Positions 1-64,000 of a stretch of 64,000 nucleotides of DNA are shown here, piece after piece. The DNA is from Prevotella sp. (GTDB taxonomy: Bacteria > Bacteroidota > Bacteroidia > Bacteroidales > Bacteroidaceae). How positions within the stretch are numbered: position 1 is the first letter of the stretch; each line of letters begins with the position of its first letter. The position numbers and the translations under genes are program-made. Location: positions 1 through 64,000 of the forward strand of contig JAFLSE010000007.1 of assembly GCA_022511075.1 (NCBI GenBank). Direction: 5' to 3'. Below the pieces are notes generated by a model. The model was not told where the DNA came from and ran no database searches. It saw only the letters and a list, made by a program, of their open reading frames with translations.

Positions 1-29
1 TGAGTTTGCGACGCTGTGAAAATCTTCAT
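1..29 (-). CDS. N-terminus of a divergent gene, possibly NAD(P)H-hydrate repair enzyme
   Basis: Only nine codons are inside the window. Read on the minus strand from the ATG at 29 they give MKIFTASQT. This resembles the start of Bacteroidales YjeF/Nnr proteins (NAD(P)H-hydrate epimerase/dehydratase), which commonly begin with a short strand followed by a Ser-Gln helix cap. A minus-strand TATTTTTG (66 to 59) sits at the right distance to be its -7 box. The identification rests on very few residues and on my recollection of the family, so it is tentative; that a divergent gene starts here is more likely than its name. Confidence 0.4.
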
Positions 30-85
30 TAATGACGGAACTTTCAATTTATTATGTGCAAAAATACAAAAATAATGCTAAACAA

Positions 86-118
86 TTGCAATACTTTGGC
101 ACTTTTTTTGTAATTTTG
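86..118 (+). promoter_or_regulatory. Promoter of the hpt operon
   Basis: TAATTTTG at 111-118 fits the Bacteroidetes -7 box TAnnTTTG; a TTG at 86-88 lies 22 bp upstream as a weak -33 box. Transcription would begin near 125, so the upstream in-frame ATG at 118 would be at or before the transcript start. This is why hpt is started at 145. Confidence 0.6.
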
Positions 119-144
119 TGCCAAAATTATTGTTTTTAGCATTT

Positions 145-690
145 ATGAATACAATAAAAGTGAAGGATAAGACGTTCAGAACGTCTATTTCTGAAGCGGA
201 GATAAAACAGCGCATAAAAGAATTGGCAGCCCAGATAAGCAAGGACATGGAGGGCAAGAATCCGCTGCTCCTTGCCGTGCTCAACGGCTCGTTCATATTC
301 GCAGCCGACCTTATGCGCGAGATGACCATTCCCTGTGAGATTTCATTCGTTAAACTGGCATCATATCAGGGAACAACCTCTACCGGCAAAGTGCGCGAGG
401 TTATTGGCATAAACGAGGATATTTCGGGCAGGACGGTGATAATCGTGGAGGACATTGTGGAGAGCGGATTTACGATGAGGCGAATGATAGAGTCGCTTGG
501 TACTCGCAATCCAGAGTCGGTACACATCTGCACCCTGTTCCACAAGCCAGAGTGCCTGAAGGTTGAACTCAATCTCGACTACGTTGCCTTCACCATTGCC
601 AACGATTTCGTGGTGGGCTACGGACTCGACTACGACCAGCAGGGGCGCGGACTGAAAGAAGTCTACACCATCGTTGAAGGCGAGGAATAG
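145..690 (+). CDS. hpt: Hypoxanthine phosphoribosyltransferase
   Basis: A 181-residue purine salvage enzyme that transfers the phosphoribosyl group of PRPP to hypoxanthine or guanine in the cytoplasm. The PRPP-binding loop is visible as VIIVEDIVESGFT, close to the usual EDIIDTGxT, and the N-terminal part has the FAADLMREM segment of the HPRT fold. The ATG at 145 was chosen because the alternative at 118 overlaps the promoter. It is the first gene of a run with adk, obgE, pgeF and an M23 peptidase, so purine salvage and adenylate balance are co-transcribed. Length is normal for bacterial HPRT. Confidence 0.93.
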   Translation: MNTIKVKDKTFRTSISEAEIKQRIKELAAQISKDMEGKNPLLLAVLNGSFIFAADLMREMTIPCEISFVKLASYQGTTSTGKVREVIGINEDISGRTVIIVEDIVESGFTMRRMIESLGTRNPESVHICTLFHKPECLKVELNLDYVAFTIANDFVVGYGLDYDQQGRGLKEVYTIVEGEE

Positions 691-752
691 GAAAAAGTTT
701 TTATATATTTAGTTTTGACAGGTAAGAAAATTGTTTGATTAAACAACAGGAT

Positions 753-1325
753 ATGAGAAATATTGTGATATTCGGTGCTCCCGGCTCTGGAAAAGGCACG
801 CAGAGCGACCTTATAATCGAGAAATACGGATTGGGACATATCTCAACTGGCGACGTGCTGCGCAGTGAGATAAAGAAAGGCACGGAACTGGGAAACACGG
901 CAAAGTCGTTTATTGACAAGGGACAGCTGATTCCCGACGAACTTATGATAGATATTCTTGCCAATGTATACGACAGTTTCGGCAAGGAGCACAAAGGTAT
1001 TATCTTCGACGGATTTCCACGCACCATACCACAGGCAGAGGCACTGAAAAAAATGCTCGACGCACGCGGACACAAGGTAGCTGCAATGATAGAGCTTGAC
1101 GTTCCAGAAGAAGAGCTGATGCGTCGCCTGATAAAGCGAGGACAGGACAGCGGCCGTTCCGACGACAATGCCGAGACGATAAAGAAACGCCTTGACGTGT
1201 ATCATAACCAGACAGCACCGCTGATAGAGTGGTATCGCAATGAGGAACTTCATCACCACATACACGGCTCTGGCGAGCTGGAGCGTATATTCGGTGATAT
1301 TTGCAATGTAATAGATGGAATCTAA
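753..1325 (+). CDS. adk: Adenylate kinase
   Basis: Interconverts ATP + AMP and two ADP. The P-loop [10 protein letters not shown] is at the N-terminus, followed by the AMP-binding DGFPRT and the arginine-rich [10 protein letters not shown] near the lid. At 190 residues it is the short form in which the LID is a small loop with no zinc-binding cysteines. The ATG at 753 puts the P-loop at residues 7-16, as is usual; a TTG at 735 would add six residues. The last codons overlap the start of obgE by 11 bp, implying coupled translation. Confidence 0.95.
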
Positions 1326-2484
1326 TTTCGTAGACTATGTAAAGATATGTTGCCGTTCGGGCAAGGGAGGCAGGGGCTCGATGCACCTGCGCCATGTGAA
1401 GTACAATCCCAACGGCGGTCCTGACGGCGGCGACGGCGGCAGGGGAGGCAACATATACCTGCGCGGCAACCATAACTACTGGACGCTGCTGCACTTGAAA
1501 TACGAGCGCCATATCTTTGCAGAGCACGGCGGCAACGGCGGTCGTGACAAGTGTCACGGCACTGACGGCAAGGATGTCTATATCGACGTGCCGTGTGGTA
1601 CAGTGGTCTACAATGCCGATACGGGCAAGTATGTCTGCGATGTTTCCTACGACGGACAAGAGGTGCTGCTGCTGAAAGGCGGTCGTGGCGGACTTGGTAA
1701 TTTCCAGTTCCGCACAGCCACAAACCAGGCACCGCGCTATGCGCAGCCCGGAGAGCCAATGCAGGAGATGACGATAATACTCGAACTGAAACTGCTTGCC
1801 GACGTAGGTCTTGTGGGATTTCCCAATGCAGGCAAGTCTACGCTGCTCTCGACACTTTCGAGCGCACGCCCGAAGATTGCCAACTATCCGTTTACAACGC
1901 TTGAGCCGTCGCTCGGTATCGTGAGCTACCGCGACAACCAGTCGTTTGTGATGGCTGATATCCCCGGTATCATCGAGGGAGCAAGCGAGGGTAAGGGTTT
2001 GGGACTGCGTTTCCTGCGACACATAGAGCGCAACTCGCTGCTTCTGTTTATGGTGCCCGGCGACACCGACGACATAAAGCGCGAATACGAAATACTGCTT
2101 GGAGAACTTAAGAACTTCAATCCCGAAATGCTCGACAAGCATCGTGTGCTTGCCGTGACAAAGAGCGACCTTCTCGACGAGGAACTGATTGAAATGCTGC
2201 AAGAAACTTTGCCCGACGACCTGCCTGTGGTGTTCATATCAAGCGTGGCAAACCAAGGACTTGTTGAACTCAAGGATATCCTTTGGCGCGAACTGAACAG
2301 CGAGAGCAACAAGCTGACGGCAATAACAGCCGAGGACACACTCGTGCACCGTGACAAGGACATGACGCGATTCACTGCCGAAATGGAGGCGGAGGGCGAG
2401 GCTGGCGACATTGAGTTTATAGACGACAGCGAGATAGAGGATTTCGACGAAGACGACATTGAATATATTGACGTGGAGGACTGA
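1315..2484 (+). CDS. obgE: Obg family GTPase
   Basis: A 389-residue ribosome-associated GTPase that acts in 50S subunit assembly and stress control. The glycine-rich Obg fold covers about residues 1-158 (many GG pairs, e.g. GGRGGLGNF). The G domain follows with G1 [11 protein letters not shown]3 DIPGIIEG and G4 TKSDL. The C-terminus (about 355-389) is strongly acidic, typical of Obg proteins, and has no TGS-like or OCT domain. The start overlaps adk and the stop overlaps pgeF as ATGA at 2482-2486, so translation is coupled on both sides. Confidence 0.96.
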
Positions 2485-3206
2485 TGATGACTGACGGTGG
2501 CTTTTTGCTATATAATATAAATAATGTAGAAAGCCTCGTGGCGTTCACCACGAAGCGCCCCGTCGGGCGCAACCGAGCAGAGATATGCAAGATGCTCGGC
2601 ATAGACGACAGCCACCTTGTATATCCGCACCAGACACACGGAACAAAGCTGTTGCAGATAGGGGAGGAGTTCATATCTCTTTCCCCCGATACAAAAAAGA
2701 TGCTTCTTGAAGGCGTTGATGCCGTGATGACCAACATGACCAATGTGTGCGTGGCGGTATCTACAGCCGACTGTATTCCTGTACTTGTATGCGATATGGA
2801 GCACCATGCCGTGGCTGCCATTCACGCAGGCTGGCGTGGAACGGTGGGGCGCATAGTGCGCAAGACATTGGAGCAGATGCACGCAGCATACGGCACAAAT
2901 CCTGCATCGTTGCAATGCATAATAGGGCCGGGCATATCGCAAGACTGCTTTGAGGTGGGCGATGAGGTGTATGAAGCCTTTGCCGCTGCCGGTTTCGATA
3001 TGGAGCAGATAGCCCGTCGCAAGGAAAAATGGCACATTGACCTTTGGCGTGCCAATGCCATTGAACTTGAAGCCGCAGGCGTAGACCCCGCAAACATACA
3101 CGTTGAGGGTGTCTGCACCTTCTCGCACAGCGACGAATATTTCTCTGCGCGCCATGACGGTGCTGCCACTGGCAGAATGTTGAACGGAATAATGCTGAAA
3201 AAGTAA
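2484..3206 (+). CDS. pgeF: YfiH/PgeF family polyphenol oxidase-like protein (DUF152)
   Basis: A 240-residue cytoplasmic protein of the YfiH/LACC1 family. The family is annotated as laccase; members have purine nucleoside phosphorylase/adenosine deaminase type activity, and the E. coli protein has been linked to peptidoglycan editing. The conserved metal-ligand segments are present: the His of YPHQTHGT, the Cys of STADCIPV and the His of IHAGWRGT. Start overlaps the obgE stop by one base. Being in an operon with hpt and adk suits a role in purine metabolism, while the next gene is a peptidoglycan hydrolase; either reading is possible. Confidence 0.88.
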   Translation: MMTDGGFLLYNINNVESLVAFTTKRPVGRNRAEICKMLGIDDSHLVYPHQTHGTKLLQIGEEFISLSPDTKKMLLEGVDAVMTNMTNVCVAVSTADCIPVLVCDMEHHAVAAIHAGWRGTVGRIVRKTLEQMHAAYGTNPASLQCIIGPGISQDCFEVGDEVYEAFAAAGFDMEQIARRKEKWHIDLWRANAIELEAAGVDPANIHVEGVCTFSHSDEYFSARHDGAATGRMLNGIMLKK

Positions 3207-4327
3207 TGAACTATCGACACATCCTTCTTTCGCTTTCCCTTTTTGCGGCGTTGTCATCGTTTGCCGACGATGAGTTTACTGCCCTTGAACAGCAGCAGAT
3301 AAGCATAGCCACGAAAGGATTGTTCGACAAGTCCGACATGTTTACGATAGACTTTTCTGAGTATCTTTCCAGCGACTACTCCTTCCCCCTGCCTGTTGGA
3401 AAGGCAAAGCAGGGCAACGACTACAACATAGAAATTGACACGTGGAAAGGTGATGCCGTGAAAGCAATGTTCGACGGCACGGTGCGTATGGCTCGCTATC
3501 ATAACCAGTTTGGAAACATAATAGTTGTTCGCCACGACAACGGACTTGAAACCGTATATGGCAGGAATGCCCAAAACCTCGTAAGAGTAGGCGACCGTGT
3601 AAAGGCAGGACAGACCATCGCTATTGTAGGAGGTGAAGACGGGCGATACTATTGCGAGTTTGCCGTAATGGTAAACGGCTCCCGCATCAATCCCGAAATA
3701 ATCCTCAGTCTACAAAACCACAGACTGCGTGAGACAACCATATATTTCAAGAAACTTGCCAGTGGCAAGATTGATGTCAGCACACAGCCTGTTGCCAATG
3801 TCACTCCTTTTGCCAAGGGAAACACCTTTACAATCGACTTTGCCGCCCTTTCCAAGAACGAGTGGAGCTATCCGCTTCCGGGCGGAAAGGTGATAAGCGG
3901 CTACGGCAGGCGCGACGGCAGAATGCACTCAGGCACTGACATAAAGACAAAGGCAAACGACAATATCCTTGCAGCCTTTGCCGGCGAGGTGGTATTCTCC
4001 GGCAGGTCGAGCGGCTACGGCAACCTTGTGCGCATACGCCACGCCAACGGTCTTGAAACCTATTACAGCCACAACTCAAAGAATCTTGTAAAGGTTGGCG
4101 ACCGTGTGAAGGCAGGACAGGTGATAGCCCTTACAGGGCGCACGGGGCATGCCAGCACCGAGCACCTGCATTTCGAGATACGCGTAAACGGGCAGCATTT
4201 CGACACGGGCAAGATTTTCAACCACGCAACCCATGACATAAGGCAGGAAAGCTTTACGTTTGCAAAAAGAGGGAATAGCGTTTCCATTACTTCCGACAGA
4301 AAGCCTGCGGCAAAAGTAAGAAAGTGA
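3206..4327 (+). CDS. Secreted M23 family metallopeptidase with a degenerate first domain
   Basis: A 373-residue exported protein with a signal peptide (residues 1-20, ending in FAD). It has two tandem lysostaphin-type domains. The second (about 215-350) keeps the zinc site: HSGTD and HLHFE, with a YYSHN loop, so it should cut peptidoglycan cross-bridges or stems. The first (about 50-165) has the same strand pattern (GNIIVVRHDNGLETVYGRN) but lacks the HxxxD ligand (DYNIEID) and the HxH motif (YYCEFAV), so it is probably non-catalytic. Start overlaps the pgeF stop by one base. EnvC/NlpD-like activator roles are known for M23 domains without zinc sites. Confidence 0.9.
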   Translation: MNYRHILLSLSLFAALSSFADDEFTALEQQQISIATKGLFDKSDMFTIDFSEYLSSDYSFPLPVGKAKQGNDYNIEIDTWKGDAVKAMFDGTVRMARYHNQFGNIIVVRHDNGLETVYGRNAQNLVRVGDRVKAGQTIAIVGGEDGRYYCEFAVMVNGSRINPEIILSLQNHRLRETTIYFKKLASGKIDVSTQPVANVTPFAKGNTFTIDFAALSKNEWSYPLPGGKVISGYGRRDGRMHSGTDIKTKANDNILAAFAGEVVFSGRSSGYGNLVRIRHANGLETYYSHNSKNLVKVGDRVKAGQVIALTGRTGHASTEHLHFEIRVNGQHFDTGKIFNHATHDIRQESFTFAKRGNSVSITSDRKPAAKVRK

Positions 4328-4442
4328 TTGAATATTTAGCATAAATTAAGAAAAAGTATTGCTTCAGGCACAAATTTTAAAGAAAAATTGAATTAACGAC
4401 GAAATTTAATGTTTTTGTAACCTCTGTTTCAAAAAAAATAGT

Positions 4443-4450
4443 TAATTTTG
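4443..4450 (+). promoter_or_regulatory. Likely -7 box upstream of the Oar-like receptor
   Basis: TAATTTTG fits TAnnTTTG, with T-rich sequence and a TTTG at 4414-4417 (25 bp upstream, longer than usual). The leader then contains an AT-rich stretch with TTAATTATTAATTATTAAA just before the start codon at 4523. Confidence 0.5.
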
Positions 4451-4522
4451 CAGCGTAAAATAAAAAAAGGGCGGCAAGCCGCTCATGAATTAATTATTAA
4501 TTATTAAACATTATTTAATTTT

Positions 4523-7500
4523 ATGTACAAGAGATTATGTTTCCTAATTGCCACAATGGTGCTGATGGTTACGTCGGCAGTGGCACAGGTAACTACGTCT
4601 GGAATGTCCGGTAAAATTACAGCTGATAACGACGACGTTATCGGAGCTACTGTAGAAGCAATACACGTTCCTTCCGGCACACGTTACGTAGGAGTTACCA
4701 ACACTAAGGGTATGTTCAACATCCTTGGTATGCGTTCAGGAGGTCCCTACGAAGTTCGAATCAGCTATCTTGGCTACGAAACCAAGATTGTGAAAAATGT
4801 CATCCTTCAGTTGGCAGAGACCTACAACCTCAACGTTACTATGAACGAGGACGCACAGGTGTTGGGCGAGGTTGTAGTACAGGGTAAGGCTTCTAAGTTC
4901 TCCGTAGAGAAAACAGGTGCTTCTACCAACATCACCAACCAGCAGATTGCAAACCTGCCTACCGTTAACCGTGGCATCACTGATGTTACACGCCTTTCTC
5001 CATACGGCGGTAACGGCATGAGTTTTGCAGGTTCTGACGGTCGTTTGGCAAACTTCACTGTTGACGGTGCAAACTTCAATAATAACTTTGGTCTTTCTGA
5101 CGGTCTTCCTGGTGGTGGCAATCCTATTTCTATTGACGCTATCGAGGAACTTCAGGTTGTTATTTCTCCATACGATGTTCGTCAGACCAACTTTATCGGT
5201 GGTGGTGTGAACGCTATTACAAAGTCGGGTACAAACACTTTCAAGGGTAGTGCTTACATCTATCATAAGAACGAGAACCTTCAGGGTGATGCTGTAGATC
5301 GTGAGCAGATTTCTGGTGCACGTGAGAAGAGCCAGCAGACAACTTACGGTTTCACGTTGGGTGGTCCTATCATCAAGAACAAGTTGTTCTTCTTTGCTAA
5401 TGGTGAAATGATAAAGACCCCAACTATAGCAAACCGTTGGAGAGGTTCTGCAAATGGTGTTGCTGTGCCTGATAACTATGTGTCTCGCACTAAACTTTCA
5501 GATCTTCAGACTATTTCAGAGTTCGTACGTAATAAGTATGGCTATGATACAGGTTCTTGGACAAGTTTCCCTGCAGATGAGAGTAACTACAAGTTGCTTG
5601 CACGTTTGGACTGGAATATAACAGACAAGCATCACTTGGCATTGCGCTATAACTATACGAAGAACACGCTGTGGAATTCTCCTAATGCCACTTCTATGGA
5701 CGGTGGTACACGTATGTCAGGTTCTCGTATGTCACAGTACTCTATGTCGTTTGCCAACTCGATGTACTCTATGGACAACCTCGTTCATTCATTCTCTTTG
5801 GATTTGAACAGTCGCCTGGCTGATAACCTTTCAAACCAGTTCCTTGCAACATTCTCAAAGTTGGATGATGTGCGTGGTACAAACTCTTCTGAGTTCCCGT
5901 TCATCGACATTCTGGATGATGCTGGCGATAACAACTACATGGCATTGGGTTACGAGTTGTTTACTTGGAATAATGCCGTACACAATACAATCTGGAATGT
6001 AAGGGACGATGTTACATATTATTTAGGCAAGCATAAGATTACTGCCGGATTGACTTTCGAGCATCAGATGGCAGACAACCAGTATATGCGTAATGGTACA
6101 GGTTACTATCGTTATAATAGTATGGCTGACTTTATGAATGGCGCTGCTCCTGAAATTGTCTGCTTGACCTATGGCTACAATGGCGAATCAAGCCCAGCTG
6201 CTCGTGTACAGTTTAATAAGGCTGGTATCTATGGTCAGGACGAGTGGAACATCACAGAGAAATTGAAGTTGACATACGGTGTTCGTTTCGATGGTCTTTT
6301 CTTCAACAATTCTGATTTGATGACCAACAATGCTATCCTTGCTCTCGATTATAACGGTCGCAATATTGATACTGGTAAGTGGCCTGGAAATAGTATTACG
6401 ATTTCTCCACGTGTAGGTTTCACATACGACGTATTTGGTGATAAGAGCCTGAAGGTTCGTGGTGGTACAGGTCTCTTCTCTGGTCGTCTGCCACTCGTGT
6501 TCTTCACCAATATGCCGACCAATAGTGGTATGGTACAGTATCAGGCGCAGATTAATGCTTCTGAGGCAGCAAATAAAGGCTTCTCGATGGATGAATTCAA
6601 GGGCGGTTTGGTGACCGACGGTAATGGACATTACATAGCTCCACTTTTGGAGAAACTTCAGCAGTTAGGCTATCCAGGTACAATTACACCAGAAGAAGGT
6701 AGTAAACCTTCCGCAGTGAATGGTGTTGACCCAGATTTCAAGATGCCACAGGTATGGAAGACTTCTTTGGCTGTTGATTACAATGTTCCTGTTTCATTCC
6801 CATTGTCAATAACTGCAGAGGGTATCTTCAACAAGACGGTTAATGCCGTTTCTATTTCAGACTGGAGTATTCCTTCAGTAGGTGGTTTCGCTCGTTTCAA
6901 CGGCGTGGATAACCGTCCTATCTATCCTGCAGGTTACCGCACTGGCACAAAGGCTTTTGTTTTGGAGAACACCAGCAAAGGTTATGGTTGGTCTGCAAAC
7001 ATTACTGTTAATGCACAGCCAACAGAGAACATCAGCTTGATGGCAGCATATACTCACACTGTGTCTAAGGAAATAACAGGTATGCCTGGTTCTGCAGCTG
7101 AGTCTGCATTTACATACGTTCCAACAGTTGAGGGACCTAACAATATCAAACTTCATAACTCGCAGTATGTTACTCCAGACCGTTTCGTAGCATCTGCTAC
7201 AATTCATGACAAGAGTGGCAACCACTATAGCTTTATCTACGAAACTTGGCGCGGTGGCTACAACTACTCTTATATGGATGTTGAGGACATGAACGGCGAC
7301 GGTTATAAGTATGATGCAATTTATATTCCAACAGATAAGGAAGTGGCTGATAACCTGTTCCGCTTTGTTTCTGAAGATGACAAGACACGTTTCATGGACT
7401 ATGTACATAAGGACAGCTATCTGAAGAAGCATCAAGGTGAATATGCTGAGGCTTACAGTGTTTACTCTCCATGGGTACACCGTGTTGACTTCAGCTACAA

Positions 7501-7789
7501 GCACGACTTCAAGCTCGACTTTGGTAAGACAAAGCACACTTTGCAGCTGAGCATGGATGTTAAGAACCTGCTTAACCTGTTTAACTCTTCTTGGGGTGTT
7601 AGCAAGTATCTCAATCCTGCTATCGGCTCTGAGGCTCGTATCCTCAAGTACGAAGGTGTCGATGCAGATGGTTTTGCTACATTCTCAACTCCTTCGGCTA
7701 TCAACGGCAATACCAAGACTTGGACTCCTAACCACGGAATCGGTCAGTGCTGGTATGCTTCTATTGGTATCAAATATATATTCAACTAA
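4523..7789 (+). CDS. Oar-like TonB-dependent outer membrane receptor
   Basis: A 1088-residue protein with a signal peptide (1-21, ending SAVAQ), a carboxypeptidase-regulatory-like beta-sandwich (about 25-110, with GYETKIVKNV), a plug domain (about 115-230, including NFTVDGANFNNN) and a long outer-membrane barrel ending in aromatic KYIFN. The plug and barrel pattern is that of Oar-type receptors rather than SusC: there is no SusC signature around the plug and no SusD gene follows. Oar proteins of related bacteria are large TonB-dependent channels whose substrates are mostly unknown; some export proteins. The partner is probably the lipoprotein encoded 18 bp downstream. Confidence 0.85.
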   Translation: MYKRLCFLIATMVLMVTSAVAQVTTSGMSGKITADNDDVIGATVEAIHVPSGTRYVGVTNTKGMFNILGMRSGGPYEVRISYLGYETKIVKNVILQLAETYNLNVTMNEDAQVLGEVVVQGKASKFSVEKTGASTNITNQQIANLPTVNRGITDVTRLSPYGGNGMSFAGSDGRLANFTVDGANFNNNFGLSDGLPGGGNPISIDAIEELQVVISPYDVRQTNFIGGGVNAITKSGTNTFKGSAYIYHKNENLQGDAVDREQISGAREKSQQTTYGFTLGGPIIKNKLFFFANGEMIKTPTIANRWRGSANGVAVPDNYVSRTKLSDLQTISEFVRNKYGYDTGSWTSFPADESNYKLLARLDWNITDKHHLALRYNYTKNTLWNSPNATSMDGGTRMSGSRMSQYSMSFANSMYSMDNLVHSFSLDLNSRLADNLSNQFLATFSKLDDVRGTNSSEFPFIDILDDAGDNNYMALGYELFTWNNAVHNTIWNVRDDVTYYLGKHKITAGLTFEHQMADNQYMRNGTGYYRYNSMADFMNGAAPEIVCLTYGYNGESSPAARVQFNKAGIYGQDEWNITEKLKLTYGVRFDGLFFNNSDLMTNNAILALDYNGRNIDTGKWPGNSITISPRVGFTYDVFGDKSLKVRGGTGLFSGRLPLVFFTNMPTNSGMVQYQAQINASEAANKGFSMDEFKGGLVTDGNGHYIAPLLEKLQQLGYPGTITPEEGSKPSAVNGVDPDFKMPQVWKTSLAVDYNVPVSFPLSITAEGIFNKTVNAVSISDWSIPSVGGFARFNGVDNRPIYPAGYRTGTKAFVLENTSKGYGWSANITVNAQPTENISLMAAYTHTVSKEITGMPGSAAESAFTYVPTVEGPNNIKLHNSQYVTPDRFVASATIHDKSGNHYSFIYETWRGGYNYSYMDVEDMNGDGYKYDAIYIPTDKEVADNLFRFVSEDDKTRFMDYVHKDSYLKKHQGEYAEAYSVYSPWVHRVDFSYKHDFKLDFGKTKHTLQLSMDVKNLLNLFNSSWGVSKYLNPAIGSEARILKYEGVDADGFATFSTPSAINGNTKTWTPNHGIGQCWYASIGIKYIFN

Positions 7790-7807
7790 TATTAAAGTCA
7801 GGACAAT

Positions 7808-9322
7808 ATGAAACTTAAATATTTATTTCCGTCACTGATAGCAGCAATCACTATGTTGGTAAGCTGCTCTGATGATAACGATCCAACTTATCTTGACGAA
7901 ATCCGTGTGTCATCATCTTATGTGGCACTTGATGTGAATGGAGGTACAACATCCATCGACATCGAGGCTAAGTCTGACTGGTCCATTAACCAGGAAGAGA
8001 TTCCCAATTGGCTGACTATAACACCTGTCGCTGGCTCTGGCAACGGAACCATCTCTTTCTCTGCTGGAAGCACACTTGATGGTCGTACAGCCGAATTGCA
8101 CATTAACTGCGGTGACAAGACACAGACAATCAATGTGATTCAGGGACTTGCAGAAGCTTCACCAGCAACTTGCGCTGAAGTAATAGCCGGTCCGGATAGT
8201 AAGCAATATCTTGTAACGGGTACGGTAACTTCCATTGCAAATACTCTCTATGGTAACTGGTATTTGACAGATGAGACCGGTACTGTTTACATTTATGGTA
8301 CGCTTGATGCCAAAGGTAATACGAAAAACTTTGAGAGTCTTGGTCTTGAAGTTGGCGACATTGTTACTGTTAAAGGTCCAAAAACAACGTATGGAACAAC
8401 TGTAGAATTGGTAGATGTGACAGTTGTGAATATCGAAAAGTCATTGATTAAGGTTGATTCCTTGGACATTGAGAATAATCAGCTGCCTTTGGAAGGTGGT
8501 GACTTTACCGTAAGTCTGACTTGCAAGGGTTCTAACGGTGTATCTGTTGAAATTCCTTCAGAAGCAAAGGATTGGCTTTCAATAGTAGCAGTCAATGGTG
8601 GTTCTGAACCTACTGTGAAGTTCCACGCAGCAGCAAATGCTGGTGGTGATCGTGAGGCTACTATCGTGTTCAATACTACTGATGGCAAGAAGACTTATTC
8701 TTCTGAAACCACAATCACACAGAAAGGCTCTATCATTGCAGTTAGCGTAGCAGAGTTCTTGGCAGCAGAGCCAAGCAATACCTTGTACCGAGTATCTGGT
8801 ATCATAACAAAGGTGGCAAATGCTTCTTACGGCAACTGCTACATTAAGGATTTCTCTGGTGAAACTTATGTATATGGCATTGGTGCAAAAGGCGACTTTG
8901 AGGCACTTGGCCTGAAAGAGGGCGACATCGTTACTCTTGTCGGTAAGCGCGGAGAATATAAGGGCGACCCACAGATGGCAGAGGCAACAGCTGAGAGCTT
9001 TAACATTGTAACAGAGGTTAGCATAGAAGAGTTCCTTACCAAGGAAGATAATCCAAATGTATATTATCGTGTGACTGGTAATGTGACAGAGATTGCGAAT
9101 GCTACATACGGTAATCTTTATATCTCAAACGGTGCTAACTCACTCTATGTGTACGGTTGTTATCCAGGTTGGGGTGCAACAGGTGATGCCCGTAAGGACT
9201 GCATCGCTACACAAGGCATCGAAGTTGGCGATGAGCTTACCGTAATAGGTTCAAAGAGCACTTACAATGGTACTCCACAAGTAAATGGCGGTATCTATTT
9301 CTCGCACAAGAAGCCAGAATAA
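7808..9322 (+). CDS. BACON/OB-fold repeat lipoprotein
   Basis: A 504-residue lipoprotein: the signal ends LVSC with Cys20 followed by acidic residues (SDDND), the kind of sequence associated with surface export in Bacteroidetes. Two BACON-like domains (about 35-115 and 220-305, with DWSINQEEIPNWLTI and AKDWLSIVAVNG) alternate with three related OB-like repeats of about 90 residues. Each repeat starts with a V-x-G-x-V/I-T-x-I/V-AN-x-x-YGN core and has GDxxTVxG near the end. BACON domains usually hold glycans or mucin; the OB repeats resemble nucleic-acid or sugar-binding modules. The exact ligand is unknown. It is co-transcribed with the Oar-like receptor. Confidence 0.8.
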   Translation: MKLKYLFPSLIAAITMLVSCSDDNDPTYLDEIRVSSSYVALDVNGGTTSIDIEAKSDWSINQEEIPNWLTITPVAGSGNGTISFSAGSTLDGRTAELHINCGDKTQTINVIQGLAEASPATCAEVIAGPDSKQYLVTGTVTSIANTLYGNWYLTDETGTVYIYGTLDAKGNTKNFESLGLEVGDIVTVKGPKTTYGTTVELVDVTVVNIEKSLIKVDSLDIENNQLPLEGGDFTVSLTCKGSNGVSVEIPSEAKDWLSIVAVNGGSEPTVKFHAAANAGGDREATIVFNTTDGKKTYSSETTITQKGSIIAVSVAEFLAAEPSNTLYRVSGIITKVANASYGNCYIKDFSGETYVYGIGAKGDFEALGLKEGDIVTLVGKRGEYKGDPQMAEATAESFNIVTEVSIEEFLTKEDNPNVYYRVTGNVTEIANATYGNLYISNGANSLYVYGCYPGWGATGDARKDCIATQGIEVGDELTVIGSKSTYNGTPQVNGGIYFSHKKPE

Positions 9323-9347
9323 GTTCTGAAACATTAAATTAATAAAA

Positions 9348-9382
9348 ACTCTCCCCTGCAACTCATGATTGCAGGGGAGAGT
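9348..9382. terminator. Bidirectional terminator between convergent genes
   Basis: A perfect 14-bp stem (ACTCTCCCCTGCAA at 9348-9361 with its complement at 9369-9382) and a 7-nt loop, with A-rich sequence on the left and T-rich on the right. It serves the lipoprotein gene from the left and ccsBA from the right. Confidence 0.9.
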
Positions 9383-9465
9383 TTATGTTTTATCTATTTA
9401 GATGTAGAATAAAATTTGATTACAATGTTCTTTCTCGTTATAACTTATGTTCAAAGTCTGTTTTG

Positions 9466-11493
9466 TCAGGCGTATGAATGCATGCCGCCGAGGAAGAAGT
9501 TTACGCCGAAATAAGTCATAAGGACAGAAAGGAATGCGAGGAGCATGAAGAGATGAAATCGGGTGGGGGAGTTTAAGAGTTTTCCTGTCAGTGATGTGTG
9601 GAAAGGAATGGCATATATCATCATTGTGATGAGTGCCCACGTTTCCTTGGGATCCCAGCTCCAGTATGTGCCCCACGAGATGTTTGCCCATACAGCACCG
9701 ATGAAGATGCCGCAGGCAAGGAGGAATACGGCAGGGTAGAGGAGCAGATGACTGAGGGGAGTTAGCAAGGCGAGTTGTCTTGCTATGTCGGCGGTGGTTG
9801 CAGGACGTGTTTTGTCTTGCAATGCAATAAGCACAAAATATATTATGGCGATGATGAAGGTCAGACCGAGAAGGGCGTAGGACATCATTATCACGGACAC
9901 GTGGATGCTGAGCAATGGAGAGTTGAGCACGGGCATGAGGTTTGTTATCTGCGGATTGCTGTCGCCTATGTGGGCGACAAGGAGAGTGAAGCCCGATAGC
10001 AGCAGACCTATACAGAGTAAAAGAGGAAAACGCCTGCCGATGATACAGGAAATAAACATTATCACGACGGACATAAAGAGCATTGTCTCGTAGCCGTTGC
10101 CCAACGGAATATGACCGCTGACATACCAACGCAAGGCATAGAGAAAGAGCAAGGCGATGAGTGACAGGCTGAATAAAGTTTGTAATGGGACCTTTATGTA
10201 TTTGTTGGCAAAGATGCCGAGAATGAAAAGCGCTAACGAGAGAATACCGAGAGTGATGTTGAGCATAAAAAGCACCTTCACGAGCGGTAGCCTGTTATAG
10301 AGAATCTCTGCTTCTACACGGGTACTGCCAAGCCGTGGTGCTTCGGCAGGCAGAGGCTCAAAGAGAGAGCCTTGTGTTAACATAATGATTATGCCTACCT
10401 TTTCGTCGACTTCCTGCACGGGTTTTGACGGCACGCCGTTTTCTGCTAATGCCGTAACCTTATATGAGCAGTCGGGGTTAAAGAGTGATTGAAATGACAC
10501 GTATTTGTCGGCTGCACCAAGTTTTTTACGTAGTGATTTGTCCTTAACCTTAATCATCGGCTCGTCTTTCCATACATCGGGTCGCGCTATCCAGCCATAT
10601 ACAACCTGTTCGGCAGACAAACCGTGATAGGAGGGGTTGCCGTATATTTTAAGCATAAAGTCGTGCGCCATTGTGTTGAACGGCACTATCCGTCCGTTGT
10701 AGACAATCTGCCTGCGTGCCAGGCTTTCCGCCTTTTCGGTGTTTGCGGTAGGAAGGCTGCGGGCATTCACTGCGCTGCCATATAATATGAATAATGTGTA
10801 GAACACCACTGCCTTGCACGACATAACCTTTTGCAGCAAATGGCGGAAACGTTCTCTCTTGGAGCATAGTACCCATACCATACTGATAGCCAAAAGCAGA
10901 TAGCCGGTGTATGTTATGCCTGTGCCTACGGGGTCGTACTTTACGGAGAGGACACTGCCGTGTATATCCTCGTCGTATGATGATTGGTAGAGGCGGTAGC
11001 CGTTGAGAGCGAGAATGTTGTTCATGGATATAGTGGCGTTGCGGCGTGTATGTCCTTGTTCTATGGTGACGAAACTCTGATAGTCAGCAGGTGTATTCGT
11101 GCCAGGATAGCAACGTATGCGGAAACTGTCGAGCCTGATGCTGAAAGGCAGGTTTGCCGTTTCATTGTGTTCGTTGATGAAACGGCTTTCGACATCTCCC
11201 TCGCGTATATGTAACATTCCGCTTTGCGATGTGAAAAACGTAACGGCAGCACCTGCGAGTATCACGAGCAGTGACAGGTGTAGCAATGCCACTGCACCGC
11301 GTTTCCACAACCGACAGCGCACGATGATGATTACAGACACCACCGCTAATAGTGCCCACAGTGCTACAAACCACATTGAGTGGTAGATGTGCTGTGAGGC
11401 GAATGCCGTGCTCTGTGCCTGTTCCACGAAAGTTGCCGTGCCGAGCACGAGCAGTATCGTAGTGAATACAATCCAGAATAACCTGTGCATCAT
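9466..11493 (-). CDS. Fused cytochrome c synthase CcsBA (ResB/ResC type)
   Basis: A 675-residue membrane protein of cytochrome c maturation system II, which delivers heme across the inner membrane and ligates it to CxxCH motifs. The N-terminal third is ResB-like, with hydrophobic segments at about 8-25, 42-60 and 75-92 followed by a large periplasmic region. The C-terminal half has many membrane segments and the heme-handling tryptophan motif WGTYWSWDPKETW near residue 610, as in CcsA. It is the last gene of an operon whose upstream members encode CxxCH proteins, its likely clients. It begins directly after the stop of the Rid-like gene. Length fits the fused form. Confidence 0.9.
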   Translation of the reverse strand: MMHRLFWIVFTTILLVLGTATFVEQAQSTAFASQHIYHSMWFVALWALLAVVSVIIIVRCRLWKRGAVALLHLSLLVILAGAAVTFFTSQSGMLHIREGDVESRFINEHNETANLPFSIRLDSFRIRCYPGTNTPADYQSFVTIEQGHTRRNATISMNNILALNGYRLYQSSYDEDIHGSVLSVKYDPVGTGITYTGYLLLAISMVWVLCSKRERFRHLLQKVMSCKAVVFYTLFILYGSAVNARSLPTANTEKAESLARRQIVYNGRIVPFNTMAHDFMLKIYGNPSYHGLSAEQVVYGWIARPDVWKDEPMIKVKDKSLRKKLGAADKYVSFQSLFNPDCSYKVTALAENGVPSKPVQEVDEKVGIIIMLTQGSLFEPLPAEAPRLGSTRVEAEILYNRLPLVKVLFMLNITLGILSLALFILGIFANKYIKVPLQTLFSLSLIALLFLYALRWYVSGHIPLGNGYETMLFMSVVIMFISCIIGRRFPLLLCIGLLLSGFTLLVAHIGDSNPQITNLMPVLNSPLLSIHVSVIMMSYALLGLTFIIAIIYFVLIALQDKTRPATTADIARQLALLTPLSHLLLYPAVFLLACGIFIGAVWANISWGTYWSWDPKETWALITMMIYAIPFHTSLTGKLLNSPTRFHLFMLLAFLSVLMTYFGVNFFLGGMHSYA

Positions 11494-12624
11494 TTAGAAT
11501 TTTGGTAATGCTGCGTTGTCAGTTGCTTTCACCGCCATACACTCCATTTCTATCAACCAACCCGGACGGCATACGGATGCATGCACAATGATAGAAGGTT
11601 TGTTGGAAAAACGTTCTGCGAATATCCTGCTCACTACACCATAGTCTGCACCGTCGCGCAAATACACCGATATTTGCCCGATGTCGTCGGTGGTGCATTC
11701 TGCCTCCGCCAGCAACACCTCCACGTTCTCAATCATTCGTTCCGTCTGCTTAACAATATCTTTGGGATGTACGATATTGCCTTTGTTGTCGATGCTTGCT
11801 GTGCCGGAGATGAATACGTGCCGGCGGTCGGCATAGTCTACGCACGTTCCGCGCTCGAAGCTCACACCGTAGTCGCTCGTACGGTTTAAGTGAGACGCTG
11901 CGAGTAAATGGCTTATTTGCTCGGAGTGAATGCCTTGAACGCTATAACTGTCCATCTGCACAAGCACGTTGGGGTCGGCTTGCCTGCCACCAATACCAGT
12001 ACTGGCAATGAAATGCGTCTCGTTGGTGAGCCCCTGCGTGAAGAACACTTGATTGCGGGCACGCACCACGCCGCCATAGTTGAGGTCTACATCGTTCACG
12101 AAAAACCAAGTTCGTATGCAGTTGTCGGCAAGCGTACAACCCTCCTTTGCTAATTGCACAACATATTCGTTGAGCAATAGTCGTGTCTGATATTCGCTAT
12201 TGGCTGCAAGGCTGTTGGCACTTCCGCCCCAAAGGTGCTTAAACTCCCCGTGCTTCACTGCATAAAGTCCGCTGTTGCTGCTCACTGGCTGCATACCTGT
12301 CATAAGATACGCCCAAAGTGCAATCTTTGTGCCGTCGAGCGGTGGCTGTTCTATCACCGACAGGGCACAGTCGCTGTTTTCTATTGCTGCGTTGTAAAGT
12401 TCATCAGCCTGATTTGCGGCATCGCTCAAATAGTAACGCTTAAATACGGCATCATAGCCTTTTAGTTCGTTGCCTCTCACGTGTTCGAAAGCCTCGTTTA
12501 CTGCCTCTAGCTGCTCTTGGTAGGTGAGCGCAGTGTCGGTTATGTGAACCATAACGTGCGCCTCGCTCACTTCCGTGCCGTTGCTGAACGTGAATATTTC
12601 TGCCCTTGTATTTTTATAATTCAT
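11494..12624 (-). CDS. Two-domain Rid (YjgF) superfamily protein, chorismatase-like
   Basis: A 376-residue protein with no signal peptide. The N-terminal half has the pattern of a degenerate Rid domain and the C-terminal half (about 250-370) is a clearer one, with VYLRDGADYGVV and SVCRPGWLIEMECMAV. The middle segment RTWFFVNDVDLNYGG, then an R-x-RNQVFF helix and ASTGIGGR, resembles the layout of the chorismate hydrolases FkbO/Hyg5 (two fused YjgF-like domains, with an R-x-W-N and a TGIG segment). That similarity is from memory and not measured. The gene sits in a heme-protein/imelysin operon, where a chorismate hydrolase has no obvious role, so substrate is left open. Confidence 0.65.
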   Translation of the reverse strand: MNYKNTRAEIFTFSNGTEVSEAHVMVHITDTALTYQEQLEAVNEAFEHVRGNELKGYDAVFKRYYLSDAANQADELYNAAIENSDCALSVIEQPPLDGTKIALWAYLMTGMQPVSSNSGLYAVKHGEFKHLWGGSANSLAANSEYQTRLLLNEYVVQLAKEGCTLADNCIRTWFFVNDVDLNYGGVVRARNQVFFTQGLTNETHFIASTGIGGRQADPNVLVQMDSYSVQGIHSEQISHLLAASHLNRTSDYGVSFERGTCVDYADRRHVFISGTASIDNKGNIVHPKDIVKQTERMIENVEVLLAEAECTTDDIGQISVYLRDGADYGVVSRIFAERFSNKPSIIVHASVCRPGWLIEMECMAVKATDNAALPKF

Positions 12625-12642
12625 ATAACTAATAACTGAAAA

Positions 12643-13359
12643 CTAATTACTAATATTGTCTATCCATTTTGTTAAAATCTCTTTCCATGTGTTGGAGATG
12701 TCGGCATTGCCGTGGTCATAGCCCCACGATGCACTTATGTCGGTATTGAGCATCATCTGCAGGACACTCTCCGTGCTCTTTCCCGGCTCTACAATGTTCT
12801 TGCCTGCCACTCGCCGTGACGGCACTCCCACTATCGAGGCGTATGTATTGCCTTTCGTGAGGTTTATGCCTCCTGCTGCCGATGAACTCAATCCGTGACA
12901 GGTGGCGCATCGCGGTGTGAACACGTTGTCCTGCAATGTTGCAAGCATTCCTGCGTCCATTGTTCCTGCATCTATCAATATGGTGTCACGTGCATCTGAA
13001 CTGTTGGCTATATCTACACTTTTCAGTGTCGCCACCCTTTGGCGCAGACGGTCTATCACGCAGAGTTCTATGGTTGTAGCCTCGTTTGGAATGGCTGTCA
13101 TTGTCATATTCACATCTTGCGTTTCGCTTGGAATGTTCTTTGTTATGAGTGCGTAGTCGCTTTCGGCATTGAATGCCGCCACCACAACCTCATATCCTGC
13201 CGCCCACGAGTCTTGTCCGCTTATCGTGCCAACCACTTTTGCCACCCTGCCTTCGCGCCCTGTGGGCAATATTTCTTCGGGATATATGCGCCCGTCGTCG
13301 CACGATGTGCAGAGTGCCGCCGTCATTAGCAGTGTTGTACCTATGAAATTCTTTTGCAT
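12643..13359 (-). CDS. Mono-heme c-type cytochrome lipoprotein
   Basis: A 238-residue lipoprotein: signal ends CTSC with Cys20 as the lipidation site, followed by DDG. A single heme-attachment motif CATCH is at residues 151-155, and a candidate distal ligand is Met in the LQMMLNTD segment about 55 residues later. The region between the signal and the heme domain (about 35-120) looks like a beta-sandwich (VGTISGQDSW). It would be anchored in a membrane on the periplasmic side and move electrons to or from the di-heme oxidoreductase of the same operon. Heme attachment is presumably by the CcsBA encoded two genes downstream. Confidence 0.8.
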   Translation of the reverse strand: MQKNFIGTTLLMTAALCTSCDDGRIYPEEILPTGREGRVAKVVGTISGQDSWAAGYEVVVAAFNAESDYALITKNIPSETQDVNMTMTAIPNEATTIELCVIDRLRQRVATLKSVDIANSSDARDTILIDAGTMDAGMLATLQDNVFTPRCATCHGLSSSAAGGINLTKGNTYASIVGVPSRRVAGKNIVEPGKSTESVLQMMLNTDISASWGYDHGNADISNTWKEILTKWIDNISN

Positions 13360-13384
13360 TGGAAAATCCTTTCTGCTTTGAAGG

Positions 13385-14599
13385 TTAGAAGCAATATTGC
13401 AGCAAGAACGTTGCCGAGTGCGTTGTCAATCCGAGGTCGTCGTTATCGCGGTCCAGTTGGGTTGCGTGCCCCGAGCGTGCCGTGTACTGATACATTCCCT
13501 GCAATTTCAGTCCACACCCCTTGAAGAAGTAGTTGAAACCCACAGCAGGAATATTGAGGAAACCTTTTGCATCAGTTCCGTTGCGATCCATAAAGTCGTA
13601 ACGCGCCACAAGTTGTAGGCGTGGCGCTACGAAATATCCGCCCTGCACATATCCGCCAAGATAGTTGAATGTTTTGTCAATCTTCTGTCGCTTTGTAAAG
13701 CCTACGTGCATATAGTATGCCTCGGCTGCAATGTAGAGTTTGTTTTTCAGCATCGCAAACTCCAGTCCTGCGCGGTAGTCGTTGGTGCTTTCGTTTTCGC
13801 TCTCCACATTCATGCTTGTGGATAATCCTAACATCCACTTGTCCTCGTGCAGTCGGTCGGGATTGCCTTGTGTTGCTGGCATAACTCCTTTCGGCATAAA
13901 TGTTATGCGCCCTGCATAGAGCAATGACGGAATATGCCAGTCATCGCTGAATGTCTTTGTGGCGTTGTTCACGGCAGAGCCTGTGCCGTTGAATATGCCC
14001 ACCTCGTAGCCAATCTTTCCACCTAATAGTCCGTGCATCTCCACTCCGAGGTCGAAGCCTGTGCCGATGTTCGGCGTTACGGCATTGAGCGAGTAGGGCA
14101 TTATGACGCTTGCCGTTAGCGAAGTGGGGAGTTGCGGCAGCAGCGTCTCACCGAGCGTGGTAAGATATGCGTGTGAGAAAGGAGTCTTAAACTTGCCCAC
14201 ACGGAACGCCACCTCGTTTTTCAACTTAACATCAAGCCATGCCTGCTGCAATATGTTTGCACCCGATGCAGCGGCATTCATCGACACGTTGAACGTTACC
14301 TTGTCGTATGCCTTGCCCGTGAATCCTATTATGGCGTAGGGAATGGCGAAGCCCGAGTTTGCCACGTTGTCTTGGTTGTATGCCTTGTCGAGCCCTTCGT
14401 CGTCGTAATAGTTGTATTGTGCCGTTGTCTGCACCATCATATATGGCTTGAAAACGAAATCGCCCTTCTTTGTACCTATCGTAAAGCCTTCCTTGCCTGC
14501 CAGCGACATTACGCCGTTCTCGGTGTCCTCTTCGTTTTGTGCCATCAGCGCGGCAGGCATCATTGCAGCCGCGATTATTGCTATTATATTTTTTTTCAT
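13385..14599 (-). CDS. Porin-like outer membrane beta-barrel protein
   Basis: A 404-residue protein with a signal peptide (1-20, ending LMAQ), alternating hydrophobic/polar strands throughout and a C-terminal Phe (TFLLQYCF), as expected of an outer-membrane barrel. The pattern fits phosphate-selective porin O/P-like proteins (GFTGKAYDKVTFNVS, EVAFRVGKFKTPFS). In this operon it probably gives passage for the iron or heme-related substrate; a second, different porin is the first gene. The substrate cannot be told from the sequence. Confidence 0.75.
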   Translation of the reverse strand: MKKNIIAIIAAAMMPAALMAQNEEDTENGVMSLAGKEGFTIGTKKGDFVFKPYMMVQTTAQYNYYDDEGLDKAYNQDNVANSGFAIPYAIIGFTGKAYDKVTFNVSMNAAASGANILQQAWLDVKLKNEVAFRVGKFKTPFSHAYLTTLGETLLPQLPTSLTASVIMPYSLNAVTPNIGTGFDLGVEMHGLLGGKIGYEVGIFNGTGSAVNNATKTFSDDWHIPSLLYAGRITFMPKGVMPATQGNPDRLHEDKWMLGLSTSMNVESENESTNDYRAGLEFAMLKNKLYIAAEAYYMHVGFTKRQKIDKTFNYLGGYVQGGYFVAPRLQLVARYDFMDRNGTDAKGFLNIPAVGFNYFFKGCGLKLQGMYQYTARSGHATQLDRDNDDLGLTTHSATFLLQYCF

Positions 14600-14638
14600 A
14601 TTCTTTGTGATGTATATTGTCTTTTGTGTTGTCTCTTT

Positions 14639-16090
14639 TTATAGTGATTCCAAAAACTTTATGAGTGCATTGCGCTGGTCGCGGCTCATCTTCCTGAAAA
14701 GGTTCTTCGATGCCTCGCCCTCGCCTCCGTGCCATAGTATTGCTTCGGTGAAGTTGCGCGCTCTGCCGTCGTGCAGGAAATACGTATGACCGTTCACCCG
14801 TTCTTGCAAACCAATGCCCCACAACGGTGTTGTTCGCCATTCGTTTCCGCGTGCAAGTCCGCTCACGTAGTTGTCGTTAAGTCCTACGCCCATTATCTCC
14901 GAGCCCATATCGTGCAGCAGGAAATCGCTGTATGGGTGTATGGTCTGATTGCCGAGCCACGGCAGGTTAGTGCCGTTGAGCAACGTTGCGCCTCGAGGTC
15001 TGGTGTGCAGGGTGGTAACGTGGCATAGGTGGCACTTGGCTTGATAGAACATCTGCTCACCGAGTTTCACGGCGGGGTCGTTTACGTTGCGGCGTGCCGG
15101 CACACTCAGTGCGTGCAGATAGAGGTCTACATCTTCCATATCCTCGGTGCTCACGTCGAGTTTGTCGTAGAGCAGTCCCATCATACTTCCGCCCTGCATC
15201 TGGCTCTGCCCCTCGCATATTTCCTCTGGATAGCGGCTGTTGGTGCTTCCCATGTCGCTCGAAAATCCTAACTCCACGGTGAGGTCGGCATGCTGAGCCT
15301 TGTTGCCCGACAAACCAAGTTGCAGTCTGCCGCGCTCCATTATGTAGTTGCACCGTCCGCTTATTCCGTATTCAGGGTAGTTGCTCTTGCGTGCCAGTGT
15401 CTCTATCTCGTTCCTGTCCAAAGCCATCATCTGCCCCATTCCCACGTGGCGTAGTGGTATGCGTACTGTACAAAAAAGGTCTTGGGGGCGGATGCTGTCG
15501 GCATACCATTCGGTTATGGTGTATTCGGGGCGTGCCAGTTCGTATTCTTCGCCATCGGGGAACGTGCCTTTCTCGTAGTGCCAAGTTACTTTCAGTTTGC
15601 CTTCGGGCTTCACTCCGTATATGGCTTGGTCGTGGAGCACGCGCCCATAGTCTTGGAAGAAAGCGCCATTCTTGCGTGTTATGTAGATGAGCATTGCCGA
15701 GAAGCCATAGTCGCCAGAGCCGTATTCGCCGTTGCTGTTTTGTGTCCATAGCGACGGCTTGGTGCGCCCTGCATTATGATGGCAACTGCCGCACGAGTAG
15801 CCGGCATACACAGGACCGAGGCCGCCGCCATATCCGTTGCTACTCGTTCGTGCATCGTCGTAAAGTTTGTCGCCTCGTATAAATCGGCTTTGATATGTGC
15901 CACTCAACCAGTCGGCATCGGTGTCGTAGGCAAACGACGAGGTGAGGAAATTGGTTGACGTGCCTGCCGAGAGTGCAAAACCCTCGGGTACTTCTATATC
16001 GTCCACGTCAATTCCGTCGTAGTCGTCGCAAGCGCAGATAAATCCTGCGCCTGCGATGATGAAGAAATATTTGGTAATACTAAAACTCAT
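14639..16090 (-). CDS. Di-heme oxidoreductase lipoprotein (DUF1111)
   Basis: A 483-residue protein with signal and lipobox (FICAC, Cys21, then DDYDG). It has two c-type heme motifs: CGSCH at 100-104, and CHLCH at 353-357. This matches the 'thiol oxidoreductase'/di-heme oxidoreductase family that accompanies imelysins in iron-acquisition operons. The C-terminal part has a TPLWGIGL segment and a HDGRARNFTEAI stretch, resembling the MauG/peroxidase-like second heme domain. It lies 9 bp after imelysin, so the two should be made together. It likely oxidises or reduces iron at the cell surface or in the periplasm; that role is inference. Confidence 0.85.
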   Translation of the reverse strand: MSFSITKYFFIIAGAGFICACDDYDGIDVDDIEVPEGFALSAGTSTNFLTSSFAYDTDADWLSGTYQSRFIRGDKLYDDARTSSNGYGGGLGPVYAGYSCGSCHHNAGRTKPSLWTQNSNGEYGSGDYGFSAMLIYITRKNGAFFQDYGRVLHDQAIYGVKPEGKLKVTWHYEKGTFPDGEEYELARPEYTITEWYADSIRPQDLFCTVRIPLRHVGMGQMMALDRNEIETLARKSNYPEYGISGRCNYIMERGRLQLGLSGNKAQHADLTVELGFSSDMGSTNSRYPEEICEGQSQMQGGSMMGLLYDKLDVSTEDMEDVDLYLHALSVPARRNVNDPAVKLGEQMFYQAKCHLCHVTTLHTRPRGATLLNGTNLPWLGNQTIHPYSDFLLHDMGSEIMGVGLNDNYVSGLARGNEWRTTPLWGIGLQERVNGHTYFLHDGRARNFTEAILWHGGEGEASKNLFRKMSRDQRNALIKFLESL

Positions 16091-16099
16091 TTCTGTGGA

Positions 16100-17257
16100 T
16101 TATTGTATTGTTCTCGCCTGTCCGTTCTTGAAGAGCAGGTATTCAAGGGTGTGGAAACCGCGAAGGCTCTGCGCAGTGGCAATGCCCTCGTTGTCCTCAT
16201 CGAACTCGCCCGACCATTCAAGTTCGTCCCACTTGCCCGATTTCAGCAGGTTGGCTATGCCCTCTTGGTCAAGTGGCCAAGAGTCCATATTTGGGTCAAG
16301 ACCGTTGTCGGCAACAGGACCAAAGAGGAATGCCTCGCTCGTTTCCCACGGCTCACGTGCCTCAAGCCACTTGTTGCATGCTGCCTTGAAATTGTCGTTT
16401 GTCGGGTTGCTTGTTAGTGTCGTTATTGCCTGTTCCAGTTCAATGGTCTTGGCTTTCAGGTCTTTGTACGTTGGCAATACAACCGCTTCAACGTAATTCT
16501 TCACCACTGACTCAAGTACAGCATTGCCGTTTATGTCGGTATTGTTCGTGAAGAAAGGTTTCAGTTCGTTGTCGAGCAGGTTTGCAAGTTCATTGCAGGC
16601 TGTCATTGCCGCCACTGACTCACTGCAAACGATGTTGTTACGGAAGGGCTGCGGAATGGCAAGTATGGCATTGTATGCCTTTGTTATCGCTGCCTTTGTC
16701 CTTGCATCGAGTTCAGCATCCTTGCCTGCCACAAGTCGCGACAGCGATTGCTCTGCTATGCTTCCGTTGCGCGAGCCGTAATAGGCATTGCGAATTGAAA
16801 GAATGTTGTTTGAATAGTCGGTGCGTGAGTGCCAACTATACCACGACTCCACGGCATAAAGTCCTTCGGTTGTCTTGCCCGAAATATAGAGGTCGTAAGG
16901 GTCTTTAATCTTTGCCACACCCACCTCGTTGGCAATGTCGTAGCAACCGTCTATAATTTGCTCCACGCAACTCAATGCGCTTGTGAACGGTGCGTTGTGG
17001 TTTACGAACGTAGTGCTGTATGCCTCCTTTCCGTCGTAACTTTCCGCCCAATAGGTGTAAAGGTTGCTTGCATCTTCGCGCAATAGTTTTGCCACGTTCT
17101 TCATGTAGTTGTGCCAACTTGCGGCGTTCTCCTTCGTGTAGTCAAGTTCGATTGCATCTGTCTGATGTTCATCGTTCTTGTCATCACTGCTGCACGATGC
17201 AGCAGTAATGATAATTCCAGCCGCAATGGCTGTTGCATAAAATAGTTTCTTCTTCAT
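16100..17257 (-). CDS. Imelysin family lipoprotein (M75)
   Basis: A 385-residue lipoprotein (signal ends TAASC, then SSDDKNDE). The all-helical body and the GxHxxE motif (GFHTLEY) identify the imelysin/IrpA/EfeO superfamily, which takes part in iron uptake. Here GxHxxE lies near residue 370, at the C-terminal end, whereas in EfeO-type and IrpA proteins I remember it nearer the N-terminus. The segments IANEVGVAKIKDP and WYSWHSRTDYSNNILS are typical of Bacteroidetes imelysins. It is second in the operon, between a porin and the di-heme oxidoreductase. Confidence 0.85.
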   Translation of the reverse strand: MKKKLFYATAIAAGIIITAASCSSDDKNDEHQTDAIELDYTKENAASWHNYMKNVAKLLREDASNLYTYWAESYDGKEAYSTTFVNHNAPFTSALSCVEQIIDGCYDIANEVGVAKIKDPYDLYISGKTTEGLYAVESWYSWHSRTDYSNNILSIRNAYYGSRNGSIAEQSLSRLVAGKDAELDARTKAAITKAYNAILAIPQPFRNNIVCSESVAAMTACNELANLLDNELKPFFTNNTDINGNAVLESVVKNYVEAVVLPTYKDLKAKTIELEQAITTLTSNPTNDNFKAACNKWLEAREPWETSEAFLFGPVADNGLDPNMDSWPLDQEGIANLLKSGKWDELEWSGEFDEDNEGIATAQSLRGFHTLEYLLFKNGQARTIQ

Positions 17258-17375
17258 TTTAATTTGGTTTTTGGTATTATTATTAAAAAATGGCGTTTTA
17301 TTAGTGTTCTGTGTTTAGTGTTCAGTGATTATGATGTTTGTTATGGTCGGCATTTAACTAATCCCTAAACACTAA

Positions 17376-18707
17376 TCACTTTTTTATCATCCAGTCCGTG
17401 AACGCCACACCTACGGCAAACTCGTTCTCGCTGTTGTATGTTCCCTTTCCGAACACCTTGCCTGTTCCTATCTGCCGGGTGGTGTAGTCGGCTTTTATTA
17501 TCAGTCCTGGCAGTGCTCGCCAGTTTACGCCTGCCACCCACATACTTGTTTGCAGTCGCAGGTCAGCGGTATGGTTGCCTGTCACCTTCTCCTGCGGATT
17601 GTAATGCTCATAGCGTGCGAATGGGTATATAACAGGACATTTCTTTGAGCCATAGATGGCTGCGATGTTTAGTCCTATCTCGCCTCCGTAACTTACCGCG
17701 CGTTTTGCCACGGGAGTGAGGCGTGAGTATGGCGATTTGTTCGATAACAATCCGTTGGCATCACTCACTTTGTCTGCTTTCGAAAGGTTGCCGTTTATTA
17801 TGTTCGCCCTTGCCGTAACGTATTTCCCTATATATTGCGCATCTGCGCTCCAAATAGTCAGCGGAATCTTTCCGTATTGCTCGTATGTCTGGTATTTGTC
17901 GGAGTTTGCTCCTATGTTTGCGCAGTAATATATCGACGCACCAACGCGTAAGCCTTTCACTCCTCTCCAGTCGAGGCGTGCCACGTATGCCGGCGATGTG
18001 AAGTTATCACTTTCAAAGAATCCCTGCTTTGCTCCACCTGCCCAAGCATTACGGTCGAAACCATTGGCGTTGAGTCCTGCCACAATCATTGCCTGATAGT
18101 TGAAGCGTTCCAGTCCTTTTCCGAACGTACCGAAGAACTCTATTCCCGTCTCGTGCCACGTTGACGGCAGCAGTGTTGTCTCTCCTTCGGGGCGTACCGT
18201 TCCGAAGAACAGGTTTGGCTCGTGGTGTGAGTTCGTCAGTCCCACGGGCACTATCATATGACCTACACGCACATTAAACTCTGGCACTATCAGTCGTGTT
18301 ATGTGAAACTGCTCTATTGCCACCTCTCCGCCTTTCTCTATCTCCGTTTCATATTCGCCGTTCTCCGTGTTCTCCAGTTCGAGTGCCGTGCCTGTGCCTC
18401 CGCTCTCAAACTCCACTTCTGCACCGAGAATCCATTTCTGCGATAACTTGTAGTCGAAAGCCACCACAAAGCGTGGTATTGCTATCGTGGCACGTTTTTT
18501 CTTCGTATTGCCATACTTCACTCCCGAAAAGCGGTTTATGCCGTAGTCTTTCCAAGCAGCCACCATTTCCCCATATCCTCCTATGCGATATGTATCGAAA
18601 GTATTGTATGGGTACACGCTTTCCGTGCGTGTCGTGTCTGCATTTTGTGCATTGGCTGTCATTGCAAAGGCAATCCCAATCGCCATAAGTATTGTTTTCT
18701 TCATCAT
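17376..18707 (-). CDS. Outer membrane porin, first gene of the imelysin operon
   Basis: A 443-residue protein with a signal peptide (1-20, ending TANAQ) and beta-strand pattern to the C-terminus. Segments such as RIGGYGEMVAAW, RFVVAFDYKLSQKWILGAEVEFE and VRVGHMIVPVGLTNSHHEP are those of a Bacteroidetes porin/phosphate-selective porin-like family. A strong promoter lies upstream and the gaps to the following six genes are short, except for 118 bp before imelysin. It probably admits the metal or heme ligand. No TonB box is seen, so transport would be passive. Confidence 0.78.
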   Translation of the reverse strand: MMKKTILMAIGIAFAMTANAQNADTTRTESVYPYNTFDTYRIGGYGEMVAAWKDYGINRFSGVKYGNTKKKRATIAIPRFVVAFDYKLSQKWILGAEVEFESGGTGTALELENTENGEYETEIEKGGEVAIEQFHITRLIVPEFNVRVGHMIVPVGLTNSHHEPNLFFGTVRPEGETTLLPSTWHETGIEFFGTFGKGLERFNYQAMIVAGLNANGFDRNAWAGGAKQGFFESDNFTSPAYVARLDWRGVKGLRVGASIYYCANIGANSDKYQTYEQYGKIPLTIWSADAQYIGKYVTARANIINGNLSKADKVSDANGLLSNKSPYSRLTPVAKRAVSYGGEIGLNIAAIYGSKKCPVIYPFARYEHYNPQEKVTGNHTADLRLQTSMWVAGVNWRALPGLIIKADYTTRQIGTGKVFGKGTYNSENEFAVGVAFTDWMIKK

Positions 18708-18781
18708 TTGGTATTATATAAATATATGTAAAACTATCGTCTTTAACTCCCTTGATTCCAAGGTAATTCGTTTTTCGGATG

Positions 18782-18812
18782 CAAAGGTACGAACATTCCA
18801 AAAACTCCGCAA
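18782..18812 (-). promoter_or_regulatory. Promoter of the imelysin/cytochrome operon
   Basis: On the minus strand, TACCTTTG (18789 to 18782) matches the -7 box and TTG (18812 to 18810) lies 20 bp upstream. No obvious Fur-like dyad was seen next to it, so iron control is not supported by the sequence alone. Confidence 0.7.
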
Positions 18813-18933
18813 TACTCAAAATTTATGAAATTTTCCTACCTTTTCTTGCATCTTTCCAACTGTATATACCTAAAAATGATTAAGAGAAACCTCATAATCA
18901 TAGTTATTTGATATTTTTTAATAAAGTAAAAAC

Positions 18934-18962
18934 TTGTTTCTGACTTTTTAATTGTATCTTTG
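18934..18962 (+). promoter_or_regulatory. Promoter of the small conserved gene at 18980
   Basis: TATCTTTG at 18955-18962 is a full -7 match; TTG at 18934-18936 lies 18 bp upstream. Transcription would start around 18969, leaving a very short leader. Confidence 0.7.
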
Positions 18963-18979
18963 CACATAAATACAACATT

Positions 18980-19162
18980 ATGACAGAAAAGGAAATAAGA
19001 GAGTTATCCGAGAAAATAAAACGTGGTCTTGAGATTGCAGAAAAGAGAATGCTTCAGGAAAAAGCATTGAGAGGCGAAGATGTCATTGTCTGTGGCGACG
19101 ACAACATCATAAGGCGTATTCCTGCAAAGGAGGTAATAGCCAATAATCCGATATTTCAATAA
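18980..19162 (+). CDS. Small conserved protein of unknown function
   Basis: A 60-residue protein, charged and helical in its first half (EKEIRELSEKIKRGLEIAE), followed by a short beta-like part (DVIVCGDDNIIRRIPAKEVI). It has its own good promoter and stands alone, which supports it as a real gene. I recall close relatives in other Bacteroidales genomes but no function. The antitoxin-like size is not matched by a toxin next to it; the convergent DUF4143 ATPase is on the other strand. Confidence 0.65.
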   Translation: MTEKEIRELSEKIKRGLEIAEKRMLQEKALRGEDVIVCGDDNIIRRIPAKEVIANNPIFQ

Positions 19163-19190
19163 TTATTGCAATAACTATTCAAGGTTTGGC

Positions 19191-20474
19191 TTACTTATTC
19201 AGAAGCCACTCGCAAGCAAGTATTCTATGTATCGTAACTCCGTTTATTTCCGTTTCACCAGGTTCACCTGTCATCATTATTAGTGTCAAGTTTGTGCAAC
19301 CCGTAGCGACAGAGCCTTTTACCAATCCGCCTATTTCACGATTGTAAAGTTTTGTTTTCGGATTGGAAAAGTCGTATGTAACCTGAATTAGTTGTGTCAC
19401 TTTATTACGGTCTACAACGGCAAAATCCACTTCATAACTCTTATGTTGTCGCAAATAATATAATTGCTGCGTGTCATACTCCATTCTGCGCAGAAGTTCT
19501 ATTGCCACAATATTTTCGAGTCGCCAACCAAGGCTTTCCGTCAGCATCGCATCGTCATGGTTTGTAACAAAGGCGTTGTCTATAGCATAAGCCTTGCGCA
19601 TTGTCTGCCTCTCTATGCTCTTGAACGAATAACGTGGAACAAGACGCAGAAAATATGCGTTTTCGAGATATGACACATAGTTCTTAGCGGTGTGAATGGT
19701 TTTCAGATGATAGTCCGCCTGAATGCTGTTATATGATATTTCTTGGCAAAAACGGTCCAATATTCCGTTTGCCAGTTGTTGCAATGTCTTTTTATAGCGC
19801 ACTTTATAGCGCTGGCAGATGTCTTTCGATATGATTGCCGTAAGCAACGACGAAATGTATTTGTCTTGTCGCTGCATATTTGTTGTTTCAGGAAATCCAC
19901 CTTGCTGAAGATACGTGTCGAGTGCATTCATCAAAAGTCCTGCCGATTTTGTAGTCATTCCACTTGTGTCAATACCCTTTGCCTTGCAATAGTCGGAAAA
20001 GGAGAAAGGGTAAAGCCTTATTTCGTTATAACGCCCTGTGAGATGCGTGGCAAGTTCTCCGCTCAACAGATTAGCATTGCTACCCGTGAGTATCAAGTGA
20101 AGCCCTTGACGCAGCAGACGATTTACGAACAGATGCCATTTCGGTACGTTTTGTATCTCATCCATAAACAGATGGGTGAACGAGCCATATATACGATATA
20201 GTGTTTCCATTATCTCTTGCAGGCTTTCCCCGTTAAGTGATGCGAGGCTTTCGTCATCGAAATTTATGTATGCAAAATTCGTTTTGCTCTGCACCAGCAC
20301 CTTTTGACAAAGGGTAGACTTTCCACAACGTCTTACCCCAATTACTATTTGTGCAAGCCTGCTGTCGAGGTTTATTTCTGTTTCTTCGTGCCTTGTTACC
20401 ATAGCAGAATAATCGGTAGCGAAAAGTTCTTCTCTCTGGTCTCGCAATATACGTTCTAATCCTTTTGTATTCAT
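19191..20474 (-). CDS. AAA+ ATPase with DUF4143-type C-terminus
   Basis: A 427-residue cytoplasmic protein. Walker A is GVRRCGKSTLC at about residues 47-57, Walker B HLFMDEIQN near 104, and a TGSNANLL sensor-like segment follows. The C-terminal half has the DUF4143 pattern, ending with a nuclease-like segment KSYEVDFAVVDRNK (E/D-V-D-F and a Lys). Such ATPases are common, often horizontally spread single genes of unknown role in Bacteroidetes. The promoter is directly upstream and a three-copy 33-bp repeat lies behind it, which may be its own control region. Confidence 0.85.
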   Translation of the reverse strand: MNTKGLERILRDQREELFATDYSAMVTRHEETEINLDSRLAQIVIGVRRCGKSTLCQKVLVQSKTNFAYINFDDESLASLNGESLQEIMETLYRIYGSFTHLFMDEIQNVPKWHLFVNRLLRQGLHLILTGSNANLLSGELATHLTGRYNEIRLYPFSFSDYCKAKGIDTSGMTTKSAGLLMNALDTYLQQGGFPETTNMQRQDKYISSLLTAIISKDICQRYKVRYKKTLQQLANGILDRFCQEISYNSIQADYHLKTIHTAKNYVSYLENAYFLRLVPRYSFKSIERQTMRKAYAIDNAFVTNHDDAMLTESLGWRLENIVAIELLRRMEYDTQQLYYLRQHKSYEVDFAVVDRNKVTQLIQVTYDFSNPKTKLYNREIGGLVKGSVATGCTNLTLIMMTGEPGETEINGVTIHRILACEWLLNK

Positions 20475-20493
20475 ATCACTTTTCCTTTGCGTG

Positions 20494-20524
20494 CAAAGTT
20501 ACTTATAATTATTGACTTATACAA
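20494..20524 (-). promoter_or_regulatory. Promoter of the DUF4143 ATPase gene
   Basis: TAACTTTG (20501 to 20494, minus strand) with TTG (20524 to 20522) 20 bp upstream. Transcription would start about 13 bp before the ATG. Confidence 0.75.
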
Positions 20525-20534
20525 GTTTTTTGCA

Positions 20535-20623
20535 TCTAAACTGCACTAAATGGAAAGTTTTTATATGTCTAAACTGCACTAAATGGAAAGTTTTTGTGTG
20601 TCTAAACTGCACTAAATGGAAAT
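20535..20623. repeat. 33-bp tandem repeat, 2.7 copies
   Basis: Copies at 20535-20567, 20568-20600 and 20601-20623. The conserved part is TCTAAACTGCACTAAATGG followed by AAAG; the rest is T-rich and varies slightly. AAACT and AGTTT form a short dyad inside each unit. The array begins 11 bp beyond the -33 box of the ATPase promoter and ends about 100 bp before the -33 box of the DPP IV promoter. Confidence 0.9.
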
Positions 20624-20725
20624 AAATTGTGGTTATTAGATCTTAAATCTATGTAATTTGAATACCCTACAAATGAAAATCTTGGGAGTTCTATATGAAA
20701 TAATTGTGAATTACGAAGAACATTC

Positions 20726-20756
20726 TTTGTATATTTGAATCTTTTTTGTAATTTTG
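20726..20756 (+). promoter_or_regulatory. Promoter of the DPP IV gene
   Basis: TTTG at 20726-20729, a 19-bp spacer and TAATTTTG at 20749-20756, a full match to the Bacteroidetes consensus, 36 bp before the start codon. Confidence 0.85.
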
Positions 20757-20792
20757 CACTCATAACAAAACTATAACATATAAATAACGACA

Positions 20793-22997
20793 ATGATAAA
20801 AAGATTTTCATTAATATTTCTTATGGCAGTGGTTGTTGCGGTGAGTGCATCTGCCATTGACTTGAAGAGTGTGGCGACAGGGGCTTACCGCCCTCAAGTT
20901 ATGGCAAACGTTGACCCTCTTGACGATGGGGAGTCATGGGCACAGATAAGTGACGACGGACTGCGCATTGAGAAGTATTCGTTCCGTACAGGCAAGAAGG
21001 TTGGTACGATGTTCGATGCATCTGCTGCGCGTGGAGCGAAGATAAGTCGTGTTGACGGCTATGTTATCGGTCCAGACGGCAGCAATATCTTGATTCAGAC
21101 TGAAACAAGGCGTATATATCGCCGCTCGTTCGCTGCAACATATTATATATATAATGTGCGCAACAACAAACTAACTCCGCTTTCAGACGGCGGACAACAG
21201 CAGACACCTATATTCTCGCCCGACGGAAACTGCATTGCCTTCGTGAGACAAAACAACATCTTCCTTGTGAAACTGCTATATGACAATGCAGAGAGCCAAG
21301 TGACGAAGGACGGAAAATTTAACGAGATAATCAATGGCGTGCCCGACTGGGTGTATGAGGAGGAGTTTTCAACCAACAGCAGCATGGTGTTCACGTCGGA
21401 TTCAAGGCAGATATGCTGGATAAAGTACGATGAGAGCAAGGTGAAGGAGTGTAATTTGCGGTTGTACAAGGGAGTGAAGCCTGAACTAACGCAATATGCC
21501 GAATATCCCGGAGCATATAGTTATAAATATCCAATTGCCGGCGAAACAAACTCTACCGTTACTGCATGGAGTTTCGACATACAAAGTCGTCAGACAAGAC
21601 AATTGCAAGTGCCTATGGATGCCGACGGCTATATGCCGCGTATCGTAAGCACCAAAGACGGGGCAAATGTGGCTATATTCACAATGAACCGTCATCAGGA
21701 TTGTATGCGCATATATTCGGTAAACCCACTATCAACAGTCGCAAAACTTCTCGTGGAAGAGAAGACTGCCAAGTATGTGAACGAGGAAACGATTACAAAA
21801 ACAATATTTACCGACAAGCATATACTTGTGCCTGCCGAAAGTGACGGCTATATGCACCTCTATCTCTATTCGCTCACAGGCACTCGCCAGCGTCAGGTTT
21901 GTCCTGACAAGGTGGTGATTGACGATGTGTATGGCATCGACGAGGCAACGGGCGACATATATTTCTCTTCTACCATGCTTGGTGCTACCGACCGTCAGAT
22001 TTGCGTTGCGCGTGCAAATGGCACTATCGCTCGTCTTTCGGGTAAGGAAGGTTGGAATACGGCTGTATTCTCAAAGAATTTCAAGTATTACATAAACAAT
22101 TGGAGCGACCTGAATACCCCTAATGTCTATACTCTCTGCGACTCAAAGGGCAAGACCCTCGCAACGCTCTTGGATAACGCTGCATTAAGGCAAAAGGCAG
22201 CCAACGATATTAAGGGAGAGCGCAAGTTGTTCACCTTCACAACCTCCGAAGGCGTTACGCTAAACGGTATGATGATACTTCCGAAGGATTTCAATCCGCA
22301 GAAGAAATATCCCGTGATAATGTGGCAGTATGGCGGTCCAGGCTCGCAAGAGGTAAGGAATGCGTGGAACGTGGGTATGTGCGATGCCGGCGCAATATTT
22401 GAGCACTATCTTGCAGAGCAAGGTTATATCTCGGTGTGTGTTGATAACCGCGGCACTGGCGGTCGTGGTGCAGAGTTTGAGAAATGCACCTATCTGCGTC
22501 TTGGCGAACTTGAAAGTCGCGACCAGGTTGAGGCTGCGATATGGCTCGGCAACCAAAGTTATGTTGACAAGAGTCGCATAGGCATCTGGGGATGGAGCTA
22601 TGGCGGTTGGAACACCCTTATGTCGATGTCTGAAGGCAGGGCTGTGTTTGCTGCTGGCGTTGCCGTGGCACCCCCGACCTCATGGCGCTACTACGACAGC
22701 GTGTATTCCGAGCGTTATATGCGTACCCCAAAAGAAAATCCTTCGGGCTATGACACCGTGAATGCCATTTCGCGTGCCTCAAATCTCAGCGGTGCACTCC
22801 TAATCTGCCACGGACTTGCCGACGATAATGTGCATTTCCGCAACACAGCAGAATATACTGCGGCTCTCGTGGAGGCTGACAAGGATTTCCGTATGCTCAC
22901 GTACACCAACCGCAACCACAGCATTGTAGGTGGAAACACCCGTAACCACTTATATCGCCAGATAGTAAACCATTTCAATGACCATTTGAAGAAATAA
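20793..22997 (+). CDS. Dipeptidyl peptidase IV (S9 family)
   Basis: A 734-residue exported serine peptidase that removes X-Pro or X-Ala dipeptides from peptides. It has a signal peptide (1-21, ending VSASA), an N-terminal eight-bladed propeller with the EEEF segment (YEEEFSTNS) that holds the substrate amino group, and a C-terminal alpha/beta hydrolase domain. The triad is visible: Ser in GWSYGGW (about 601), Asp in GLADDNVHF (about 676) and His in NRNHSIVGG (about 709). It is probably periplasmic and part of the proteolytic nutrition of the cell. It has its own promoter. Confidence 0.93.
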   Translation: MIKRFSLIFLMAVVVAVSASAIDLKSVATGAYRPQVMANVDPLDDGESWAQISDDGLRIEKYSFRTGKKVGTMFDASAARGAKISRVDGYVIGPDGSNILIQTETRRIYRRSFAATYYIYNVRNNKLTPLSDGGQQQTPIFSPDGNCIAFVRQNNIFLVKLLYDNAESQVTKDGKFNEIINGVPDWVYEEEFSTNSSMVFTSDSRQICWIKYDESKVKECNLRLYKGVKPELTQYAEYPGAYSYKYPIAGETNSTVTAWSFDIQSRQTRQLQVPMDADGYMPRIVSTKDGANVAIFTMNRHQDCMRIYSVNPLSTVAKLLVEEKTAKYVNEETITKTIFTDKHILVPAESDGYMHLYLYSLTGTRQRQVCPDKVVIDDVYGIDEATGDIYFSSTMLGATDRQICVARANGTIARLSGKEGWNTAVFSKNFKYYINNWSDLNTPNVYTLCDSKGKTLATLLDNAALRQKAANDIKGERKLFTFTTSEGVTLNGMMILPKDFNPQKKYPVIMWQYGGPGSQEVRNAWNVGMCDAGAIFEHYLAEQGYISVCVDNRGTGGRGAEFEKCTYLRLGELESRDQVEAAIWLGNQSYVDKSRIGIWGWSYGGWNTLMSMSEGRAVFAAGVAVAPPTSWRYYDSVYSERYMRTPKENPSGYDTVNAISRASNLSGALLICHGLADDNVHFRNTAEYTAALVEADKDFRMLTYTNRNHSIVGGNTRNHLYRQIVNHFNDHLKK

Positions 22998-23027
22998 TTA
23001 TAGTATAAACATAAAATCTATACGATT

Positions 23028-23213
23028 ATGAAAATATTAAAACAACTACGTCCGTATATATTGGAAGGAATTATGTTTTGTTTAGTATGGTGTGTTATTG
23101 ATTTGCTATTAGGAAACAACATAGATTTCACAGAACTTATAATTCGTGGTGTATTCTTTGAACTCGGTATGTGCGGACTGAGAAAGTTAGAGAAATATGT
23201 TCTAAAAAAGTAA
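23028..23213 (+). CDS. Small membrane protein of unknown function
   Basis: A possible 61-residue protein 30 bp after DPP IV, with one or two hydrophobic segments (ILEGIMFCLVWCVIDLLL and LIIRGVFFELGM) and a basic C-terminus (LRKLEKYVLKK). No family is recognised. It could be translated from the DPP IV transcript and is followed by a clear terminator. The coding case rests on the intact hydrophobic pattern only. Confidence 0.5.
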   Translation: MKILKQLRPYILEGIMFCLVWCVIDLLLGNNIDFTELIIRGVFFELGMCGLRKLEKYVLKK

Positions 23214-23260
23214 GGGTTTTAATTAATATTGTTTGAAAACATTTTTCATACTAATTACTT

Positions 23261-23297
23261 AAAAATAGGCTGCCCAAAACTTGAGCAGCCTATTTTT
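23261..23297. terminator. Bidirectional terminator
   Basis: Stem AAAAATAGGCTGC (23261-23273) pairs perfectly with 23285-23297 around an 11-nt loop, with a T run on the right and an A run on the left. It ends the DPP IV unit and, from the other side, the inositol operon together with the gene remnant. Confidence 0.9.
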
Positions 23298-23314
23298 TAT
23301 TATTTGTACTATAT

Positions 23315-23863
23315 TTATAAGATACGTCCTACAAGACGGAGATTCAATGTTGGATAAACAGGAATCTTTGAAATAGTCTTTATTATATCGCCGCCATCAC
23401 CACCTGCATGTTCATCTGTCAACTGCTGCCTTAGATATTTTCCTGTGGCTTTGTCATAAGTGGGAGCATAAACCTTTGGAGTTCCCCAAAATTGTACACC
23501 AAGATCAAATTGGCATCCTATACGACCATTACGAGGAACGGCACGCCCCATACCAATACCTAAATATGGGCGGAAAGAGCTAACCTCGATGGTAGCCTTC
23601 ACGTTGCCATTATCTGCTGGATCTGGAGCAATAAAATAGTCGCCGAGTTCAGCGCCTATTATCTCCTGCCCTTGAACATATTGTTGGGCAGCTATTGGCA
23701 GAGAATGCGGATTCAACACTGCTTCGTTCCATTGGATTACAGGTTTCAAGAAACCTGCCTCTTTATTATAAACAGAAACCACTTCCTTACCGCCAATATA
23801 AAAACCGGTAGTTGCGTGGAAACTGCTGTTCTTAAAAGGATAAACATCATAATTAGTAAAACT
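23315..23863 (-). pseudogene. N-terminally truncated outer membrane protein remnant
   Basis: An open frame of 182 codons that starts right after the stop codons of the preceding barrel gene, in the same reading frame, with no ATG start. The first readable residues (SFTNYDVYPFKNSSFHATTGFY) are already inside a barrel domain; the frame then runs to a typical barrel end (NLRLVGRIL). A GTG at 23782 could give 155 residues, but these would lack a signal peptide. The pattern resembles full-length Prevotella outer-membrane proteins that begin with a signal peptide and glycine-rich strands. I read it as the 3' part of a gene whose 5' half was lost by deletion. Confidence 0.7.
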
Positions 23864-23869
23864 TTATGA

Positions 23870-25162
23870 TTATAATGCAATGCCTATTCTTATTCCCTGC
23901 TTGTGGGCAGTGGGGAGGTTGAGGTAGTTGAGGCGGCGGACATACTCAATGCTCATTATGCCGAGGATATTGCAGATGCCGGCGGAACATTCGAGATAGG
24001 GCTTTGTGCCGTCCATTTGGGAGATGTGGTAATTGTTTTTGTCGGACACCGTGCCCCATAGGGTGCGCACGCCGAGAAACTCGTGACAACCGAGTTGGCG
24101 CAAAAGGTTGATTTTGGAAAGGAACACTCCGCCAAGATCCCAGTTGAGCATAAGTTGCAGATAGCGGTCGTTGGCAAACTCGTAGTTGTTGATGAGCGAG
24201 AAGGTAGAGCATTCCGAGAAATATGACATATTGGCTGACGGGAAGCAGAGCAGCAGGAACGGTACGGCGTTCCACTGCGCAGCAGCTTGTGCATCTATGC
24301 CGAGTGAGCCGTGCCACAACGGCAACTTGTCTGAATATGAAAGTTCGGAAAGGTTGAAATCGTGCTCGCCTTTAAGGAAGCCTTTTATGCCAGTGCGATG
24401 GGAGAGTGAGACGACGGAATGCCTTGTGGGGCGTATCTCCGTTTGCAGGGCAATGTCGGCAGTATGAAATTCCACGCGCTCCCAGTTGCCTACGGTTGCA
24501 AGGCTGTTGGTGGTAAGTTGCAGACGATTTTTCAGATGCTTGTTCCATTCGTACTCTATGCTTGCCTGCTGGCGGTTGTAGCGCACAAACTGGTTTACGG
24601 AAGTCCAACGCAGTGATGTTAGCAGTCCTTCGTCAGAGGCTTTGCGTAATATCTCCGACGGCATCCCCAATTCGCGCATAGCAAGCCACGAAATGCTGCG
24701 CTGTGGATATTCGTCAGGGCGCTTTTGTTTTTTGTCGAATGTGTATGTAATTTGGCTGCTGAAATAGTTTTGCTTGCTCTTGAAACCTCGCGAGACATAT
24801 CCCTGCCAGAATAACTGTGGATGGAGATTTGCCGTAGAGCGACCGCCTATGCGTGTGCGTACCCCGTCTACGGAGTTGCGCATCAGCAGGCGTGTTATAG
24901 GACCAAATTCAAACTTGTCGCCGATTTTTAGATAGCGTATGTTTTCTGCAAGCTGCCGTTGTTGTTCTGCTATCAGCTGTTGCTGTGCTTTCAGCAGTGC
25001 AGCCATCTCACGTTCCATTTCCTTCTGTTCCTCGATGCGCAACATGGAGTCTACCACTGCCATATACTCGGCAAGGTTGGTGGTGTCGGGCTGCTGCGAT
25101 ATCTGGGCACTGACGGTGCAGGCAACAGCAAGCGCAAACACTATGCTCCCCAAGCGCCGCAT
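23870..25162 (-). CDS. DUF5686-like outer membrane barrel without N-terminal domain
   Basis: A 430-residue exported protein from the ATG at 25162 (signal MRRLGSIVFALAVACTVSAQ); the frame is open for 57 more codons upstream but these lie inside the CDP-alcohol transferase gene. After the signal comes a coiled-coil rich in Q and E (about 45-85: KEMEREMAALLKAQQQLIAE) and then a beta-barrel. The barrel is clearly related to the C-terminal half of the 853-residue DUF5686 protein in the same operon: both contain STANLHxxxFWxGY, KxYFS/YYSG, LWGTxxDKNN and end IEYVRRxNYLxLPT. It overlaps the upstream gene by 22 bp. Confidence 0.8.
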   Translation of the reverse strand: MRRLGSIVFALAVACTVSAQISQQPDTTNLAEYMAVVDSMLRIEEQKEMEREMAALLKAQQQLIAEQQRQLAENIRYLKIGDKFEFGPITRLLMRNSVDGVRTRIGGRSTANLHPQLFWQGYVSRGFKSKQNYFSSQITYTFDKKQKRPDEYPQRSISWLAMRELGMPSEILRKASDEGLLTSLRWTSVNQFVRYNRQQASIEYEWNKHLKNRLQLTTNSLATVGNWERVEFHTADIALQTEIRPTRHSVVSLSHRTGIKGFLKGEHDFNLSELSYSDKLPLWHGSLGIDAQAAAQWNAVPFLLLCFPSANMSYFSECSTFSLINNYEFANDRYLQLMLNWDLGGVFLSKINLLRQLGCHEFLGVRTLWGTVSDKNNYHISQMDGTKPYLECSAGICNILGIMSIEYVRRLNYLNLPTAHKQGIRIGIAL

Positions 25163-26118
25163 AGCATTTTCTCCTCCATTGTTTTGCAGAGGCGCTCGTG
25201 GGTGACGTGCATATAGGTGTATATGGCTGCAAACACGGTGACTTCCAAAAGCGGATAGAGCCACGGAATGTTGGCAAAGCAGGATATGTAGCAAACGATG
25301 GCACGCCAGTTGAACGTAAGCGCATTTGTCCACTTCATCAGCGGCAGCGAGCCACGACGGAACTCATTGCGCATAGCCTGCGGAATGTCGGCAGGGTTGG
25401 GATAGCGTTCCTTCACTGCCGCATAGAAGCTCTGGAACTGTGGCGTAGATTTCTCCTGCGCCAGACAATACACATAATAGTTGGCATAGAAAAGGTGCGC
25501 AAACCACTCCTTCGGCAGTTTCGGCAGACTGTCTTTCATTTCTTTCTGTGCCGTGGAGTTGTCGAGTTCGCTGCCTTCCTTGCCCAAAAGGAAAAACAGG
25601 TGTATCTGCCTGTAATAGTCGGAAAGGCGCGCCTGACTCATATGCATCAAGCCTGCCACGATGCACAGTGCCCAGCCATAATAGTGCGACTCATAGCCAA
25701 AAATAGTGATGGGCATATCCATCATACGGAAAGCCAAGCCGCAATAGATGAAGAAAAACCATACATCGCCGGCAAAGCCGTCGAGCACACGACCCATAAG
25801 CGACCTCTTGTTGTATATGCGTGCCATCTGTCCGTCGGTAGAGTCGCAGAAGTTGGCAAGCATAAGCAGTGCCATACCGCAAAGGTTGGATATTAAATCC
25901 TGAAAATAGAACATACAGCCGGCTGCAACGCCGAGTGCCATTCCCAATACCGTTATGACCGTGGGGTGTACGCCCATCTGTCCCCATAGCAGAGCGAAGG
26001 CAAGTCCTATTGGTCGGGTGAAATAAACGTCTATTGTCTCTTCGGTGTCATCGCTCTTGAACGATGCGCGCAGCAATTCGCGGAATGTCTTTCTCTCTCC
26101 GTTTATATTGAATGTCAT
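25141..26118 (-). CDS. CDP-alcohol phosphatidyltransferase family protein
   Basis: A 325-residue inner-membrane enzyme of the CDP-OH-P-transferase family, which exchanges CMP of a CDP-activated alcohol for an acceptor hydroxyl. The motif is present as D92-STD95-G-QMAR100, G109, D113 and D118. The spacing between the last two aspartates is four residues (DGFAGD), one more than the usual DxxxD. Membrane segments lie at about 38-72, 78-92, 118-138 and in the C-terminal third. The gene starts 4 bp after a nucleotidyltransferase gene and is in an operon with inositol-3-phosphate synthase, so the CDP-alcohol or acceptor is probably inositol based. Confidence 0.87.
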   Translation of the reverse strand: MTFNINGERKTFRELLRASFKSDDTEETIDVYFTRPIGLAFALLWGQMGVHPTVITVLGMALGVAAGCMFYFQDLISNLCGMALLMLANFCDSTDGQMARIYNKRSLMGRVLDGFAGDVWFFFIYCGLAFRMMDMPITIFGYESHYYGWALCIVAGLMHMSQARLSDYYRQIHLFFLLGKEGSELDNSTAQKEMKDSLPKLPKEWFAHLFYANYYVYCLAQEKSTPQFQSFYAAVKERYPNPADIPQAMRNEFRRGSLPLMKWTNALTFNWRAIVCYISCFANIPWLYPLLEVTVFAAIYTYMHVTHERLCKTMEEKMLCGAWGA

Positions 26119-26122
26119 ATCC

Positions 26123-26848
26123 CTATTTTAATGATAAAAACTTTTCTGCCTTTTCAATGTCGGTAGCGTGGTCAATGTCGAGCACCTTGCTGAACGGGTA
26201 TGCGTGCAGCTTCTGTCCGACGGCAACCAATGCACGTTGGAAATTGCGCATACGCGACTGTCCGTTCTCCATACAAAGTTGCAGCACACGCAGTGCCTTG
26301 TCGTTAAGTCCGTAGATGCCTGCGGATATGTATTGCGGATTGTCGCACGCATCGAGGAAAGCCGTTATGTTCATCTTGTCGTCCACCTGCACATACAGCG
26401 GTTTCTCATCGTCGATATAGTCGGTAACGCCCATCATTCCGTCAGACATTCCTGCCTCGGAAGCACGCACGAACATATCAATGTACTGACTGAACTCTTC
26501 TTCCCTGAAAATGGTATCTACCGTTGTGAGTACAAACGGAGAGCCTTCGAGATACTTGCTTATCTCAAAGAAACTATGCATTGAACTTGGCGTTGACTTT
26601 ACCACGAAGCGCAGGGGCACGGGACGACCGTTGAGTCCGTCGCGCTGCAACTCCACGAGATGACTGCTCACTAATGCCGTGAGGTCGTTGCAGATAACTA
26701 CAATCTCCTCAGCATAGTTGTCCATAAAAATCCTTATGAGACGGTCTATAAGCATCTCGCCGTCAACCTTTACGAGCGGCTTGGGAACATTTATGCCCTC
26801 CGCTGCCAAACGGCTGCCCTCACCGGCAGCAATCACTGCAAATTTCAT
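26123..26848 (-). CDS. Nucleotidyltransferase, candidate inositol-phosphate cytidylyltransferase
   Basis: A 241-residue cytoplasmic enzyme of the sugar-nucleotidyltransferase fold. The nucleotide loop is AAGEGSRL followed by PKPLVKVDG, and the metal site is in FVLTTVDTIF; a C-terminal ATDIEKAEKFL helix closes the domain. Members activate sugar or polyol phosphates with CTP, GTP or UTP. Gene order (inositol-3-phosphate synthase upstream, CDP-alcohol transferase 4 bp downstream) suggests CTP:inositol-phosphate cytidylyltransferase, comparable to the IPCT half of the fused IPCT-DIPPS enzymes. Substrate is inference from context. Confidence 0.8.
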   Translation of the reverse strand: MKFAVIAAGEGSRLAAEGINVPKPLVKVDGEMLIDRLIRIFMDNYAEEIVVICNDLTALVSSHLVELQRDGLNGRPVPLRFVVKSTPSSMHSFFEISKYLEGSPFVLTTVDTIFREEEFSQYIDMFVRASEAGMSDGMMGVTDYIDDEKPLYVQVDDKMNITAFLDACDNPQYISAGIYGLNDKALRVLQLCMENGQSRMRNFQRALVAVGQKLHAYPFSKVLDIDHATDIEKAEKFLSLK

Positions 26849-26892
26849 ATATTTGATTATTTAACCAATCACTGAACACTAAACACTGAACA

Positions 26893-29454
26893 CTAAAACG
26901 TCATTCTGAACATAAATCTTATGCCGTGCTTGTTTGATGTAGGCAAGTCGAGATAGTTCATACGGCGTACATATTCCACGTGGATTATCTTGAAAATGTT
27001 GTGAATACCTGCAATAAGCTCAACGTATGGGCGGTTCTTGTCCATCACGTAGCAGCCTTCGGGGAAATACATCAGTTCGCTGTCGCCGACATTCTCGGCA
27101 AGGAAAGGATTATTCTTATCGGTAAGTGTTCCCCACAGGCTCTTGATGCCGATATACTCACGCCATTTAAGTTTCTTAAGCAGCGGTATGCGGTTGAGAA
27201 TCTTTCCGTTCAAGTCCCAACTCATATCGAGCGAAACGTAGCGGTCGTTTAGGAACTCCATATTGTTCACGAGGTTGAAGGTCTCGTCTTCGATGATATA
27301 CGAAAGGTTTGCCGCCGGAGTGATGAGCAAGGGGTATGGTACTTTGTTCCATTGTGCGCCGCCCTTGATATATATGTCAATCTTTCCCCAGCTTTTCATC
27401 CAGAAGCGCTTGTACAGCTCAATGTCGGTCATATTGAAACTATACTCGCCGCCAAGCACGTTCTTCAAGCCCATCGTATGCCCAACGAGGAACACTGGTG
27501 CATCGAGGTTTATCTTCAGTCGTCTTTGCTTGGTGTTTATAAATGTCTCGCCCGGGGCTATGCGCAGTTGCACGTTTAGTTCCGTGGTGCGCAGCGTGCG
27601 CTTTGTGCGTGCCAACGGGTCGTTATAGTCAAGTCCGTTGTTCATATACAAGTAGCGCATTGCACCGCAAGGCTCGTTTTCCTCGAGCTTTATGCCTACG
27701 GTGGTCTTGAAGCCCCAGTCCTCTTCGCGCTCGTATTTCAGTTCCTGCCTGTTGTACCACATCATCTTGTCCACCGTAGCCCACTTGAATGCCGTGAACA
27801 TATTATCCTTGTCGGTATGTACAAACTTGTCGCTCGGCGAGCATACGTCGTATGTGGATGTGAGTGTAAGAGTGCGTTTAGGGAACTCTCGTGGCAGATA
27901 TTCCTTTTTGTTGAACGAATAGATGAGTGAGCCACTGTAGTAGTTTTTGTGGCTGCCCAAGGCGTATGCATAGTAGCCTGCCCAGAACCAATGTTTATGA
28001 AGATTGGCAGTGGATTGTGCCGATATACGCATACGATATCCGTCTACAAAGTTGTTACTTACAATAGTGTTCATAGGTCCCAAATCCACCTTGCTTGGGT
28101 TGCCTGTCTCCACAAAGTTCTCGATAAATGCTTTCAGTCCGAAGATTATGTATTTGAATCCCTTTATCTGCTCTAAGTTATGAACAAATGCGTCCATCGA
28201 ACTCTCGCCCTTCGTGAGATTCACCTGCCTGTATTGCGCCCAGAAGTCATCGTCGCGCATCATTGCGTCGGCTTCCTTCACCTCTTTTGCCTTACCCTTG
28301 AAGAGCTGTTTTGGCAATTCGTCAAAGGCATAGTCGGTAAGTCGCGTGGAACGTATCACGCAGCATTTCTGAATAAAACTCGCCAATTTCAGTTCCGCCA
28401 CCATATCGTCAACGGTAAGCACCCAAGTAGAGTCGGGCAGTTGTGTGAACTCCTGCAACACTTGCATATTCTCCACAAAGTTCACGTCGCTTTTCTTCGG
28501 TATAGTCAATTCGCAGCGCTTCACCTGATAGCTGCTGTCTGCCAGTATGTATATGTCGCCTCGGAAACCGAAGTCCTGTTGGTTGTTGGGCAGGAAATGC
28601 AGGTGTATGCACTTGTCCTTGTCAACCATCAGCGTGTCCTCTATATAAAAGCGATAGAACGATATTGCATCCTTGCCAATGGGCGAGGTAAACGGATATT
28701 GCAGCAAACGTATCTGGTCGTCGTAGATGTTCACGTCGGTAAACACGTCCTTCAATATCGTGGTCACTATGTCGCCAGTCTGGAACAAGTCGTTCACTCC
28801 CGACGAGTTCATACCCTTAACGATAGTTTTCTCGCTGTGCGGATTCTTGCGGTATATCTTCTGCGATACGGTCTCGTCAACCGATACAGGTAATATAAGT
28901 TTGCCCGTATACTCGCTTTTCTCCACTTGGTCTTTAAGCCACGGGCGTTTCTTGAATTTTTCGGAGTTGAGAGTATCATCGTTGATTTCGTTCATTGCGA
29001 GCGTAATCTTCTGATACTTGTTATATTGATAATAGTCGCGCGTTTCAAGGGCGGTGAGCTTCTTGTGCTCCACGACCTTTTTCATCAGTTCCACAGCGGG
29101 ATTGTTTTTGCGCGAATATCTCTGACGTTTCGACTTTATCGTAACTTCCTTCAGGTATTTGTTGTCGGGCTTCAGCTTAATGTCCACATTACCCCTCGTA
29201 CTTGTGGTAACGGTAATGGTCTTAGGCACATAGCCCACGGCACTGAACGTAAGTTGCCACCCCTCATAGCGTGATATTTTGTAGCGTCCGTTAATGTTGG
29301 CAACGGCGTTGATATTATGTCCCTTATACATCACAGTGGCAAAGGGAATGCTGTCGCCTGTCTCGGCATCAAGCACAATGCCCGTAATCTGTGCGCCGGC
29401 ATTGAGTGCGCACAGTACGAGCATCGTTAAGACTAATGTTATCCTTCTAAACAA
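26893..29454 (-). CDS. DUF5686 outer membrane protein with carboxypeptidase-like N-domain
   Basis: An 853-residue exported protein: signal peptide (1-21, ending NAGAQ), a carboxypeptidase-regulatory-like beta-sandwich (about 22-95, TGIVLDAETGDSIPFATVMY), a central alpha/beta region (about 110-420) and a C-terminal barrel ending in RFMFRMTF. This is the layout of DUF5686 proteins of Bacteroidetes, of unknown function. It is embedded in the inositol operon (23 bp after inositol-3-phosphate synthase), and a shorter paralog of its barrel half ends the operon. A role in moving or placing the lipid product at the outer membrane is possible but not shown. Confidence 0.85.
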   Translation of the reverse strand: MFRRITLVLTMLVLCALNAGAQITGIVLDAETGDSIPFATVMYKGHNINAVANINGRYKISRYEGWQLTFSAVGYVPKTITVTTSTRGNVDIKLKPDNKYLKEVTIKSKRQRYSRKNNPAVELMKKVVEHKKLTALETRDYYQYNKYQKITLAMNEINDDTLNSEKFKKRPWLKDQVEKSEYTGKLILPVSVDETVSQKIYRKNPHSEKTIVKGMNSSGVNDLFQTGDIVTTILKDVFTDVNIYDDQIRLLQYPFTSPIGKDAISFYRFYIEDTLMVDKDKCIHLHFLPNNQQDFGFRGDIYILADSSYQVKRCELTIPKKSDVNFVENMQVLQEFTQLPDSTWVLTVDDMVAELKLASFIQKCCVIRSTRLTDYAFDELPKQLFKGKAKEVKEADAMMRDDDFWAQYRQVNLTKGESSMDAFVHNLEQIKGFKYIIFGLKAFIENFVETGNPSKVDLGPMNTIVSNNFVDGYRMRISAQSTANLHKHWFWAGYYAYALGSHKNYYSGSLIYSFNKKEYLPREFPKRTLTLTSTYDVCSPSDKFVHTDKDNMFTAFKWATVDKMMWYNRQELKYEREEDWGFKTTVGIKLEENEPCGAMRYLYMNNGLDYNDPLARTKRTLRTTELNVQLRIAPGETFINTKQRRLKINLDAPVFLVGHTMGLKNVLGGEYSFNMTDIELYKRFWMKSWGKIDIYIKGGAQWNKVPYPLLITPAANLSYIIEDETFNLVNNMEFLNDRYVSLDMSWDLNGKILNRIPLLKKLKWREYIGIKSLWGTLTDKNNPFLAENVGDSELMYFPEGCYVMDKNRPYVELIAGIHNIFKIIHVEYVRRMNYLDLPTSNKHGIRFMFRMTF

Positions 29455-29477
29455 ATCAAATTGTATTTATAAAAAAA

Positions 29478-30806
29478 TCAATCTATTTCCTCGTCAGCCT
29501 CATAGCCGCCCATCTCGCGGATGGCGTTCTTCAGCATTGTGTACTGCTGATAGAGGTTGTTAACCGGCTCTTCACCCTGTGTATAGTCGTGCTGTGGCGA
29601 CTTCAGGAAGAAGCTCAGGAAGCGCTGTGTTCCATATTTGCCGGCACGTGCTGCAAGGTCGCTCAGCAAGCAAAGGTCGAGACAGAGCGGTGCAGCGAGG
29701 ATAGAGTCGCGGCAGAGGAAATTAATCTTTATCTGCATTGGATAGCCCATCCAACCGAAGATGTCGATGTTGTCCCAGCCTTCCTTGTTGTCGTTGCGTG
29801 GTGGATAGTAGTTTATGCGCACCTTGTGGAAATACTGTGTGTCTTCGTCGTTGCCGTGTCCGTAGAGGTCGGGCTGCAGTTCAGGCTTGAGGATAGTCTC
29901 CAGTGTTGAGAGCTTTGACACCTCCTTTGTGCGGAAGTTTGCAGGCTCGTCGAGCACAAGTCCGTCTCTGTTGCCAAGAATGTTTGTAGAGAACCAGCCG
30001 CTCAGTCCGAGGCAGCGAGTGCCGATGATTGGAGCAAAACCACTCTTCACGAGTGTCTGACCAGTCTTGAAGTCCTTACCTGCTATAGGCATCTGTGTCT
30101 TCTCTGCCAGTTCCCACATTGCAGGAATGTCAACAGTAGTGTTAGGAGCACCCATAATGAACGGAGCACCTTCCTCGAGCGCAGCCATGGCGTAGCACAT
30201 TGACGGTGCGATGTTCTCGCGGTCGTCTGCCTTCATTGCAGCCACGAGGTCGTCGAGCTTGTAGTGTACCTTCTCGCATACGGGCACGTAAATCTCGGTA
30301 GATGCAGCCCACAGTACAACGATGCGCGAACAGCCGTTGTCTGCCTTGAACTTGCGGATATCCTCACGAATCTGCTCCTTCATATCCCAGCGGTCCTTGC
30401 ACTCTTTCACGTTGTCGCCGTCGAGACGCTTTGCATAGTTCTTGTCGAAGGCAGCCTTCAATGGCACAATCTTCAACAGTTCTTCCTTTACAGGCTCAAT
30501 GTCCTTTTCTTTCAGCACCTCGGCATATATCGCAGCCTGATAGGCATTCTGCGGATAAACGTCCCAAGTTCCGAAAACAATGTCATCGAGCTTTGCCATA
30601 GGTACAATCTCGCTATATGGCAGATACTTTTTGTCAGCACCCTTGCCAACACGTATCTTGTCGTATTGTGTCATTGACCCGACTGGTTTTGTGAGTCCGC
30701 GGCGCGCCATAAGCACACCGGTCATAAAGGTTGTCGATACAGCACCGCAACCTACGACCATAATTCCTAATTTGCCGTCAGCTGGCTTTACGTTTGTTTG
30801 TTTCAT
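29478..30806 (-). CDS. Inositol-3-phosphate synthase
   Basis: A 442-residue NAD-dependent enzyme that converts glucose-6-phosphate into 1D-myo-inositol 3-phosphate. The Rossmann loop VVGCGAVSTTFMTG is at the N-terminus; KDFKTGQTLVKS, GWFSTNILGNRDG and the Lys-rich KINFLCRDSILAAPLCLDL carry the catalytic and dimer segments of the family. It is the bacterial/archaeal-like short type. It stands in the middle of an operon with HAD and ATP-grasp genes upstream and DUF5686, nucleotidyltransferase and CDP-alcohol transferase genes downstream. In Bacteroides an equivalent gene supplies inositol for inositol lipids. Confidence 0.93.
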   Translation of the reverse strand: MKQTNVKPADGKLGIMVVGCGAVSTTFMTGVLMARRGLTKPVGSMTQYDKIRVGKGADKKYLPYSEIVPMAKLDDIVFGTWDVYPQNAYQAAIYAEVLKEKDIEPVKEELLKIVPLKAAFDKNYAKRLDGDNVKECKDRWDMKEQIREDIRKFKADNGCSRIVVLWAASTEIYVPVCEKVHYKLDDLVAAMKADDRENIAPSMCYAMAALEEGAPFIMGAPNTTVDIPAMWELAEKTQMPIAGKDFKTGQTLVKSGFAPIIGTRCLGLSGWFSTNILGNRDGLVLDEPANFRTKEVSKLSTLETILKPELQPDLYGHGNDEDTQYFHKVRINYYPPRNDNKEGWDNIDIFGWMGYPMQIKINFLCRDSILAAPLCLDLCLLSDLAARAGKYGTQRFLSFFLKSPQHDYTQGEEPVNNLYQQYTMLKNAIREMGGYEADEEID

Positions 30807-30838
30807 TACTTTTTAAGTATGTAAATGTTATATTTTAA

Positions 30839-31540
30839 TTATTTTATTATCTCGTCCAATGTTTCTATTATGGCATCGGCGTGTGCGCCGTCGGGCTCAT
30901 CGTCGGTCCAGCCTTCGCCCTTTATCCATATTGTCTGGCAGCCGGCTTTCTTTGCCGGCTCAATGTCCTTATCGTAGCTGTCGCCGACAACCACGCATTC
31001 GTTTGCCTTCAGTCCGAGCGCCTCTACTCCGAGCGTGAATATGCGAGGGTCGGGCTTGCGTATGCCTACCACCGCGCTCTCTACAATGCTGTCGAACATT
31101 CCTGCAAAGCCCATTTCTTCGAGCACCGTAGCCACGTTGCCATAGAAGTTGCTTACCAATACCATTCTTTCGCCTTGCTCCTTCAACTGCTGCAAAACCT
31201 TTCGGCTCTCTGTCGTATAATGGCACGTCATTGCATATATGTCATCGAGCACCTTGCCGTGCCATTCGTCAACAGCGAAACCCGTCTGATGCTCCGCTAT
31301 GTATTCCATTTCAATGCGCAGTTTTGTGTCGAGTGTGCGGCGAAACGTGAAGTCGGGCATTATTATGCGGTTTTTGCCAAGTGTCCGCTCGGCGTGTACA
31401 TAACCTTCGCGAAACATCTCTTCCGTCACGGGCACTTGCTGTCTTTCGTATGCGTGCCACAGAGCTTTCCCCCAGTGCATGCCTCCCGTGTCGAGCGTGC
31501 CGCCGTAGTCGAATATATAGCCTTTTATGTTGTTCAGCAT
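30839..31540 (-). CDS. HAD family hydrolase
   Basis: A 233-residue HAD-IA type protein. Motif I is D11-Y-G13-G-T15 (FDYGGTLD), motif II VLVSNFYGN, motif III the Lys of IRKPDPRIF, and motif IV VVGDSYDKDI. The second acidic residue of motif I, usually the general acid/base, is replaced by glycine. Some active phosphatases such as YihX also have Gly there, so activity is not excluded. A phosphatase acting on inositol phosphate, or on the phosphatidylinositol phosphate intermediate, would suit this operon. It begins 5 bp after the ATP-grasp gene. Confidence 0.85.
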   Translation of the reverse strand: MLNNIKGYIFDYGGTLDTGGMHWGKALWHAYERQQVPVTEEMFREGYVHAERTLGKNRIIMPDFTFRRTLDTKLRIEMEYIAEHQTGFAVDEWHGKVLDDIYAMTCHYTTESRKVLQQLKEQGERMVLVSNFYGNVATVLEEMGFAGMFDSIVESAVVGIRKPDPRIFTLGVEALGLKANECVVVGDSYDKDIEPAKKAGCQTIWIKGEGWTDDEPDGAHADAIIETLDEIIK

Positions 31541-31545
31541 TGTTT

Positions 31546-32349
31546 CTATACATTATTTATAATATGCCGGCTTATTGCCATCGCAGCCTCTTCCCTGCAT
31601 CGTGAGAAACTCGGCCAGTCGTTCAGGTCTATCAGCACAGGCTGTCCTTCGCTCGTTATTATGCAGTCGCCACCATATATGCTTATGCCTGCTGCCGTGG
31701 CTGCCTTTTCTGCCATTTGTTGCAGTTCCGCCATAGAGAAGTCATAGTGGCAGGGCTTGCCGTTACGCTTTTCATCGTCAAACTTCCATTGCCCGTCGTC
31801 GCAGGGATAGTAAGTACGGAAGAATCCTTCGCCCACTACACCGTAGAATTTCACGAGGTCGCCGTCTATATGAGCCTGCACGATTGTTTCTATGCCTTGT
31901 TCTCTCATCTGCTCACGCCTGAGCAGCATTTCTTCCTTATCGGCAACATATTGCACGTCGGCACAGCTTTCTGCCACGCCTGTTGCGCGCTTCAGCCAGT
32001 AGCCTTTCGTGCCGTCTTTCGGGGGCAGTGGAATACCTATGCTTGCTAATCTTTCGTTCAGCATCTTCCTGTTGCAGCACAAGCTCACGCCGTCAGACTT
32101 GTTTATCACCACTTTCCCTTCTCGTTCCTGCCTATGCAGATGTTCGAGCGTCCGCGGCAATCTGCCCATAGAGATGTAAGCCTTTGCTTCGGTCTCCCAT
32201 GCCTCTTTCTCCTCGCTGACAATGCGCACTTTCAAGCCTTCGTCCGTCAGTAAACGACAAACACTCTCCAACACGGCTGCGTCTTTTTCCACCGAATTGG
32301 GAGAGTAGCGTTCGGCTCTGCCTATTGCCAATATATCAAGTTCTGACAC
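31546..32349 (-). CDS. ATP-grasp domain protein, possibly an inositol-phosphate kinase
   Basis: A 267-residue cytoplasmic protein and the first gene of the inositol operon. It has the ATP-grasp layout: Lys120 in GYWLKRA, the hinge IVQAHIDGD around 157-164, and the metal residues D228 (YGGDCII), D241 and N243 in VLIDLNDWPSF. RimK-like ligases and the inositol 5/6-kinases (ITPK) share this fold. The D-x-N-x-x-P-x-F end and the IVQxxIxGxxVKFYGVVG hinge remind me of ITPK, and the operon makes inositol phosphate. This is a hypothesis: a peptide ligase or carboxylate-amine ligase is equally possible from the fold alone. Confidence 0.7.
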   Translation of the reverse strand: MSELDILAIGRAERYSPNSVEKDAAVLESVCRLLTDEGLKVRIVSEEKEAWETEAKAYISMGRLPRTLEHLHRQEREGKVVINKSDGVSLCCNRKMLNERLASIGIPLPPKDGTKGYWLKRATGVAESCADVQYVADKEEMLLRREQMREQGIETIVQAHIDGDLVKFYGVVGEGFFRTYYPCDDGQWKFDDEKRNGKPCHYDFSMAELQQMAEKAATAAGISIYGGDCIITSEGQPVLIDLNDWPSFSRCREEAAMAISRHIINNV

Positions 32350-32417
32350 CTTATAATATTTTATAGGTTCATCATTGTCAGCGCGGCTTTTAATCAGCCA
32401 ACTTTCAATTTCGCCTG

Positions 32418-32425
32418 CAAATTTA
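32418..32425 (-). promoter_or_regulatory. Likely -7 box of the inositol operon
   Basis: TAAATTTG on the minus strand (32425 to 32418), 69 bp upstream of the ATP-grasp start. The -33 region reads TTTTCGC at about the right spacing, without a perfect TTG. Confidence 0.5.
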
Positions 32426-32574
32426 CAACTTATTTATGAATTAGCGAAAACTTTTTTGATATTTTTATTTTTTTCGCTTTATTTCATTATCTGTCATTTG
32501 ATAGTTAAGAATGTGTTAGATATGTGTTTGTATGATAAAGTATGTATGTGTATTTATATTTATTTAACAATTAA

Positions 32575-32609
32575 GGGGGGGGGAAAATAAAGACTTTTTA
32601 TTACCTTTG
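32575..32609 (+). promoter_or_regulatory. Promoter of the C10 protease with a G9 tract at -33
   Basis: TACCTTTG at 32602-32609 is a full -7 match. Where the -33 box belongs there is a run of nine G (32575-32583), separated by 18 bp (32584-32601) from the -7 box. Runs of G are rare in this AT-rich spacer and are prone to slippage. The start codon is at 32674, leaving a leader of about 58 nt. Confidence 0.7.
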
Positions 32610-32673
32610 TACCGTATTTTTACAAAAAGTATGTATGATAAGCAATAGTGAATAATTAAAAAGTAAGCTAATT

Positions 32674-35600
32674 ATGAAGCATTTATTTCAAAAGAGGCTT
32701 GTATCGCTGTTTATGTTGTCATTGACAACTGTTGGTGCTGTGCTTGCAGCACCACGCACAGTGGAGCAGGCAAGGCAAGTTGCCAAGCAGCAAATTAGCA
32801 AGCATGCTGTAAAGAAAGTGAATGGGCAAGGTGGTGCGACAATCTCTGCTAATCCCCAGTTGGTGTTCTCAAAAAAGAAGCTGAATGCAACGGCTGATGA
32901 AGCCTATTATCATGTATTCTCTGCCGGTAAGAACCTTGGTTATACTATCGTGTCGGGCGACGACCGTTTCCCGGCAATCGTAGGTTATACCGAGCAAGGC
33001 GACTATGATGCAAACAACCTGCCTACAAACCTTGCCAGCTTTATGCAGGCGTATCAGGATTTTGTAGACAATGCCACAGAAGCACAGATTGCAGAAATAA
33101 ATGCGTGGAAGGCACAGGCAGCACATGCTTCTGTTGCACCTTTTATGCCAGAGAAATGGAATCAGGGTGACCCTTATAATAGAATGTGTCCTGAATATAA
33201 GTATAATAATTCTTCTAATGGTGGTATTTCCACAGGTAAGGCGGTAACAGGTTGTGTGGCTACAGCCGTTGCACAGATTTTGCACTTTCATAAATGTCCT
33301 AATGAGTTAAAAGCAGATATTCCTGAGTATAATTTTACATATACAGTTAATGATTACGAAAACCAATATAGTATGCCAGCAATTTATGCTAATGGGGAAA
33401 CATACGATTGGGGAAACATGCTAAACGTGTATACAGGAAATGCGACTGAAGTACAAAAAGATGCTGTTGCCAAATTGATGTTCCATATAGGTTGTGCTGT
33501 GAAAATGAAGTATGGTCCTTCATCAGGTTCAAGTGCTTCTGCTGAAACATTTACGAAATATTTTGGCATGGATAAAGAACTGGTAAAACAGCTTTATCGT
33601 TCTAATTATCAAATTTCAGAATGGGACAAGATTCTTTATGAAGAAATGGCAGCAGGACGTCCTGTTTATTATAATGGACAGTCAACAGGTGGTGGTCATG
33701 CTTTTGTTATCCATGGATATAATGACGGACTCTACTATGTGAATTGGGGTTGGGGAGGAATGTGTGATGGATATTTTGACATTACAATTCTTAATCCTGA
33801 TAACACCACAGGAGCTGGAGCTAGTTCTTCTGACGATGGTTATAGTATGTCTAATGGTATGATTATAGGTATTCAGCCAGATAATGGTGTTGTTGATGAG
33901 GTTCTCAGTCCTGTATTTACAGTACGTGATTTAAGTGTATCAGATTTGGCATTAAATGGAAATGTTACAGCTGAAGTACAATTTAAAGTTATTAATTTTA
34001 ATACTGTTAAAAATAGTAGATATGTAAGTGTAGGTTACAAAGATGAAAACGGGACAATATACAATATAGGCGGAGATGGTAGTTATATAACAATACAACA
34101 AGCAACAGATGATGGTAGGGGATATAGTCAAACGCCAAAGATAAACATTTCTTTTATGCCAGAAAATGGTAAGCTTTATGAATTGATAGCAATAGAAAGT
34201 CTTGATAAAGAGAAATGGGTTGCTTGTAGAAAAGAAAACAGTTACATTCCAAAGACAATTAAAGTAGAAAATGGAGAAGTTAATGAAGTTACACCTCAAT
34301 CAACTCTTTCTGCCAAGGCTGAGCTTGATGAAAATAGTGGCGGATATGCCACAATGAGCAATTCAATAAATGTCACTGTAACAAATACAGGAGACAAAGA
34401 GTATTATGACAAAGTTTATGTGTTTGTTAGTAATACTGATACAAAACCGAGTGGATATACATTTGCTCTTGGTATAACTGCACCTGTAGATGGAAGTACA
34501 ACATTTAACTTTGCATATACTCCTAAGACTGCAGGAACCTATAATTTCTGGATTTGGGATGTTGATAAAAATGAGATAGGTAAAAGCAGCATTGAATTTA
34601 AAGCGGCAGGTACACCTGTGCTTTCATTCGTTTCCATAACATGTGATAATGCTTCAAATGATAAAGAATACGCAAAATTCCAAACGACAGAAAATGTTGA
34701 AATGAATAAAGTGTATGACGTCAAGGCAGATTTCGTTTTTGAAGTAAAGAATGAAGGCGGTTATTATCAAGGTTCATTTATATTTGTGAAATATAATCCT
34801 TCTACAGGTGGGTGGTCTTATTCACCAAGTAGTGATGTAAAAACACTTACAGTTCCTGCCGAAACAACAACAAAATTTACTTTCTCTGTTGAAGGTAATG
34901 TAGGTGATGTTGTGGGAGTTAGAATGACTGGTAGTAATGGCGTGAGTATATCGCCATTAACGGGAGATATGATAAATCGCCATCAATCCAATAGTGGTAC
35001 ATATAATTTGAATAATAGTGAAATTTGTTATCTCGCAGGCTACAACACTGATAAGACATTGACAGTTACAGGTAGTTTGAGTGAAGATGATATTAAAGCA
35101 CTTAATAACAAGCTTGAGCATAATGATGTCATAACATCACTTGATTTAACGGAGGCAACAATTAATACAGAAACAGTACTTGAAACAGCCAATGATAATA
35201 CATTAATATTAATAGAGGCTGGAAGTAAGGTAGGAAACACAAAGAATGTCGTTGTGAAAAGTGGCAATAATTATACCTGCGCTAACTTTGAGTTGACAGA
35301 TGCAATGCCATTTAATACAGATATTCCATTTACTGCAGAAAATGCTTCATATACTCGTGTTGTTTCTAATGTAGCAACAAGAGCAGCTGGTGAAAATTGG
35401 TGTTCTGTATGTCTGCCGTATGTTGCAAATATTCCTGATGATGTTACGGTTGAGGCATTTACATCAGTTGATACTGATGCAAGAACAGTTACCTTTGAAC
35501 CTGTAACAACAATGGAAGCAAATATGCCTTATATCTATCAGGCTGCAGGTGAAGTTAAGTTTACTGCAAGTAATGTTGAAGTTAATAAAACGCCTGAAGA

Positions 35601-35934
35601 AATTAAGAAAGAATGTTTCATAGGAACATACGAAGGCATTCCTGCTCCAGGACTTGAAGGATTCTATATTTTGAAATCTGATGGAACAGGCTTTGGTATT
35701 GCTACAGCAACAGCTTATGCTGTTCCATTCCGTGCAGTTATTGATACGAAAGGACAGGCAAATACTGCTATGTTGACGGTTATTCACGGTGATGGAGATG
35801 GTACAACTGGAATAACAGAGGTAGGTACAGATGCAGATAATGCCGGCGATTATTATAATCTTAATGGTGTTAAAGTAACTACTCCGCAGAAGGGTATTTA
35901 TATCAAGAATGGTAAGAAATATATTTTTAAATAA
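32674..35934 (+). CDS. C10 family cysteine protease (streptopain/interpain-like)
   Basis: A 1086-residue secreted protease. Signal peptide at 1-25 (ending VLAA), an inhibitory Spi-like propeptide (about 26-150, GYTIVSGDDRFPAIVGYTEQG), then the catalytic domain with Cys194 in TGCVATAVAQ, His342 in GGGHAFVIHGY and the NWGWGG turn at 357-362. The C-terminal two thirds are beta-rich domains of unknown fold, and the end (YYNLNGVKVTTPQKGIYI) is the C-terminal module seen in two other genes of this window. The catalytic part is like interpain A and PrtT. Its gene is followed 20 bp later by a 53-residue peptide gene. Confidence 0.93.
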   Translation: MKHLFQKRLVSLFMLSLTTVGAVLAAPRTVEQARQVAKQQISKHAVKKVNGQGGATISANPQLVFSKKKLNATADEAYYHVFSAGKNLGYTIVSGDDRFPAIVGYTEQGDYDANNLPTNLASFMQAYQDFVDNATEAQIAEINAWKAQAAHASVAPFMPEKWNQGDPYNRMCPEYKYNNSSNGGISTGKAVTGCVATAVAQILHFHKCPNELKADIPEYNFTYTVNDYENQYSMPAIYANGETYDWGNMLNVYTGNATEVQKDAVAKLMFHIGCAVKMKYGPSSGSSASAETFTKYFGMDKELVKQLYRSNYQISEWDKILYEEMAAGRPVYYNGQSTGGGHAFVIHGYNDGLYYVNWGWGGMCDGYFDITILNPDNTTGAGASSSDDGYSMSNGMIIGIQPDNGVVDEVLSPVFTVRDLSVSDLALNGNVTAEVQFKVINFNTVKNSRYVSVGYKDENGTIYNIGGDGSYITIQQATDDGRGYSQTPKINISFMPENGKLYELIAIESLDKEKWVACRKENSYIPKTIKVENGEVNEVTPQSTLSAKAELDENSGGYATMSNSINVTVTNTGDKEYYDKVYVFVSNTDTKPSGYTFALGITAPVDGSTTFNFAYTPKTAGTYNFWIWDVDKNEIGKSSIEFKAAGTPVLSFVSITCDNASNDKEYAKFQTTENVEMNKVYDVKADFVFEVKNEGGYYQGSFIFVKYNPSTGGWSYSPSSDVKTLTVPAETTTKFTFSVEGNVGDVVGVRMTGSNGVSISPLTGDMINRHQSNSGTYNLNNSEICYLAGYNTDKTLTVTGSLSEDDIKALNNKLEHNDVITSLDLTEATINTETVLETANDNTLILIEAGSKVGNTKNVVVKSGNNYTCANFELTDAMPFNTDIPFTAENASYTRVVSNVATRAAGENWCSVCLPYVANIPDDVTVEAFTSVDTDARTVTFEPVTTMEANMPYIYQAAGEVKFTASNVEVNKTPEEIKKECFIGTYEGIPAPGLEGFYILKSDGTGFGIATATAYAVPFRAVIDTKGQANTAMLTVIHGDGDGTTGITEVGTDADNAGDYYNLNGVKVTTPQKGIYIKNGKKYIFK

Positions 35935-35954
35935 TTAAAGAAAGGAATAATATT

Positions 35955-36116
35955 ATGAAAGAATATGTAAAGCCACAAATGGAGATTGTGGAAATGGAAA
36001 TGCAACAAATGTTGGCTACTAGTTTTAGTTATGATGACAGCGCAGATGGTCCTGCTAACGCAAGAAAACGAGATGTTTCTCCTATGTGGGACGATGATGA
36101 AGATGACGTAGAATAA
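35955..36116 (+). CDS. 53-residue peptide downstream of the C10 protease
   Basis: A short gene starting with ATG at 35955 and ending TAA at 36116, between the protease stop and a strong terminator. An A/G-rich AAAGAAAGGAATAA run precedes it. The peptide begins MKEYVKPQMEIVEMEMQQML, a pattern I know from many small Bacteroidales proteins (K-P-x-x-E-V/I-V-E-x-x), continues with ATSFSYDDSADG and ends in a very acidic tail (WDDDEDDVE). There is no signal peptide. Function is unknown; leader-peptide-like N-terminus, protease inhibitor or protease substrate are all possible. Confidence 0.75.
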   Translation: MKEYVKPQMEIVEMEMQQMLATSFSYDDSADGPANARKRDVSPMWDDDEDDVE

Positions 36117-36137
36117 TATTCTAACAATTATGCAAGG

Positions 36138-36174
36138 GACGCTGGCACGCATATTAGTGTGCCAGCGTCTTTTT
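36138..36174 (+). terminator. Rho-independent terminator of the protease operon
   Basis: Perfect 11-bp stem GACGCTGGCAC (36138-36148) with GTGCCAGCGTC (36159-36169), a 10-nt loop and TTTTT after it. Confidence 0.93.
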
Positions 36175-36231
36175 GTATTTGAACATAGGTGAAAATGTTC
36201 ATGCACTTACGTATGTTTGCTTTTTGACGGG

Positions 36232-36307
36232 CGTGCGAATATCTTGCAGCGACCGCTGCAAAGTCTTGCGGCGTTCGGTGCAAAGTCTTGCGGCGGCCGC
36301 TGCAAGC
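36232..36307. repeat. 22-bp tandem repeat array
   Basis: Units at 36232-36253 (diverged), 36254-36275, 36276-36297 and a partial unit at 36298-36307. The two best units share TGCAAAGTCTTGCGGCG exactly (36257-36273 and 36279-36295). Each carries GCAA/CTTGC dyads. GC content is far above the surrounding AT-rich spacer. It lies between a terminator and the promoter of the PorE-like gene. Confidence 0.85.
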
Positions 36308-36416
36308 ATGTTTTGGGGAAGATTGCTTGTGAAACAAAAGAAACAGTCTTGAAGCTGTTTCAATTGCAAAGATACAAAATTTAAAGGGGAAATGCAAATA
36401 TTTTAGTAATTTTTTG

Positions 36417-36424
36417 TATCTTTG
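36417..36424 (+). promoter_or_regulatory. -7 box of the PorE-like gene
   Basis: TATCTTTG is a full match to the -7 consensus. It overlaps the first codons of an alternative TTG start at 36414, which shows that the true start is downstream, at 36444 or 36447. No clear TTTG is found at -33. Confidence 0.65.
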
Positions 36425-36443
36425 CATCGCAATATTAAAAGAG

Positions 36444-38447
36444 ATGATGCGCAGGAGTTTTTCTTTTATACTGGCAACATTGTTTTTGACTCTGCTTGTG
36501 AGTTGCGGTCCTGATTCACACGTGAAGAAGGGCGACAAGTTCTTTGCGCTTGGAGAATACTTTGACGCTGCGGCAGAATATAAGAAGGCATATTCGTCGA
36601 CACCGGCAAAGGAGAGAGACGCGAGAGGGCAAAGGGCTATGAAAATGGCAGAGTGCTACCGCAAACTGAACTACACCAACCAAGCGATTGCTGCATATAA
36701 CAATGCCGTGAGATATAAGCAGGACGACAGTCTTACGGCACTTTACTTGGGGCAGCAGTTGATGAAAAACGGCAGATACAGAGAGGCGGAGAAACAGTTT
36801 GCGATTGCTGCCGACTCGTTGGGCAAAAGTCATCCGTTGGTGAAGGCAGGTATGCAGTCGGCTCAAATGGCGGCGCAATGGAAAGAGGAAGGCTCATACT
36901 ATACAGTGAAGAGAGAGAACCTGTTTAACTCGCGCCGTGCCGACTATAGTCCGGTATTGGCGGGTGACAACTACGACCAACTATATTTCACGAGTACGCG
37001 CAACCAATCGCGCGGCGACGATATCAGCGGAATAACGGGAACGAAGAACGGTGATATATTTGTCTCCATAAAGGATGAGAAAGGAAAATGGCAGCGTCCG
37101 CAGGCAATAGACACCGAGCTGAACAGCAACGACGACGAGGGAGCGTGCTCCATTACCCCAGACGGGCGGACGATGTACCTGACGCAATGCAAGACAGACC
37201 CGTCGTATCCGCGATACGCGCAGATAAGCACCTCGCGGCGAAGTGATGCAACGTGGGGCAAGAGCACGTATCTTGAAATAACACGCGACACGCTGTCTAA
37301 CTATGCCCACCCTGCGATTTCGCCCGACGGACAATGGCTATACTTCACGAGTGATATGCCCGGAGGACAGGGCGGACTCGACATCTGGAGGATAATGATA
37401 ACCGCAAACGGGCTCGTTGGACTTGAAAACCTCGGTGCGCCTATAAACACTCCCGGCGACGAGGAGTTTCCGACATTCCGACCCAACGGCGACCTTTACT
37501 TCTCGAGCAACGGACACCCGGGATTGGGAGGGCTCGACATCTTCATAGCAAAGCCCGACGAGAACGGCAAGGGCTGGAAGATAGAGCACCCGGGATATCC
37601 GCTGAACTCGCAGGGCGACGACTTCGGAATGACATTCGAAGGACTACACAACCGTGGCTTCTTCTCAAGCAACCGCGGCGACGGCAAGGGATGGGACCAC
37701 ATATACAGCTTTGAGAAAGAGGAGATTATACAGACAGTGAAAGGATGGGTGTATGAGCGCGACGGCTACGAACTGCCATCTGCACAGGTGTATATGGTGG
37801 GAAGCGACGGAACGAACATAATACACAACGTGAAGGGCGACGGCTCGTTTACGGCAGAGCTGACACCGGGTGTCGATTATCTCTTCTTGGGTGTTTGCAA
37901 GGGATTCCTCAACCATAAGGAGGAGCTGCAGGTGGTGCGCACAGCGGAATCGGTGGAACACGTGTTGCAGTTCCCGTTGGCATCAATAAGTGCCCCAGTG
38001 CTGATAGACAACATCTTCTATGACTTCGACAAAGCCACTCTGCGCCCAGAGTCTGAAAAGGCTCTCGACAGTCTGGTGCTGCTGCTCAACGATAATCCTA
38101 ACGTTACAATAGAATTGAGCGCGCACACCGACTACCGAGGCTCTGACAAATATAATAAGGTATTGAGCCAAAGGCGTGCAGAGTCGGTGGTAAACTATCT
38201 TATAGACCACGGCATTGCGAAAGATCGCCTTACTCCTGTGGGCTATGGCGAGGAGCGACCGAAAAAGATAAGGAAACGCCTCACTGAACGTTATCCGTTC
38301 TTGAAGGAGAACGACGAACTGACGGAGGATTTCATAAAACAGCTTACACCCGAGCAACAGGAATTGTGCAACCAGCTAAACCGCAGGACGGAGTTCCGTG
38401 TGCTGCGCACCACATACGGCTTGTTCGACGAAACCATAGGCAAATGA
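36444..38447 (+). CDS. PorE-like OmpA family lipoprotein
   Basis: A 667-residue lipoprotein (signal ending LLVSC, then GPDSH). Domains in order: TPR repeats (about 15-140), a PD40/WD40-like propeller (about 155-420, with repeated P-A-I-S-P-D-G-x-x-L/M-Y-F/L blades), a carboxypeptidase-regulatory-like domain (about 430-520, GWVYERDGYELPSAQVYM) and an OmpA C-terminal peptidoglycan-binding domain (about 530-650, HTDYRGSDKYNKVLSQRRA). This order is that of PorE (PG1058) of the type IX secretion system in Porphyromonas gingivalis, where it links the machine to peptidoglycan. The stop overlaps the next start as ATGA. Confidence 0.85.
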   Translation: MMRRSFSFILATLFLTLLVSCGPDSHVKKGDKFFALGEYFDAAAEYKKAYSSTPAKERDARGQRAMKMAECYRKLNYTNQAIAAYNNAVRYKQDDSLTALYLGQQLMKNGRYREAEKQFAIAADSLGKSHPLVKAGMQSAQMAAQWKEEGSYYTVKRENLFNSRRADYSPVLAGDNYDQLYFTSTRNQSRGDDISGITGTKNGDIFVSIKDEKGKWQRPQAIDTELNSNDDEGACSITPDGRTMYLTQCKTDPSYPRYAQISTSRRSDATWGKSTYLEITRDTLSNYAHPAISPDGQWLYFTSDMPGGQGGLDIWRIMITANGLVGLENLGAPINTPGDEEFPTFRPNGDLYFSSNGHPGLGGLDIFIAKPDENGKGWKIEHPGYPLNSQGDDFGMTFEGLHNRGFFSSNRGDGKGWDHIYSFEKEEIIQTVKGWVYERDGYELPSAQVYMVGSDGTNIIHNVKGDGSFTAELTPGVDYLFLGVCKGFLNHKEELQVVRTAESVEHVLQFPLASISAPVLIDNIFYDFDKATLRPESEKALDSLVLLLNDNPNVTIELSAHTDYRGSDKYNKVLSQRRAESVVNYLIDHGIAKDRLTPVGYGEERPKKIRKRLTERYPFLKENDELTEDFIKQLTPEQQELCNQLNRRTEFRVLRTTYGLFDETIGK

Positions 38448-39826
38448 TTATGGAAACGGAGTTGGAAGGACGGTTGCCGAGTGCCTTTGTGGAGTACACC
38501 CGAAGGATGATGGGCGAAGAGTTGTTTGGCAGGTTCATTTGCGGAATGAGTGAGCCTTGCCCCAACAGTCTGCGGGTGAATAAAGCCAAGATGCAAGATT
38601 TGTCGCAGCTCGATACCCTGTCATCTATGCGGCAGCAAGTGCCGTGGTGCGACAGCGGATATTATCTTGCGGAGCGTCCTAACTACACTTTCGACCCTTT
38701 GCTGCACGCAGGATATTACTACGTGCAGGAAGCATCGTCGATGTTTGTACACAGTGTACTGCGCCAATATATCGACCGTCCTGTTATGATGCTCGATATG
38801 TGTGCCGCACCGGGCGGAAAGACAACGGCTGCCATCGGGGCACTGCCCGAAGAGAGCATTGTGGTGAGCAACGAGCCTGTGCGCCAGCGTGCCAACATAT
38901 TGGCGGAGAACGTGCAGAAGTGGGGTAGTGCCTTGCACATCGTTACCTGCAACTATCCGCGCGACTATGCCAAGTCGGGGCTTATGTTTGATGTCGTTCT
39001 ATGCGATGTGCCCTGCTCTGGCGAGGGAATGTTCCGCAAGGATGAGGGTGCTATCAGTGAATGGAGTGTTGCAAACGTGGAGAAATGCAGCCGACTGCAA
39101 CGTGAGATTGTTGCCGATGCTTGGAAGTGCCTGAGGCCGGGAGGGATATTAATATATAGTACCTGTACATATAATATAAAGGAGAACGAAGAGAACGTGC
39201 GCTGGATAAGCGAGGAACTCGGCGCAGATGTGCTGCCCGTAGAGATAGGAGAGGGGTGGGGCATAACAGGCTCGCTGCTCGAAGGTTTCGCGTTGCCTGT
39301 ATTTCGTTTCATTCCCGGTGTGAGTCGTGGCGAAGGTCTGTTTATGGCTGTATTGCGAAAGACTGACGACGATGCAGCTGCCAACAGGCGCATGAAACCG
39401 TCAAGGCTGAAAACAGCGAAGTTTGAACACCAATGGCTCATAAATCAAGATGATTATTGCATATACACCCATAAGGACAGGTATATTGCCGTGCCGCGCC
39501 AGATGGCAGATATCTATGCCGTTGCCTGTCAGTCGCTCAATGTTGTTTCGGCAGGAGTAACCCTCGGCGAACAAAAGGGTAGGGATATTGTTCCGCATCA
39601 GTCGCTTGCGTTGTCGACGGCGCTTCACACCGATGCCTTCCCCTGTGTGGAACTCACATACGAACAGGCAATAAGCTATCTGCGCAAGGAAACTATCGTT
39701 CTTGACGATGGTGTTGAGCGTGGTTTTGTGATTGTAAAATATAAGAATGCACCGCTCGGCTTTGTGAAGAACATCGGCAACCGTGCCAACAATCTTTATC
39801 CGCAGGAGTGGAGAATAAGGAATTAG
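38444..39826 (+). CDS. rRNA cytosine-C5-methyltransferase (RsmF/NOL1-NOP2-Sun type)
   Basis: A 460-residue cytoplasmic enzyme that methylates a cytosine of rRNA with S-adenosylmethionine. The SAM site is DMCAAPGGKT, and the two catalytic cysteines are in CDVPCSGEG and STCTYNIKENE. A C-terminal domain (about 325-460) binds RNA, as in RsmF. The start at ATG 38444 overlaps the PorE-like stop; an ATG two codons later is also possible. Related to a tRNA methylase fold, so the exact target nucleotide is not certain. Confidence 0.9.
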   Translation: MIMETELEGRLPSAFVEYTRRMMGEELFGRFICGMSEPCPNSLRVNKAKMQDLSQLDTLSSMRQQVPWCDSGYYLAERPNYTFDPLLHAGYYYVQEASSMFVHSVLRQYIDRPVMMLDMCAAPGGKTTAAIGALPEESIVVSNEPVRQRANILAENVQKWGSALHIVTCNYPRDYAKSGLMFDVVLCDVPCSGEGMFRKDEGAISEWSVANVEKCSRLQREIVADAWKCLRPGGILIYSTCTYNIKENEENVRWISEELGADVLPVEIGEGWGITGSLLEGFALPVFRFIPGVSRGEGLFMAVLRKTDDDAAANRRMKPSRLKTAKFEHQWLINQDDYCIYTHKDRYIAVPRQMADIYAVACQSLNVVSAGVTLGEQKGRDIVPHQSLALSTALHTDAFPCVELTYEQAISYLRKETIVLDDGVERGFVIVKYKNAPLGFVKNIGNRANNLYPQEWRIRN

Positions 39827-39839
39827 GTTTACTTAATCC

Positions 39840-41522
39840 TTATTTCCCGTACTTTTCTATCAGCGATTGCGCCTGCGTGTCGCCTAATTGCTTGGCTTTT
39901 TCAAGGTTTTTTGTTCCTGCTGCCTTGTCGCCTTTCAGGCATTGGGCAAGTCCGAGGAACAGGTAGCCGTCGCTGTTTTCCGATTCAAGGTTTATCAGTT
40001 GCTGGGCGGTGTCAATGGCGTCGTCGTAGAGCTTCACCCTTATCTCCAACGATGCTTTCTCGGCATAGTAGAAAGCGTTGCGGTCGTCCTTGCTTATGGC
40101 TTGGCGAATGTCGTTGAGAGCCTGCTGGAACAGGCGGCACTTCGATTCAGCCTCGAAACGTATGTAATAGAAACGGTCGTTAACCTGCGGCATCAGTTTC
40201 TCATATACGTTGAGGTCTTGCACAGCCTCGCGCATCTTGCCCTGCGCCATTCGTGCCTCGGCACGTGCCCAGAAATATGGTGCGGCATCACGGATGTAAG
40301 GCTCACTGAATGTGGCTACGGCACTATCGAGAAGAGCAAGCATTGTAATGCTGTCACCAGTCTGTTCCTTGCAGCGTGCCGCACCATAGTAGTTTTCTGC
40401 GGTGGCATTGCCGTTGTCTATCAGTTGCTTGTACACGTCGTATGCCTCGGCATACTGTTTCTGCGAGAACTTTATCTGTGCCTTCACCTCCAAATAGAGC
40501 GGCTGTGGATTCTGGGTGTATGCCTTGTTAATAGCATCTTCGGCAAATTCGAGTGTCCACGGGGCATACTGCTTTTCAGGCTGCTCATAGAGTTGGTGGC
40601 TGTATATCATACGCGCGTATGTATAATATGTGTCGTCGAGTTCCGTGCCTGTCTTTATCGCCTGCTGCATGTCACGGTCGGCATCGGCATGGCGGCCTGC
40701 CCTTGCGAGCGATTGCGCCCTGCTTTTGTAGCCCTCCGCACTGTTGGGGAACTTCTTGATAAAATCCTCTATTGTCGTTGCCAGCGTGAGCGAGTCTGCC
40801 ATCGTCTGCATTGTCATCAGCGTAACGGTGGCTTCCTTTATGTCGTCGGGCAGGGCTTTCTTCAGCATGGTCTTGCTCAGCGTGGGGTCGTTTATCATCA
40901 GCGGCTTTGCAGTAAGGTCGGTTGCCATTCTCACGTCGGTGGCATATCCGTTCTTGTCGCCGTTTGCCGGCTGCTGCATTATTCCCACCACCTCGCCGTT
41001 GTCGTTAAGCACGGGACAGCCTCCGGCGGTTTCCGGCACTTGCATCTGCAGCGTATAATAGGAGTATTTGTCGGCAGGCTGCTCAACCCTCGTTACCGTG
41101 CCCATCACGGCCTCGGGAGTCTTCTTCACGGCGTATGGCATAAACCATGCTATGTTGTCTTTTTGCAGGGCTGATGCAGCGAGTGTCACGGGCTGTGTCT
41201 TGCCGGCGCTTACCTTGAACTTCGCCACGTCGTAGATGTCGTTTGCTCCGATGATGCACTCCACCTGCTGCTCCACGCCGTTTGCGTCTATGACCACGGC
41301 ACGGCTTGCACCCTTGAACGGGGTGAAGTTTGCCACTGCCTCGCCGTCGGTGCCAACATAAAAGCCGCAGTAACTGCCTATGAGGTTGCCGTTGGTTGAG
41401 AATGTTTTCAGCGTGAATGTTGTCTTTGCCACGTTCTTTGCCCATTTGGCTTGCGCGTGGGCGTAGTTTGCAAACAAAGTCATTAGCGCTGCGAGGAGCA
41501 ACGCAGGTATCGTTGTTTTCAT
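39840..41522 (-). CDS. Degenerate trypsin-like protein with TPR repeats
   Basis: A 560-residue exported protein (signal 1-23, ending AHAQ). The N-terminal 200 residues have the strand order of an S1C serine protease but not its catalytic site: the Ser loop reads TAGGCPVLND instead of GNSGGP, and the region where the active His normally sits reads GFYVGTDGEAVANFTPF. From about 260 on there are TPR-like repeats (e.g. ARAGRHADADRDMQQAI, LFLGLAQCLKGDKAAG). Likely a periplasmic scaffold or substrate-binding protein. It is the last gene of an operon with prs and a ThiE-like gene; no functional link is obvious. Confidence 0.75.
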   Translation of the reverse strand: MKTTIPALLLAALMTLFANYAHAQAKWAKNVAKTTFTLKTFSTNGNLIGSYCGFYVGTDGEAVANFTPFKGASRAVVIDANGVEQQVECIIGANDIYDVAKFKVSAGKTQPVTLAASALQKDNIAWFMPYAVKKTPEAVMGTVTRVEQPADKYSYYTLQMQVPETAGGCPVLNDNGEVVGIMQQPANGDKNGYATDVRMATDLTAKPLMINDPTLSKTMLKKALPDDIKEATVTLMTMQTMADSLTLATTIEDFIKKFPNSAEGYKSRAQSLARAGRHADADRDMQQAIKTGTELDDTYYTYARMIYSHQLYEQPEKQYAPWTLEFAEDAINKAYTQNPQPLYLEVKAQIKFSQKQYAEAYDVYKQLIDNGNATAENYYGAARCKEQTGDSITMLALLDSAVATFSEPYIRDAAPYFWARAEARMAQGKMREAVQDLNVYEKLMPQVNDRFYYIRFEAESKCRLFQQALNDIRQAISKDDRNAFYYAEKASLEIRVKLYDDAIDTAQQLINLESENSDGYLFLGLAQCLKGDKAAGTKNLEKAKQLGDTQAQSLIEKYGK

Positions 41523-41539
41523 CTATGTGATATTGGTTT

Positions 41540-42478
41540 TTACAATAGGTACTGGCTGCTTATGCTCTCGTTGTTGATGACACGGCGGATTGTCTCTGCA
41601 AACATGTCTGCCACCGACAGCTGCTTCACCTTGGCGCAGCGGTTGGAGTAGGGGATAGAGTCGGTGAACACCAGTTCCTCGAGTGCCGAGTTCTGCACCC
41701 TCTCGCTTGCCGGGCCGCTCATGACGCAGTGGCTTGCGCAGGCACGCACCGTTATTGCACCAGCCTCTTTCATTATGTCGGCAGCCTTGGTTATTGTGCC
41801 GGCCGTGTCCACCATGTCGTCGATTATTATCACGTTCTTGTCCTTCACGTCGCCGATAATCTGCATTGATGCAACCACGTTGGCGCGAGCCCTCGTCTTG
41901 TTGCACAGCACGAGCGGACAGCCGAGGTATTTTGAGTATGAGCTTGCACGCTTTGAGCCGCCCACGTCGGGTGAGGCTATTACAAGGTTGTCGAGGTTGA
42001 GGCTCTGTATATAGGGCAGTATCACGCCCGAAGCATAGAGATGGTCGACGGGCACGTTGAAGAAGCCCTGTATCTGGTCGGCGTGCAGATCCATTGTTAT
42101 GAGCCTGTCAATGCCGGCTACGCCCAGTATGTCTGCTATGAGTTTTGCCCCTATGCTCACGCGCGGCTTGTCCTTGCGGTCCTGTCGTGCCCAGCCGAAG
42201 TAGGGTATCACGGCGTTTATCGTTCTTGCCGACGCACGCTTTGCCGCATCAATCATGAGCAGCAGCTCCATAAGGTTGTCGCTGTTGGGGAAGGTGCTCT
42301 GCACTAAGAACAGGTCGCGTCCGCGGACACTCTCCTCGTATGACACGGCGAACTCGCCGTCGGAAAACTTCGTGATTACAAGTTGTCCTAACGGGCAATT
42401 TAAACTTTGGCATATCTTTTCAGCAAGATATCTTGTGTTTGTGCCGGAAAAGACCAAAAAAGAATTTCTTTCACTCAT
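41540..42478 (-). CDS. prs: Ribose-phosphate pyrophosphokinase
   Basis: A 312-residue cytoplasmic enzyme that makes PRPP from ribose 5-phosphate and ATP. FSDGEF, the RQDRKDKPR stretch, the DLHADQIQGFF loop and the PRPP-binding IIIDDMVDTAGT motif are present. The ATG at 42478 gives the normal N-terminus (MSERNSFLVFSG); the open frame extends upstream into the ThiE-like gene and that part is not coding. Downstream gap to the trypsin-like gene is 17 bp. Confidence 0.96.
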   Translation of the reverse strand: MSERNSFLVFSGTNTRYLAEKICQSLNCPLGQLVITKFSDGEFAVSYEESVRGRDLFLVQSTFPNSDNLMELLLMIDAAKRASARTINAVIPYFGWARQDRKDKPRVSIGAKLIADILGVAGIDRLITMDLHADQIQGFFNVPVDHLYASGVILPYIQSLNLDNLVIASPDVGGSKRASSYSKYLGCPLVLCNKTRARANVVASMQIIGDVKDKNVIIIDDMVDTAGTITKAADIMKEAGAITVRACASHCVMSGPASERVQNSALEELVFTDSIPYSNRCAKVKQLSVADMFAETIRRVINNESISSQYLL

Positions 42479-42491
42479 AGTTTTATTTAAT

Positions 42492-43097
42492 TCATATTTT
42501 TTTTCGTAGTTTTTCAAAGTGGGCGAGCAACTGATTGTAGTCAGTGCCGTTGTGGATGTCGAACTTGTTCCATAGGTCGCTGCACACCACCACGCCGCCG
42601 AATCCCAATTCTTTTGCCGCATGAATGTTGTCGATGGTTATGCCGCCCATAGCATATACGTGTCGGTCGATAAGTCCATGCTTGTGGGCTGCCTTTAGTT
42701 GCTCGTATGTATGCGCAAGTTGCACGTTTTCTATGTTGGTGTTGGAGAAAACCCAGTCTAAAAACACATAGCTTGAGCGGCTTTTCATGCTTTTGAGCAT
42801 AGACAGGTCACTGCATGTGCGGCTAACGTGTCCGCGGAATCCGATAGGCGGATTCTCGCTTGGGTCGTCGATGTGTATTCCTTGCAGCCTGTATTCCTCT
42901 TTGAGATAGTAGTGCTCGTGCACCACCACTTTATTAAGGTAATTGTCTGGCAGGAGTGTCAACAGCCGCTCTGCATACATCGGGGAGGAATCGGGCTTGT
43001 ACAAGTGGAGCATGTCGAGTCCCGACTCGAAGAGGCGCTCAATAATCTTGTTCTCCTCCACGAAGAATGTGGGCTGTGTCATTACGATAAGTTTCAT
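42492..43097 (-). CDS. Thiamine phosphate synthase-like protein (ThiE/TenI family)
   Basis: A 201-residue TIM-barrel protein. DMLHLYKPD, HYYLKEEYRLQGIHID and YAMGGITIDNIHAAKELGFGGVVV match the ThiE/TenI family, whose C-terminal GGI loop binds phosphate. No thiamine genes are nearby and no TPP riboswitch was seen upstream, so it may be a TenI-type protein and not the main thiamine phosphate synthase. It starts the operon with prs, from a TACCTTTG promoter box at 43136-43129. Confidence 0.82.
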   Translation of the reverse strand: MKLIVMTQPTFFVEENKIIERLFESGLDMLHLYKPDSSPMYAERLLTLLPDNYLNKVVVHEHYYLKEEYRLQGIHIDDPSENPPIGFRGHVSRTCSDLSMLKSMKSRSSYVFLDWVFSNTNIENVQLAHTYEQLKAAHKHGLIDRHVYAMGGITIDNIHAAKELGFGGVVVCSDLWNKFDIHNGTDYNQLLAHFEKLRKKI

Positions 43098-43128
43098 TGT
43101 CTATGCTATGATTCTCGTATTTACGATG

Positions 43129-43136
43129 CAAAGGTA
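43129..43136 (-). promoter_or_regulatory. -7 box of the thiE-like/prs operon
   Basis: TACCTTTG on the minus strand (43136 to 43129), 31 bp upstream of the ThiE-like start codon. The -33 region is weak. Confidence 0.6.
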
Positions 43137-43257
43137 CTACTTTTATTTCTAATAACGAAATTAAGCGTGTTAAAAGTTATACAGGCAAGATAAAAAGATA
43201 TGATTTGACAAGAAAGACGAAAAAATATACTTGTATGCTAAAAAAGCCTTTAAAATG

Positions 43258-43289
43258 TTTGGCGGTTTGCAAAAAAGGTAGTACCTTTG
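43258..43289 (+). promoter_or_regulatory. Promoter of the tRNA cluster
   Basis: TTTG (43258-43261), a 20-bp spacer and TACCTTTG (43282-43289), a perfect consensus promoter 63 bp before the first tRNA. Confidence 0.85.
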
Positions 43290-43352
43290 CACCGCGTTTG
43301 AGAGAAAACGCCTTCACGACTATGCTCAAAAGGCATTGCAGGTGATAGAAAT

Positions 43353-43425
43353 GCGGAAATAGCTCAGTTGGTAGAGCACAACCTTGCCAAGGTTGGGGTC
43401 GCGGGTCCGAGTCCCGTTTTCCGCT
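43353..43425 (+). tRNA. tRNA-Gly (GCC)
   Basis: 73 nt with a full cloverleaf: acceptor GCGGAAA pairs with TTTCCGC, discriminator T, D-arm AGCTCAGTTGGTAGAGC, anticodon loop with GCC, T-arm GCGGGTCCGAGTCCCGT. Identical in sequence to the fourth tRNA of the cluster. Confidence 0.97.
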
Positions 43426-43478
43426 CGATAAGATTGTGACAAAAGAGAGTATTGAAGGAATGTTTCTTCGAACTAAAA

Positions 43479-43560
43479 GCCCAGGTGGCGGAATTGGTAG
43501 ACGCGCACGTTTCAGGTGCGTGTGTCGAGAGGCGTGCAGGTTCGAGTCCTGTTCTGGGCA
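43479..43560 (+). tRNA. tRNA-Leu (CAG)
   Basis: 82 nt, class II with a long variable arm. Acceptor GCCCAGG pairs with TTCTGGGC, discriminator A. The anticodon stem CACGT/GCGTG encloses loop TTCAGGT, giving anticodon CAG. T-arm GCAGGTTCGAGTCCTGT. Confidence 0.95.
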
Positions 43561-43597
43561 CTCTTTTTTAGTCTTTTCGTAGTCAAGACAATTTGAT

Positions 43598-43681
43598 GGA
43601 GAGGTGGCGGAATTGGTAGACGCGCTACTTTGAGGGGGTAGTGTCAATTGTGACGTGGGAGTTCGAGTCTCCTTCTCTTCA
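43598..43681 (+). tRNA. tRNA-Leu (GAG)
   Basis: 84 nt, class II. Acceptor GGAGAGG pairs with TCTCTTC using G-T wobbles; discriminator A. Stem CTACT/GGTAG encloses TTGAGGG, giving anticodon GAG. T-arm GGGAGTTCGAGTCTCC. Confidence 0.94.
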
Positions 43682-43698
43682 CTTCAAATATTTGTTTT

Positions 43699-43771
43699 GC
43701 GGAAATAGCTCAGTTGGTAGAGCACAACCTTGCCAAGGTTGGGGTCGCGGGTCCGAGTCCCGTTTTCCGCT
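43699..43771 (+). tRNA. tRNA-Gly (GCC), second copy
   Basis: 73 nt, identical to the tRNA-Gly at 43353-43425. No poly-T hairpin terminator is evident after it. The 104 bp up to the next gene is AT-rich without other structure. Confidence 0.97.
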
Positions 43772-43875
43772 CTTTTGTTTATCAAATTAAATTTCAGTTT
43801 TTCTTAGGGGAGTCAATATGGAGCAACTTGGTGTTGCTGGTTGTTGCTATATTGAGCTTTATAAAAAATACAAAG

Positions 43876-44424
43876 ATGAATATATATCTTAGATATTTCG
43901 ACAATGAAATTTTGGTTGCTACTGCTGATGAGGCGGTAGACTTTTTGAGGTCAATCGACGAGATTGAAATGGATGCGGCACTCGAAGAGGATGTGCGCAA
44001 CTATATCTCGAGCAACGTTTTTTATCCCAAGCGCTACAAGATTCGTCCGCGCGTGTACTTTATTATAATAAAGACAGAGGCTGCCACGATGCAGGACTTC
44101 AAGGAAAAGAAGGCTGTGCATGCAGTATCGCCAGATAACATGTCGCTTAGGGATAAGGCGGCTTCGCCTGTTTTGGCTCGCCTCAACGAGCAGAAGGACG
44201 GCTGGTACGAGGGTACTATTGACTTCAAGCGCGTGCAGTTGTCTGCCAATGGCAAGTTCCAGTATCAGGACACCCGCTTCGTTGCCGCATGCAAGGCTGT
44301 GAGCGGCATCGACTGCTACAACCGTATGTGCGAGTATCTGCGCGGACGTGTTGACAGCCGCAGCCAGTTCCCTTCTCCCAAGGGCAAGAACTTCCATTTC
44401 CGCTATCTCGGAATGTGGAAATAA
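43876..44424 (+). CDS. Conserved protein of unknown function
   Basis: A 182-residue cytoplasmic protein from ATG 43876; the frame is open upstream through a tRNA, which is chance. Segments: NIYLRYFDNEILVATADEA, a PKRYKIRPRVYFIIIKTEA strand pair and a C-terminal part ending FHFRYLGMWK, rich in basic and aromatic residues. No motif or family is recognised. It sits between tRNAs and ssb-gldE-rho with a 37-bp gap to ssb, so co-transcription is likely. Codon use matches the neighbours. Confidence 0.75.
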   Translation: MNIYLRYFDNEILVATADEAVDFLRSIDEIEMDAALEEDVRNYISSNVFYPKRYKIRPRVYFIIIKTEAATMQDFKEKKAVHAVSPDNMSLRDKAASPVLARLNEQKDGWYEGTIDFKRVQLSANGKFQYQDTRFVAACKAVSGIDCYNRMCEYLRGRVDSRSQFPSPKGKNFHFRYLGMWK

Positions 44425-44461
44425 GACAGGCTTTCTTTGCAATGTTTAGTTAAAAACGCCG

Positions 44462-44824
44462 ATGAACAAGATAATGCTTATAGGCAACGTGGGGCGCGAC
44501 CCCGAAATAAGGTATGTCGATGCCGACAAGCCGGTGGCTCGCGTGTCCTTGGCAACAACGGAGCGAGGCTATACGCTGCCTAACGGAACAGTGGTTCCCG
44601 ACCGCACCGAGTGGCACAACGTAATTCTTTGGAACCAGTTGGCGAAGATTGTGGAAAGCTATGTCCACAAGGGCGACAAGCTGTATATTGAGGGGCGGAT
44701 GCGGTACAGAACGTATGACGACCAGCAGGGCAGACAGCAAAAGGTGGCGGAGATATGGGCGGACAACATCGAACTGCTCACGCCGAAATCATCGTCTGCG
44801 GCGGTAAACACAGAAAATCAATAG
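44462..44824 (+). CDS. ssb: Single-stranded DNA-binding protein
   Basis: A 120-residue protein with a complete OB-fold: MLIGNVGRDPEIRYV, TEWHNVILWNQLAKI and YIEGRMRYRTYDD are the usual SSB strands. The C-terminus is short and ends NTENQ; the acidic DDDIPF tip that recruits repair and replication proteins is missing. It stops 2 bp before gldE, a common pairing in Bacteroidetes. It could be the main SSB or a second copy; the missing tip favours the latter. Confidence 0.92.
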   Translation: MNKIMLIGNVGRDPEIRYVDADKPVARVSLATTERGYTLPNGTVVPDRTEWHNVILWNQLAKIVESYVHKGDKLYIEGRMRYRTYDDQQGRQQKVAEIWADNIELLTPKSSSAAVNTENQ

Positions 44825-44826
44825 TG

Positions 44827-46134
44827 ATGGATATACAGGAGATTCTTATGCAGGTGCATGTGGTGGCACCATCCACAGGCGCAATCATAGCAGGGCTGAT
44901 AGCCTTGTTCCTGCTTGTTGTCTCCGGTTTTGCCTCGGGCTCGGAGATAGCGTTCTTCTCGCTGTCGCCTGCCGATTTGAGGGAACTCGAGGAAGGCCGC
45001 CACTCCTACGACCACAGGATATTGGAGCTTTACAAGGACTCGGAGCGCACACTGGCAACGATTCTTATCACCAACAACCTTGTAAACGTGACTATAATCA
45101 TGCTCCTCAACTTTTTCATTGCCAATGTCATTGACTTCGGAGGGGCATATTGGCTGCAGTTCCTTACAATCACCGTGTTCCTTACTTTCCTGCTGCTGCT
45201 TTTCGGAGAGATAATGCCGAAGGTATACAGCGGACAGCATCCCTTGATGTTCTGCCGAAAGGTGGTGAACGGCATCGTGCTCATGCGCCGCATCTTCTGG
45301 TGGTTCAGCAGCGTGCTCATTCGTTCGGGCATACTCGCATCGAAGGTGTTGCAGCACGAAAACCGCAAGTTGAGCGTCGATGACCTGGAGCAGGCATTGG
45401 AACTCACGGACAAGGAGGATATACGCGAGGAGAAGAAAATGCTTGAGGGCATAGTGAAGTTCAGCGACGAGCAGGTGAAGGAGGTTATGACAAGCCGTCA
45501 GGACATTGTCGACATAGACTATAACTCTACCTTTTCCGAGGTGCTCAAGTGTATTGTAGACAACAACTATTCGCGCATACCTGTATACCAAAATGGTATA
45601 GACAACATAAAGGGAGTGCTTTATGTGAAAGACCTCCTGCCGCATCTCGACAAGGGCGACTCATTCAAGTGGCAGACGCTCATACGCCCTGCCTATTTCG
45701 TGCCGGAGACAAAGATGATTGACGACCTTATGCGCGACTTCCAGAAAAACAAGGTACACATGGCGATAGTCGTCGACGAGTTCGGTGGCACGTGCGGACT
45801 CATAACGCTTGAAGATATCCTTGAGGAGATAGTAGGTGAGATTAACGACGAGTTCGACGAAGACGAGAAGCAGTACCAGCGCCTAAATGCCAACACCTTT
45901 ATATTTGAGGGAAAGACGTTGCTTGGCGACTTTGAGAAGATAATAAACATCGACGGTGACGAGCTTGACGGTATGGCTGGTGATGCCGATACCCTTGCAG
46001 GACTGCTGCTCGAGATAAAGGGCGAGTTCCCAAGTCTGCACGAGGTTATCGTTACGCCGAAGGTAACGTTTGAGGTGATGGAAATGAACGAGCGCCGCAT
46101 ATCGAAGATAAAGGTGGTGCTGAAGTCGAAATAA
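44827..46134 (+). CDS. gldE: GldE-like CNNM/CorC transporter-family membrane protein
   Basis: A 435-residue inner-membrane protein. Hydrophobic segments lie at about 18-40, 78-105 and 112-135 (DUF21/CNNM, with SGSEIAFFSL), followed by two CBS domains (about 200-330, MTSRQDIVDIDYNSTF and IRPAYFVPETKMI) and a C-terminal CorC/HlyC domain. In Bacteroidetes the gene next to ssb is named gldE after gliding motility, although it occurs in non-gliding species too. The ATG at 44827 was chosen, since the upstream part of the frame lies inside ssb. The usual neighbour gldD is absent; rho follows after 23 bp. Confidence 0.88.
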   Translation: MDIQEILMQVHVVAPSTGAIIAGLIALFLLVVSGFASGSEIAFFSLSPADLRELEEGRHSYDHRILELYKDSERTLATILITNNLVNVTIIMLLNFFIANVIDFGGAYWLQFLTITVFLTFLLLLFGEIMPKVYSGQHPLMFCRKVVNGIVLMRRIFWWFSSVLIRSGILASKVLQHENRKLSVDDLEQALELTDKEDIREEKKMLEGIVKFSDEQVKEVMTSRQDIVDIDYNSTFSEVLKCIVDNNYSRIPVYQNGIDNIKGVLYVKDLLPHLDKGDSFKWQTLIRPAYFVPETKMIDDLMRDFQKNKVHMAIVVDEFGGTCGLITLEDILEEIVGEINDEFDEDEKQYQRLNANTFIFEGKTLLGDFEKIINIDGDELDGMAGDADTLAGLLLEIKGEFPSLHEVIVTPKVTFEVMEMNERRISKIKVVLKSK

Positions 46135-46157
46135 GAAAATAAAAAGAAAAATATAAT

Positions 46158-48134
46158 ATGTACACAAAAGAAGAACTGACACGTATGGATTTGCAGCAGC
46201 TTACCGAATTGGCTGATTCGATGGGCATAAAGGTGAAGAAGTCCGACGAGCATGAGACAATAGTCTATGCCATTCTTGACAAGGCGGCGGAAACGTCGGC
46301 TGCCGAGACTCCGAAGCGCAAGCGTACCCGAATAACGAAAAAGGAGACCGACAAGGTATATACCGTTTCGGGCAGCGAGGGCAGCAATCTTGACCTGAAG
46401 AACGGCAAGCTGCCACCGGCAAAGCCGGCAGCATTGTTCAGTGATGATGTCATAGAGCCAACAGCAGCACCGGCTGTTGAGCCGGAGATTGCGGTGGAAA
46501 CTACACCTGTTCCGTCGTCGGTAGAAGAGACAAGTGCTGAGCCTGTTGCCGAGGTACAGCCAGAGACTCCTGCTGCTCCAAAGAAACGAGGCAGAAAGAG
46601 CAAGGCTGAACTTGCTGCTATTGCTGCGGCAAAGGCGGCTGAGGAAGCTGCTTTGTCAGAAGAGACGCCTGCAAGTTTGTTTGATACTGTTGATACGACA
46701 GAGAATAATACAGATGCTGCTCCACAGGAAGAGCAACCAACGGTGCAAGATGAAGCTGTGCAGGAAAAAGCAGACGATGTGCCAGTACAACAAGACGCAG
46801 AACTTGCCCCTGCAGCCGAGGATGGCGAAGTGTGGGCAGGAGACCCCGGCGACGGCACTGATTTCATTCCGATTGTAGATATTCCTATTGAAGACAATGC
46901 TGCCGTGCCTAACCTTGACATTTTCGACCGTCCTGTAGCTCCGATAATAAATGAGGTACACACAGTGTCGCAAATGCAGCAAGATACAATGCCTGTGACA
47001 AAGGCATACGACTTTTCGGGCATTATCACGGGCAATGGTGTTCTCGAACTGCTTACCGACGGTTTCGGTTTCCTGCGTTCGAGCGATTACAACTATCTTT
47101 CGTCACCAGATGATATATATGTATCACCACAGCAGGTGAAGCGCTACGGACTGAAGACAGGCGACGTTATCGACTGCACGGTATGTCCTCCGCACGACGG
47201 AGAGAAATACTTTGCGCTCTCAACAATAAACACAATCAACGGACGTGCTCCGCAGGAAGTACGCGACCGTCAGGCGTTCGAGCATCTCACGCCGTTGTTC
47301 CCCGACGAGAAGTTCAACCTTTGCGGCGACCATTCAACAACCAACCCTTCGGTACGCATCGTTGACCTCTTCTCGCCAATAGGCAAAGGACAGCGTGCCC
47401 TCATCGTGGCGCAGCCAAAGACAGGTAAGACCATCCTGATGAAAGATATTGCCAATGCCATTGCTGCCAACCACCCGGAGGCATATCTCATGATGCTGCT
47501 CATCGACGAGCGCCCCGAGGAGGTTACCGATATGGCTCGCACCGTAAACGCCGAGGTTATTGCCTCTACGTTCGACGAGCCTGCCGAGCGCCATGTTAAG
47601 ATTGCCGGCATAGTGCTTGAGAAGGCAAAGCGCATGGTTGAGTGCGGTCACGATGTTGTAATCTTCCTTGACTCTATTACCCGTCTGGCACGTGCCTACA
47701 ACACCGTTGCCCCTGCGAGCGGCAAAGTGCTCACCGGTGGTGTAGATGCCAATGCCCTGCAGAAGCCCAAGCGTTTCTTTGGTGCAGCGCGTAACATAGA
47801 GGGTGGGGGATCGCTCACTATCATCGCTACCGCCCTCATCGACACAGGTTCAAAGATGGACGAAGTAATCTTCGAGGAGTTCAAGGGTACTGGTAATATG
47901 GAGCTGTTACTCGACCGTGCCCTCAGCAACAAACGTATATTCCCAGCCGTCAACCTTGTTCAGTCGTCAACCCGTCGCGACGACCTGTTGCATGACCAGA
48001 CAACTCTCAACCGCATGTGGATAATGCGCAAGTACATTGCAGAAATGAATCCTATCGAGGCAATGAATACCGTCAGGGACAGGCTCGTGCAGACGCGTAA
48101 CAATGAAGAGTTCCTGCTGTCAATGAATGGATAG
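46158..48134 (+). CDS. rho: Transcription termination factor Rho with long disordered insertion
   Basis: A 658-residue hexameric RNA helicase. The N-terminal Rho-N helix bundle (1-45) is separated from the RNA-binding OB domain (about 285-365, [15 protein letters not shown]) by about 240 residues of low-complexity sequence rich in Ala, Glu, Pro and Asp. The ATPase domain follows with Walker A QPKTGKT, Walker [19 protein letters not shown] and the Q/R-loop [21 protein letters not shown] Rho disordered region of this kind in Bacteroides thetaiotaomicron was reported to drive condensates needed in the gut. The gene is the last of the ssb-gldE-rho run. Confidence 0.96.
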
Positions 48135-48170
48135 GAGTAATATTCCTGAAACTGCCAATATTATATAAAA

Positions 48171-48204
48171 ATCCCTCCCTTGAAGCAAGTTTCAAGGGAG
48201 GGAT
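48171..48204. terminator. Terminator, copy A of a repeated 3' cassette
   Basis: Perfect 14-bp stem ATCCCTCCCTTGAA (48171-48184) with 48191-48204, loop of 6. It lies between convergent rho and the VapC-like gene. The same stem occurs at 49079-49112 and 61724-61757, always with the same flank (GCCTTAATTCGGATTACTCC or its complement). Confidence 0.88.
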
Positions 48205-48231
48205 AATTTTATATTGCCTTAATTCGGATTA

Positions 48232-48322
48232 CTCCAAATTATTTTGTAATGTACTTCTTGCCGTTCTGGATATAAAGTCTGACTGCTTATAGGAGCAACG
48301 ATGCGATGACTTGCAAGATTTT
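48232..48322 (-). pseudogene. Decayed C-terminal module of a secreted protein
   Basis: On the minus strand the sequence reads as a mutated copy of the 3' end of the gene at 49147-50070: CAGAACGGCAAGAAGTACAT is kept exactly, while GCGCATCGCAGCTCC has changed to ATCGCATCGTTGCTCC, a base is inserted before the tyrosine codon and the stop context has changed. Only the last 30 codons or so remain. It begins 5 bp after the stop of the VapC-like gene, as if the toxin-antitoxin pair had replaced the rest of the gene. Confidence 0.75.
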
Positions 48323-48327
48323 AGTCC

Positions 48328-48756
48328 TCACGATTCATTGTAAATGAGATCAAGTCCTTGCTTTCTATAGAATAAGAACTTGTGATCGCTTGATATCAGT
48401 GGCAGACGCATAGTAATAGCTTGGGCAATAATAACATGATCTGAAGGATCGTTATGTTCCTCTGCTGTGTTTATTTTCAACTTTGCCATAGTGCGCATTA
48501 CTTCCATGTCAGTCTGAACAATACGTATACGATAATCTCGTTCTATGGATTCTATCACATCAAGTGGCGACTTGAAGAATTTGGAGATAGCCTTACCTCT
48601 TCTATATGCCACGATAAGTTCGCGCACGGATTCCATACCTATTAGGAATTCGTTGTCATAGTTTTCCAATATTGCTGCAACATCTTTTGAAATGCGGTCA
48701 CTTTCGCCAGTTGCAAGAAACGTGAATATATTTGTGTCAAGCAAATATCGTTCCAT
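48328..48756 (-). CDS. VapC-like PIN domain toxin
   Basis: A 142-residue protein of the PIN ribonuclease family. Acidic metal-binding residues are D7 (YLLDTN), E42/E46 (GMESVRELI), D103/D106 (HNDPSDHVIIAQA) and D124 (ISSDHKF). It starts 5 bp after a 58-residue gene that looks like the antitoxin. Typical VapC toxins cut tRNA or rRNA when unpaired from the antitoxin. The gene stop is close to a decayed gene remnant, pointing to insertion. Confidence 0.85.
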   Translation of the reverse strand: MERYLLDTNIFTFLATGESDRISKDVAAILENYDNEFLIGMESVRELIVAYRRGKAISKFFKSPLDVIESIERDYRIRIVQTDMEVMRTMAKLKINTAEEHNDPSDHVIIAQAITMRLPLISSDHKFLFYRKQGLDLIYNES

Positions 48757-48761
48757 TATTC

Positions 48762-48938
48762 TTACAGCTTAACTTTTGAGTCTGAATCAAATGAGAATCC
48801 TGGCACAAGCACAAGCACAGGACCAATTCTTCTTGCCCGTTCGAGGAGACTAATTTTTTCCCCATTTGCCTCTGCCTCTTGTAACTGTCTAACTCTTTCA
48901 AGATATGCGGCTCTGTCTTTTGAAATAGTAGCTTCCAT
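48762..48938 (-). CDS. Small antitoxin-like protein of the PIN pair
   Basis: A 58-residue protein encoded directly before the PIN gene: start ATG at 48938, stop TAA at 48762-48764. It begins MEATISKDRAAYLERVRQLQ, is helical and charged, and ends with a hydrophobic stretch and an acidic tail (VLVLVPGFSFDSDSKVKL), the part that may bind the toxin groove. A perfect promoter lies upstream. No DNA-binding fold is recognised, but the position and size fit an antitoxin. Confidence 0.75.
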   Translation of the reverse strand: MEATISKDRAAYLERVRQLQEAEANGEKISLLERARRIGPVLVLVPGFSFDSDSKVKL

Positions 48939-48969
48939 ATTGTCAATGGTTTTATTTATTTGATGCTTG

Positions 48970-49001
48970 CAAAGTTAGTTAGTTTAATCGAGAAATCCAA
49001 A
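48970..49001 (-). promoter_or_regulatory. Promoter of the toxin-antitoxin pair
   Basis: Minus strand TTTG (49001 to 48998), a 20-bp spacer and TAACTTTG (48977 to 48970), a perfect consensus 31 bp before the antitoxin start. Confidence 0.85.
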
Positions 49002-49078
49002 CAAATTGAATAAAACTTGTAAACCCTTGAAAAATAATTGTCTATTTTTAACTTTAGGGAATGCCTATCAAACAAAAA

Positions 49079-49112
49079 ATCCCTCCCTTGAAACTTGCTT
49101 CAAGGGAGGGAT
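49079..49112 (-). terminator. Terminator, copy B of the repeated 3' cassette
   Basis: Stem ATCCCTCCCTTGAA (49079-49092) with 49099-49112, loop of 6 nt. It ends the SusCD operon 52061-55174/50175-52043/49147-50070 on the minus strand; an A/T-rich tail follows. Confidence 0.9.
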
Positions 49113-49146
49113 AATTTTATGTCGCCTTAATTCGGATTACTCCAAA

Positions 49147-50070
49147 TTATTCAGCAATGTACTTCTTGCCGTTCTGGATGTAAATCTGACCGCTAACAGG
49201 AGCTGCGATGCGCTGACCTGCGAGGTTGTACATTACGTTGTTCTCAACGGCGTTGTCAGTGATTGCAGAAGAAATGCCGGCAGCATCTTGAGAAAGGTAC
49301 AAATAAACATTACCGTATGTCAGGTTCTTCTGCCACTTACCCCAGTAGTAAACCTTTACGGTATAAGTTCCTGTGAGGTCATTGAGTTCAGGAAGCGGTT
49401 CTGTACTGGTAACATCATAGTTTGGAGCCAATGACCAGCTTTCCAGAATTTCCTGTGACCACCAAGGTTCGGTAACTTCAGTTGTTGTCACATGTACACC
49501 ATTGGTGTATGCTGTTTTGTTGTAGTTGTTATTCTTGATACCCTTGTCCTGAGTCTTGTAAACCACATTGCCCTCAGCGTCGGTTATCTCAACTTGCCAC
49601 TGGTAAGCGTTACCTAAGAGAAGAAATACATCAAGTGCGTCGATGTTAACAGTTGTGCCCTCTGGTATTTCCATTGTGAATCCAAAGAACTCGTCTTCCT
49701 GACGGGCAGACTGCTCTGCAACGAATGGGAAGATTACCTCATCGGCTGCATACATAGCAGAACCAGCTTGATTAGCTTCGGCTTTATCTTTTACACTGTA
49801 GCCAAGATAAAGATCTGAAGCGTCTTTGCTTCTTGGTGTTTCTGCTCCATCTATAGTTTCTTTAGTTTCCTCACGATAAGTAGCGTTCTTACCACGGATA
49901 GGAGTAATCTTAACACCGAAATCCTCTTTCACAGTGCAGTCTCCAACTTCAAGATTGGTCATGTCCATTGGACGAAAGATACCTACAGCATTTTCGTCAG
50001 TTCCTACTACTTGTGCAAAAGCACCAAGGCTCAAAAGAGCAGCAGCGCAAAAAGTAAATAATTTCTTCAT
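49147..50070 (-). CDS. Secreted protein of the first SusCD operon, with repeated C-terminal module
   Basis: A 307-residue exported protein (signal 1-19, ending GAFAQ). The body is beta-rich with acidic loops and aromatic residues (YYWGKWQKNLTYGNVYLYL); no family is recognised. The last 30 residues (MYNLAGQRIAAPVSGQIYI followed by QNGKKYIAE) are nearly identical to those of the 338-residue protein at 60673-61689 and similar to the end of the C10 protease. It follows SusD in the place where SusE/F-type glycan-binding proteins often stand, but has no lipobox. Confidence 0.75.
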   Translation of the reverse strand: MKKLFTFCAAALLSLGAFAQVVGTDENAVGIFRPMDMTNLEVGDCTVKEDFGVKITPIRGKNATYREETKETIDGAETPRSKDASDLYLGYSVKDKAEANQAGSAMYAADEVIFPFVAEQSARQEDEFFGFTMEIPEGTTVNIDALDVFLLLGNAYQWQVEITDAEGNVVYKTQDKGIKNNNYNKTAYTNGVHVTTTEVTEPWWSQEILESWSLAPNYDVTSTEPLPELNDLTGTYTVKVYYWGKWQKNLTYGNVYLYLSQDAAGISSAITDNAVENNVMYNLAGQRIAAPVSGQIYIQNGKKYIAE

Positions 50071-50130
50071 GTTTTTAAAATTTTAAATTAATATTAATAA
50101 TAATGTTATAGAATAAATCCATTTAATCAT

Positions 50131-50168
50131 AACCACACACGGCAGCATTAAATGCGCCGTGTGCGGTT
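50131..50168 (-). promoter_or_regulatory. Hairpin between susD and the third gene
   Basis: Stem AACCACACACGGC (50131-50143) with GCCGTGTGCGGTT (50156-50168), one mismatch and a 12-nt loop. It is not followed by a clean T run in the minus direction, so it may lower read-through or protect the upstream mRNA end. Confidence 0.7.
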
Positions 50169-50174
50169 TCTTTA

Positions 50175-52043
50175 TTATTTCTCACTTCTCACGTATGGGT
50201 TATAGCCCGGATTCTGTCCAAACTCTTCTGCGTTCTGCAGCTTTTCGAGGAATGTATTTGGAATAGGCCACAGCGTGTGATACTCCTGCATACAGTCGTC
50301 ACCAATCATACTTGGGTTACGTCCCAATATTGTAGAAGCATACTTACCTTGTGGACCATAAACGCGTTTAACGTCGAACCAACGCAGATTCTCACCGCAA
50401 AGTTCACGGGCGCGCTCTTCCATAATCCACTCAATATTCATGTCGTTTGCAGAAACCTGTGCCTCGGCAAGGCTATGACCAGGCTTTACTACACGTGCAT
50501 TACGTATTTCCTGGTTGATGATTTGTGCAGCTGCCGATGTATTGCCGAGAGCAATGTAGCACTCTGCTGCAATAAGAGGCATTTCTGCATAGCGCATCAC
50601 AGGAACATCGGCAAATCCAACCTGACCATTTGCGGCTGCTATCAATATCGTTCCATTAGGATCCCTGTCCCAAATACGATACTTCATAAAGCGCGGGAAA
50701 GCAGCTGCAATATTCGGCATTGAGTTTACACCGTCAGGATTGCGCACCTTGCATCCACCAAAACTGTTAACGTTCTCTGTCTCGTATGTGTCATCTATAT
50801 CCACGATTGCATAGTTAACACTCTTCTTAACATCGTCGCTGACACTCTCCTTGGTAAATTTGAGAACGGTCGCACCTACGGCAACTTCCTTGCCTATAAG
50901 ATCAGGACGCATATATTTGTTTGCCTCACCTTCTTCCCAGGTGTAAGCCTTGCTGGCATTCTCTGGGAATTCCTCCTGGAATAGTACATCGTAACGTATA
51001 TCCCAGTCCTGCCAAAGTTTCAGGAAATAGTATGTAGGCATAATCAATCCGCCTTCCGATGGATACTCATAAGTAGTAGCAGTATTCCTGATACCGGCAT
51101 TGCCTACAAGCTTTGGAGTAAAATAACGGTGCAGGCGATTTGGATTGTTTGCCTGAGGATTCAAACTTGAGATAGAAGAATGGCTTGTAATCCAAAGGTA
51201 CTCGGTATTCGTCTTGTTGTTCTTTGCCTGCCAAATCTCATCGTATGTGTTATACAGCTTTATGCCGTATGCTGCTTTGTTGTTGACAACATCAAGTGCT
51301 GCCTCAAGTGCCTCTTCATAGAACTTACGCTGCTCAGCACTACCTGCTGTCTCATACTGGGCACGGGTAAGAAGAACGCGTGCCAAAAGAGCCTTTGCAG
51401 CTTTCTTTGTTGAGCGTCCAACATTTCCATTATATGGATTTACAGGCAGATTCTCTGCCGCAAAACGTGCATCGGGAATGATAACCTCGTCGTAGATAAC
51501 CTTGCGGTCTGTACGAACGGCAGTAAATTCAGGAGTAGATGTTTCCTGCGTGCGCAACTCAATGTCTCCGAAGAACTCCACGAGCCACCAGTAGCAATAT
51601 GAGCGCATAAAACGTGCCTCACCCTCAAAATCTTTCTTAGTACTTTCTGAAAGACCTACGACATCGCCGATGCGATTAATCACGGCATTGGCAACGTTGA
51701 CGTTATCATATACACGGTTCCATGCATTAGCAATCTGACCGCGGTCGCCCTGCAGGTCAACACGACGGGTGAGCTGCTTTCCGTACTCATAGTTGTTTCC
51801 TATATTCTGCCAGATGTCGGCGCTTGCCTCCATATACAGCACAGGGTCCTCACGTCCGTAGTATTTCCAGCGGAAGTTGTAGTACATCTGGTTTACGAGA
51901 TATTCCATACCCTCAGGGGTTACGAACACCTCGTCGGCTGTCTCGCCTGAAGGGTTGTACTCGTCAAGGTCGCAAGAAGAGAATGTCAGTGTCGCCGTTC
52001 CTGCGAGCAATGCGCCCAATATATATTTATTTATATTTTTCAT
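50175..52043 (-). CDS. SusD/RagB family lipoprotein (first pair)
   Basis: A 622-residue surface lipoprotein (signal ends FSSC, then DLDEYNPSG). It has the N-terminal SusD-like helices (VNQMYYNFRWKYYG, EGEARFMRSYCYWWLVEFFGD) and the C-terminal part with MRYAEMPLIAAECYIALGN and a EWIMEERARELCGENLRWFDVKRV segment, all typical of SusD/RagB. It forms the lid of the SusC channel at the outer membrane and binds the substrate. Gap to SusC is 17 bp. The substrate cannot be told; no glycosidase is in the operon. Confidence 0.93.
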   Translation of the reverse strand: MKNINKYILGALLAGTATLTFSSCDLDEYNPSGETADEVFVTPEGMEYLVNQMYYNFRWKYYGREDPVLYMEASADIWQNIGNNYEYGKQLTRRVDLQGDRGQIANAWNRVYDNVNVANAVINRIGDVVGLSESTKKDFEGEARFMRSYCYWWLVEFFGDIELRTQETSTPEFTAVRTDRKVIYDEVIIPDARFAAENLPVNPYNGNVGRSTKKAAKALLARVLLTRAQYETAGSAEQRKFYEEALEAALDVVNNKAAYGIKLYNTYDEIWQAKNNKTNTEYLWITSHSSISSLNPQANNPNRLHRYFTPKLVGNAGIRNTATTYEYPSEGGLIMPTYYFLKLWQDWDIRYDVLFQEEFPENASKAYTWEEGEANKYMRPDLIGKEVAVGATVLKFTKESVSDDVKKSVNYAIVDIDDTYETENVNSFGGCKVRNPDGVNSMPNIAAAFPRFMKYRIWDRDPNGTILIAAANGQVGFADVPVMRYAEMPLIAAECYIALGNTSAAAQIINQEIRNARVVKPGHSLAEAQVSANDMNIEWIMEERARELCGENLRWFDVKRVYGPQGKYASTILGRNPSMIGDDCMQEYHTLWPIPNTFLEKLQNAEEFGQNPGYNPYVRSEK

Positions 52044-52060
52044 ATTCTTAATGCTTATAA

Positions 52061-55000
52061 TTAGAAGTTAACATTCAAACCTACAGTCACGCTACGCTGG
52101 TTTCCTTCCGGATCGTAGTGCTTCTGCCAGTCGTTCTTCACGAAATAGAGAGGGTCGTTCACCGTTGCATATACGCGCAGATGGCTTATACCCATAGTCT
52201 TGAGTGCAGACTTAGGCAGGGTGTAACCTACGGTGATGCGCTTCAGCTTTATGAAAGAGTTGTCGCAGTAGCTGATACTCTGGTAGCCTACATAGTCGAA
52301 CGGCTGGCGTCCCTTGTAGAGTGCTGGCAGCGAACCGCCCTCGTTTACACCGGCAATCCAGTGATCGAAGTTTGTGGTAGCACCACCTGTAGACGGTCTG
52401 AAGCCTGCAACGTGGCTTTCCGCCCACTGTCCCCAACGTGCATACATATAGATGTTGAAGTCCCAGTTCTTGTAGCTGAAGTCGTTGTTGAAACCTGCAA
52501 ACCAGTCGGGAGACGTAGATCCTACATAGTCGATGTCATCGTTCTGGTCTATCACGAAGTCACCGTTAAGGTCGGCAACCTTGACGTCACCGGGCTGGAA
52601 CGGAGAGGTCTTGTCTGCATCCTTGAAGTACTTGGCAGCCTCTGCAGCCTCTGCAGTAGTCCAGATGCCGAGATACTTGAACGTGTTGAACGACTTGATT
52701 GGGTGTCCAATCATAAGTGTTCCCGTTTCCTTCTCAGATCCAATCTGTATGTTGGTGCCGTCAACGAGGTCAACAATCTTCTCCCTGTTGGCAGAGAATG
52801 TAAGTGTAGATGACCAATTGAAGTTTTTGCTTACAATGTTGCGGCTGTTGATTGTAAACTCGAAACCAGTGTTCTTTGTAGAACCGATGTTGGCGTATGT
52901 AGCATACGAGCCATCCATACCTGCCGATGTAGGAAGAGAGCGCAACAGGATAAGGTCAGTTGTCTTTGTGTTGTACCAGTCAAATGTTACGCTGAGACGG
53001 TTGTTGAAGAACATAGCATCGAAACCGAGGTCAACGGTTGCCGACTTTTCCCACTTGGTGTCCCTGTTTGCAAGCACATAGTATCCGCTGCCGTTGTTGT
53101 CGGCGATACCTGGAACATATCTGTTTGCAGCCTCATCTTGGAAACCGAAGCTCCAGTTTGCAAAAGTAATACCCGACTTGGTACCATATATACCGATACC
53201 GGCATTACCCGTAACACCGTATGTGGCACGCAGCTTAAGGTCGTCGAGCCACGATTTTGTGCCCTTCATGAAAGCCTCGTCGGAGATACGCCATGCGAGG
53301 GCTGCCGATGGGAACCAGTCGTACTTGTGACCGTCTGCCAGCTTTGAAGAACCGTCGCGACGCAAAGATGCGGTGAAGAGGTAGCGGCTCTTCCAGTCGT
53401 AGGAGATACGTCCTGCGTATGAGAAGTTCTGTGCCTGTTGATACATACTTGAATGGAATAAGCTTCCGTCCGCGCCGTCATTGCTTGCAAGATTCCACCA
53501 CAGGTTGCTTGCAAGAGTCTGACCTTTTGAACTTGCCGATAAGTTGTCCTTCATTGTCTTGTTCCATGTAGTGAGCAGTGTAACGCCAAGATGGTGCTCG
53601 TTTGGCAGTTTTGTGAAGTTGTAAGTCAGAATGTTGTTCCACTCCACGTATGTGCCCGAAGCCTTTGTCATCGTGGCAGAGCTCTTCTGTCCCGTCTTCT
53701 CTATGTTTGTTGCAGCATTCGCATCAAGATAAGAACCGCTTGAAGAGTTTGTAAGGTGTGTGTTCACCTGTGAACGGAATGTCAAACCGTCAATAGGATG
53801 TATGTCCAAGTATACGTTTGCCACTACGTTTGTTGAATAAGAACTTGCCTTATAAAGATTTTCGTTTTCTGCGTCGAGCAACGGGTTTACATAGCCGTCG
53901 GCTGCGAGCGGACGCTCAACCATCTCGTTGCCAATCAGGTATTTGCCTGAATCGTAGTCGTAATAACCGTATGGTGAACCAAGCTCGAGGGCTGTCGTAG
54001 TAGCCTTCTCGTATGGCGAAGAGCTGTTGCGGGTATGTGTTAACTGAAGGTTTACGCCTGCGCTGATCCACTTGTGAATGCTGTGGTCTATATTGGCACG
54101 CATGGTGTACTTGTCGGTACCGCTGCTCTGCTTCCATTTGTTACCATCGTTGGCATAGCCGAGCGAGAAACGTGCAGAAGTCTTTTCAGTACCGCCAGAA
54201 AGAGTTACAGTGTGTTTTGTGCTCCATGTGGTCTTTTTCTGCAACAAGTCCAGATAGTCCGTCCACGAGCCTGCAAGATAGGCTGCGTATGCCTCGTTGC
54301 TGTCAAACAGCGAAGAGTCGTCGGCAGAGCTGTTCCACAAGCCTGCATTCTGGGCTGCTATCTTGCGTGTGTTGTAATAGTCCTCAGGTGAGCGATAGTC
54401 AGGACGGTCTGCACGGAAAGCGCCGGTCACGTAACCGTCGTAAGACACCAACATTCTGCCTTTCTCGGCTTTCTTGGTAGTGATGATGATAACACCGTTT
54501 GCACCCTGCGAACCGTAGATAGCAGTAGAAGATGCGTCCTTCAATACGTCAACCGACTCGATGTCGTTAGGGTTGAGGTCGTTCATTGAACCGCCCTGCA
54601 CACCGTCGATGATTACGAGCGGGTCGTTGCTACCGTTAATAGAACGGTTACCACGAATACGCATTTCCCCGCCATTAATGTCAAGACCTGATATGCGTCC
54701 CTGCAATGCCGTTGCAACACTTGATGTAGGAGCCTGAACAATCGCGTCTGCCTTTACTGATGCAACAGATCCGGTAACATCGCGTTTCTTAACCGTACCG
54801 AAACCGATTACCACAACTTCCTCCATCAACTGTGTGTCGGGATCCATAGTTACGTTCACCGTGCCATTGCCTACAGGCACTGTCTTTACCTTGTAGCCCA
54901 CGTAGCTAAATTCGAGCTGACCGCCCTTAGCATTGGAGTTCAGTACAAAGTTACCGTCAAGGTCGGTAACGGTGGCAGCAGATGTGCCCTTCAACTTTAC

Positions 55001-55174
55001 GGTGACACCTATCATTGGCTCACCCATCTCGTCAATTACCTGTCCGGTTATCTTCTGTGCCTGCTGAACGGCCTGCACGGAAGCACCAGCTGATGCCATA
55101 GCCTCCACAGGGAAACCACAGCACAGAGCGCCAGACAAGGCGATTGCCGATGTTAGAACTTTAGATTTCTTCAT
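52061..55174 (-). CDS. SusC/RagA TonB-linked outer membrane protein (first pair)
   Basis: A 1037-residue protein with signal peptide, a carboxypeptidase-regulatory-like domain (about 38-115, ITGQVIDEMGEPMIGVTVKL), a plug with IIDGVQGGSMNDLNPNDIE and a 22-strand type barrel ending RSVTVGLNVNF. It is TonB-driven and imports oligosaccharides or peptides with SusD. The first 140 residues are almost the same as those of the divergent SusC at 55675-58734 while the plug and barrel differ, which points to gene conversion or partial duplication at the 5' end. Confidence 0.95.
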   Translation of the reverse strand: MKKSKVLTSAIALSGALCCGFPVEAMASAGASVQAVQQAQKITGQVIDEMGEPMIGVTVKLKGTSAATVTDLDGNFVLNSNAKGGQLEFSYVGYKVKTVPVGNGTVNVTMDPDTQLMEEVVVIGFGTVKKRDVTGSVASVKADAIVQAPTSSVATALQGRISGLDINGGEMRIRGNRSINGSNDPLVIIDGVQGGSMNDLNPNDIESVDVLKDASSTAIYGSQGANGVIIITTKKAEKGRMLVSYDGYVTGAFRADRPDYRSPEDYYNTRKIAAQNAGLWNSSADDSSLFDSNEAYAAYLAGSWTDYLDLLQKKTTWSTKHTVTLSGGTEKTSARFSLGYANDGNKWKQSSGTDKYTMRANIDHSIHKWISAGVNLQLTHTRNSSSPYEKATTTALELGSPYGYYDYDSGKYLIGNEMVERPLAADGYVNPLLDAENENLYKASSYSTNVVANVYLDIHPIDGLTFRSQVNTHLTNSSSGSYLDANAATNIEKTGQKSSATMTKASGTYVEWNNILTYNFTKLPNEHHLGVTLLTTWNKTMKDNLSASSKGQTLASNLWWNLASNDGADGSLFHSSMYQQAQNFSYAGRISYDWKSRYLFTASLRRDGSSKLADGHKYDWFPSAALAWRISDEAFMKGTKSWLDDLKLRATYGVTGNAGIGIYGTKSGITFANWSFGFQDEAANRYVPGIADNNGSGYYVLANRDTKWEKSATVDLGFDAMFFNNRLSVTFDWYNTKTTDLILLRSLPTSAGMDGSYATYANIGSTKNTGFEFTINSRNIVSKNFNWSSTLTFSANREKIVDLVDGTNIQIGSEKETGTLMIGHPIKSFNTFKYLGIWTTAEAAEAAKYFKDADKTSPFQPGDVKVADLNGDFVIDQNDDIDYVGSTSPDWFAGFNNDFSYKNWDFNIYMYARWGQWAESHVAGFRPSTGGATTNFDHWIAGVNEGGSLPALYKGRQPFDYVGYQSISYCDNSFIKLKRITVGYTLPKSALKTMGISHLRVYATVNDPLYFVKNDWQKHYDPEGNQRSVTVGLNVNF

Positions 55175-55268
55175 GTTCTGTTGTTTTTGGTTTATTGTTT
55201 AGTTTTTAATTATTTTGTGTCTGAACTATATCACATTATATATATCTTGTTAGTCGCCTGGGCGACTA
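54951..55268 (-). repeat. Left arm of an inverted repeat covering both susC 5' ends
   Basis: About 318 bp that is near identical, in reverse orientation, to 55574-55895. It covers the 18-bp palindrome TAGTCGCCTGGGCGACTA (55251-55268), the leader and the first codons of the left susC. Confidence 0.85.
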
Positions 55269-55329
55269 TCACCTTATAATTATATGTATTTTCTTGCTAT
55301 ATATCAATTCTATGGTAGTTTTATGGGTA

Positions 55330-55361
55330 CAAAAGTACAAAATAATGTTGAAATAAACAAA
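55330..55361 (-). promoter_or_regulatory. Promoter of the left SusC operon
   Basis: On the minus strand TTTG (55361 to 55358), a 20-bp spacer and TACTTTTG (55337 to 55330). Transcription would start about 150 nt before the susC ATG, so the palindrome at 55251-55268 is in the leader RNA. It is inside the spacer between the two inverted-repeat arms. Confidence 0.75.
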
Positions 55362-55449
55362 TAAAATTCAATTTTTTTTAGTATTAAAACGTTTTTATCC
55401 AAATATCATGCTGTTTAGTATGTAAACGCTTATAGTTTCGATGGTCATC

Positions 55450-55542
55450 GAAGCCTGCTTCGTTGACCATCGAAACAGGCTTCGTTGACCAATGAAGCCT
55501 GTTTCGTTAACCAATGAAGCCTGTTTCGTTAACCAATGAAGC
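55450..55542. repeat. 22-bp tandem repeat array between the susC genes
   Basis: Units at 55450-55471, 55472-55493, 55494-55515, 55516-55537 and a partial at 55538-55542. Consensus GAAGCCTGTTTCGTTAACC plus AAT. Unit 2 carries the reverse complement GAAACAGGCTTC, so it can form a 12-bp stem with unit 3. No open frame here is credible. Confidence 0.9.
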
Positions 55543-55573
55543 TTTTTGTGTGTAAAACGGCACTTTTTCTTGA

Positions 55574-55895
55574 TAGTCGCCCAGGCGACTAACAAGACAT
55601 ATATAATATAATGTATAATATAGTTCGGACACAAAATAATTAAAAACTAAACAATAAACCAAAAACAACAGAACATGAAGAAAACGAAAGTTCTAACATC
55701 AGCAATCGCCTTAGGTGCTCTGTGTTGTGTTTGTCCTACACAAGCCCTTGCAGGTGCTGGTCTTTCTGTGCAGGCTGTTCAGCAGGCACAGAAGATAACC
55801 GGTACGGTGATTGACGAGATGGGTGAGCCGATGATAGGCGTCACCGTAAAGCTGAAGGGCACATCTGCTGCCACCGTTACCGACCTTGACGGTAA
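55574..55895 (+). repeat. Right arm of the inverted repeat
   Basis: Begins with the palindrome TAGTCGCCCAGGCGACTA (55574-55591), then a leader that is nearly the same as on the left (e.g. ACACAAAATAATTAAAAACT) and the first 74 codons of the right susC. I find no convincing TAnnTTTG promoter facing right in 55338-55674. Confidence 0.85.
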
Positions 55896-58734
55896 TTTCG
55901 TATTGAACTCCCCGACAAAGGGTGGCCAGCTCGAACTGAGCTACGTGGGCTACAAGGTAAAGACAGTGCCTGTAGGTAACGGCGTTGTTAATGTTACTAT
56001 GGATCCCGACTCTCAGGTAATGGACGAAGTTGTGGTTATCGGATATGGTACCGCTAAGAAGCGCGATCTTACCGGTGCTGTCACCTCAATGAAGAGTGAG
56101 GACATCACCATTGCCCCGACAAGCAATGCCATGGAGGCTTTGCAGGGAAAAATTGCAGGTATGGACATCGCGGTTACATCTGGTCAGATTGGACAAGATC
56201 CTCAGATTCTGCTCCGCGGTTCACGTTCCATCTACGGAGACAACTCCCCATTGTTCATCATTGACGGCGTGCCCGGAAGCTACAGCCAGGTAAACCCGTC
56301 GGACATCGAGAGCATTGACGTGCTGAAGGATGCATCGTCAACGGCTATCTATGGTTCGGCAGGTGCAAACGGTGTGGTAATGATTACCACCAAGCGAGGC
56401 AAGGAAGGCAAAGCCACTGTGAACTTCGATGCCTACTATGGCTTCAGCGGTACTCCTAACTACAAGCATGGCATGGTTGGCGACGAGTGGGTGAGATACC
56501 AAAAGGAGGCTTACAAGTACAAGTATGGCAACGATCCTGAGAACATGGCTGTGATTTTCAACAACGATGCTTATCTCCAAGCATACGAGGCGGGCAAGTG
56601 GATAGACTGGGTTGACGAGGTATCAGGGTCGAAAGCCACAACGCAGAAATATTCCATGTCAGTGAACGGTGGCGGCCAGAAGACGAAAATCTATGCTGCC
56701 CTGTCCTACACGAAGGACCAAGGTCTGCTTGAGAACGAGAAGCAGGATATGTATCAGATGCGTCTGAACATAGACCAAGAGATTTTCAGCTGGGCAAAGA
56801 TGGGGTTCACCTCAAACCTTACATATCGCAACCGCGATGCCGGCGTGAAGAACACGTTTACAAAGGCACTCTCGGCGTTCCCACTCGGTGATGCATATAA
56901 TGAGGACGGCAGTATCCGCCATGAGTTCATTAACAACCAGTATACCCCACTTGGTGACTTCATAGAGGATCAGTATGCCAACAATACCCGTGCAACATAT
57001 CTCAACACCACGGGCTACCTTGAGCTTACTCCGCTGAAGGGACTCAGCTTCCGTTCGCAGCTCAGCGCAACGCTCAGCACATCGCGTCAGGGACAGTACT
57101 GGGGAGCGCAGTGTAACGCGAACCGTCCTACATACGCACAAACTCCTCATGCTGCAGTGACACACAACGACAACTGGTCGTATTTGTGGGAGAACATCCT
57201 CAACTATAAGATAACGGTGGCAAAAGACCATGACTTCGGAGCAACATTCGTTACTTCATGGCAGAAAACGCAGAGCGAGATGACACTTGCCAGCGGTAGC
57301 GGTCAGGACATGGACAAGTGGTCGTTCCACAGGCTTATGTCGGCACAATCGCAGCACATAGAGTCTGACTTCACGCAGACACAGAAGATGTCATACGCTA
57401 TCCGTTTCAACTATTCATACAAAGGTAAGTACTTGCTCAACATCTCTAACCGTTGGGACGGCGTGTCTTGGTTCTCCGACGGAAACAAGTGGGACAGCTT
57501 CTTCGCATCGGCTTTGGCATGGCGCATCAGCGACGAAGCGTTTATGGAAGGCACTCGCTCATGGCTCGACAACTTGAAACTGCGCGTAGGCTATGGTATT
57601 ACGGGTAACTCTGGAGGTGTAGGTGCATACGCAACAACCACGACACCATACGTATACACCGCATCAGGTGTTACCGTAAACGGAAGGATAGCTCCGTTCG
57701 CACAGTATACAGGCACGGTGGCAAGTGCTGCATTGGGCTGGGAGAAGTCGTATAACTGGAACTTCGGTCTCGACTTTGCTGTGCTGAACAGCAGAATAGA
57801 CGGATCTTTCGAGTACTTCACCACGAAGACCAAGGGACTGCTTTACTCCCGCACGGTGCCAATGACATCGGGATTCTCTGGCTGGGGTTCTCCTCTGAAG
57901 ATGTGGCAAAACCTTGCAAAGACGAGCAACCACGGATTTGAGGCAACGATAAACAGCCACAACATACGCACCAAGGACTTCACTTGGAATACATCGCTCT
58001 CAGTGACTTGGAGCAAGGAGCAGATTGACGAACTGCCAGAAGGTGACATCATTGCTGAAAGCCTATTCGAGGGACAGCCTATAAAGACGAAGTACGGATA
58101 TAAGTATGTAGGCTTGTGGAAGACAACGGACGATGAAGAGCTTATGGGACAGTACGGAGTCAAGCCCGGTTACATAAAGATTGAAACCATTGAAAAAGAC
58201 GGTGACGGCGGAGTACATAAGTATGGAGAAGACGACCGCCAGATACTCGGTCATCAAAATCCTGACTGGATATTCGGTCTTAACAACCAGTTCACATACA
58301 AGGGCTTCGACCTGTCGGTGTTCCTAATGGCACGTCTCGGTCAGACAATACAGAGCGACCTCCTTACATATTACACGGCAAAGGACGACCTCACCACCAA
58401 TCAGCTGGCAGGTGCCGACTATTGGACGGAGGACCATCAGGACGCATTCTATCCACGTCCTGGTACAGGCAACGAGCAGTCTACGGTATATAATGCATTG
58501 CAGTATCATGACGGATCTTTCGTGAAGCTCAAGAACGTAACCCTCGGCTACACCCTTCCGCAGAATATCTCGCGCAAGGCACTTATGGAAAAGCTACGCT
58601 TCTACTTCACCGCATACAACCCTGTGATATGGGCTAAGTCGAAGCAACTCAGAGGAACTGACCCCGAAATGAACGGCTCGGACGCATTCCCTACATACCG
58701 CCAGTTCGTATTCGGTGTGAACGTGACGTTCTAA
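55675..58734 (+). CDS. SusC/RagA TonB-linked outer membrane protein (second pair)
   Basis: A 1019-residue protein with the same domain order as the divergent paralog: signal, carboxypeptidase-regulatory-like domain (ITGTVIDEMGEPMIGVTVKL), plug (FIIDGVPGSYSQVNPSDIE) and barrel ending QFVFGVNVTF. After the first 140 residues the two sequences differ strongly, so the substrates should differ. It forms an outer-membrane import complex with the SusD encoded 40 bp downstream. The leader contains the 18-bp palindrome that also precedes the other susC. Confidence 0.95.
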   Translation: MKKTKVLTSAIALGALCCVCPTQALAGAGLSVQAVQQAQKITGTVIDEMGEPMIGVTVKLKGTSAATVTDLDGNFVLNSPTKGGQLELSYVGYKVKTVPVGNGVVNVTMDPDSQVMDEVVVIGYGTAKKRDLTGAVTSMKSEDITIAPTSNAMEALQGKIAGMDIAVTSGQIGQDPQILLRGSRSIYGDNSPLFIIDGVPGSYSQVNPSDIESIDVLKDASSTAIYGSAGANGVVMITTKRGKEGKATVNFDAYYGFSGTPNYKHGMVGDEWVRYQKEAYKYKYGNDPENMAVIFNNDAYLQAYEAGKWIDWVDEVSGSKATTQKYSMSVNGGGQKTKIYAALSYTKDQGLLENEKQDMYQMRLNIDQEIFSWAKMGFTSNLTYRNRDAGVKNTFTKALSAFPLGDAYNEDGSIRHEFINNQYTPLGDFIEDQYANNTRATYLNTTGYLELTPLKGLSFRSQLSATLSTSRQGQYWGAQCNANRPTYAQTPHAAVTHNDNWSYLWENILNYKITVAKDHDFGATFVTSWQKTQSEMTLASGSGQDMDKWSFHRLMSAQSQHIESDFTQTQKMSYAIRFNYSYKGKYLLNISNRWDGVSWFSDGNKWDSFFASALAWRISDEAFMEGTRSWLDNLKLRVGYGITGNSGGVGAYATTTTPYVYTASGVTVNGRIAPFAQYTGTVASAALGWEKSYNWNFGLDFAVLNSRIDGSFEYFTTKTKGLLYSRTVPMTSGFSGWGSPLKMWQNLAKTSNHGFEATINSHNIRTKDFTWNTSLSVTWSKEQIDELPEGDIIAESLFEGQPIKTKYGYKYVGLWKTTDDEELMGQYGVKPGYIKIETIEKDGDGGVHKYGEDDRQILGHQNPDWIFGLNNQFTYKGFDLSVFLMARLGQTIQSDLLTYYTAKDDLTTNQLAGADYWTEDHQDAFYPRPGTGNEQSTVYNALQYHDGSFVKLKNVTLGYTLPQNISRKALMEKLRFYFTAYNPVIWAKSKQLRGTDPEMNGSDAFPTYRQFVFGVNVTF

Positions 58735-58774
58735 TTTATAGTGAATGTAATAAACCAATTACAAACAGACAATT

Positions 58775-60583
58775 ATGAAAAAGACTATAACAAACATATT
58801 TGTTGCAACTGCCTTGATTGCAGGCGGTCTGCAATCGTGCAGCCTCGAAGAGGAAAACCCCGGAGGATTCTCTCTTGAGGACTTGGCACTGACCGAGAGT
58901 GGTTACGAGGAGCTTGTCAACCAGTGCTACTTTGCTATGGAAAGATTGTTCTATTGCGCCACCAACGACTTTATGATGTTCACCGAGGGCGATACCGACC
59001 TTTGGACATATAGGGCTAATGACGATAATTCATACCAGCAGTTTTTCTGGTTCTATGCAGGATCATCACCTAATATGACATATACCAACAGCATGTGGAA
59101 CGGTACGTACGACGGCATCGCCGCATGCAACATAGTGCTTGCAAATGCCGACAAGGCAAAGGCATATCTGTCGGAAGAGGCTCTGAACAACAAGCTGGCG
59201 CAGGCACGCTTCATGAGGGCAATCTACTATTTCAATGCCGTTGAGCAGTGGGGCGGTGTCACGGTGATAACCGAAAACGACCCGCTTATTGCCGACTATT
59301 CACCAACGCGCACCGAGCCTCTGAAAGTATATCAGGACATTATCATTCCAGACTTGGAGTATGCCGTTACATGGCTTGACAAAGGCAACGATGCGCTCTG
59401 TACCACTCCTTCAAAGAAGGCAGCACTTGGTTTCCTTGCAAAGGCTTGTCTCCAGACCTACGAGTATGGCACTACAGAGTTCCTACAAAAGGGTATGAAC
59501 GCAGCAAAGGAACTTATTTCTGACTGCGAGGGCGGCGGTGCGAAATACGGTGCATATATGTATGCCAACTATGCCGACGTGTTCAAGGAGGCTAACAACT
59601 GGGAGAACAAGGAGGCGCTTTGGAAGCATCGTTATTATTCAGGTGCCGACGGTCACGGCTCAAGCAACGGAGCACAGAACTGTAACCGCAACGACCAGTT
59701 ATTCCTCTGCCAGCTGAATACGTTCGGAGCACGTCAGGACAATGTTGATGCAAAACTGACATGGGAAGGCAGTCAGCAAGGAACTTTCATGCCGACACAG
59801 CACCTGCTCAGTCTTTTTGTGCAAGACGACAACACGCTCGACCCCCGTTTCCACGAGTCGTTCACAACGGAATGGAATGCCAACTTGGCATATATATGGA
59901 AAGATGTTGATGCCTTGAACACATGGGGTAAAAATGAATCGCTGAGAGGTCAAAGGATAGCCGTTGGAAGTCCAGCCATAAAGATTATCATGCCACAGGA
60001 TGCCGACTATGCTGCAGAAAAGGCTAACATGGCAAATGTTCCGTATCTGGTTGTTGACTATGCTGCCGTGTACGACGATGCAAACCGCAATGTGATTATG
60101 AAGAATGCAAGCGGCAACGAAAACATGTTCCGCTATTTCTATCCCTCGCTCAACAAGCACAACAGCAGCAACTATTATGTGGTAGACAGAGATAAGCAGC
60201 GTCTTGGAAATCTCAATGCCTCATTCATGATGCGCATGGCAGAGGTATATCTCATTGCAGCCGAGCTTGACATCTACCTCAACGGCGGCTCAAGCGCAAT
60301 GGCATATATAAATAAGGTACGTGCACGCGCTGGAGCAAATGCCCTTGCCGGAACAGCAAACGTAAGGACTGTTCTTGATGAGCGCGGACGCGAGTTGTGC
60401 GGAGAGTATTGCCGCTTCTATGACTTGAAGCGCACGGGAATGTATAAGGACGCAACCTATTTGCAGGAAACACACCCTGACCTCGCAAAGTATTTCAATC
60501 CTGACTATGCACTCCGTCCAATCTCAAGTACGTTTACCGACAACTTGACTAACGGCGCAGAGTATCAGAACCCTGGATATTAA
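58775..60583 (+). CDS. SusD/RagB family lipoprotein (second pair)
   Basis: A 602-residue surface lipoprotein (signal ends LQSC, then SLEEENPGG). SusD-type segments: VNQCYFAMERLFYCATND, KLAQARFMRAIYYFNAVEQWGG, MRMAEVYLIAAELDIYLNGG and TVLDERGRELCGEYCRFYDLKRT. It is only loosely similar to the SusD of the first pair, in line with a different substrate. Gap to SusC is 40 bp. Confidence 0.93.
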   Translation: MKKTITNIFVATALIAGGLQSCSLEEENPGGFSLEDLALTESGYEELVNQCYFAMERLFYCATNDFMMFTEGDTDLWTYRANDDNSYQQFFWFYAGSSPNMTYTNSMWNGTYDGIAACNIVLANADKAKAYLSEEALNNKLAQARFMRAIYYFNAVEQWGGVTVITENDPLIADYSPTRTEPLKVYQDIIIPDLEYAVTWLDKGNDALCTTPSKKAALGFLAKACLQTYEYGTTEFLQKGMNAAKELISDCEGGGAKYGAYMYANYADVFKEANNWENKEALWKHRYYSGADGHGSSNGAQNCNRNDQLFLCQLNTFGARQDNVDAKLTWEGSQQGTFMPTQHLLSLFVQDDNTLDPRFHESFTTEWNANLAYIWKDVDALNTWGKNESLRGQRIAVGSPAIKIIMPQDADYAAEKANMANVPYLVVDYAAVYDDANRNVIMKNASGNENMFRYFYPSLNKHNSSNYYVVDRDKQRLGNLNASFMMRMAEVYLIAAELDIYLNGGSSAMAYINKVRARAGANALAGTANVRTVLDERGRELCGEYCRFYDLKRTGMYKDATYLQETHPDLAKYFNPDYALRPISSTFTDNLTNGAEYQNPGY

Positions 60584-60593
60584 GAAACAGTAT

Positions 60594-60627
60594 TTTCAGT
60601 GTGGGGCAGTAATGTTCCACACTGAAA
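60594..60627 (+). promoter_or_regulatory. Hairpin between susD and the third gene (second pair)
   Basis: Stem TTTCAGTGTGG (60594-60604) with CCACACTGAAA (60617-60627), loop of 12 nt. It lies at the same place in the operon as the hairpin at 50131-50168, although the sequences differ. Confidence 0.7.
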
Positions 60628-60672
60628 CCTGAAAATAAAACTTTATTATTAACAACTTAAAAAATTAAGCAA

Positions 60673-61689
60673 ATGAAAAAGATTTACTCATTGGCTCTCT
60701 TCGCATTCATGGGAGCGGCAGTGGCAAATGCTCAGGCATTTAAACTCGACAAAAACTATGTACTTAAGACATGTGTACAGGTTGAGGACGGACAGAAAGT
60801 AGATGGCACCCACAAAGGTGATGAGGTGTCTTACTCTTTGTTGGAGAATCTGACTACAGCATTTCTTGATGAAAATTTCACAACTTTCCCTATAAGCTAT
60901 CAGGAAACTGTAGGTGGTAATTACCATGTAATGGCTAAGGATTACACTGATGCGGAAACAGGATTTACCCTGAAAGCAGGAACCTATGCGACAATAAAGT
61001 GTAACGAAATCAATTTTTATGACTCATATAACCCACAAGGACTGTCAAATATCAAGAAGGTTATTGTTTATCTTGCATCACAAGGAAGATGCAAATGTGG
61101 CGCAAGGCAGTTGGACGCATTAGGAAGACGCATAAACTTTGAAGATGAATCTACTACAAATCGCGAGATACGTCAATATTATGCTCCTAATTTCTCTACA
61201 GAAACATGGACGGAAATGTATTTTGACCAGCCTTTGAAATATGTTATCGACCTCACCAATGCAGAGGGTACAGAAGAAGAGAAGACTGGTAGTGGTATGA
61301 AAATGACATCAGGCGATATGGTTGATATCGTTACCATGCTTTACCAGTTCTATACAAGAGAGCCTGATCCAACAGATGAAACTAATGGTGAAGGAATTCC
61401 TGGTAAATTAATACCATGGACAGAAGACAACAACTTTACTATACAGCTGAAGCAGGCTGCATATATAATGGGTGTAGCATTTGTTTGCGGTGATGAGAAT
61501 GCGGCAACTACTACTTTCGACATTACATCTGACAAAGAGTGGAGTGGTACTGAAACTGGCATAAGCAATGTTGTAGCAAACGGCGCAGCCAAGAGCAACG
61601 TGATGTACAACCTCGCAGGTCAGCGCATCGCAGCTCCTGTTAGCGGTCAGATTTACATCTTGAACGGCAAGAAGTACATCGCTGAATAA
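60673..61689 (+). CDS. Secreted protein of the second SusCD operon, with repeated C-terminal module
   Basis: A 338-residue exported protein (signal 1-20, ending ANAQ). The body is beta-rich with no family that I recognise; a CKCG cysteine pair (QGRCKCGARQLD) is notable. The last 30 residues (VMYNLAGQRIAAPVSGQIYI then LNGKKYIAE) are almost identical to those of 49147-50070, while the bodies are unrelated. The shared end may be a sorting or anchoring signal. It is followed by copy C of the terminator cassette. Confidence 0.75.
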   Translation: MKKIYSLALFAFMGAAVANAQAFKLDKNYVLKTCVQVEDGQKVDGTHKGDEVSYSLLENLTTAFLDENFTTFPISYQETVGGNYHVMAKDYTDAETGFTLKAGTYATIKCNEINFYDSYNPQGLSNIKKVIVYLASQGRCKCGARQLDALGRRINFEDESTTNREIRQYYAPNFSTETWTEMYFDQPLKYVIDLTNAEGTEEEKTGSGMKMTSGDMVDIVTMLYQFYTREPDPTDETNGEGIPGKLIPWTEDNNFTIQLKQAAYIMGVAFVCGDENAATTTFDITSDKEWSGTETGISNVVANGAAKSNVMYNLAGQRIAAPVSGQIYILNGKKYIAE

Positions 61690-61723
61690 TTTGGACTAAT
61701 CCTAATTAGGGCAATATAAAATT

Positions 61724-61757
61724 ATCCCTCCCTTGAAACTTGCTTCAAGGGAGGGAT
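61724..61757 (+). terminator. Terminator, copy C of the repeated 3' cassette
   Basis: Stem ATCCCTCCCTTGAA (61724-61737) with 61744-61757, loop of 6 nt, then TTTT. It ends the second SusCD operon. Confidence 0.92.
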
Positions 61758-61847
61758 TTTTGTGTGTTCTAAAGAATAGCATTATAAAGCCAAAAAATAC
61801 TAAAAATAATACTTTTACTTAAAAAGTTTTGGCTGATAAGTATTCTA

Positions 61848-61877
61848 AATAATTTGGAGTAATCCGAATTAAGGCAA
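61848..61877 (+). repeat. Copy D of the 3' cassette, without terminator
   Basis: AATAATTTGGAGTAATCCGA and following bases repeat the sequence between the stop codon and the terminator of the cassette copies. Upstream, AAGTATTCTAAAT weakly matches the end of the C-terminal module. The terminator part is missing. Confidence 0.8.
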
Positions 61878-61927
61878 TAGTCTTTCTTAAATAAAATCAA
61901 CCTTTTTTTAAGTTGTTCAATGAAATA

Positions 61928-61959
61928 TTTGGTGGTGTAAAATATTTGCAGTAACTTTG
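61928..61959 (+). promoter_or_regulatory. Promoter of valS
   Basis: TTTG (61928-61931), a 20-bp spacer and TAACTTTG (61952-61959), a perfect consensus 30 bp before the start codon. No T-box-like structure was seen. Confidence 0.85.
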
Positions 61960-61989
61960 CACACTCAATAAATAAGCATTGTAGAGGAT

Positions 61990-64000
61990 ATGGAATTAGC
62001 AAGTAAATACGACCCACAGTCGGTGGAGTCGAAATGGTATCAGTATTGGCTTGACAACAAACTTTTCAGTAGCAAGCCCGACGGAAGAGAACCCTATACT
62101 ATTGTTATACCGCCACCAAACGTGACGGGTGTGCTGCACATGGGGCACATGCTCAACAACACTATTCAGGATATTCTTGTGCGCCGTGCACGCATGGAAG
62201 GAAAGAACGCATGCTGGGTGCCCGGCACCGACCATGCTTCTATTGCTACGGAGGCAAAGGTGGTGAATCGTCTTGCCGAGCAGGGCATAAAGAAAAGCGA
62301 CCTTACCCGTGAGGAATTCTTGAAGCACGCTTGGGAATGGACCAACGAGCACGGCGGCATAATACTGAAGCAGCTGCGTCGTCTCGGTGCGAGCTGCGAC
62401 TGGGAACGCACGGGCTTCACTATGGACGAGATACGCAGCAAGAGCGTGATGAGGGTGTTCTGCGACCTTTACAACAAGGGACTGATATACCGCGGCGTGC
62501 GTATGGTGAACTGGGATCCCAAGGCTTTGACGGCACTCTCCGACGAGGAGGTGATATACAAGGAGGAGCACACGAAGCTATACTATATGAAGTACTACGT
62601 GAGCGACGACTGCACCGTGACTGATGAGGAAACGGCGCAAGAGGGCTGCGTGGTACACAAAGATGAAAAAGGTTATTATGCCGTTGTTGCAACCACGCGC
62701 CCAGAGACGATAATGGGCGACGTTGCAATGTGCATCAACCCCAACGACCCGAAGAACACTTGGCTGAAAGGCAAGAAGGTGGTTGTGCCTATGGTAAACC
62801 GCGTGATACCTGTTATCGAAGACGATTATGTGGACATTGAGTTTGGTACAGGCTGCTTGAAGGTTACGCCTGCCCACGATGTGAACGACTATATGCTCGG
62901 CGAGAAATATAACCTTGAGGCGATAGACATATTCAACGACGATGCTACGCTGTCAGAGGCGGCAGGTCTGTATGTAGGTCAGGATCGTTTCGACGTGCGC
63001 AAGCAGATATCCATAGACATGCAGAATGCAGGTCTTATGGAGAAAATCGAGGACTACGACAACAAGATTGGCTGCTCGGAGCGCACAGGCGTGCCGATAG
63101 AGCCGAAGCTCTCTATGCAGTGGTTCTTGAAGATGGAACACCTCGCAAACATATCACTCGCTCCCGTTATGGACGATGATATAATGTTCTATCCTGCTAA
63201 ATACAAGAACACCTACCGCCACTGGCTCGAAAACATAAAGGACTGGTGTATTAGCCGCCAGTTGTGGTGGGGTCACCGCATACCTGCATACTACATGCCG
63301 CAGGGCGGATATGTAGTGGCTGAGACGGCAGAGGAGGCTCTTGCACTTGCACGTGAGAAGAGCGGCAACGCCAATTTGCAGATGGAAGACCTTAAGCAAG
63401 ACGAGGACGCCCTCGATACTTGGTTCTCGTCGTGGCTGTGGCCTATCTCGCTGTTCAACGGCATACTCGACCCTGACAACGAGGAAATAAACTACTATTA
63501 TCCCACAAGCGACCTTGTGACAGGTCCTGACATCATCTTCTTCTGGGTGGCTCGCATGATTATGGCAGGTTACGAGTACAGGGGAAAGATGCCTTTCAAG
63601 CACGTTTATTTCACAGGTATCGTGCGTGACAAACTTGGCAGGAAGATGTCAAAGAGTCTCGGCAACAGCCCCGACCCGTTGCTGCTTATCGACAAGTTCG
63701 GTGCAGACGGTGTGCGTATGGGCTTGATGCTCTCAGCACCTGCCGGCAACGACATTCTCTTTGACGAGGCACTTTGCGAGCAAGGACGCAACTTCAATAA
63801 CAAGATATGGAATGCCTTCCGACTTGTAAAGGGTTGGCAGGTGGCAGACATTGAGCAGCCAGCCGAGTGCAGGATTGCCACGGAGTGGTTTGACGCAAAA
63901 CTGAAGCAGACGGCAGCCGAGGTTGACGACCTTTTCAAAAAATACCGCTTGTCGGAGGCTTTGATGGCTGTATATAAATTGTTCTGGGACGAGTTCTCAA
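61990..64000 (+). CDS. valS: Valyl-tRNA synthetase, cut by the window edge
   Basis: The first 670 codons of a class I aminoacyl-tRNA synthetase that charges tRNA-Val. The HIGH-type motif is HMGHM (in [13 protein letters not shown], about residues 38-50), the editing domain follows with [10 protein letters not shown] and TPAHDVNDY, and the KMSKS motif is [12 protein letters not shown] (about 555). No stop codon is reached before the end of the window, so about 200 C-terminal residues, including the tRNA-binding coiled coil, lie outside. It has its own strong promoter. Confidence 0.97.

Follow-up and report, generated by a model that had tools for sequence, protein, structure and literature searches.

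The operon analysed here contains a gene for an ATP-grasp protein which is a core member of its gene cluster, found in several families of Bacteroidota. It lies in a window of 64,000 nucleotides (the whole stretch of Prevotella sp. DNA under study). We predict from the sequence that this protein is the inositol kinase of the pathway, and we give slightly less than an even chance to the full reading, in which the operon makes inositol phospholipids or sphingolipids via CDP-inositol and the ATP-grasp kinase phosphorylates inositol before its activation by CTP. Inositol-3-phosphate synthase (MIPS) would, by the function of its family, convert glucose 6-phosphate into 1D-myo-inositol 3-phosphate (Ins3P); the HAD protein would then remove the phosphate to leave free inositol, which is the least certain step, and the ATP-grasp kinase would put a phosphate back on inositol, this time at the 1-position, which is related by symmetry. 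In an equivalent order the kinase would act first, giving the 1,3-bisphosphate, and the HAD protein after it. A kinase, a HAD phosphatase and a nucleotidyltransferase together make up the logic of the ADP/GDP-heptose pathways. The common 1D-1-linked headgroup would follow from such a phosphate swap but not from cytidylylating Ins3P directly. The nucleotidyltransferase (NTP) may then make CDP-inositol, as in the scheme of Heaver 2022, the CDP-alcohol phosphotransferase (CAPT) would transfer phosphoinositol onto diacylglycerol or dihydroceramide, and the DUF5686 proteins would have their role at the outer membrane.

A compact operon with the gene content of the putative alternative inositol-lipid cluster

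All seven open reading frames listed for the window within 23870..32349 are on the - strand, co-directional and densely packed (Table 1), with intergenic gaps of 5, 32, 23, 44 and 4 bp in transcription order and then one 22-bp overlap, and these coordinates confirm the seven-gene co-directional set with 4-44 bp gaps or overlap of the original prediction. Pfam E-values were 4.4e-100 for MIPS (PF07994), 4e-21 for HAD (PF00702), 5.1e-10 for CAPT (PF01066) and 1.2e-9 for NTP (PF00483), while PF18939 (DUF5686) matched the 853-aa protein at 7e-49 and the short barrel at 3.9e-11, the latter aligning best to the profile's C-terminal part. For the short barrel gene, the ATG at 25162 (430 aa) is the most likely start, in place of 25333; with the start at 25162, a signal-peptide-like stretch can be seen by eye at the N-terminus.

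Table 1. Genes of the operon in transcription order.
Predicted product	Coordinates	Strand	Remarks
ATP-grasp protein, 267 aa, predicted inositol (phosphate) kinase	31546..32349	-	GTG start; AlphaFold fold match, motif, fusions
HAD-IA protein, 233 aa, predicted inositol-phosphate phosphatase or phosphotransferase	30839..31540	-	PF00702; motif I DYGGTLD
Inositol-3-phosphate synthase (MIPS), 442 aa	29478..30806	-	PF07994
DUF5686 outer membrane protein, CarboxypepD_reg-like N-terminus, 853 aa, BT_1527-like by description	26893..29454	-	TTG start; PF18939
Nucleotidyltransferase (NTP), 241 aa, predicted CTP:inositol-phosphate cytidylyltransferase	26123..26848	-	PF00483
CDP-alcohol phosphotransferase (CAPT), 325 aa, predicted inositol-phospholipid or phosphoinositol-dihydroceramide synthase	25141..26118	-	PF01066, complete signature motif
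Short DUF5686-type beta-barrel, 430 aa, likely signal peptide	23870..25162	-	PF18939; overlaps CAPT gene by 22 bp

Heaver 2022 (PMC9246714) described MIPS, NTP, a CDP-alcohol transferase and HAD as a putative 'alternative' cluster for inositol lipids in Prevotella and B. vulgatus, and in the window, likewise, MIPS has NTP, CDP-alcohol transferase and HAD genes adjoining. The two descriptions also share BT_1527-like and LPG-synthase-like neighbours, a carboxypeptidase-regulatory-like BT_1527 homologue being near both clusters of that paper, as well as a CAPT=HAD fusion, there reported for P. veroralis. What is added here is the ATP-grasp gene as a core gene, the missing Asp of the HAD protein, loci of an IspD type and longer distant operons. 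ATP-grasp does not occur in the main text of PMC9246714, as distinct from its figures and supplements, nor 'inositol' in the main text of a P. vulgatus TnSeq paper (PMC13114119), and the open-access literature without preprints yielded no publication on this ATP-grasp protein and no gene-level test of the alternative cluster, which is weak evidence. From the locus-tag numbering in PMC9246714, together with locus L191 (same family, other genus), we infer that the unnamed gene between NTP and transferase in B. vulgatus encodes the ATP-grasp protein.

The ATP-grasp gene is a core member of the cluster

We sampled 120 genomes of the same genus, of which 63 carry the ATP-grasp gene, and fetched 60 carrier loci (the window's genome, G014 and G043 were left out). 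A class-A or intermediate transferase was present in 62 of the 63 carriers and MIPS in 51, and MIPS co-occurrence, being the weaker (51/63 vs 62/63), was rejected as the main signal for ATP-grasp. For ATP-grasp with the transferase, Fisher's test gave 7e-26 over 120 genomes that are not independent. Across other Bacteroidales genera, NTP, ATP-grasp, CAPT and HAD stand together in 20/23 loci, with MIPS in 19, and the same four are together in six loci fetched from outside the class. Dropping 12 repeat ATP-grasp sequences (all from the 80 named loci) from the 163 loci given left 151 distinct loci, in which HAD (146), NTP (136) and transferase (135) lie within 9 kb of the ATP-grasp gene, counts that are lower bounds owing to contig ends and that refer to loci picked by ATP-grasp; the gene set is far beyond chance. 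Several of these genes are fused: ATPgrasp=HAD in 8 loci, NTP=ATPgrasp in 5, NTP=ATPgrasp=CAPT in 1, and CAPT=HAD in 7, one of which (L116) is too short to trust. In 12 loci there are ATPgrasp-HAD-MIPS groups with no NTP or CAPT nearby. The suggestion that the ATP-grasp gene is part of the pathway is thus strongly supported by synteny across Bacteroidales families and beyond the class, and by the fusions.

Other parts of the original prediction fared less well. The 'split' NTP/transferase pair is not unusual, a single open frame being present in only 1/151 loci. DUF5686 is near 111/151 ATP-grasp loci and was for this reason rejected as a core gene; it is a frequent neighbour, and the barrel genes, proposed as new parts of the pathway, are probably not new as far as the DUF5686 gene goes, given the BT_1527 homologue in PMC9246714 (equated by description only).

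The HAD protein and a published scheme without a kinase

Motif I of the HAD protein keeps D11 and G13 in 147/147 copies, with Gly in place of the usual acid/base Asp, and so departs from the DxD of HAD phosphatases, in which the second Asp is the acid/base; S/T130, K162, G186-D187 and D192 are kept in 146/147. Among the matches of its structural model (pLDDT 96) are NANP, YfnB and haloacid dehalogenases, and the model names no substrate. The fusion partners of the protein in some loci include the membrane proteins CAPT and LPG-TM, and it persists in 12/12 MIPS-less ATP-grasp carrier loci. Our best reading leaves two of these features unaccounted for, the missing acid/base Asp and the persistence without MIPS.

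A published proposal (PMC9246714), which we regard as unlikely, does without the kinase: NTP would act directly on the inositol phosphate from MIPS, CAPT would make PI-DAG from CDP-inositol and diacylglycerol, HAD would convert PI-DAG to PI-DHC, and the ATP-grasp protein would be accessory. The HAD protein, lacking its acid/base Asp and sometimes fused to a membrane transferase, could indeed be an unusual transferase, and loci of the IspD type have neither an ATP-grasp nor a HAD gene. However, a protein that is present in 62/68 genomes with a class-A or intermediate transferase and is fused to NTP, to HAD and to NTP plus CAPT is hardly accessory, and HAD proteins, to our knowledge, act on phosphomonoesters as a rule. 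Moreover, 12/63 ATP-grasp carriers keep the set without MIPS; MIPS-less genomes with the whole set, such as the single-contig G016, fit a kinase that uses inositol.

The ATP-grasp motif resembles that of inositol kinases

The ATP-grasp protein has no Pfam match over the cut-off, and its AlphaFold model (pLDDT 94) matches solved ATP-grasp enzymes over the whole length; since the structure matches include both kinases and ligases, the fold was rejected as a criterion between the two. On sequence, its motif, DxN plus an invariant Lys, follows ITPK inositol kinases, not peptide ligases. DxN is present in 150/151 distinct loci and in the alignment stands opposite DxN in the ITPKs of three species and ExN in the ligase PsnB; Lys167, invariant in 40/40 and 35/35 (overlapping sets), aligns with an Arg of PsnB. 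According to PMC4431377, ExN is the usual form, and peptide ligases typically have a conserved Arg in that strand; in place of the ExN and Arg that would mark a RimK-type ligase on that description, the protein has DxN and Lys167, and matches to the RimK-type model TIGR00768 (NCBIfam) score 17 to 34 bits vs a cut-off of 143.4. By profile against the PDB, PsnB was best (2.8e-6), and the six matches ranked after it, at whole-sequence E 5e-5 to 6e-4, were ITPKs of the three species. More ATP-grasp members match PF05770 (ITPK) than any other Pfam family (6/40, counting hits up to E = 1, the best at 0.015), yet it gave no match for the window's protein and none of the 40 above the gathering score, and membership of the ITPK family was rejected because this cut-off was never passed. 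The two groups share the ATP-grasp fold and a DxNxxP[SG][FY] motif and differ in that the likeness is mainly in the C-terminal third of the protein. Plant ITPK4 carries an N-terminal HAD-like domain without some catalytic motifs (PMC7614388), which can be likened to the bacterial ATPgrasp=HAD fusions, with the opposite domain order.

It is distinctly unlikely, in our view, that the protein is an amino-acid ligase decorating the headgroup or a protein: the RimK/MptN profile matches, RimK as best hit by VIA-align, PsnB as best hit by PDB profile and the class-III aminotransferase of distant operons would suit a ligase, but DxN and Lys in place of ExN and Arg, and the plain PI-DHC reported from B. 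vulgatus (PMC9246714), argue against it, and a ligase would leave the NTP fusions unexplained.

CDP-inositol as the probable activated donor

CAPT belongs to the CDP-alcohol superfamily, with the full signature DxxDGxxARx8GxxxDxxxD and PF01066 over the cut-off. Against NF052561 (BT_1523-type PIP synthase) it scores 18.2 bits vs a cut-off of 350, a value that 23 genomes with strong NF052561 matches also fail to reach, and the window's genome (98% complete) has no match to this family at E <= 0.001. Two observations support a CDP-inositol donor: CAPT has motif residues in common with a paralogue found among other headgroup genes, and not with the BT_1523 type, and in a second locus type an IspD-family cytidylyltransferase adjoins the same transferase, with no NTP, ATP-grasp or HAD in the locus. 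CDP-inositol, named as donor in the original prediction, is thus still the best, predicted, reading, but it is not a new one, having already been proposed as a hypothesis for the alternative cluster (Heaver 2022, PMC9246714).

The archaeal IPCT/DIPPS system similarly pairs a nucleotidyltransferase with a CDP-alcohol transferase working via CDP-inositol, whereas NTP and CAPT here are both below the NCBIfam cut-off (NTP 34.9 bits vs 580 for NF041135, inositol-phosphate cytidylyltransferase). The archaeal acceptor is an inositol phosphate and not a lipid, the product being di-inositol phosphate, and we know of no kinase or HAD step there. The BT_1522-1526 route of B. thetaiotaomicron, of which the MIPS homologue BT_1526 was characterised in PMC9246714, also starts from MIPS and ends in an inositol lipid, but by a PIP synthase and a PIP phosphatase. 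In the sample, three headgroup-activation modules (PIP synthase; NTP, ATP-grasp and HAD; IspD-type) together cover 72/76 MIPS-bearing genomes, MIPS fragments included. MIPS is single-copy in the window's genome, which also holds a serine palmitoyltransferase (1e-144), an indirect point in favour of our reading. One PF14378 (PAP2) match over the cut-off is present in the same genome.

Least probable of all is a route in which the kinase makes Ins(1,3)P2, this is cytidylylated and transferred as such, and HAD strips the 3-phosphate from the resulting PIP-type lipid, which would accord with the HAD fusions to CAPT and LPG-TM and share its last step with BT_1525 of B. thetaiotaomicron, but the ATPgrasp=HAD fusions and the 12 ATPgrasp-HAD-MIPS loci without NTP/CAPT point to a soluble unit, and the presence of an IolG-like gene in distant operons agrees with free inositol.

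Four such operons add a class-III aminotransferase and a dehydrogenase that, of the NCBIfam models, matches inositol 2-dehydrogenase best, the four dehydrogenases being 45-49% identical to each other; the aminotransferase and the dehydrogenase would need free inositol and then its re-phosphorylation. We consider possible, if doubtful, a broader hypothesis, in which a bacterial ATP-grasp-fold inositol kinase and a HAD protein without the usual acid/base Asp relocate the Ins3P phosphate to the mirror position, giving CDP-inositol lipids a eukaryotic-type headgroup, and in which the operons of distant families, with inositol dehydrogenase, aminotransferase and sometimes a second ATP-grasp, make amino-inositol lipids.

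Significance

ITPK kinases have been placed in eukaryotes and archaea (PMC8024741), and our search of the open-access literature without preprints found no bacterial one; a bacterial ITPK-like inositol kinase, if true, would therefore probably be new. The inositol-lipid route of Prevotella and P. vulgatus has so far been a proposal only, and the ATP-grasp protein is an added candidate gene, which makes the alternative-cluster proposal testable by a single knockout and a single kinase assay. If the phosphate swap is true, the cell could also use inositol from outside.

A seven-gene operon within a published cluster type

The seven-gene inositol operon of the original prediction was borne out by an ORF reading of the window, which gave seven co-directional minus-strand genes separated, in operon order, by 5, 32, 23, 44 and 4 bp and then by a 22-bp overlap, the last ORF most likely starting at 25162. 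Profile searches upheld the predicted family labels for all but the ATP-grasp protein, which reached none of the Pfam cut-offs and whose fold, in an AlphaFold model (pLDDT 94), is that of an ATP-grasp enzyme. Upstream of the operon lies a divergent 1086-aa ORF whose product combines Peptidase_C10 (PF01640, 2e-55) with an inhibitor-like prodomain (PF13734), and the window also holds four tandem tRNA genes.

The operon observation is real and in outline mostly published already. The main text of PMC9246714 describes an alternative cluster, common in Prevotella, of a nucleotidyltransferase (NTP), a CDP-alcohol transferase (CAPT) and a HAD protein near inositol-3-phosphate synthase (MIPS), puts forward a Kennedy-like route through CDP-inositol, and gives these functions as unconfirmed; a 2023 review (PMC10191378) restates the cluster as an in silico prediction. 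The terms ATP-grasp and DUF5686 are absent from the PMC9246714 main text in a text search, and the literature searched yielded no later experimental test of the cluster. What is new is the place of the ATP-grasp gene as a core step, probably that of a kinase, together with supporting locus variants.

Coordinates of the features discussed (in the window unless a genome or fetched locus is named)
Feature	Position	Content
Inositol operon (-)	23870-32349	ATP-grasp, HAD, MIPS, DUF5686, NTP transferase, CAPT, short DUF5686-type barrel
HAD gene	30839-31540	
Peptidase_C10 ORF (+)	32674-35934	1086 aa
tRNA genes	43353-43772	Gly-Leu-Leu-Gly
Serine palmitoyltransferase, window's genome	G000:C24:38471-39592 (L208)	next to a divergent diacylglycerol-kinase-like gene
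Class-B module, L161	8284-12100	class-B CAPT, HisC/CobD-like PLP enzyme, LPG-synthase-like membrane protein (LPG-TM), NTP transferase
Extended operons, L227-L230 (G504, G468, G540, G448)	in each, at roughly 3-17 kb	NTP, Mla-type transporter genes, one or two ATP-grasps, class-III aminotransferase, CAPT, IolG-like dehydrogenase, LPG-TM, HAD, MIPS

The ATP-grasp gene is a core gene of the cluster

Among 120 same-genus genomes, the window's host included, 63 carry the ATP-grasp gene, 76 a MIPS match (fragments among them) and 68 a class-A or intermediate CAPT, defined by a best match of at least 226 bits, matches of 217 bits or less being a separate class B or background. The ATP-grasp gene and this transferase occur together in 62 genomes, the former alone in one and the latter alone in six. 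Sixty loci were fetched from the 63 carriers, each with at least one of NTP, CAPT, HAD and MIPS. Across 151 distinct loci (same-genus loci, the 68 distinct ones among 80 named loci, and a further 23 from Bacteroidales outside the genus), the genes within 9 kb were HAD (146), NTP (136), CAPT (135), DUF5686 (111) and MIPS (69), counts conditional on ATP-grasp since the loci were selected by it.

The linkage extends to distant genomes. An order-wide sample gave matches in 25/198 genomes and 20/151 genera (one match weak); NTP, ATP-grasp, CAPT and HAD were found in 20 of the 23 fetched loci and MIPS in 19, predominantly in the order NTP-ATPgrasp-CAPT-(LPG-TM)-HAD-MIPS. Phylum-wide, 31/345 genomes matched; 12 of these matches were strong, while the 19 weak ones had E values of 5e-9 or worse and lay in longer proteins. 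Nine strong matches lie outside the class, and the six loci fetched from these all hold the four genes, five with MIPS. The ATP-grasp gene is thus a core gene of the cluster. One further locus (L202, genome G258) has an ATP-grasp of the same family near MIPS and PIP synthase, with neither NTP nor CAPT in the locus.

Open frames in the 151 loci fuse ATP-grasp to HAD (8), NTP to ATP-grasp (5), CAPT to HAD (7, counting L116, whose short length makes it unreliable), LPG-TM to HAD (1) and NTP to ATP-grasp and CAPT (1; L204, 825 aa), so that together the fusions connect all four enzymes. Heptose and fucose activation offer well-known cases of a kinase joined to a nucleotidyltransferase.

Kinase or ligase

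We consider it fairly likely that the ATP-grasp protein is a kinase rather than a ligase, because of its DxN motif, its invariant Lys167 and its resemblance to inositol phosphate kinases (ITPK) in PDB and Pfam searches. The motif, mostly IDxNDWPSF, is present in 150/151 distinct loci and aligns with VDVNVFPSY (Entamoeba), VDLNYLPSF (Arabidopsis) and IDINAFPGY (human) of ITPK. According to PMC4431377, the standard ATP-grasp motif is ExN, and a conserved Arg in the strand of Lys167 marks peptide ligases; the ligase PsnB has ELN and Arg at the two aligned sites. Six of the seven best matches in the PDB profile search were ITPK entries from three species, and among Pfam families PF05770 (ITPK) drew matches from the largest number of members (6/40), all below any threshold. 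A ligase is nevertheless favoured by PsnB being the top PDB match, by NCBIfam matches to the ligases RimK and MptN (E down to 6e-9), and by RimK being best for the model in a VIA-align structural comparison; DxN is found in CDC123 as well (PMC4431377), which counts against the kinase.

The putative kinase would have a place in a phosphate swap. MIPS yields the 3-phosphate of inositol, whose direct activation would give a 3-linked headgroup, the mirror image of that of eukaryotic PI. If the phosphate were removed and then restored at position 1, the headgroup would be corrected, and inositol taken up from outside could be used too. A MIPS match is missing in 12/63 ATP-grasp carriers, including single-contig G016; in four of the 12 a PIP synthase match is present as well, which complicates the reading of MIPS absence. 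In two loci (L043 and L066, from G118 and G006, genomes without a MIPS match) both inositol routes come together, the ATP-grasp cluster being flanked by a gene for a BT_1523-type PIP synthase.

The HAD protein is the weak point of this kinase-plus-HAD scheme. Nearly all copies (the window's and 146 relatives) read D[YF]G[GA]T[LI]D at motif I; nucleophile D11 is kept in 147/147, and motifs II-IV keep their residues in 146/147. In all 147, and in the six distant sequences read, Gly stands in place of the usual acid/base Asp. The fold neighbours include both phosphatases and haloacid dehalogenases, and HAD is kept in 12/12 MIPS-less loci. Its reaction may therefore be other than simple phosphatase action, and the transferase role raised in PMC9246714 may apply.

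Putative CDP donors and alternative modules

Six genomes have a class-A CAPT without ATP-grasp, and the five readable loci (L152-L156) form a third locus type, in which CAPT adjoins DUF5686 (and MIPS in two), NTP, ATP-grasp and HAD are all absent within the locus, and an IspD-family cytidylyltransferase gene is divergent from CAPT. The Pfam assignment was made on L152 and L153, and the L152 protein shares 73-80% identity with its counterparts in the remaining three loci. The IspD family is CTP-specific, which supports CDP-inositol. The motif DGQxAR...GRxxDG, common to CAPT classes A and B and missing in the BT_1523-type synthase (135, 6 and 2 sequences compared), is consistent with CDP-headgroup donors. 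The class-B neighbourhood of L161, with PLP and LPG-TM genes by the class-B CAPT in L160 and an LPG-TM gene in L162, suggests a CDP-ethanolamine module; such a putative module lies beside the inositol cluster in L203 and L205.

Four distant operons (L227-L230) combine one or two ATP-grasps with a class-III aminotransferase and a dehydrogenase. The dehydrogenases are 45-49% identical pairwise, and their best NCBIfam model is inositol 2-dehydrogenase (TIGR04380), at 68-80 bits and so well short of the 355 bits that the model requires. The gene set resembles streptidine-type inosamine synthesis, which takes free inositol through oxidation, amination and phosphorylation, and an amino-inositol lipid pathway is possible. 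Neither aminotransferase nor dehydrogenase was found in locus L231; an MlaE-type permease gene is present in all five loci.

Among the 76 MIPS genomes, 51 have ATP-grasp. The 25 without it comprise 17 with a BT_1523-type PIP synthase match of at least 226 bits, none reaching the curated cut-off, four of IspD type (G022, G041, G051, G092), and G010 (a MIPS fragment), G068, G071 and G107. Three modules, the ATP-grasp type, PIP synthase and the IspD type, would serve one precursor. The profile search of the window's genome gave no PIP synthase match, and its serine palmitoyltransferase matches solved bacterial enzymes at 1e-144; inositol sphingolipids are therefore possible in the window's host.
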